23,329 bases of DNA. Origin: a virus. A model generated the notes under the pieces. That model did no database searches, was not told the origin of the DNA, and saw only the letters and a list, made by a program, of their open reading frames with translations. This document shows positions 1 through 23,329 of the stretch, piece after piece. The stretch is from positions 1 through 23,329 of IMG/VR virus record IMGVR_UViG_3300020147_000027; one strand, written 5' to 3'. The stretch's first letter is position 1, and each line of letters opens with the position of its first letter. Position numbers and translations under genes: made by a program.

Positions 1-1
1 T

Positions 2-367
2 GGAAAGCAGGGCGAGTTTTTCCGCAACTATGCTTTGGTGCTCCCCGCCAAGTCCAAGTACATGAACCTCGGCGTTGTCGAGAACGGCAAGGTTGTCGAG
101 GTCCAGGGCGAAGCGGAGAAGAAACGGTACGAGGGAATGTTCTATTCCGGCGTCAAGTGTGTCGCGGAATTTTCTTTCAAGCCGTTTTCGATGACCGCGG
201 TGGACGGCTCTTTGATTCGCGGCCTGACGGCGTACGTCAATCAGGTTGTTTCTTATGGCCGTGGTGAGCGCGTCGGCGGCGGTGCATCTGTCATCGATAC
301 GTTCAAGGATTGCGTTGGCCACGAGACCGACGACGATCCGACGACTGGCGATGACGACGATATCTGA
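2..367 (+). CDS. DUF2815-type phage ssDNA-binding protein, 5' end outside window
   Basis: The reading frame is open from the first complete codon of the window (GKQGEFFRNYA...), so the true start lies upstream and only the last 121 residues are visible. The core FYSGVKCVAEFSFKPFS, followed by GLTAYVNQVV and GERVGGGAS, matches the end of the DUF2815 family. Members typically read YSGC..ASV..YAF, GL..IQKV..GERLGG. These proteins sit next to phage polymerases and are taken to coat single-stranded DNA during replication. The C-terminus is strongly acidic (ETDDDPTTGDDDDI), as in many ssDNA-binding proteins, where the acidic tail contacts partner proteins. It lies just upstream of the DNA polymerase, separated from it by a terminator. 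An internal TTG at 35 is unlikely to be the real start because the similarity continues upstream. The family assignment comes from remembered motifs. Confidence 0.75.
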   Translation, partial: GKQGEFFRNYALVLPAKSKYMNLGVVENGKVVEVQGEAEKKRYEGMFYSGVKCVAEFSFKPFSMTAVDGSLIRGLTAYVNQVVSYGRGERVGGGASVIDTFKDCVGHETDDDPTTGDDDDI

Positions 368-397
368 TCGGGTTTCCTCCTTGCTCGATCGGTAACT

Positions 398-436
398 GGC
401 CACGGCGGTTCCAACAGCGAGCCCCGTGGCCTTTTT
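398..436 (+). terminator. Rho-independent terminator after the ssDNA-binding protein gene
   Basis: A perfect 8-bp stem, GGCCACGG (398-405) with CCGTGGCC (424-431), encloses an 18-nt loop and is followed directly by TTTTT (432-436). It lies 30 bp after the stop of the upstream gene and only 11 bp before the polymerase ATG. It should therefore separate or attenuate transcription between the two genes. Confidence 0.8.
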
Positions 437-447
437 GTAGGCTGCAC

Positions 448-2388
448 ATGGACCGCTGGCTGACATTCGACTTCGAAACGACAAGCGGCACCGAGCTCAA
501 GTCGGCCGGCTCATGGCGCTATGCCGAGTGCCCCACCACGCACATCATCGTGCTGCGCCTGCGCGACCACCGCGGCCGGAAGTATCGATGGATCCCCGGC
601 GATCCCATCCCACCCGTGTGGCTTGAGGCGCTGCGTGAGGGTTGGGCTTTCATCGCGCACAACGTCGCGTTCGAAAAGGCCATCCTGCGACGCATCCTCG
701 TGCCCGACTTCGGCTGGCCCGACGTCCCCAATGAGCTCTGGCACGACACGATGGCGGTCTGCGCCATGAAGGCGCTGCCGCTGGCCCTCGAGGATGCCTG
801 CGCCGTGCTGCGCCTGCCGGTGAGCAAGGACATGGCGGGCAGCAAGCTCGTGCGCTCCATGAGCCGATACAACAAAGCCGGCGCGCTGCCGGCGCTGGCC
901 GGCGTACTGCCGGCGATCGACGCCTACTGCGAGCGCGACGTGGACGCCGAGGTTGAGCTGCACCACGCGATCGGCGCGCTGCCGGCGCACGAGCGCCAGA
1001 TGTGGCTGTATGACCAACTTATGAATGAGCGCGGGCTGCGGCTCGACCTACCGTTCGTGGATGCCGCTCAGATCGCCGTAGACCGGGCCTGTGAGCCCTT
1101 GGCGGCCGAGTGGCGGGCCATCACAGGCATCGAAAAGCTCGGCTCCCCCGCCTTCCGCCCGTGGCTCGCAGAGCGGGGCGTCATCCTGCCGAACCTGCAG
1201 GCCGAGACGCTCGAGGAATTCATGGCGGATACAACCTTGGATCCGGGCGAGCTGGCGCACCGCGCGCTCAGCATCCGCCAGCTCATCGGCAGCTCGAGCA
1301 TCAAGAAGCTGGCGGCCATGAGGGCGTGCGTCGGCGCGGACGGCCGGGCCCGGGGGCTGTTCCAATGGCACGCCACGGTGCCGGGGCGCGGCGCCGGCCG
1401 CCTATTCCAGCCGCAGAACTTCCCCCGCGGCACGATCGAGCTCGACAAAGAGAAGCCCGACGCCGACATGCTCGTGGATCTCATCATGTCGGCGGACCCG
1501 GCGATGATCGAGCTCCTTGGCCCGTGCATCGAGACGATCGTGGGCAGCTTGCGCCACGCTGTCATCGCGGATCCCGGCAAGGAATTTATCGCTGGCGACT
1601 ACGCCGGCATCCAAGCGCGCGTGTGCCTCGCGCTCGCCGGCCAGTACGACAAGGTGCAGCTCATGGCCACCGGCCAGGACGTCTATTGCGACATGGGCAG
1701 TGCGATCTACAAGCGGCCGATCACCAAAAAAGACAAGGAGGAGCGGCAGGCTGGAAAGAACAGCGTGCTCGGCCTCGGCTTTGGCATGGGCGCACCGAAA
1801 TTCCACGATAAATACTGCAAAAAGCAGCCGCTCGAATTCGCAGAGCGTGTCGTTCACACGTATCGCAAGGAGTGGGCGCCGAAGGTGCCTCACCTTTGGT
1901 ATGGCCTCGAGGAAGCGGCCAGCCGAACCGTGTGGGATGGCACGCCGCACGAGTACAACGGCATCGAGTATCGGATCGAGGATGGGTGGCTGACGTGCCG
2001 CTCGCCGGCCGGCTCAAAGATTTGGTATCGCAACCCGACGAAAGAGCGCCGCGCGATGCCGTGGGATCCCGACGACATTCGCCCGGGATTTTCTTTTGAC
2101 ACGCAAAAGAACGGCCAATGGATAAAGAAATTCGCATTCGGTGGGCAGCTCACCGAGAACATTGTTATGCGGATTGAGGTCGATATTAAAAATGCTGGCA
2201 TCCACAACTTAGAGCAGGCCGGCTATCCCGTTGTCCTCGATGTGCATGACGAATTGGTGTGTGAACTGCACAATCCGGATAAAAAAGTATTTACGGATTG
2301 CATGTTGCACTTGCCTAATTGGGTGAAATCATACAACATTCCCGTCGCAATAGACGAACCGTGGATTGCGAATAGGTATCGGAAATGA
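448..2388 (+). CDS. Family A DNA polymerase with 3'-5' exonuclease domain
   Basis: This 646-residue protein is the phage replicative DNA polymerase. The N-terminal DnaQ-type exonuclease shows ExoI DFETTS (D8, E10), ExoII AHNVAFEKA (around N72) and ExoIII YCERDVDAE (Y160, D164). The polymerase part shows motif A GDYAGIQARV (D384) and motif B R433-x3-K437-x7-F445-G446. Motif C is VHDE (V599-E602). D384 and D601 should bind the two catalytic metals. Aligning motif B to the E. coli Pol I O-helix puts Leu441 at the Phe762 position and Phe445 at Tyr766. The start is fixed by the exonuclease motif only seven residues in; the Shine-Dalgarno is weak (TAGG). A terminator lies immediately upstream, and the last bases overlap the next ATG (ATGA). 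There is no 5'-3' exonuclease domain, as usual for phage enzymes. Confidence 0.96.
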   Translation: MDRWLTFDFETTSGTELKSAGSWRYAECPTTHIIVLRLRDHRGRKYRWIPGDPIPPVWLEALREGWAFIAHNVAFEKAILRRILVPDFGWPDVPNELWHDTMAVCAMKALPLALEDACAVLRLPVSKDMAGSKLVRSMSRYNKAGALPALAGVLPAIDAYCERDVDAEVELHHAIGALPAHERQMWLYDQLMNERGLRLDLPFVDAAQIAVDRACEPLAAEWRAITGIEKLGSPAFRPWLAERGVILPNLQAETLEEFMADTTLDPGELAHRALSIRQLIGSSSIKKLAAMRACVGADGRARGLFQWHATVPGRGAGRLFQPQNFPRGTIELDKEKPDADMLVDLIMSADPAMIELLGPCIETIVGSLRHAVIADPGKEFIAGDYAGIQARVCLALAGQYDKVQLMATGQDVYCDMGSAIYKRPITKKDKEERQAGKNSVLGLGFGMGAPKFHDKYCKKQPLEFAERVVHTYRKEWAPKVPHLWYGLEEAASRTVWDGTPHEYNGIEYRIEDGWLTCRSPAGSKIWYRNPTKERRAMPWDPDDIRPGFSFDTQKNGQWIKKFAFGGQLTENIVMRIEVDIKNAGIHNLEQAGYPVVLDVHDELVCELHNPDKKVFTDCMLHLPNWVKSYNIPVAIDEPWIANRYRK

Positions 2389-2525
2389 TTTGCGATCAGA
2401 CGTGGAGCCGCATTTTGGCTGAAGTCCGCAAGAAACGGATGTACCTCCACATCGCCCACGATGGCCGCGTTTCATTGCGGGCCTATCCGTACCAATACCG
2501 CGTCAAGATGGGGTGGGTGAGATGA
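2385..2525 (+). CDS. Small basic hypothetical protein (46 aa)
   Basis: This short open frame has ATG overlapping the polymerase stop (ATGA at 2385-2388), and its own stop overlaps the next ATG (ATGA at 2522-2525), so it is probably translated by coupling. The product (MICDQTWSRILAEVRKK...) is rich in Arg, Lys and Tyr and has no recognisable domain or membrane segment. The evidence for it is the tight overlap on both sides and normal codon use. I do not recognise a family. Confidence 0.6.
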   Translation: MICDQTWSRILAEVRKKRMYLHIAHDGRVSLRAYPYQYRVKMGWVR

Positions 2526-2674
2526 GCGAAGCGGAAGCCGAGGCGTGGAAAAACCGGATGGCCGAGCTTTCCGAGCGCCGGCATCGGGTGAAAGCCGAGC
2601 TGCGCGCCATTGAGAGCGCCATCTGCGAAATCATGCTTTTCGTTCTCGGGTTTGGAGGCCGCCCCCGTGGCTAA
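2522..2674 (+). CDS. Small charged, probably coiled-coil hypothetical protein (50 aa)
   Basis: The ATG overlaps the previous stop (ATGA). Residues 1-35 are a continuous charged Ala/Glu/Arg run (MSEAEAEAWKNRMAELSERR and onward) that looks like a single amphipathic helix or coiled coil. A short hydrophobic, Gly-rich end follows (IMLFVLGFGGRPRG). The end overlaps the GTG start of the nuclease gene by 8 bp. No known family is recognised. It is real mainly by position in the overlap chain and by composition. Confidence 0.55.
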   Translation: MSEAEAEAWKNRMAELSERRHRVKAELRAIESAICEIMLFVLGFGGRPRG

Positions 2675-3002
2675 GAATAGCCGAGCGAAAGGGTGCAGGG
2701 GCGAGCTCGAATTCGCCAAGGTATTGGCCGACCGCAAGCTGAGCGCCCGCCGTGGCCAGCAATTCAGCGGCGGCACCGACAGCCCCGACGTCATTTGCAC
2801 GTCGCTGACAGATATCCATTTCGAAGTGAAGCGTGTTGAGGCAGGCAATCTCTATATCTGGCTCGCCCAGGCGATCCGTGATGCTGGCGAAAAGAAAGTG
2901 CCGATCGTCGCGCATCGCCGCAACAAGCAGGATTGGGTAGCCATCCTGCCGATGGACGATTTGCTAGACCTGCTCCTATTGCGAGAGGGGACATTGATAT
3001 GA
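2667..3002 (+). CDS. PDDEXK-family nuclease / Holliday-junction-resolvase-like protein
   Basis: The product has 111 residues from GTG 2667, which is preceded by GGAG nine bases upstream; an in-frame ATG at 2610 would add an unlikely 19 residues. The PDDEXK signature is visible in order: Glu in GELEF near residue 15, Asp in the TDSPDV strand near residue 39, then FEVKR (E-x-K) near residue 55. A Gln follows in the helix at WLAQAI. This matches the small phage PDDEXK proteins, often labelled resolvase or recombination nuclease, that act on branched or damaged DNA during replication. Its place directly behind the polymerase supports a replication or recombination role. The stop overlaps the next ATG (ATGA, 2999-3002). 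The exact substrate cannot be read from the sequence. Confidence 0.75.
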   Translation: MAKNSRAKGCRGELEFAKVLADRKLSARRGQQFSGGTDSPDVICTSLTDIHFEVKRVEAGNLYIWLAQAIRDAGEKKVPIVAHRRNKQDWVAILPMDDLLDLLLLREGTLI

Positions 3003-4267
3003 AGCAGAATTATCGCGCTCGCATATCCGATGACGAATTGGTGGAGCGCTGCAAGCTGTACGCACAGCATAAGACGAGCACCAAATGCGCCAAGATCCTC
3101 GGTATCAGCGGATCGGCGTTTCGCAACAGCATGGCCGAGGCAAAGAACCGCGGCATCACGGCCAACACCAAGCTGCAGAATACCGAGGCCAAGCTGAAAA
3201 CACAGCTTCAGCTCGTAAAGCAGGAGCTGGCCGAGACCAAGCGCCACAATGAGACCGTCGAGAGCATCCGCAAGGAAATCTATGGCCTCGCTGAGCTCAC
3301 GCCGGATCCACCGAAGTGGATCAATCCCAAGAGCACTAAGGCCGGCTCGCCCGGTACGCCGATCGTGGTTATCAGCGATTTGCATTGGGGCGAAAAGGTC
3401 AGCCGCATTCAGGTCGGCGGCTGCAATGAGTACAACCGGCGCATCGCTCGCGAGCGGCTGCAGAAGCTCGTCACGAAAGTGATCGATCTGACCATCAACC
3501 ACATGGTCAATCCGACGTACCCTGGCATCGTCTGCTGCCTCGGCGGCGACATGATTACGGGTGCCATCCATGATGAGCTGGCCGAGACGAATGACGGCAC
3601 GGTGCAGCAGGCGCTGCTCGACTGCCAAGAGCAGCTCATCCTCGCGCTTACGCGCCTCGCTGACCAATTCGGCCGCGTGTTCGTGCCGTGTGTCGTCGGC
3701 AATCACGGGCGCGACACGCACAAGCCGCGCTTCAAAGACAGCGTGTTCCACTCCTACGAATGGAACCTCTACTGTCAGCTCGAGCGCCATTTCCTGCGCG
3801 ACCGGCGCGTGCAGTTCTTTATCCCCGGTGGATCCGACGCCTATTTCACTGTCAATGGCCACAGGTATCTGCTGACGCACGGCGACAAGCTCGGCGTGCA
3901 GGGCGGCGACGGCATGATTGGCATTCTCGGGCCGATCACGCGCGGGCGCATCAAGCTCGGCCGGCAGCAGGCTCAGGTCGGCCGCGACTTCGATACGATG
4001 ATCGTCTGCCACTACCACACGTATGTGCCGCGCTCTGAGGCCAGCCATACGATCGTGAACGGCTGTGGCATTGGCTACAACGAATATGCGTACGAGAAGC
4101 TGCGCGCCGGCTACTCGCGGCCGACGCAGGCGCTGTGGTTTACGCACCCGGAATATGGCGTGACGTGCCAATGGCCGATCTACCTCGAGAAAGAGCAGAA
4201 GCCGATCCGCGCCAAGCGGGATTGGGTGAATTGGGATCAGGGGAGCCACTATGACCGCGCAGCATAG
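2999..4267 (+). CDS. Metallophosphoesterase with N-terminal HTH-like and coiled-coil segment
   Basis: This 422-residue protein starts at ATG 2999, overlapping the previous stop (ATGA). Residues 10-60 (DELVERCKLYAQHKTSTKCAKILGISGSAF...) resemble a helix-turn-helix of the resolvase/transposase type. A Lys/Glu-rich helix follows, to about residue 90. The calcineurin-like phosphoesterase core then shows all metal-binding blocks: SDLHWGE (D127, H129), GGDMI (D184), GNHGR (N235, H236), THGDK (H294, D296) and CHYHTY (H338, H340). It is therefore expected to be an active two-metal phosphodiesterase or nuclease. Similar phage proteins sit in replication modules, so processing of DNA ends or nucleotides is a reasonable inference. 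The target is unknown. The last 17 bases overlap the next gene. Confidence 0.88.
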   Translation: MKQNYRARISDDELVERCKLYAQHKTSTKCAKILGISGSAFRNSMAEAKNRGITANTKLQNTEAKLKTQLQLVKQELAETKRHNETVESIRKEIYGLAELTPDPPKWINPKSTKAGSPGTPIVVISDLHWGEKVSRIQVGGCNEYNRRIARERLQKLVTKVIDLTINHMVNPTYPGIVCCLGGDMITGAIHDELAETNDGTVQQALLDCQEQLILALTRLADQFGRVFVPCVVGNHGRDTHKPRFKDSVFHSYEWNLYCQLERHFLRDRRVQFFIPGGSDAYFTVNGHRYLLTHGDKLGVQGGDGMIGILGPITRGRIKLGRQQAQVGRDFDTMIVCHYHTYVPRSEASHTIVNGCGIGYNEYAYEKLRAGYSRPTQALWFTHPEYGVTCQWPIYLEKEQKPIRAKRDWVNWDQGSHYDRAA

Positions 4268-4760
4268 GACATTCGAAACGGGGGCCACCCGTGACACGGC
4301 GGCCGGCAAGTTCGATTACGAGGGCTTTCTGAGCCCTTACGTCATCACAGCCTTTGGCACGTACATGAATTTCAATCGCGAGCTGATGGATGGCTCGCTG
4401 CGCGACAGCGACAACTGGCAGAAAGGAATGCCGCTCAACGTCTACATGAAGTCGGCGTGGCGCCATTTCTTTGAGTGGTGGAGCGAGCACCGCGGCCTCA
4501 TCGCACACGAGGGCATCTTGTGGGCCTGCCTCGGCCTGATGTTCAACTTGCAAGGCTATATCCACGAGCTGCTGAAGGCACACCCGGAGCTGTTGGATCA
4601 AGCGTTGGCCGCCGCTGAAGCTCGGCGCGCTGAAGCTCGGCGCAGAATGCAGCTCAGCACCATGACGACGCGCACGGCGCGCGTGGCCAACAGCCTCGAG
4701 GCGGCAATGCTGGCCGGCGATCCGGGCTCGAACCTGCCGGCGTCGGGATGCTTCCCATGA
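4251..4760 (+). CDS. dATP/dGTP diphosphohydrolase-like protein (N-terminal domain family)
   Basis: The product has 169 residues. The segment FETGATRDTAAGKFDYEGFL, then SPYVITAFGTYMNFNRELMDGSLRDSDNWQKGMPLNVYMKS (each part recognised separately) and WRHFFEWWSEHRG form the hallmark of the phage domain annotated as dATP/dGTP diphosphohydrolase N-terminal. That domain is an all-helical, MazG-like fold with acidic metal ligands. The predicted role is hydrolysis of dNTPs to dNMPs plus pyrophosphate, shaping the nucleotide pool. Members occur beside replication genes, and some occur in phages that replace adenine with diaminopurine; nothing in this window shows such a base change. ATG 4251 has a good Shine-Dalgarno (AGGGGAG) inside the end of the previous gene. 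The C-terminus carries a 15-bp in-frame duplication (AEARR twice). Confidence 0.8.
   Translation: MTAQHRTFETGATRDTAAGKFDYEGFLSPYVITAFGTYMNFNRELMDGSLRDSDNWQKGMPLNVYMKSAWRHFFEWWSEHRGLIAHEGILWACLGLMFNLQGYIHELLKAHPELLDQALAAAEARRAEARRRMQLSTMTTRTARVANSLEAAMLAGDPGSNLPASGCFP
4614..4643 (+). repeat. Perfect 15-bp tandem duplication in the diphosphohydrolase-like gene
   Basis: GCTGAAGCTCGGCGC occurs at 4614-4628 and again at 4629-4643 with no mismatch. The unit is in frame and adds the five residues AEARR a second time in a predicted helix. Confidence 0.95.
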
Positions 4761-5233
4761 AGCAACTCCCCACTGCGGAAATCATTGACATCCAAGCGCA
4801 CATGCCGGCCGAGCGGTGGTGGGGCTTCTGCAAGCGCCGCGTGATCCACACGGGCGGCGAGCCCTACCTTGTGCGCTGGCACATCATCCCGCGCAACAAG
4901 TGGTTCAACATCTACCTGCACCACATCCTGCGCAGCGATGACGAGCGGGCGCTGCACGACCATCCGTGGGCTTCGGTGAGCTTCAAGCTCAAGGGGCCGC
5001 TCGAGGAAGTGTACTTGGATGAGCACGGCTTCTATCAGGCGCGGGCGATCCCGACGCTGTGGCCAATATACCGATCGAGCACGTTCGCGCACCGGCTAGT
5101 CCTCGCGGGCGGGGCGACGGCGTGGACGATTTTCATCACCGGCCGGCACGTTCGGCTGTGGGGTTTTTGGTGCCCGCAAGGGTGGCGTTATTGGCGCGAG
5201 TATGAAAAGAGTGGAGGCTGCGGTGAAATTTGA
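4757..5233 (+). CDS. Cupin-like phage protein of unknown function
   Basis: This 158-residue product starts at ATG 4757, which overlaps the previous stop (ATGA). An alternative in-frame ATG at 4748 would add MLP. The pattern LHHILRSDDERALHDHPWASVSFKLKG, a turn near the middle (EVYLDEHGFYQAR) and then FAHRLVL with TIFITGRHVRLWGFWCPQGW suggests a small beta-barrel cupin; I quote the motif only in pieces as seen. His residues in LHDHPW and AHR could bind a metal. Proteins of this kind are common in proteobacterial phages next to nucleotide-metabolism genes and are normally left as hypothetical. The reaction is unknown. The end overlaps the next small gene by 11 bp. Confidence 0.7.
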   Translation: MKQLPTAEIIDIQAHMPAERWWGFCKRRVIHTGGEPYLVRWHIIPRNKWFNIYLHHILRSDDERALHDHPWASVSFKLKGPLEEVYLDEHGFYQARAIPTLWPIYRSSTFAHRLVLAGGATAWTIFITGRHVRLWGFWCPQGWRYWREYEKSGGCGEI

Positions 5234-5414
5234 AATCTTTGTGTTCGCATGTCGGCTCGCGCTGTGCCGCGAGGATATCCTGCTGGTAACTGAGCGCGAA
5301 CCGATGCAGCTTCAGATCCAACAGACGTTCGCCGCGTGGGCGATTCAGCACCCGGATTGGCGTGTGGAACGGTTCGGCTCACGCCGCGCCGGCCGGGCGG
5401 TGGCCAAGGTCTAA
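5223..5414 (+). CDS. Small hypothetical protein (63 aa)
   Basis: GTG 5223 is chosen because GGAG (5213-5216) lies at correct spacing; an in-frame ATG at 5202 would give 70 residues without a good ribosome site. The product (MKFEIFVFACRLALC...) has a hydrophobic start and a basic end (GSRRAGRAVAKV). It contains no domain I recognise. It closes the rightward replication block and is convergent with the leftward gene ending at 5422, only 7 bp away. Confidence 0.55.
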   Translation: MKFEIFVFACRLALCREDILLVTEREPMQLQIQQTFAAWAIQHPDWRVERFGSRRAGRAVAKV

Positions 5415-5421
5415 GCGGCCT

Positions 5422-5601
5422 TTATTGAGGGGTTGCGGGTTTGGTGGCAGCACTACACTTGGATGCGGCTAGCGCCCCTGTCGCGGCTGCGTCGTAGGTT
5501 CCGTCCAACTTGAAGCGAGCACGGACGTAAACCGACCTCTTGCATATCGGGCAGTTCACCCAAAGGTGAACCTTGCTCTTGGCCGCGGCGTCGGTGCTCA
5601 T
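5422..5601 (-). CDS. Small Cys-containing hypothetical protein (59 aa)
   Basis: This leftward frame starts at ATG 5601 and ends at TAA 5422. The product begins MSTDAAAKSKVHLWVNCPIC and has a CPxC knuckle (C17, C20) followed by a basic strand KRSVYVRARF. That suggests half of a small zinc ribbon, with only C49 as a further cysteine; the tail is Ala/Thr rich. The end repeats the CAATAAAGGCC context seen at the end of the upstream neighbour (5614). Its position at the end of a leftward transcript supports it; the Shine-Dalgarno is weak. Confidence 0.5.
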   Translation of the reverse strand: MSTDAAAKSKVHLWVNCPICKRSVYVRARFKLDGTYDAAATGALAASKCSAATKPATPQ

Positions 5602-5613
5602 AGCTCGGGGCCT

Positions 5614-5922
5614 TTATTGACGGTTGCCGCGCACCAAGGCGCAGGCGGTTTCGTGCATCGCTTCGGCTTGCGCCCACGTCGAGCATCGCTCCTGATACTT
5701 GTCGTGCTCGCCGCCGAAGATCATCGTCTCGAATAGCAATGGCGGGCCGCCGTTCCAACTGTGGTCAAGACCGAGGAACACAGTCGACACGTCCACGTCA
5801 CCGATCTGCGTGCGGGCGACGCGGCACCTGTCTTCATTCTCGTGCTTCCAACGCGCGCCCTGCATGAAATCCTCCGCGAGGACCGGCCGGTTGTCAGCAT
5901 CGAGGGTGTACCAGTCGCTCAT
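5614..5922 (-). CDS. Conserved-type phage hypothetical protein (102 aa)
   Basis: ATG 5922 is preceded by GAAGGA on the minus strand. The product (MSDWYTLDADNRPVLAEDFM...) continues with VSTVFLGLDHSWNGGPPLLF, then FETMIFGGEHDKYQERCSTW and AQAEAMHETA. It is a pattern I associate with a small widespread phage and prophage family of unknown function. There is no membrane segment or catalytic motif. It is the middle gene of a three-gene leftward transcript driven from the promoter at 6192-6220. Confidence 0.7.
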   Translation of the reverse strand: MSDWYTLDADNRPVLAEDFMQGARWKHENEDRCRVARTQIGDVDVSTVFLGLDHSWNGGPPLLFETMIFGGEHDKYQERCSTWAQAEAMHETACALVRGNRQ

Positions 5923-5936
5923 AAGTGGGGTTTCCT

Positions 5937-6164
5937 TCAGACTGTCTCGCTGTTGGTTTCCTGACGGAACATACCACGAGCATGGCTCACGGCATCGGTG
6001 AAGTAGGCGAAGCCGCCGCACTGGCCTCTGGAAAGAACAGAGTACGGGTCCGTCTCGCCTTCAAGGCGATAGAAGATCGTCCAACGGCGCCGCCAGCCGT
6101 CAATATCGGCATAGATCGTGCCGTCTGGCCGGTACAGCGTGCGCCCTTTGAGCTTCAACTTCAT
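5937..6164 (-). CDS. Small hypothetical protein (75 aa), first gene of a leftward unit
   Basis: ATG 6164 follows GGAGAACGGCC on the minus strand, a good Shine-Dalgarno similar to but not identical with the repeated leader found further right. The product (MKLKLKGRTLYRPDGTIYAD...) looks like a small beta-rich protein ending in a short helix. I recognise no family. It starts about 20 nt after the predicted transcription start of the leftward promoter, and is divergent from the HTH gene. Confidence 0.65.
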   Translation of the reverse strand: MKLKLKGRTLYRPDGTIYADIDGWRRRWTIFYRLEGETDPYSVLSRGQCGGFAYFTDAVSHARGMFRQETNSETV

Positions 6165-6191
6165 GGCCGTTCTCCATGTTCATGGCGAACG

Positions 6192-6220
6192 TGGATAGCA
6201 AATCGCTTGACGACTGTCAA
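6192..6220 (-). promoter_or_regulatory. Leftward sigma70-type promoter with overlapping TTGAC dyad
   Basis: On the minus strand TTGACA (6220-6215), a 17-nt spacer and TATCCA (6197-6192) with an extended TGC form a good promoter for the genes at 6164-5422. The dyad TTGAC-gact-GTCAA (6207-6220) covers the -35 box, and another TGTCAA lies at 6227-6232. This is a natural site for a repressor such as the adjacent HTH protein; binding is inferred. Confidence 0.65.
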
Positions 6221-6282
6221 CAAACCTGTCAAACAATTATTTGAAAATCGGATTTGCGGAATACCCCGTGAGACGACGTGAA

Positions 6283-6477
6283 ATGCGGCTTGAGGACGTA
6301 CAGACGATGTTGCGCAAGCAATGCGCGGATGCCGGAAGCCTGACGGCGTTCGCGGAAGCGCACAGCCTCAATAAGCAATACGTCTCGCAGGTTTTGAACG
6401 GCCACCGCCCGCCGTCTGAGCGCCTATGCGACGCGCTCGGCATCGTGTCGGACGGTGAGCGGTGGATTAAGAAATAG
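6283..6477 (+). CDS. Cro/CI-like helix-turn-helix regulator
   Basis: The product has 64 residues from ATG 6283 (MRLEDVQTMLRKQC...). In-frame GTG 6268 or TTG 6241 could add 5 or 14 residues. Residues 18-53 (GSLTAFAEAHSLNKQYVSQV, LNGHRPPSERLCDALGI) form a classic lambda-repressor-type HTH, with recognition helix NKQYVSQVLNG and the downstream helix that picks the reading LCDALGI. The size fits Cro-like or YdaS-like phage regulators without a dimerisation or cleavage domain. It is divergent from a leftward promoter covered by a TTGAC dyad, the usual arrangement of a phage switch, so it probably represses or tunes that promoter. Whether it maintains lysogeny cannot be told. Confidence 0.82.
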   Translation: MRLEDVQTMLRKQCADAGSLTAFAEAHSLNKQYVSQVLNGHRPPSERLCDALGIVSDGERWIKK

Positions 6478-6486
6478 GAGAGGCAG

Positions 6487-6783
6487 ATGGAAAAGCCGGT
6501 GATTGAGCAGTGGGCGGAAGACGAATACCGCGAGGGCGTTTCGGCCGGTGCCGCTGCGCGCCAACTCTGCCGCACGCTCGGATCGAACGGCGCCTATCCG
6601 ACGCTCAAGCGCATGCTTGAGGACATGCTGGCGGATCGCAACCGCGCATCGTTCGACCGCTCGTGCATCCTGCGTGCTGTCGATGTGGCGGCGCCCGAAG
6701 ATGCACCGCGCATTCGCCGTGAGAGCTACATTCGCAATAACCCCGACGCGCCGATTGCTGGTGCGGGCGCGGGCAACAACTAG
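6487..6783 (+). CDS. Hypothetical protein behind the HTH regulator (98 aa)
   Basis: ATG 6487 has an excellent Shine-Dalgarno (AGGAGAGG) that overlaps the end of the HTH gene, so the two are co-transcribed. The product (MEKPVIEQWAEDEYREGVSA...) is helical and charged; its middle region (RQLCRTLGSNGAYPTLKRML) might hold a helix-turn-helix-like fold, but I cannot identify one. It ends with a Gly/Ala-rich tail. It is convergent with the leftward block, whose last stop lies 17 bp away. The function is unknown; a partner of the regulator is possible. Confidence 0.7.
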   Translation: MEKPVIEQWAEDEYREGVSAGAAARQLCRTLGSNGAYPTLKRMLEDMLADRNRASFDRSCILRAVDVAAPEDAPRIRRESYIRNNPDAPIAGAGAGNN

Positions 6784-6799
6784 TCCCGCAAAGGAGCCG

Positions 6800-6997
6800 T
6801 TAGATCGGCGCTAGCTCGCAATGCTCGAATTCGAATGGCTGGAATACAAACTCCATCGCGTGGCCAGCCTCAATCTCGACGTCGAGCACGGCAGTGGCCA
6901 CGATCACGCGCGTGCCGATATCCGTGCAGCGATAGAGCTGCGCCGAGCGATAGGCGGACGTGAATTCGCAGCCGATATAGAAGTCAGCGAGCGTCAT
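6800..6997 (-). CDS. Small beta-rich hypothetical protein (65 aa)
   Basis: ATG 6997 lies inside the end of the upstream gene (14-bp overlap). The product (MTLADFYIGCEFTSAYRSAQ...) continues LYRCTDIGTRVIVATAVLDV and then reads EIEAG. This is a small SH3-like beta pattern frequently seen in phage hypothetical proteins that begin by describing a field such as LYRCTDIGTR. There is no catalytic motif. It is the last gene of the leftward accessory block. Confidence 0.65.
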   Translation of the reverse strand: MTLADFYIGCEFTSAYRSAQLYRCTDIGTRVIVATAVLDVEIEAGHAMEFVFQPFEFEHCELAPI

Positions 6998-7448
6998 GGC
7001 GGCACACGTCGCGATAGATGCGCCCCACGAGCCCACGCAGCTCATCGGCGCTCTCTGTTTCAATGTCATGCGCCTCAATGGCCGCCCTAATCGTGGCTAG
7101 CAGGGTATCACGAGGATCAGCCGGCTCGCGGCTGGCGTGCCAGATCCACGGTGCCACCGTCTTGCCAAACCGCTTTTTCGCCTTCGGCTCGCCCTTGTGG
7201 CAGTAGGGGGCCAAATCGTGCTTGGCGAGCTTCATAAGGATCGTGAACAGTTCATTGCGCGCCTCGATCTGCTCACCGCGGCAGAGCTCGAGGGGCATGA
7301 GACGCTCGACAAGCTCAGTCGTGCCAATCTCCCCATCCCGATCAATCTGTGTGTCGAGTACAGTTTTCACGGCGTTGCCAATCTCGGCATAGCGCCGCTG
7401 CCAGGGAATGTCGGATAGGATGACCGCTGTCATCTGCGTGATGTTCAT
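6984..7448 (-). CDS. Hypothetical protein (154 aa) with repeated leader
   Basis: ATG 7448 sits seven bases behind GGAG of leader copy 1. The product (MNITQMTAVILSDIPWQRRY...) starts with an amphipathic helix and has a conserved-looking middle, APYCHKGEPKAKKRFGKTVA, then PWIWHASREP; the tail is helical and acidic (AAIEAHDIETESADELRGLV). It looks like a small soluble DNA- or nucleotide-related phage protein, but I do not recognise the family. It overlaps the next gene and follows the 7473-7664 gene after a 24-nt gap that is filled by the leader repeat. Confidence 0.68.
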   Translation of the reverse strand: MNITQMTAVILSDIPWQRRYAEIGNAVKTVLDTQIDRDGEIGTTELVERLMPLELCRGEQIEARNELFTILMKLAKHDLAPYCHKGEPKAKKRFGKTVAPWIWHASREPADPRDTLLATIRAAIEAHDIETESADELRGLVGRIYRDVCRHDAR

Positions 7449-7453
7449 TGTCG

Positions 7454-7467
7454 TTCTCCGCTGAGCT
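7454..7467 (-). repeat. Repeated leader / Shine-Dalgarno element, copy 1
   Basis: Minus-strand AGCTCAGCGGAGAA, identical in four places in the leftward block, precedes the gene starting at 7448 by six bases. It contains the Shine-Dalgarno GGAG. Confidence 0.9.
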
Positions 7468-7472
7468 GAAAT

Positions 7473-7664
7473 CTAACGCCTTGCTCCCGTGTAGACGTGG
7501 ATCGCCGGCAGGCCAGCGGCCACGCGCGTGATGAAATCATAGGTCGGCGTGCCGGGCTTAACACGGCGCCAGTAGGGCGGCGTTCCCCGCCGCTCCACGC
7601 GCACATGCACTTCCGTGGTCACACGGTAGAGCAGGCCATCGTGCATGAGCTCCTGCGTGGTCAT
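7473..7664 (-). CDS. Small hypothetical protein (63 aa)
   Basis: ATG 7664 overlaps the previous stop (ATGA). The product (MTTQELMHDGLLYRVTTEVH...) is probably beta-rich, with a basic Pro-Gly segment (RRGTPPYWRRVKPGTPTYDF) and ends HVYTGARR. No family is recognised. It is the last gene of the overlap chain that begins at 9255; the next gene leftward starts afresh with leader copy 1. Confidence 0.6.
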   Translation of the reverse strand: MTTQELMHDGLLYRVTTEVHVRVERRGTPPYWRRVKPGTPTYDFITRVAAGLPAIHVYTGARR

Positions 7665-7849
7665 TCTGCCGCCGTCACCACAGCCGGCTCGCCCTCACCA
7701 CGAATGTGGATTTCTGCGACGTCGGCCACGAGTAGGATGGCATCCACAGCGCCCGGTCCCGAGCACACGAGGATGCCGTTCTGAATGCGCGAGCGGTCGA
7801 TGAGGTTGTAAAACTCCTCGTGACCATCTCTGAAAACAACCCGTATCAT
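7661..7849 (-). CDS. Small hypothetical protein (62 aa)
   Basis: ATG 7849 is chosen because it forms an ATGA overlap with the upstream stop; an in-frame GTG at 7858 is the alternative. The product (MIRVVFRDGHEEFYNLIDRS...) has alternating hydrophobic residues typical of a small beta sheet (ILVCSGPGAVDAILLVADVAEIHIRG). I do not recognise a family or catalytic residues. Its neighbours on both sides overlap it, which implies translational coupling. Confidence 0.6.
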   Translation of the reverse strand: MIRVVFRDGHEEFYNLIDRSRIQNGILVCSGPGAVDAILLVADVAEIHIRGEGEPAVVTAAE

Positions 7850-8034
7850 TTTTTCCACTGCCTTTCGATGTTATCAATTGCATCTAGCAATGCTTGCCGT
7901 TCCCATGACACCCAATCGCGCGAGCGCCGATCGTAAAGTAGGCGCAGGTCCGTTATCAGCAAGCTCAACTGGCGAGCTTCCATCACCGCGGCCGGATTAG
8001 AGCCGAGAAACTTACGGGGGCGTCCGATGGCCAT
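7846..8034 (-). CDS. Small helical basic protein (62 aa)
   Basis: The ATG at 8034 shares a base with the previous stop (TAATG). The product begins MAIGRPRKFLGSNPAAVMEA, whose GRPRKF is an AT-hook-like motif (G-R-P-R-K), followed by a helix-rich part (LRLLYDRRSRDWVSWERQAL) and ends ERQWKK. The motif suggests contact with the minor groove of DNA; similar GRPRK starts are frequent in small phage DNA-associated proteins, including terminase small subunits. DNA binding is inferred only from this motif and the basic charge. Confidence 0.6.
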   Translation of the reverse strand: MAIGRPRKFLGSNPAAVMEARQLSLLITDLRLLYDRRSRDWVSWERQALLDAIDNIERQWKK

Positions 8035-8372
8035 TACTGCAGCTCCGATTTTGCGCGGTGGTCGCGCTGTATCCATTTTCTCGCTTCGGTGAATAGCTCA
8101 TTCACTTCGCGATCATCGAACTTGCACAAGTCAGCGAGGCGCTTCAACTCGTCATTGTAATCCTGCACCGAGCACAGCGGCACCATGCGCGGGATGAGCG
8201 CGGACTTCGGATAGAGCTTGGCCCACACCATGCCATCATGGCGTATCTCGGCCAGCCCGCGAATGAAGGGGCGATGGCGCGGCTCGTGGCCAATGATGGC
8301 GAGGAATATCGCGCCCATCATCGTCTGCTTACCGCGTGTGGCCATGATGGCCCTGAGCTTCCAATGGTCCAT
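8034..8372 (-). CDS. Hypothetical protein (112 aa)
   Basis: ATG 8372 shares one base with the previous stop (TGATG). The product (MDHWKLRAIMATRGKQTMMG...) has a hydrophobic patch AIFLAIIGHEPRHRPFIRGL that is too interrupted for a membrane helix. A WAKLYPKSALIPRMVPL segment and a charged helical end (YNDELKRLADLCKFDDREVN) follow. No known family is recognised. It is kept as real because of the precise overlaps at both ends. Confidence 0.62.
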   Translation of the reverse strand: MDHWKLRAIMATRGKQTMMGAIFLAIIGHEPRHRPFIRGLAEIRHDGMVWAKLYPKSALIPRMVPLCSVQDYNDELKRLADLCKFDDREVNELFTEARKWIQRDHRAKSELQ

Positions 8373-8548
8373 CACTTCCGATCCCGCTCTGGAATAGGCT
8401 GCTTGAACCAAAACTCGCGGTTGCCGTGCTGCAACGGGAAAATACATACCAACTCCCACCCGTCGCGGCCGAACTTCGCGAGAAGCTCAGCCGTCTCTTG
8501 TGGCTGCTGCCCGTGGTCAGCGAACGCCGTAAATTTCCACTGTGTCAT
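8372..8548 (-). CDS. DUF4177-like small protein (58 aa)
   Basis: ATG 8548 overlaps the previous stop (ATGA). The product MTQWKFTAFADHGQQPQETA then reads ELLAKFGRDGWELVCIFPLQ and ends in FWFKQPIPERDRK. The order is W-K/Y strand, a helix with LL.K.G..GWELV and a final FK.P strand, which matches the DUF4177 pattern, a small fold present in many phages and bacteria whose function is not known. The match is by remembered motif. Confidence 0.68.
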   Translation of the reverse strand: MTQWKFTAFADHGQQPQETAELLAKFGRDGWELVCIFPLQHGNREFWFKQPIPERDRK

Positions 8549-8661
8549 TGCGCGTGCCCCGGTGGTAGAGGATTGCCGAAGCGATAGCCGGCGTAGAACG
8601 TGCCACCGAGCACGATGCAAACGCCAATGCCGACAATGAGACCGCCGATGAATTCAACCAT
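8545..8661 (-). CDS. Single-pass membrane peptide (38 aa)
   Basis: ATG 8661 has a strong Shine-Dalgarno (GAGGAG) inside the end of the upstream gene. The product MVEFIGGLIVGIGVCIVLGG continues TFYAGYRFGNPLPPGHAQ. Residues 4-24 form one Gly-rich transmembrane helix of GxxxG type, which favours helix packing, with a short polar tail. Small phage membrane peptides of this kind can be superinfection-exclusion or lysis-associated factors, but nothing here decides that. Confidence 0.62.
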   Translation of the reverse strand: MVEFIGGLIVGIGVCIVLGGTFYAGYRFGNPLPPGHAQ

Positions 8662-9010
8662 ATGCGCGCTCCTCATACCCAGCTTGTGATAGGGCCAGCG
8701 GAAAGCCGGCCATCTGCAGCTCATCGTAGTTGTGATTGATCCAGCGCGCCTTGTCGCGGTGTTGCATGACGACTGCCCAACGGCACGAGCCGAACGGCGC
8801 GCAGCGGTCGAGCGTGATGATTTCCACGCCGTAGGTGCGCAGGAACTTGCGCACGCGCACAACGTAGACTGCGATTGTCTCTCGAGCGCCGAGCGGGCCG
8901 CCATTGGGATCATCGCCCCATATCTGGTCAAAGATATCCCGGCTCGAAACGGATTGCCGCTTGCAAAGCAAATCGAGGATGAGGCGCTCGCGATATGCCA
9001 GGGGTTTCAT
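8654..9010 (-). CDS. Stand-alone OmpR/PhoB-type winged-helix DNA-binding protein
   Basis: The product has 118 residues from ATG 9010, which overlaps the upstream stop (ATGA). Residues 3-72 follow the Trans_reg_C pattern. YRERLILDLLCKRQSVSSRD corresponds to the first helices; IFDQIWGDDPNGGPLGARET matches the L..VWG....RTVDVHI region; and IAVYVVRVRKFLRTYGVEII matches the recognition helix (VRVRKFL) plus wing. There is no receiver domain. The C-terminus (WAVVMQHRDKARWINHNYDE) is unlike known output regulators. It is probably a phage transcription factor acting on its own leftward block or on host promoters. Confidence 0.72.
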   Translation of the reverse strand: MKPLAYRERLILDLLCKRQSVSSRDIFDQIWGDDPNGGPLGARETIAVYVVRVRKFLRTYGVEIITLDRCAPFGSCRWAVVMQHRDKARWINHNYDELQMAGFPLALSQAGYEERAYG

Positions 9011-9255
9011 TGCGCACATTCCTCGCAATCGTCCGTGCCCATGTGCGTGCAATCGTTCCTGGGCTTTTCGGCGGCCCCCTGCCACTCCCCGCACCAATTC
9101 GAATTCTTGGTGGCGGCAAAGGCGGACATTTCGATAACGCCGCGCGGAGTGCTGACCATGTGGACGCTCGGCGGCAGGCGATGGCACCGGCCCTCATCGT
9201 TGGTGATGAGCGGCGGGCGCTTGAAGAAACGGCATGATTTGCAATTGTCAGTCAT
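9007..9255 (-). CDS. Cysteine-rich small protein (82 aa), probable metal site
   Basis: ATG 9255 is chosen because the product then begins MTDNCKSCRFFKRPP, a typical N-terminal CxxC start; the Shine-Dalgarno is weak (GGGG). Cys5, Cys8, Cys24 and Cys55 form a C-x2-C...C...C pattern for one zinc or iron-sulfur site, and three more cysteines (69, 77, 80) stand at the end. Such small CxxC proteins are common in phage accessory regions, and I know no function. It is the first gene after the terminator at 9339-9374 and the head of the overlap chain down to 7473. Confidence 0.65.
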   Translation of the reverse strand: MTDNCKSCRFFKRPPLITNDEGRCHRLPPSVHMVSTPRGVIEMSAFAATKNSNWCGEWQGAAEKPRNDCTHMGTDDCEECAQ

Positions 9256-9338
9256 GGCAATGCCCCAGGAAGAAAAAGGGTTTCCGGCTAGTTGGAGCCT
9301 CGGCCGCAAACCCTCAAAAGCACAGGCGCAAATCAGAT

Positions 9339-9374
9339 GGTAATAGAAAAAGCCCCACGTTTCCATAGGGCTTT
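9339..9374 (-). terminator. Leftward Rho-independent terminator
   Basis: On the minus strand AAAGCCC (9374-9368), a 12-nt loop and GGGCTTT (9355-9349) are followed by TTCTATT, a U-rich tail. It lies about 40 bp after the stop of the gene ending at 9416 and separates it from the gene at 9255. On the plus strand the same stem is followed, after GCAC, by a run of T, so weaker bidirectional action is possible. Confidence 0.68.
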
Positions 9375-9415
9375 AGCACTTTTTTAAAGTATTTTATGAG
9401 GACGCAAATGCAACT

Positions 9416-9637
9416 CTAGCCGGCCTTCTGATCCTCATAGCGCCACAGCTCGATTTCATCGAATTCCTCGATCATCTCGCGCAGGCGGGTGGCATCGCGA
9501 GCCTGCTTGTGGAACTGCTCGGAAATGCGGCCGGTATCGAGGCCGGCGAACTTGGTGTATTCGTCGGCGGCCAAACGCAACGCTTCAACGATGGTGTGCA
9601 TCTCATTGCTGGTAAGCTGTCTATTCTTCGCAGTCAT
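9416..9637 (-). CDS. Small helical hypothetical protein (73 aa) with repeated leader
   Basis: ATG 9637 is chosen because it stands seven bases behind GGAG of leader copy 2; an ATG two codons earlier (9643) is too close to the site. The product (MTAKNRQLTSNEMHTIVEAL...) is almost fully helical and acidic with a basic segment (ARDATRLREMIEEFDEIELW). No family is recognised. It stands alone between two leftward terminators, so it forms its own transcript or is read through from upstream. Confidence 0.65.
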   Translation of the reverse strand: MTAKNRQLTSNEMHTIVEALRLAADEYTKFAGLDTGRISEQFHKQARDATRLREMIEEFDEIELWRYEDQKAG

Positions 9638-9642
9638 GGTCA

Positions 9643-9656
9643 TTCTCCGCTGAGCT
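9643..9656 (-). repeat. Repeated leader / Shine-Dalgarno element, copy 2
   Basis: Minus-strand AGCTCAGCGGAGAA, followed by TGACC and ATG 9637. It is identical to the other three copies over 14 nt. Confidence 0.9.
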
Positions 9657-9671
9657 TGATTGATGGTGGGG

Positions 9672-9699
9672 AAAATGGGGCCAGGATTTACGCGGCCCC
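9672..9699 (-). terminator. Leftward Rho-independent terminator
   Basis: On the minus strand GGGGCC (9699-9694), an 11-nt loop and GGCCCC (9682-9677) are followed by ATTTTCC. It lies 15 bp after the stop of the gene ending at 9714 and just before leader copy 2. Confidence 0.6.
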
Positions 9700-9713
9700 C
9701 TGCTACCCGTGAT

Positions 9714-10244
9714 TTACTTGGCCGCGTGCAGGTCGCGATAGATGTCGCGGATAACCTCATCCATCGATATCGCTTGGCCAGTAGTGGTGCGGGCCCAAAT
9801 GGTGAGGCCGTGCCAGTCGCGCACAATACGCTCATCGCGGGCCTCAAGCTTGCGGGCCAGCCAATCGCTCACAATCCAATGCTCGTAGACTTCCCCGGCG
9901 TATTCCTGGGGATCAAGGTTGTGAACTTCGCAATACTCTTTCGCGGCTTGGCCTTGTGTCGTGTGCCAGTCGCAGGCGGTGTCATTGGCCGACCAATCGC
10001 CCTCATCGTCATCTCCGCCGCGTTCCCATGTGGCCCCGTTATCCTCGGCGCACTCAATGTAAGCATCATCGCCAATGACGGGTGACCACAGCTCAATATT
10101 CTGTTCGGCATCGTCGGCCAAGTCGTCAGGGTTGCCGCGATCCGTGGTCGTCAGGTCATAAATGAGCGTCGAAACGCAATACACGACTTCACGCGCAACT
10201 AGGTCACTGCAACCGCGCTCAATATCTTGTTCGGTGGTGTCCAT
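9714..10244 (-). CDS. Acidic hypothetical protein (176 aa) of a phage/plasmid family
   Basis: ATG 10244 is seven bases behind GGAG of leader copy 3; the upstream ATG at 10250 is too close. The product is strongly acidic in the middle (GGDDDEGDWSANDTACDWHT). The last third, YEHWIVSDWLARKLEARDER then DWHGLTIWARTTTGQAISMD and VIRDIY, is a motif I have met in small phage and plasmid proteins without known function. The acidic surface resembles DNA-mimic proteins, but that is only a guess. A terminator follows the gene. Confidence 0.68.
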   Translation of the reverse strand: MDTTEQDIERGCSDLVAREVVYCVSTLIYDLTTTDRGNPDDLADDAEQNIELWSPVIGDDAYIECAEDNGATWERGGDDDEGDWSANDTACDWHTTQGQAAKEYCEVHNLDPQEYAGEVYEHWIVSDWLARKLEARDERIVRDWHGLTIWARTTTGQAISMDEVIRDIYRDLHAAK

Positions 10245-10249
10245 TGTCA

Positions 10250-10263
10250 TTCTCCGCTGAGCT
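10250..10263 (-). repeat. Repeated leader / Shine-Dalgarno element, copy 3
   Basis: Minus-strand AGCTCAGCGGAGAA, followed by TGACA and ATG 10244. It is identical to the other copies over 14 nt. Confidence 0.9.
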
Positions 10264-10313
10264 TTTGTTGGCTAGGTTTCATCGAATTCGAGGTCTAGTA
10301 GCTGATCCATGTG

Positions 10314-10601
10314 TCACCGATAGAAAGTAGCATCGGGCACCAGCTCCAAAATCTGGCGCTTGGCGTCCGCGCGAGATGTGGCGTCGAGATAGCCGCACTC
10401 GCCATCCTCGTTCTCGTAATAGTACATGGCCACACCACGCGGCCTGAGGCCCCAATAGGCCCCGCCAGCGTCATAACCGCCGCTGTTGAGGCGCACCTTA
10501 CGCAACGTGATCTTGCCGCCGTAGCTGATGGTTGGGCCCGTGTGCCGGCCCATTGGTGCGCCGTACTTGGCCGAAACCTTGTCCTCTGGCCTATTGGTCA
10601 T
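10314..10601 (-). CDS. Hypothetical protein (95 aa)
   Basis: ATG 10601 lies inside the end of the upstream gene (11-bp overlap) behind GGAGGGG, a strong Shine-Dalgarno. The product (MTNRPEDKVSAKYGAPMGRH...) has a beta-rich middle, ISYGGKITLRKVRLNSGGYD then GAYWGLRPRGVAMYYYE, and a helical end with A..RA.AKRQILEL. It resembles small phage proteins of the type YGAPMGR..., function unknown. It is the last of three overlapping genes from the palindrome-controlled promoter. Confidence 0.66.
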   Translation of the reverse strand: MTNRPEDKVSAKYGAPMGRHTGPTISYGGKITLRKVRLNSGGYDAGGAYWGLRPRGVAMYYYENEDGECGYLDATSRADAKRQILELVPDATFYR

Positions 10602-10794
10602 TGCGGTACCCCTCCGGGTTCACAATCAGCTCGCCGTCGTTGTCATACGCGGGCTCGAAGTCACACCGGGCAAACCAATTGCCCATGAATTCGATTGCGG
10701 TGTGGTGGCGATGGTCCCGCCCACACTCCGCGCACCACTCGAATTCGAATTGCTGTCGCAGCCACACATCGGGCGGCGTCTTGAGATTGGTCAT
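10591..10794 (-). CDS. Small putative zinc-binding protein (67 aa)
   Basis: ATG 10794 follows GGGGGA at correct spacing; the upstream ATG 10800 forms an ATGA overlap and is the alternative. The product has CAECGRDHRHH (C21, C24, H28, H30, H31) and C44, which suggests one zinc site of the CxxC...HxH type. The rest (FEPAYDNDGELIVNPEGYRN) is acidic. No family is recognised. It overlaps both neighbours, which points to coupling. Confidence 0.62.
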   Translation of the reverse strand: MTNLKTPPDVWLRQQFEFEWCAECGRDHRHHTAIEFMGNWFARCDFEPAYDNDGELIVNPEGYRNDQ

Positions 10795-10796
10795 GG

Positions 10797-10952
10797 TCAT
10801 TCCCCCTGGATCGGTGCCCAGCGGCTGCTGAGCGTTGGAAAGATGCGTAGGCTATAGATTACCGCCTCAGTGGCCGTTGTGAACTGGCGATGCCAGCGCA
10901 CCCATTGGCCGAGCTGAGGGTTGAACAATTCGAGGCTGTAGGCTGTCGTCAT
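10797..10952 (-). CDS. Small hypothetical protein (51 aa), first gene of the leftward unit
   Basis: ATG 10952 stands nine bases behind GGAG of leader copy 4. The product (MTTAYSLELFNPQLGQWVRW...) reads HRQFTTATEAVIYSLRIF and ends with a short polar tail. The pattern strand, W.RW, helix A.EAV.Y resembles small phage proteins that look like the first half of a ferredoxin-like fold. It starts about 34 nt after the predicted transcription start of the promoter at 10993-11021, so it is the first gene expressed from it. Confidence 0.6.
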   Translation of the reverse strand: MTTAYSLELFNPQLGQWVRWHRQFTTATEAVIYSLRIFPTLSSRWAPIQGE

Positions 10953-10959
10953 GTGTCCG

Positions 10960-10973
10960 TTCTCCGCTGAGCT
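10960..10973 (-). repeat. Repeated leader / Shine-Dalgarno element, copy 4
   Basis: Minus-strand AGCTCAGCGGAGAA lies in the 5' untranslated stretch of the gene at 10952, directly after the promoter. It is identical to the other copies over 14 nt. Confidence 0.9.
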
Positions 10974-10992
10974 TGGACGATATGATGCACGC

Positions 10993-11021
10993 GTTCTATC
11001 ATGCTAGCGTGATAGCGTCAA
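10993..11021 (-). promoter_or_regulatory. Leftward promoter with palindromic operator in its spacer
   Basis: On the minus strand TTGACG (11021-11016), a 17-nt spacer and TAGAAC (10998-10993) form a sigma70-type promoter. Positions 10996-11015 read CTATCA-T-GCTAGC-G-TGATAG, a 20-bp palindrome with a single mismatched pair. It fills the spacer and touches both boxes, so a bound dimer would block RNA polymerase. The regulator is not identified; the HTH at 6283 and the winged-helix protein at 8654 are candidates. Confidence 0.72.
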
Positions 11022-11025
11022 CAGG

Positions 11026-11060
11026 CAAAATAATATCCCGCACAATTATTTTGGCGGGAT
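11026..11060. repeat. Two interlocked inverted repeats
   Basis: Arm A CAAAATAAT (11026-11034) is directly followed by arm B ATCCCGC (11035-11041). Then come ACA, A' ATTATTTTG (11045-11053) and B' GCGGGAT (11054-11060). A/A' (9 bp) and B/B' (7 bp) are both perfect and overlap in pseudoknot order, so in RNA the two hairpins would compete. Alternatively they are two adjacent protein sites. Confidence 0.85.
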
Positions 11061-11158
11061 CAATCCTATAGCCCTAGTGCTAGAGCGTTTCTTAGCAAAA
11101 ATCGCGGGCCAGCGCCCTAGCGCGTTAGCACGCGCGGGCTTGCGAAGCTAAGAACGCC

Positions 11159-11368
11159 TTAGCACATAGCATAGAATTGAATAGATGTAAATGGCCTAAG
11201 AGCATATTTCTCACTTTTATTTAGCACGGCATTGCGCCGGCTGTCTATACAACTCCGCCACATGGCATTCCCGCTCGGGATCATTGGTGGGAAATCTCCA
11301 CCATTCCACGCCCAATGTGTGCGATCGGGAACGCGGCTTAGCGGTGTGCGGCACACACCATTACTCAT
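11159..11368 (-). CDS. Doubtful small ORF (69 aa) in the control region
   Basis: A leftward frame starts at ATG 11368 behind a strong Shine-Dalgarno (GGAGGGG, seven bases upstream). The product (MSNGVCRTPLSRVPDRTHWA...) contains WNGGDFPPMIPSGNAMWRSC and has three cysteines. Codon use is more AT-rich than in neighbours, several dyads overlap it, and no family is recognised. Only the ribosome site argues for it. Confidence 0.28.
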   Translation of the reverse strand: MSNGVCRTPLSRVPDRTHWAWNGGDFPPMIPSGNAMWRSCIDSRRNAVLNKSEKYALRPFTSIQFYAMC

Positions 11369-11624
11369 CGCATTGCCCCTCCTCAGCTATGCCCCATTGC
11401 CCCTCACATATCCCCTCGTATTCTAGGCATATCACCTACAACGATACTGCCACGTATTGCACCAGCATCTTATCACCGCATGGCAACACATGGCGCTAAC
11501 CTATTGTAATATAGCAACAAAGTTCCATAATCTATATTATGCGAATGGTTTTCATGGTCTGTAATGTGTGATATGGATAGCGATATGGCTATCAACGATG
11601 TGCTGAGGTTGGCGCGAATAGACC

Positions 11625-11648
11625 GGGGGAGGGGGCGGGGGTACCCCC
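11625..11648. other. G5-A-G5-C-G5 tract with 12-bp palindrome; possible packaging site
   Basis: Three runs of five G (11625-29, 11631-35, 11637-41) are separated by single bases. The last forms a perfect palindrome GGGGGTACCCCC (11637-11648). It stands 75 bp before terS. Cohesive-end sites of many phages are G-rich and lie just before the terminase small subunit gene, so a cos-type role is suggested. The tract could also form unusual DNA structure. Confidence 0.4.
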
Positions 11649-11723
11649 AAAGACGAGCTCGCTCTATAAAAATTTAGGCTCGCGTTCCCGCGCGGCGAAA
11701 ATTGGAATAAAAAGGAATATTAT

Positions 11724-12281
11724 ATGCAACTCCGCGATGCTGGATTGGAATTCGAAGAAGCGTGTCTGGATATTCCCGAAATGGCGGCGCTGCCGAATGA
11801 CCGCACCCGGGAATTTGTGTGGTTGTACGCGCACAACGGCCAGAACGTAAAACGCGCCGCGCTCGAGTGCGGATATAGCGAGCGCAATGGCTGGCTCTTA
11901 ATGAAGCGCCAAGACGTCACCGAGGCGCTGCAGGCGATCGCGAAGCGGCTCATGCACGGCGGCGTGGTGCTGGCGATCAATATCGCCATGAGCATCATGG
12001 AGGATCCGACCAAAAAGGACAGCGACCGCCTCAAGGCGGCGCAGCTCGTGATGGACCGCGGCGGCTTCGGCCCGCAGTCCAACCATCACGTCAAGGTCGA
12101 AAGGGTGGACAGCCCCGAGGAGCGCATGGAGCGGGCGATCGCGCTCAGCCAAAAGCTCGGCGTCCCCCTCGAGAAATTGGTTGGCCCCAACCGCCTGCCG
12201 GCGATCGAGGGCGGTGAGCTACAGGTTGCAGATGAGACGAGCGCGGCGCGCGGCGCGCAGGATGAGGAGTTCGACATATGA
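11724..12281 (+). CDS. terS: Terminase small subunit
   Basis: The product has 185 residues, and ATG 11724 follows AAAGGA. Residues 24-70 (PNDRTREFVWLYAHNGQNVK, RAALECGYSERNGWLLMKRQ, then DVTEALQAI) follow the terminase small subunit pattern: an N-terminal HTH starting with FV..Y..G.N...AA..AGYS. A central helical region used for oligomerisation follows (MSIMEDPTKKDSDRLKAAQL, VMDRGG). The C-terminus is acidic and Ala-rich, as expected for the part that contacts the large subunit. It recognises the packaging site and hands DNA to TerL. It is directly upstream of terL with an ATGA overlap, which confirms the role. Confidence 0.88.
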   Translation: MQLRDAGLEFEEACLDIPEMAALPNDRTREFVWLYAHNGQNVKRAALECGYSERNGWLLMKRQDVTEALQAIAKRLMHGGVVLAINIAMSIMEDPTKKDSDRLKAAQLVMDRGGFGPQSNHHVKVERVDSPEERMERAIALSQKLGVPLEKLVGPNRLPAIEGGELQVADETSAARGAQDEEFDI

Positions 12282-13705
12282 AGCTGAGCCCCGCCGAGGA
12301 GAAGCTATTGGCCGAGCTCGTGGACGGCGCCACGTATGACAAGTGGGCCTTTTTCCAGCCCTACCCCAAGCAGAGCGAGTTTTTTACGAACGGCACGTAC
12401 TGCCGCGAGCGCCTGCTGATCGCCGGCAACCAGCTCGGCAAGTCGGAAGCCGGCGCGTTCGAAGTCGCGTGCCACCTGACCGGCGACTATCCGCCGTGGT
12501 GGAAGGGCCGCGTATTCGACAAGCCCGTGAAGGGGTGGGCGGCCGGCGTCAAGGCGAAGGATGTCCGCGACGTCGCGCAGAAGAAACTGTGCGGTGAGGC
12601 CGGCGTGGATGCGCTGTTCGGCACCGGCTACATTCCGAAGGAGCGATTTTGCGACAAGCCCTCGCTGTCGCGCGGCGTCACGGATGCGTTCGATACGATT
12701 CAGGTGCGCCACAAGTCGGGCGGCGTGTCGGTGCTGCGCTTCAAATCGTACGAGGAAGGGCGCAAGGGCTGGCAGGGTGAGACGCTCGACTTCGTGTGGT
12801 TTGATGAGGAGCCGCCGAGCGACCTGTACTCCGAAGGCTTGACGCGCACCGCGGCGACCAAGGGCTTTGTGTTTGTGACGTTCACGCCGCTCATGGGCAT
12901 GTCGGACGTCGTGCGCCGCTACCTGTCAGAGCCCTCGCCCACGCGCCGCGTCACCACGATGACGATCTACGATGCGCTCCACTACACCGATGAGGAGCGC
13001 GCCGCCAAGATCGCGGAGTATCCCGCCCACGAGCGCGAGGCGCGCGCGATGGGTGTGCCGATGCTCGGATCCGGCCGCGTGTTTCCATATCCCGACGAAA
13101 TGATAATGGAGCCACCAATTGTGGAAGTGCCGGCGTATTGGGTGAAACTGTGGGGCATAGACTTCGGCATTGCTGAGAGCCACGCTTTCGCGGCGGTGCT
13201 CATGCTGTGGGATAAAGACAATGACGTGATCCACATCCATCGCGCTTTCAAAATGTTTGGACAATTGCCAGATCGCCACGCCGCGCAGATAGCGGCAATT
13301 GCTGCAGCGGTGCCGGTGGCGTGGCCACACGACGGGCACAAGAGTGGGATTGGCGACGGCAAAGCCGTGGCCTCGCTCTATAAGGCGCAGGGGCTGCGAA
13401 TGCTGGCCTCGCACTCGACATTCCCCGAGGGCGGCTATTCCCCGGAGGCCGGCGTGAAGGAGCTCGAGCAGCGCATGAATTCCGGGCGCTTCAAGGTGGC
13501 CGCGCACCTGTCCGACTGGTTTGAGGAATTCCGCTTCTACCACCGCAAAGACGGCCTATTGGTGCGGCAAATGGATGACCTAATGAGCGCCACGCGGCAG
13601 GTGATAATGGCCAAAAGATATGGGCAAGCAGTGGGGTTGGGCGGGGCATTTGTTCGGCCAAAGTCAAGCCCTATTGCGCAGGACGTGGATTTTGATGTAT
13701 TCTAG
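12278..13705 (+). CDS. terL: Terminase large subunit (ATPase and nuclease)
   Basis: This 475-residue packaging motor starts at ATG 12278, overlapping the terS stop, behind GAGGAG. The ATPase part shows Walker A AGNQLGKS (K55), Walker B LDFVWFDEEPP (D176, E177) and the coupling motif VTFTPLMG (residues 200-207). The RNase H-like nuclease begins at WGIDFG (D295), with acidic residues further on, DDLMSATRQVIM near the end as the third. The length is typical for this class. The enzyme cuts concatemeric DNA and pumps it into the procapsid through the portal encoded downstream. Confidence 0.95.
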   Translation: MKLSPAEEKLLAELVDGATYDKWAFFQPYPKQSEFFTNGTYCRERLLIAGNQLGKSEAGAFEVACHLTGDYPPWWKGRVFDKPVKGWAAGVKAKDVRDVAQKKLCGEAGVDALFGTGYIPKERFCDKPSLSRGVTDAFDTIQVRHKSGGVSVLRFKSYEEGRKGWQGETLDFVWFDEEPPSDLYSEGLTRTAATKGFVFVTFTPLMGMSDVVRRYLSEPSPTRRVTTMTIYDALHYTDEERAAKIAEYPAHEREARAMGVPMLGSGRVFPYPDEMIMEPPIVEVPAYWVKLWGIDFGIAESHAFAAVLMLWDKDNDVIHIHRAFKMFGQLPDRHAAQIAAIAAAVPVAWPHDGHKSGIGDGKAVASLYKAQGLRMLASHSTFPEGGYSPEAGVKELEQRMNSGRFKVAAHLSDWFEEFRFYHRKDGLLVRQMDDLMSATRQVIMAKRYGQAVGLGGAFVRPKSSPIAQDVDFDVF

Positions 13706-13741
13706 GGTTGCAACTACCCATAAAACTCGAGGGCGGATTAG

Positions 13742-14047
13742 ATGAAATTCATTTCGGAATTGAACGTGAACGATCCGGCTGACGCCGAGGAAATGCGCCG
13801 GCATGTGTTCGGGCAGCACTATCGGACTGACGCCAAGGGGAACCCGATCGAGGCGTGCGCGCTGACACCCGAGTACGTCAAGCTGCACCCGGATCGCGGC
13901 GAGGCTCACTGCCAAGCTGTGCGTAAGCAGTGGGGCGAGAAGGCCGAGGCATACGAGCGTAAGCGCCTCAACCTGCCCAAGACGAACAACAGCCCGCTGG
14001 CGTTCGGTGGGGCTGACGTCGGCGTTGAAGCCGGAGCTGAAATCTAA
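13742..14047 (+). CDS. Hypothetical protein between terminase and portal (101 aa)
   Basis: The product (MKFISELNVNDPADAEEMRR...) has a highly charged helical start, a segment HVFGQHYRTDAKGNPIEACA, then a helix QAVRKQWGEKAEAYERKRL and a Gly/Ala-rich end. ATG 13742 has a modest Shine-Dalgarno (GAGGGCGG). I do not recognise the family. Its place between terL and the portal, and the TAATG coupling to the next gene, suggest a late gene, perhaps a virion or assembly factor. Confidence 0.65.
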   Translation: MKFISELNVNDPADAEEMRRHVFGQHYRTDAKGNPIEACALTPEYVKLHPDRGEAHCQAVRKQWGEKAEAYERKRLNLPKTNNSPLAFGGADVGVEAGAEI

Positions 14048-14202
14048 TGACCGGCGCCAGCGCGCGAGGAATGGCAATGACCGGTGCCGCGTCCGACTTG
14101 GGGCTCGGCGCCGATCTGGTCACGCGCGTGCAGGAGCACACGGAGAAGCTGCGTAAGAAGCGCAGCGTGAGCGTAGCAGCGGATGAGTTGGGGTTGAGCT
14201 GA
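14047..14202 (+). CDS. Small conserved-type late phage protein (51 aa)
   Basis: The ATG shares a base with the previous stop (TAATG), and the stop shares a base with the next ATG (TGATG). The product MTGASARGMAMTGAASDLGL then reads GADLVTRVQEHTEKLRKKRS. The start motif AAMDLGLGD...Q..D.TEE.RKK is one I associate with a tiny protein found just before the portal in many podovirus-type phages. The function is unknown. The second half is a basic helix. Confidence 0.7.
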   Translation: MTGASARGMAMTGAASDLGLGADLVTRVQEHTEKLRKKRSVSVAADELGLS

Positions 14203-14549
14203 TGGCTGGTGCAATCAACTACGATCTTGGACTGCGTGCGTATGCGGCACCGAAGGCGGCCACGCCTCCGAATTGGAACGCCAACGACGGCGCGTTCAAG
14301 GATCTGTACCCGGGCGTGGAAACGCTGAGCGAGGGCATGTGGGGCTTCAAGGGCGCGGATGAAGTCGCCAAGCTCAATCAGGAATGGTTTGCGGATCAGA
14401 AGAAACAGGCCAAGCCGCAGATGCAGTTTGGTCGCCCCGGCTGGCCGTCGAGCTTCATGGCCTCCGGTGTGCGTAATGGTCAGAGTGGCTTCACATCCGG
14501 TTGGGCCGGTGCTGGTGCAGCAGCCTCGCTTGGCATCAAAGGATTTTGA
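14202..14549 (+). CDS. Hypothetical late protein (115 aa)
   Basis: The ATG overlaps the previous stop (TGATG). The product (MAGAINYDLGLRAYAAPKAA...) is Gly/Ala/Trp rich with low predicted order: TLSEGMWGFKGADEVAKLNQ, GRPGWPSSFMASGVRNGQSG and a Gly-Ala tail ending SLGIKGF. Small flexible proteins of this type stand between terminase and portal in related phages. A structural or assembly role is likely but unproven. No catalytic motif is seen. Confidence 0.68.
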   Translation: MAGAINYDLGLRAYAAPKAATPPNWNANDGAFKDLYPGVETLSEGMWGFKGADEVAKLNQEWFADQKKQAKPQMQFGRPGWPSSFMASGVRNGQSGFTSGWAGAGAAASLGIKGF

Positions 14550-14551
14550 GT

Positions 14552-16279
14552 ATGGCAGAGAGCCGCAGCCGTGAGATTACGCGCTACGAGGGGATGAACC
14601 CGCGCCAGATCGATGACGCCGAGCAGAACTTGGTGGACATGATTACGCGCGAGTTCAATCAGCTCGCCAGCTATCGCAACATGGGTTTCGCTGAGCAGTG
14701 GGAAGAATGCGCTTCGCTCATCCTGCCGTCTGCTCGAGGCACGTTCTTTTACGGCAGCACCACCACACCGGGCGAGAAGAAAACGCAGCTTCAGGTGGAT
14801 GCCACCGGCATGATGGCGCTGCACCGGTTCGCAGCGATCTGCGACAGCTTGCTGACGCCGCGCAACATGATGTGGCACGCGCTCGAGGCGGACGATCCGT
14901 ACGTGATGAAGGATCGCGCCACGCGCCTGTGGTTTGAGGAAACGCAGCGCATCCTGTTCAATCACCGCTATGCGCCGACCGCGAACTTCAGCTCGCAAAA
15001 CCAAAACAATTTCCAATCGCTCGGTGCCTTCGGCAACATGAGCATGTATATCGATCCGTTCGATGGTGCCGGTGGCGGGCTCCGCTACAAGGGCTGTCCG
15101 CTCGGTGAGACGTTCTGGCGCGAAAACCATCAAGGGCTGATCGACGGCTGCACGCGCTGGTTTAAGCTGAAGGCGTGGCAGGCCGAGCAGAAGTGGCCCG
15201 GCCGGCTCCCGCAGGTTCTGCAGCAGGCTCTCAAGTCGGGCTCCGTGCAGGACTTCGATTTCCTCCACAGCGTCATGCCGCGCGATGACTATGACCCGCA
15301 AGCGCCTGACGAGCGCCGGTTCCGCTACCGCTCGGCCTACGTCTGCGTCGCCGGCAAGTGCCTCATGTGGAAAGAGGGCGAGCCGATGGAGAGCGGCTAT
15401 CGCTCATTCCCCTACGCGCCCGGCCGCTACGATCAGGCGCCAAACGAGGCATATGGCCGTGGCCCCGCCATGATGGTGCTGCCGTCGCTCAAGACGCTCA
15501 ATGCGCAGAAGCGCACCTTCCTGAAGCAAGGGCACCGCGCCGCGGATCCTGTGCTGCTGTCGGCCGACGACGGCATTATGAATTTCTCGATGCGCCCGGG
15601 TGCGATGAACAAGGGCGGCATGACTAACGATGGCAAGCCCCTCGTGGGCATCCTGCCGACCGGCGACATTGCGACGAATGAAAAGATGATGGACATGGAA
15701 AAGGGCCTCATCGCCCAGGCCTTCCTCATCGATCTGTTCCAAATCCTCACCGAAACGCCGCAGATGACCGCGACCGAGGTTATCGAGCGGACGCACGAAA
15801 AGGGCATTCTTTTGGCCCCAACAGTTGGGCGGCAGCAATCCGAATATCTAGGACCGATGATTGATCGAGAGTTGGATGTGCTGGCCGCCCAAAACCTTTT
15901 GCCCCCAATGCCGCCGCGCCTCGCGGAAGCCGCGGGATCCTACAAGGTTGTCTATACGTCGCCGCTTTCGAAGGCGCAGCACGCACAGGAAGTCGCCGGC
16001 ACGCTGCGCGTGATGGAGAACATCCGCGAGATTGTTGCCATCACGGGCGATCCCTCGCCGTTCGATCGCTTCGATATCGACACGTTCGTGGCGGACGCCG
16101 CGCGCATCGGCGGCACGCGCGAGAGCTGGATCGCAACCGATGAGGCCATGCAGGCGAAGCGCGAGAACCGCGCGGCTGCTCAGCAGGCGCAGCAAGACGT
16201 GCAGTCGCTTCCGGGCAAGGCGGCAATCATGAAGGCGCAGGCGACTGTCGCCAAGTCACAACCGCTCGGAGGCCGATGA
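14552..16279 (+). CDS. Portal / head-to-tail connector protein
   Basis: This 575-residue product starts at ATG 14552 with AAAGGA upstream, two bases after the previous stop. It shows the head-to-tail connecting protein pattern of T7-like and BPP-1-like podoviruses. The start REITRYEGMN...R..W EECASLILPS comes first, then LHRFAAICDSLLTPRNMMWH near residue 100. FGNMSMYIDP lies in the middle, and RGPAMMVLPSLKTLNAQKRT near residue 310. The helical end has TATEVIERTHEKG and LGPMIDREL. It forms the ring through which DNA enters and leaves the head. Codon use matches its neighbours. The C-terminal Gln-rich tail (AAAQQAQQDVQ) is typical too. Confidence 0.93.
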   Translation: MAESRSREITRYEGMNPRQIDDAEQNLVDMITREFNQLASYRNMGFAEQWEECASLILPSARGTFFYGSTTTPGEKKTQLQVDATGMMALHRFAAICDSLLTPRNMMWHALEADDPYVMKDRATRLWFEETQRILFNHRYAPTANFSSQNQNNFQSLGAFGNMSMYIDPFDGAGGGLRYKGCPLGETFWRENHQGLIDGCTRWFKLKAWQAEQKWPGRLPQVLQQALKSGSVQDFDFLHSVMPRDDYDPQAPDERRFRYRSAYVCVAGKCLMWKEGEPMESGYRSFPYAPGRYDQAPNEAYGRGPAMMVLPSLKTLNAQKRTFLKQGHRAADPVLLSADDGIMNFSMRPGAMNKGGMTNDGKPLVGILPTGDIATNEKMMDMEKGLIAQAFLIDLFQILTETPQMTATEVIERTHEKGILLAPTVGRQQSEYLGPMIDRELDVLAAQNLLPPMPPRLAEAAGSYKVVYTSPLSKAQHAQEVAGTLRVMENIREIVAITGDPSPFDRFDIDTFVADAARIGGTRESWIATDEAMQAKRENRAAAQQAQQDVQSLPGKAAIMKAQATVAKSQPLGGR

Positions 16280-16809
16280 TGCGTTGGGTAATCCACGTTG
16301 CCGTTTGCGCGATACTGGCGGCGGGCTTCCTGCAGTTGCCGGCGATCGCCAAGGATTGGTCGCTCAGCGCTATGCACGGCGGCCCGCGCTCGGAAGTCAT
16401 GTATCGGTCGGCGCCCCGGTGGCGTGAGGCGCATGAGACGCGCCAGCTTCGGCGCCGGCATCATCGCCCGTACCGCGACACGCGATGGACGGATGCCGAC
16501 AGCGAGATTGAGTACCGCATGCGCGATGACCGCAAGCGCTTCGGCTGCGTGGCCGAGCGTGTCAAGGGCCTCGGTACTCAATGGGTCGGTAAGGCCGGCG
16601 CGCTCGAGGCGGCGAAAAAGGATTGGATGGAGCACGTTCGCTATTACCACGGCGAGACGTTCTTGGACCTCGATAACGCCGATCACTTCCGTGCGCGCTG
16701 CTCGCGCGTGTCGATTGGCGAAGTCGTCGGACAGGTGACATATCGCTGCGAGATGGTGGCGACGCCGTGCAAGGGTGACATGCTCGATGGGGCTGAGGCG
16801 GCGAAATGA
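16276..16809 (+). CDS. Secreted (signal-peptide) protein of unknown function
   Basis: The ATG at 16276 overlaps the portal stop; the next ATG at 16279 is an alternative. Residues 1-26 (MMRWVIHVAVCAILAAGFLQ then LPAIAKD) are a clear Sec signal peptide with a likely cleavage after AIA. The mature 150 residues begin with a very basic stretch (RREAHETRQLRRRHHRPYR is its flavour) and hold four cysteines (in FGCVAE, ARCSRV, YRCEMV and TPCKG), fit for disulfides in the periplasm. The fold is not recognised. It is unusual between portal and scaffold genes, and a moron-type gene is possible. Confidence 0.72.
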   Translation: MMRWVIHVAVCAILAAGFLQLPAIAKDWSLSAMHGGPRSEVMYRSAPRWREAHETRQLRRRHHRPYRDTRWTDADSEIEYRMRDDRKRFGCVAERVKGLGTQWVGKAGALEAAKKDWMEHVRYYHGETFLDLDNADHFRARCSRVSIGEVVGQVTYRCEMVATPCKGDMLDGAEAAK

Positions 16810-17141
16810 GCGTTGTCGATTTCGCGCAGGATCTTGTTGACGAGGGCATTACCTATGCCCGCGAAACGGTGGCGAGCGCCTTCCGCAAAACGATTGCCTA
16901 TTTGACCACGCGCAAGCGCGCATACCAGATCGTGTTCACGTCAAACGCTGGGCAGATTGTGCTCGCGGATCTGGCCAAGTTCTGCCGCGCTGAGCAGACG
17001 TGTTTCGACATGGATCCGAGATTGCACGCTGCGCTCGAGGGCCGGCGTGAAGTGTGGTTGCGTGTGTGCTCGCATTTGAACCTCAACCCCCAAGAATTGT
17101 ACGCCCTCTATAGCGGGCACAAATTGACAATCGGAGAATAG
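16806..17141 (+). CDS. Bbp19-like phage protein
   Basis: The product has 111 residues and starts with an ATGA overlap. The core YQIVFTSNAGQIVLADLAKF, CRAEQTCFDMDPRLHAALEG and RREVWLRVCSHLNL resembles the Bbp19 family named from Bordetella phage BPP-1. Its signature is Y..VF....G..VL.DL..FC......F..D......EGRR.V...I...L. These proteins stand between portal and scaffold in BPP-1-like podoviruses, as here. Their function is not established; a virion or assembly role is inferred from synteny. Confidence 0.75.
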   Translation: MSVVDFAQDLVDEGITYARETVASAFRKTIAYLTTRKRAYQIVFTSNAGQIVLADLAKFCRAEQTCFDMDPRLHAALEGRREVWLRVCSHLNLNPQELYALYSGHKLTIGE

Positions 17142-17143
17142 CG

Positions 17144-18091
17144 ATGAAGTTCGGTTTTGAAGTGCTGCGCAATTTGGATGCTGGCGGCGGCCAGGGCGGC
17201 GGTGCTGCGGGTGGCCAGGGCGGCGGTGCCGGTGGCGATGCTGGCGGCGGCCAGAGTGGTGGCGCTGGTGGTGCTGGTACGGGCGGCGCGGCCGGTGCTG
17301 CGGGCACGCCTTGGTACAAGGATAAGGCTGACGAGCGCATTGTCGGCACATGGCAGAACAACTTTCCGCAGCATGTGAATGATCCCGCTGCGCTGGCGAT
17401 CGCGGCCACCAACTCGTGGCTCGAGGCGCAGAAGCATCTCGGCGTGCCGGCCGATCAGATCGTGCGCGTGCCGACCAAGGCCGACGACGCGGCCGGGTGG
17501 GAAGCCCTGCACAAGCGCCTCGGCTGGCCCGGCGATCCGGCCAAATACCAGTTCAAGGACGGCGAGGGCAAAGACGTCGATCCGAACCTCGCGACGTTCT
17601 TGCGCGATACCGCGAACCGTCTGCGGCTGTCGCCGGAATCGGCATCGGAGTTCGGCAAGGAAGTGCTGAAGTTTTCGGAGGCGCAGGCGGCCAATGCCAA
17701 AACCGAATACGAAACCAAGCTCGCAGCCGGCAAGAGTGAGCTCGCCACGAATTGGGGAGCGAACATGGCCGCCAACATGGAAGTCGCTCGCGCAGGCGCA
17801 AATGCGCTTGGCGTGGATCGCGACATGGTTGCGGCCCTCGAGCAGACGATGGGTTACGCCAAAGTGATGGAGATGTTCCGTGTCGTCGGCAGCAAGACGA
17901 CTGAGGGCAAGTTCGTCGGCGGCAGCAAGGAAACCGGCTCTGGCCCCATGTCGCGCGAGGCCGCGATCGCAAAGAAGAACGAGCTGTTCGCGGATCGCGA
18001 TTGGCTGGCGCGGCACGATAAAGGTGATCGCACCGCCGTCAATGAGCTGCGCCAGATCGAAGCGATACTCGCAGCGACGATGGCTGCGTAG
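17144..18091 (+). CDS. Scaffolding / capsid assembly protein
   Basis: The product has 315 residues; ATG 17144 follows GGAG. The N-terminal 50 residues are almost only Gly, Ala and Gln (GGGQGGGAAGGQGGGAGGDA). Then comes WYKDKADERIVGTWQNNFPQ and a domain with WEALHKRLGWPGDPAKYQFK. A long helical part rich in Ala and charge follows (KFSEAQAANAKTEYETKLAA), and the end reads RQIEAILAATMAA. Position before the major capsid gene, helical composition and absence of Cys are typical for scaffolds that build the procapsid and leave before packaging. The Gly-rich head is unusual. Confidence 0.82.
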   Translation: MKFGFEVLRNLDAGGGQGGGAAGGQGGGAGGDAGGGQSGGAGGAGTGGAAGAAGTPWYKDKADERIVGTWQNNFPQHVNDPAALAIAATNSWLEAQKHLGVPADQIVRVPTKADDAAGWEALHKRLGWPGDPAKYQFKDGEGKDVDPNLATFLRDTANRLRLSPESASEFGKEVLKFSEAQAANAKTEYETKLAAGKSELATNWGANMAANMEVARAGANALGVDRDMVAALEQTMGYAKVMEMFRVVGSKTTEGKFVGGSKETGSGPMSREAAIAKKNELFADRDWLARHDKGDRTAVNELRQIEAILAATMAA

Positions 18092-18098
18092 TCGTGTG

Positions 18099-18131
18099 AG
18101 CCCCTGTCTGAAAATTTTTCAGATGGGGGCT
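18099..18131 (+). terminator. 14-bp hairpin between scaffold and major capsid genes
   Basis: AGCCCCTGTCTGAA (18099-18112) pairs with TTCAGATGGGGGCT (18118-18131) over all 14 positions with two central G-U wobbles, leaving a 5-nt loop. No U-tract follows, so it may be a partial terminator, a processing site or an mRNA stabiliser. It lies 8 bp after the scaffold stop. Confidence 0.7.
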
Positions 18132-18275
18132 TGACGCGAAAAGAAACTGGCGGTAGTCGTCAGCCATCCTCTAGGGCTCCATCCCGCGCTACTCGACAAG
18201 GTGGAAGCTAACTAGCCCCCAAGCGATCCTGCTGGACAAGGCTACGGTGTCAACCCTGACAACGTAGGTATGTCC
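18132..18275 (+). promoter_or_regulatory. Long untranslated leader of the major capsid gene
   Basis: No gene is visible here. TTGACG (18131-18136), 17 nt and TAGTCG (18154-18159) make a weak promoter candidate. Pairing GTCAG (near 18158) with CTGAC (near 18255), and GGGCT (near 18174) with AGCCC (near 18213), suggests a folded RNA leader. The only ribosome site is a short TAGG seven bases before ATG 18276. Confidence 0.4.
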
Positions 18276-19190
18276 ATGTCAGCGAACCTCCTCAATCTCG
18301 CAACTACGCAGTACACGACGCGGTTGGAAATGAGGCTCCAACAGCAGACGTCGATCCTGCGCGACAAGATCGAATCCGGCACGCACACCGGCAAACTCGC
18401 TTCCCCCATCCAAACCATGAACCCGGTCAAGGCTCAGCAGCCTGCCGGCCGCTTCGCGCCCCTCAACCGCACCGATACCGACTTCACGCGCCGTTGGGTG
18501 GCCCCCACCGACCGCGATATCACGCAGCTCGTGGACAGCTTTGATGAGCTGCGCACGCTTGATGATCCCAAGTCCAAGTACGTTCCGAACGCCGCTGCGG
18601 CTTTCGCTCGTGCCTGGGATGACGCGATCATCACCGCCGTGACTGCCACCGCGCAGATCGGCACCGACGTCGCCGGCCTCAGCAATGAGACGTTTGACAC
18701 AAGCCTTTACCAGATCAGCTCGAGCTTTGGTGCTGGCGGTGCGGTCGGTATGACCGTCGCCAAGATCATCGAGCTGAAGCGTCTCATGCGCAAGTACCAC
18801 GCGCTCGAGCTGGGCGAGCAGCCCATCTTGGTATGCGGCTCGCAGCAGGAGAGCGATCTGTTCAATCAGGTGCAGGTTGTGTCTACCGAGTTCAACGACA
18901 AGCCCGTGCTTGTCGAGGGCAAGGTCACGCGGTTCCTCGGTTTCGACATCATCTACACCGAGCGCCTCGCGTGGGCTTCGAACGTGCGGACGTGCTTCGC
19001 GTTCGTGCGCTCCGGTCTCTACCTCGGCATCTGGCGCGATCTGCAGAACAAGATCAGCCAGCGTGACGACCTCAGCTCGCAGCCGTGGCAGCTCTACACG
19101 AACGCCACGTTTGGGGCGACCCGTCAGCAGCCCGGCAAGGTGTGGACGATCCCGTGCGCCGACACTTCCGGCGTCGATATCACGCCGTAA
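18276..19190 (+). CDS. Major capsid protein
   Basis: The product has 304 residues from ATG 18276; ATG 18270, two codons upstream, is too close to AGG. The sequence MSANLLNLATTQYTTRLEMR continues QQQTSILRDKIE. It has the typical capsid shape: a helical N-arm, a central RRWVAPTDRDITQLVDSFDE segment, the Ala-rich KYVPNAAAAFARAWDDAIIT, a GSQQESDLFNQVQVVSTEFN loop and the strand-rich end GFDIIYTERLAW. It resembles the capsid protein of BPP-1-like phages rather than T7 gp10, by memory of the LVDSFDELRT pattern. Position after the scaffold and before decoration-like proteins agrees. Confidence 0.88.
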   Translation: MSANLLNLATTQYTTRLEMRLQQQTSILRDKIESGTHTGKLASPIQTMNPVKAQQPAGRFAPLNRTDTDFTRRWVAPTDRDITQLVDSFDELRTLDDPKSKYVPNAAAAFARAWDDAIITAVTATAQIGTDVAGLSNETFDTSLYQISSSFGAGGAVGMTVAKIIELKRLMRKYHALELGEQPILVCGSQQESDLFNQVQVVSTEFNDKPVLVEGKVTRFLGFDIIYTERLAWASNVRTCFAFVRSGLYLGIWRDLQNKISQRDDLSSQPWQLYTNATFGATRQQPGKVWTIPCADTSGVDITP

Positions 19191-19228
19191 TCGGAAGCAA
19201 CCCCCACACCTAGAATTGGAGAGCCACA

Positions 19229-19735
19229 ATGGCTGTTTCAGCACTCAAGTCTGTCCAAGTCACGAACATGGACGCCTCGCCGCCCGTACGCACTACGGCC
19301 GGTCAGAATGCCGAGGGCATCCTTCGCTCGGTCGGCGGCTTCGTTACCGCTGTCGCATCGGATGAGGTTGCTTCGACTTACCGCCTCGCCCGTGTCCCGT
19401 CGAATGCTGTCGTCAAGCAGGTGCTTTTCGAGAGCGAGGCACAGGGCGCCGGCAAGGTCGATCTTGGTGTCTACCGCACCGCTGCCGATGGCGGTGCGGT
19501 GGTCGATGCCGATCTGTTTGCGTCGGCAATCGACTGCGCTTCGCTTGTCGTGCAGGGCGACTACACCAACGAAAGCACGCAGTACGGCCTCCATGAGCGG
19601 AACATGCCGCTTTGGCAGGCTGCGGGCCTCACGTCGGATCCAGGTGGCTTCCTCGATGTCGTGGCCACGGTTGTGACCACGGCAGTGACGACTGGCACCG
19701 GCAGGCTCGGCTGTGTCGTCAACTTCGTACTGTAA
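19229..19735 (+). CDS. Head-associated virion protein (decoration-like)
   Basis: The product has 168 residues; ATG 19229 is preceded by GGAGAG. The segment NAEGILRSVGGFVTAVASDE, the run STYRLARVPSNAVVKQVLFE, the strand VDLGVYRTAADGGAVVDADL and the end GRLGCVVNFVL follow a pattern I know from proteins located right after the capsid gene in many phages. It is a beta-rich fold, usually annotated as structural or hypothetical. Capsid decoration or stabilisation is the likely role; the evidence is the motif and the position only. Confidence 0.7.
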   Translation: MAVSALKSVQVTNMDASPPVRTTAGQNAEGILRSVGGFVTAVASDEVASTYRLARVPSNAVVKQVLFESEAQGAGKVDLGVYRTAADGGAVVDADLFASAIDCASLVVQGDYTNESTQYGLHERNMPLWQAAGLTSDPGGFLDVVATVVTTAVTTGTGRLGCVVNFVL

Positions 19736-19759
19736 GGCGAGAGCTGAGGAGTACGAACA

Positions 19760-19972
19760 ATGGCAGACCGTTTTATCGGCCTCAACCGTGCGCAGGAGGG
19801 CTTCAAACCCTCCGACTTCACGGTGGGCTCGAGCACCGGCAGCACCGACATGGAGCTCCGTTACTCAGACGCCGCGTCATTGACCCGAAAGGACATCGTG
19901 AATGGCCTGAAGGCAATGATCCGCTACGTCGAGAGCAACATGCTTCAGGGCGGTGTGGCGCCGGATCTGTGA
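19760..19972 (+). CDS. Small virion-module protein (70 aa)
   Basis: ATG 19760 follows GAGGAG. The product MADRFIGLNRAQEGFKPSDF continues with TVGSSTGSTDMELRYSDAAS and then LTRKDIVNGLKAMIRYVESN. The pattern of a disordered start, a D.E.R strand and the helix LTR.D....L.A..R is widespread as a tiny gene next to capsid genes. The function is unknown. It is 7 bp before the next gene, in the same transcript. Confidence 0.7.
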   Translation: MADRFIGLNRAQEGFKPSDFTVGSSTGSTDMELRYSDAASLTRKDIVNGLKAMIRYVESNMLQGGVAPDL

Positions 19973-19979
19973 GGCAGCG

Positions 19980-20267
19980 ATGGATGAGGCAGTAAAGTTC
20001 TCGAACATCGCGGCAACGCCAACGGCCTTCCCCCTGCGCGGGGGAAGGTACGCCGTCGCAGTCATCGGCACATTTGACGATGACCCGGCAGGCGCCGTGA
20101 CGCTGCAGATGCTGGGGCCGGATGGCACCACGTATCAGACGGTCTCGGCGGGTGTGACTTTCGCGGCGAGCGGTTACGCCGTCGCGGAGCTCGCACCCGG
20201 GCAATACCGACTACTCGTGGCCGATGTGACTGCGCTCTACGCGCAGATCATTCGAATTCCGCATTAG
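19980..20267 (+). CDS. Small beta-sandwich virion-module protein (95 aa)
   Basis: ATG 19980 follows GAGGCAG. The product (MDEAVKFSNIAATPTAFPLR...) continues GGRYAVAVIGTFDDDPAGAV, then TLQMLGPDGTTYQTV and LAPGQYRLLVADVTALYAQI. It consists of strands with a GG.Y.V..IGT..GG motif, typical for a small jelly-roll-like protein of head or tail modules. Its homologues in other phages carry no function. No signal or membrane segment is seen. Confidence 0.72.
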   Translation: MDEAVKFSNIAATPTAFPLRGGRYAVAVIGTFDDDPAGAVTLQMLGPDGTTYQTVSAGVTFAASGYAVAELAPGQYRLLVADVTALYAQIIRIPH

Positions 20268-20276
20268 GAGTGAAAA

Positions 20277-20756
20277 ATGGGACGCAGAGTTTACCAAGGC
20301 GGGTTCGATAACGTCTCTATCGGCACCGCAGTACAGGACATTTTCTCGCTGCTCGCACCCGCGAGCAAGGGCATCATCCTGCACCACATCCACCTTGAGG
20401 CAGCGAGCATCACCACCGCTGCTCAGATCCGTATGCGCCTCAAGCGCGGCTCGGCAACTGTCACCAACGGTTCGGGCGGTTCGGCACCAACGCCAACACC
20501 GACCGATGCCGGCGACAGCTTGGCCGCTGCGGCGACACTGCACTGTAACGACACGACACAGGCCACAACGTCGGGCGCATTCTCCGTGCTCGGCTACTTC
20601 CAATGGAACGTGTTGCTGCCGTTTGACTACATGCCAGGGCCCGAGGCTGAGGATCGCGAGAAAGCTCTTATCTCGCAGGCCCTCATTCTCGATCTACCTG
20701 CTGTGATCGTGGCCACGACTGTCAGTGGCTTCATCAAGTGGGAAGAAATCCCGTAA
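20277..20756 (+). CDS. Virion-associated protein (159 aa)
   Basis: ATG 20277 has AGGAG upstream. The product has the pattern IFSLLAPASKGIILHHIHLE, MRLKRGSATVTNGSGGSAPT, PTPTDAGDSLAAAATLHCND and FVIVATTVSGFIKWEEIP-like strands at the end. I recognise it as a family common in head/tail modules of GC-rich phages (LKRG....GSGGSAPTP.P.D.GD.A). Function is unproven, and a minor structural protein is likely. It is followed directly by a terminator, so it closes the head transcript. Confidence 0.7.
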   Translation: MGRRVYQGGFDNVSIGTAVQDIFSLLAPASKGIILHHIHLEAASITTAAQIRMRLKRGSATVTNGSGGSAPTPTPTDAGDSLAAAATLHCNDTTQATTSGAFSVLGYFQWNVLLPFDYMPGPEAEDREKALISQALILDLPAVIVATTVSGFIKWEEIP

Positions 20757-20784
20757 GGCGCGTGTTCCGGTAGTGCGTAACCCG

Positions 20785-20822
20785 TGGCCACCCTGAGTAA
20801 CCCTTGGGGTGGCCATCTTTCT
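20785..20822 (+). terminator. Rho-independent terminator ending the head-gene transcript
   Basis: TGGCCACCC (20785-20793) pairs perfectly with GGGTGGCCA (20807-20815), giving a 9-bp stem and a 13-nt loop, followed by TCTTTCT. It separates the head genes from the glycine-rich pair, which begins at 20837. Confidence 0.78.
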
Positions 20823-20836
20823 GAATCGGGAATGCC

Positions 20837-22453
20837 GTGGATACGAGCGAATTCCAGAAAGCTGCTGCGCGCATGTCGCTCATTCCCTTCGGGCCGCCTG
20901 AGGGGGCGCCCGTGCGGAAGCGTCGCGTGGTGCTGCGCACTGTAGCATCTGTGCTTGGTGTGCTCGTCTGCACAGTCTGGACATTCGACTACGATAAGAA
21001 TACGCGGTGTGTGCTGCAAACCGAGCAGCGCGTACAGCAGATTGATAGCCATGACCCGGCAAAAACATTGCGGCCGGTGCTGGCATATTCCGTTTTCATT
21101 TACCTCACCACGACGGGTTCAAACAATTGGTCGGTTCCGGCTGATTGGAATAGTACCGATAATCTTGTTGAGGCCATAGGCGGTGGTGGTAGCGGTGCCT
21201 CTGGCGGGACGATAAGTGCCACCATTGGTCGCGGAGGCGGCGGAGGCGGCGGCGGGGCCTTCGCGCTAAAGGCCAACATCGGGCTTTCACCGGGGGGCAC
21301 CGCGCCCTACTCGATCAACGCGGGCGCAAATACCAACTTCAATTCCGGCGAGGTTATTGCTGTCGCCGGAAGCGGGGCGTCTGTGCAGAATGGTGGCGCT
21401 GGTGGCGCTGCTGGTTCTTGCACCCCGAGCACAGGCGCAATCTCAGGAGGCGGTGGGAGTAACGGCGCGGCGGGCTCCCCACTTGGCACCGCTCGCAATG
21501 GCGGCAACGGTGGAACCGCTGCGGGGCCAACGGGCATCGGCACCGGTTGGACAACGCCTTCGGTGGCAGGGGCTGGTACGGGTGGGGCAGGATCCACATC
21601 AGGTACAAATCCCGGTGGCACTGGTAACAACTATGGCGGCGGCGGCGGCGGCGGCCGGTGGACAGGCACGTTCGCCACTGGCGGTGGCTCGGGCGCACCG
21701 GGCATTATTCGCATTAGCTACACGCCCGCGGCAACGTGGATCACGTCATGGGTGCGATTCATCAGCCCGCTCAAGCAGCGGCAGCACCCACCACGTACCC
21801 GGTTCTTTACGCAGGCACTCAATCAAGCGGTGCCGAAGGCGTACGTGACGCCGCCGCAGCCGAGCAATCTGTCGTGGTTTCAGCAGAACCCGATCGTGAA
21901 ACGCAAGCCCATGAAGGGCCGAAAGCGTTTCATCATTCGGCCGTTGCATCGCGTGCCGCGTCAGCTCACGACGCTTCCGCACTCCAATCTGTCGTGGTTT
22001 CAACAGAACCCGATCATTAAAGGCAAATTCCGCCCGCGCGGGCGCTTTTGCATTCAATTCATCTACCGCCGCAAGATTGATATCCACTTCCTGCCGCTGC
22101 CGAGCAATTTGACGTGGGCGCAGCAGAACCCGCTCATCAAACGCAAGCTGAAGCCGCGCAAGCGGTACGTCATCAAGTTCAAGCTCGTGAAGGTGCCGAA
22201 GGCGATCGTACGGCCACCACCCCCGAGCAATCTGTCGTGGAAGCGGTATCCCGGTTTCCCTGGCATCAACAAAGCCCGTGGCCGTAAGCGGTTCAAGATT
22301 ATGGGCCGGTGGCCGCACTTGCCACGCAACGTCATCGGTCAGTTCGTGCCGGTCACGGCGTACTCACCGGAAGGCCCCGGTTTTCAGAAGTGGCGTGTCA
22401 TTAAGCCGAAACTCGAGCGCACCCGGGTTGTGGATGGGAAGCTGCAAAAATGA
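20837..22453 (+). CDS. Membrane-anchored glycine-rich protein with basic C-terminal repeats
   Basis: The product has 538 residues from GTG 20837 (ATG 20873 is an in-frame alternative). There is a short N-terminal part with RKRR (residues 27-30), then one membrane helix VVLRTVASVLGVLVCTVWTF (31-50), which suggests N-inside topology. A linker leads to LTTTGSNNWSVPADWNSTDN, the start of the phage glycine-rich domain. Residues about 113-290 are Gly/Ala/Ser/Thr rich. The end (302-500) holds four clear repeats of about 40 residues around SNLSWFQQNP, all very basic. Glycine-rich domains occur in phage tail and receptor-binding proteins; the membrane anchor and the basic repeats are unusual for these. 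It is the first of two paralogues. Confidence 0.82.
   Translation: MDTSEFQKAAARMSLIPFGPPEGAPVRKRRVVLRTVASVLGVLVCTVWTFDYDKNTRCVLQTEQRVQQIDSHDPAKTLRPVLAYSVFIYLTTTGSNNWSVPADWNSTDNLVEAIGGGGSGASGGTISATIGRGGGGGGGGAFALKANIGLSPGGTAPYSINAGANTNFNSGEVIAVAGSGASVQNGGAGGAAGSCTPSTGAISGGGGSNGAAGSPLGTARNGGNGGTAAGPTGIGTGWTTPSVAGAGTGGAGSTSGTNPGGTGNNYGGGGGGGRWTGTFATGGGSGAPGIIRISYTPAATWITSWVRFISPLKQRQHPPRTRFFTQALNQAVPKAYVTPPQPSNLSWFQQNPIVKRKPMKGRKRFIIRPLHRVPRQLTTLPHSNLSWFQQNPIIKGKFRPRGRFCIQFIYRRKIDIHFLPLPSNLTWAQQNPLIKRKLKPRKRYVIKFKLVKVPKAIVRPPPPSNLSWKRYPGFPGINKARGRKRFKIMGRWPHLPRNVIGQFVPVTAYSPEGPGFQKWRVIKPKLERTRVVDGKLQK
21744..22330 (+). repeat. Tandem repeats of about 120 bp coding a basic SNLSW module
   Basis: Repeats start with SNLSW/SNLTW at residues 343, 383, 423 and 464 of the glycine-rich protein (codons at 21863, 21983, 22103 and 22226; spacing 120, 120 and 123 bp). 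A degenerate copy (SWVRFISP) lies 42 residues before the first. Each has W.QQNP, K.K and R.RF.I parts. Copies 1 and 2 are nearly identical in DNA around CAATCTGTCGTGGTTTCA, pointing to recent duplication. Confidence 0.88.
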
Positions 22454-23329
22454 AGCACGCAAAAGAATATCTGTCGGTGCTCGAGCAGCTCGGCGTTAAG
22501 CCTACGGGCGATGGCTGCTCGCGCTACATTCGCACTAAGCGCGTGCGCTTGAGGGCATGGGCGGTCATTGCCGGCGCGATCGTGCTCACGTCCGTGGTGT
22601 GGACGGTTAGATACGATGGGTCCACAAAAGCTCTAATCAGCGCCGAGCGCACCGAGGTCCACAACGACTACACGCTCAATCAGCGACGCTACCTCGCGAC
22701 GGTGGTGTTCCTTGCCGGCACGGGCGGCGTGGATACGTGGCAAGTCCCCGAGAAGTGGAACAACGCCGACAATTACATTGAGGCACTAGGCCCAGGCGGT
22801 AATGGCGGCTCAGCGTCGGGAAGTGTTGGTGGCGGCAGCGCTGGCGGTGGCGCGTACGCCAAAACGAACAATGTGCAGCTCGTGCCGCGCGGCACGGCGA
22901 GCTACCGCGTCGGCCTCGGCGGCACCCATAATTCAACGTGGCTTTCGAATACTGGTGTGGCCCCCACGACCACGGCGCAGGGCGTACTTGCGGAGTGCGG
23001 CTATAACGCCAGCAGTACCTCGGGGAACATCGGTGGCCGCGTCGCACAGAGCATCGGTGACACGCTATTCCGTGGTGGCAACGGTAAGAACGGCGGCACG
23101 ACGTTTAGTGGCTTGTTCACGTTCCCTTCGTACGCGGGTGCGGGCGGCGCGGCCGGCCCCGGTGGGCGCGGTGGCGACGGCTTAGCCGGCCAGAATGGGG
23201 CCATCTTTTGGGGCGGTGGCGCGGGTGCCGGCAATAGCGGCGCGGGGGCGGATTCCGCCAGCTCAACTGGTGCGGCCGGTAGCGATGGCGGCGGCGATGG
23301 CGGCACAAATGGGCCGGGGGGCGCCGGCA
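22450..23329 (+). CDS. Second membrane-anchored glycine-rich protein, 3' end outside window
   Basis: ATG 22450 overlaps the previous stop (ATGA); the frame stays open to the window end (at least 293 residues). The product starts MKHAKEYLSVLEQLGVKPTG, has a basic RTKRVRLR before one membrane helix (residues about 33-53, AWAVIAGAIVLTSVVWTV), a linker, then GGVDTWQVPEKWNNADNYIE and ALGPGGNGG. This order and spacing repeat those of the upstream gene (VWTFDYDKNTR against VWTVRYDGSTK; NWSVPADWNSTDN against TWQVPEKWNNADN), so the two are paralogues. The visible rest is Gly/Ala/Ser rich with AYAKTNNVQL and SYRVGLGG. The end of the protein is not known. Confidence 0.85.
   Translation, partial: MKHAKEYLSVLEQLGVKPTGDGCSRYIRTKRVRLRAWAVIAGAIVLTSVVWTVRYDGSTKALISAERTEVHNDYTLNQRRYLATVVFLAGTGGVDTWQVPEKWNNADNYIEALGPGGNGGSASGSVGGGSAGGGAYAKTNNVQLVPRGTASYRVGLGGTHNSTWLSNTGVAPTTTAQGVLAECGYNASSTSGNIGGRVAQSIGDTLFRGGNGKNGGTTFSGLFTFPSYAGAGGAAGPGGRGGDGLAGQNGAIFWGGGAGAGNSGAGADSASSTGAAGSDGGGDGGTNGPGGAG

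Follow-up and report, generated by a model that had tools for sequence, protein, structure and literature searches.

Fibre-tip-type glycine-rich proteins with a putative N-terminal signal-anchor in a fragment of a HTVC010P-like podovirus

The virus record IMGVR_UViG_3300020147_000027 is one linear fragment of 23,329 bases, which was analysed at full length and is referred to here as the window. Its last two genes, glyA and glyB, encode proteins in which a glycine-rich domain is preceded by a basic N-terminus and a hydrophobic segment. This build raises the question of whether the glycine-rich domain is carried on the virion, as the tip of a tail fibre, or is held in the envelope of the infected host. 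The original prediction favoured proteins held in the host membrane. The features of the locus are listed in Table 1.

Comparison of the late genes assigns the window to a HTVC010P-like podovirus, of which it is a fragment. A major capsid protein (PF19821, 1e-52), a portal protein (PF12236, 5e-89), a Bbp19-like protein and a terminase were identified, and the gene order is common to the window and its relatives. Among phage records, matches to the capsid protein came mostly from HTVC010P-type pelagiphages and Manatee Spring podoviruses; among viral contigs it matched 46 loci, the closest being 50-63% identical. Rfam and tRNA scans of the window returned nothing, and a promoter scan found nothing above chance. 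Two further genes were noted: a 177-aa ORF at 16276-16809, in the middle of the head module between the portal and Bbp19-like genes, has a likely signal peptide (MMRWVIHVAVCAILAAGFLQLPAIA) and no confident family, and a small PDDEXK-type nuclease (PF24608) is encoded at 2610-3002, directly after the family A DNA polymerase gene.

Table 1 Features of the glyA/glyB locus, in positions of the window. KD19, Kyte-Doolittle hydropathy over 19 residues; octanol sums in kcal/mol.
Feature	Position	Strand	Basis
Left edge of cargo slot: conserved gene of about 100 aa, in relatives directly before tail tubular A	19953..20267	+	phmmer to relatives; spacing
g20277, 159 aa, first gene of cargo slot	20277..20756	+	tblastn 1e-9; map
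Terminator-like hairpin between g20277 and glyA, 14-bp stem, T-rich tail	20784..20816	+	Fold of 80-nt gap
glyA, 538 aa	20837..22453	+	ORF; homology to glyB; fold
glyA residues 1-30, basic N-terminal segment, ends VRKRR	20837..20926	+	Sequence; K/R asymmetry
glyA residues 31-50, hydrophobic segment, putative signal-anchor	20927..20986	+	KD19 1.92; octanol sum -5.7
glyA residues 51-84, linker, possible beta-hairpin	20987..21088	+	Low-confidence strands 43-53, 58-69
glyA residues 85-298, TNF-like and glycine-rich fibre-tip domain	21089..21730	+	Pam3 gp24 fold; PF21722
glyA residues about 340-508, four basic repeats, three of them of W-x-Q-x-N-P type	21854..22360	+	Repeat profile
glyB, at least 293 aa, glyA paralogue, open 3' end at window end	22450..23329	+	ORF; homology
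glyB residues 32-54, hydrophobic segment, putative signal-anchor	22543..22611	+	KD19 1.74; octanol sum -5.3
glyB glycine-rich domain, incomplete	22696..23329	+	Alignment with glyA and relatives

Sequence comparison identifies glyA and glyB as homologous. The two proteins are 38% identical, a tblastn search with glyB matched glyA at 1.6e-15, and local alignment of the first 110-115 residues gave a score of 123, against 25.7 ± 4.5 (maximum 55) in 2000 shuffles; similarity far above chance is seen also for the part before the glycine-rich domain alone. glyA starts with a GTG codon and glyB with an ATG that lies within a 4-nt overlap with the glyA stop. The build that had been described as shared was confirmed for the basic N-terminus, the hydrophobic segment at the same place and the glycine-rich domain, but the common entry motif had been given one residue too short: it reads W-x-V-P-x-x-W-N, with two residues between P and W. 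In glyA the hydrophobic segment is followed by a linker, the TNF-like/glycine-rich domain and four basic repeats of about 40 aa, and the last 238 residues hold 54 K+R and 4 D+E.

Direct relatives of the pair were found neither by blastn or tblastn against 50,697 phage records nor by single-sequence viral scans, and a search with an alignment of glyA and glyB was needed to reach other phage proteins of the same build. A tree of ten members places glyA as sister to the protein of contig L065 (99/99), with glyB on a long, separate branch; of the two copies in L079, copy a is nearer to the L051 protein than to copy b, with moderate support. A recent duplication, as initially supposed, is not borne out, since glyA groups with the gene of another phage and the pair is 38% identical. 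The two genes were either duplicated long ago or acquired separately.

From its modelled fold, the glycine-rich part is very probably a phage adhesin or receptor-binding module. AlphaFold predicted residues 85-298 of glyA mostly with good confidence, except for a loop at about 223-243. The best structural match was the tail fibre gp24 of cyanophage Pam3 (PDB 7yfw; Z 17.9, rmsd 2.6 Å over 177 residues, 31% identity), which shares the TNF-like and glycine-rich distal domain, and the agreement in fold covers the whole domain, as in fibre tips of the Pam3 type. Foldseek returned Pam3 gp24 in PDB 7ypx at E 4.5e-8, and a family profile run against PDB sequences recovered the fibre of Pam3 at E 1.9e-9. 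Pfam Gly_rich_2 (PF21722) was matched by 7 of 8 family members (best 3.2e-11), with a member from L079 passing the gathering cut-off; glyA aligned to positions 1-225 of 226 at 12.6 bits, below the cut-off of 24.3. The head of Pam3 gp24 has been assigned to receptor recognition, on structure (PMC9608196). The earlier assignment of the glycine-rich part to a tail or receptor-binding type is therefore upheld by both the fold and the family profile. Other structural matches were the Bxb1 tail-tip protein (Z 12.8) and the extracellular domain of ALK/LTK (Z about 7-8); S16 gp38 was not among the matches listed, which excludes nothing. ALK/LTK places the same fold outside a single membrane span, but it is a eukaryotic receptor kinase whose span follows the domain, and the likeness is a structural analogy only.

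The N-terminus sets the pair apart from Pam3 gp24, in which an alpha-helical bundle docks to the baseplate, whereas glyA and glyB have a basic, hydrophobic N-terminus and a linker. In both proteins K/R residues are denser before the hydrophobic segment than after it (six before and three after in glyB), an asymmetry that fits an N-in/C-out signal-anchor, and their combined basic and hydrophobic character is far above that of background ORFs, but the core is short. Neither a lipobox ([LVI]-[ASTVI]-[GAS]-C) at the end of the segment nor an evident small-x-small signal peptidase I site after it was found in the sequence of glyA or glyB. When the N-terminal 79 or so residues were compared with PHROGs and PDB, nothing convincing was returned and no virion attachment domain was found, a match that had been named in advance as evidence against an anchor. 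AlphaFold gave no confident helix for the hydrophobic segment of glyA and weakly suggested strands from residue 43. Because the core is short and the helix is not confident, the membrane helix first described is a prediction only; what stands of it is a hydrophobic segment at a matching place in both proteins. On balance the sequence leans towards insertion of the N-terminus in a membrane.

Judged by sequence, this N-terminal module recurs in unrelated phages. It consists of a K/R cluster, a hydrophobic stretch of 11-18 residues in which a glycine is usually central, and a linker of some 40 or more residues, and it was found joined to the glycine-rich domain in nine further phage contigs (L065, L079 (twice), L051, L092, L096, L099, L049, L128 and L165), giving 12 proteins in 10 contigs when glyA and glyB are included. 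KD19 is 0.9-1.5 in seven of ten members, and RR motifs of the twin-arginine kind are present in some members only. A basic-plus-hydrophobic filter was passed by 9 of 10 members, which are not a random sample because they were gathered with patterns from the glyA/glyB pair, and by 20-25 of about 850 other ORFs (about 2-3%), of which several are either duplicates of members or genuine membrane or secreted proteins; octanol sums agree with the filter. Most of the collected homologues of the glycine-rich domain start at or near the domain and have no module. Such domains are therefore usually without an N-terminal extension, and an anchor on them is unusual, as had been supposed.

Homologues in L102, L150 and L191 carry Sec-type signal peptides (read by eye) in place of the module, as do neighbouring fibre-like genes in these contigs. 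These signal peptides favour export of the predicted proteins, and export would therefore be reached by another N-terminus too. Runs of fibre, spike and glycine-rich genes with apparent signal peptides or hydrophobic leaders were seen at L191:2693-4816, L150:1558-4733 and L102:3112-10816, and may represent an exported fibre module.

Searches for the source of the module gave little. The N-termini of L079 copy a, L092 and L102 and the whole L065 protein had no match among phage isolates. An N-terminal profile was run against 397 genomes from the order and 385 from the class to which the L065 genome belongs, and its sole real match was that genome itself; marginal matches in L121 and L122 were rejected, as they sit among ordinary chromosomal genes. 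A cellular membrane-protein origin of the module was thus not found within these roughly 780 genomes. Two members have a more elaborate organisation. In L079, two anchored glycine-rich paralogues (5884-6846 and 8796-10094) are each coupled to a fibre gene of their own, and copy b also has an IPT/TIG-like domain. L096:5938-11358 encodes an anchored protein of 1806 aa that has a second glycine-rich stretch as well as many W-W-x-Q-P-P-D-L-L repeats in a long array; the suggestion that these repeats correspond to those of glyA found no support in the repeat profile.

glyA and glyB lie in a slot whose content differs between relatives. In 20 HTVC010P-like loci, many of them near-duplicates and about 13 independent, the homologue of the conserved gene at the left edge is followed after 4-28 bp by tail tubular A. 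Cargo is inserted before tail tubular A in L013, L016 and L025, and extra genes are found there also in L029 and L003. Among the cargo of relatives are a beta-helix protein and a GDSL hydrolase, neither of which reaches the Pfam cut-off, a pectate-lyase-like protein and a head-spike-fibre-domain protein, each with a signal peptide, and a GDP-mannose dehydratase. The HTVC010P-like locus L029:11875-15319 has three consecutive signal-peptide proteins before tail tubular A, with matches to a head-spike type (NF048003, 4e-11) and a lyase type (PF12708, 1.6e-11). In the window the slot is at least 3 kb long and holds g20277, the hairpin, glyA and glyB; the sequence stops short of tail tubular A. A homologue of g20277 is near a gene annotated as pectate lyase in Manatee Spring phages. 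The 80-nt gap before glyA folds at -33.7 kcal/mol (z -2.55); its hairpin, which a consensus scan did not call, is perhaps a terminator separating the head genes from glyA/glyB.

Two explanations bear directly on this neighbourhood. A place among structural genes and a hydrophobic N-terminus would suit virion proteins that insert their N-termini into the host membrane while the DNA enters, but the ejection proteins of podophages are internal to the virion and their genes follow tail tubular B, where the candidates of the relatives lie, and the variable slot content and an adhesin domain with no obvious place in a channel make this role improbable. Lysogenic-conversion or accessory surface adhesins unlinked to phage receptors, for example in aggregation or attachment of infected cells, are comparably unlikely. 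The variable slot, the terminator-like hairpin and the basic repeat tail of glyA would agree with them, and N-terminally anchored cellular adhesins are a general theme in work on diversity-generating retroelements (PMC8144416); against them, the genes of the relatives sit directly in fibre modules and the window, itself only a fragment, shows no sign of lysogeny.

The link to fibre genes is close in the relatives. In six of eight tested (L065, L079 (twice), L051, L049 and L092), the anchored gene overlaps or abuts an upstream fibre gene, beginning inside it or at its stop codon; these fibres have no such leader themselves, and five of them end in a common domain of the phrog_35197 type, which is a possible fibre-tip dock. 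Slot content and fibre coupling together point to host recognition. The fibre end domain (about 115 aa; phrog_35197 has no function assigned) was seen in fibres of L065, L079, L051, L049, L055, L056 and L061, at loci whose glycine-rich genes may or may not have anchors, and it often stands immediately before these genes. g20277 was tried as a stand-alone copy of this domain and rejected for want of significant similarity.

This coupling is an argument that glyA and glyB are instead virion adhesins which cap a fibre as S16/T2-type gp38 caps gp37, the N-terminus being a buried docking or trimerisation segment. The fibre-tip fold, the marginal hydrophobicity and the lack of a confident helix agree with such a tip, the weak matches of members include a PHROG named 'tail fiber assembly', the shared end domain makes the arrangement gp37-gp38-like, and S16 gp38 attaches by N-terminal helices on a hydrophobic platform (PMC9608196). 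However, glycine-rich proteins that lack the extension are also accompanied by fibres with the same end domain, immediately before them in L056 and at a greater distance in L055 and L061; docking to such fibres thus does not require the extension. The dense K/R before the hydrophobic segment favours membrane insertion, PMC9608196 describes no basic/hydrophobic leader for gp38, and homologues carry Sec signal peptides. The window, moreover, has no such fibre and no gp37-like gene upstream: while the six relatives place the gene directly after a fibre as in gp38, glyA is preceded at 80 bp by g20277, which is not a recognised fibre. A virion tip is a plausible contender, if a somewhat less probable one than envelope anchoring, and the two readings are close.

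The reading tentatively preferred, short of being probable outright, is that GlyA and GlyB are fibre-tip adhesins kept in the inner membrane of the host by a signal-anchor that is not cleaved. The proteins would be made late in infection, and the basic/hydrophobic N-terminus would insert N-in/C-out, a topology deduced from its residues, thereby placing the adhesin domain in the envelope. There it would probably bind the receptor, or a receptor precursor, used by the phage's own fibres. Masking or sequestering of the receptor, by which later phages would be excluded or progeny kept from sticking to debris, is speculation by analogy with T5 Llp and Cor proteins, which are encoded beside receptor-binding genes. 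Llp is an exported periplasmic exclusion protein whose gene adjoins that of the receptor-binding protein pb5 (PMC9586334). T5 Llp and T1-type Cor are likened to the pair by description, as exported envelope proteins beside a receptor-binding gene (PMC9586334), with export predicted for glyA and glyB; Llp, however, is a small lipoprotein, and exclusion by glyA/glyB is only proposed.

The anchored reading is supported by the Pam3-type adhesin fold and by recurrence of the module on the same domain in other phages. Sec-type signal peptides on this domain elsewhere, as well as the L029 spike proteins with signal peptides encoded ahead of tail tubular A, also speak in its favour. Against it stand the short cores and modest KD19 values of most members together with the helix that AlphaFold did not predict with confidence, and the overlap with leaderless fibre genes, which fits a virion tip better. 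Placement in the inner membrane would also confine the adhesin to the periplasm, at a distance from surface receptors, and no isolate in the phage collection has the module. It is possible, although slightly less probable than either of the two leading readings, that the family is an undescribed class of proteins in which a receptor-binding domain has been moved off the virion and planted in the host envelope by a mobile signal-anchor, or by a Sec signal peptide in its cousins, as a self-made receptor mask.

The domain itself is already known; a limited full-text search of open-licence literature gave no description of its fusion to the module, of the recurrence across unrelated phages or of the secreted cousins. 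Should the anchor function, copies of a phage's own receptor-binding fold serve as envelope proteins, which would be a general and evolvable route to superinfection exclusion, with a specificity that follows the fibre. If the proteins belong to the virion instead, the module would be a new mode of attachment for glycine-rich tips. The module is a recognisable signature for annotation in uncultured podoviruses and other tailed phages.
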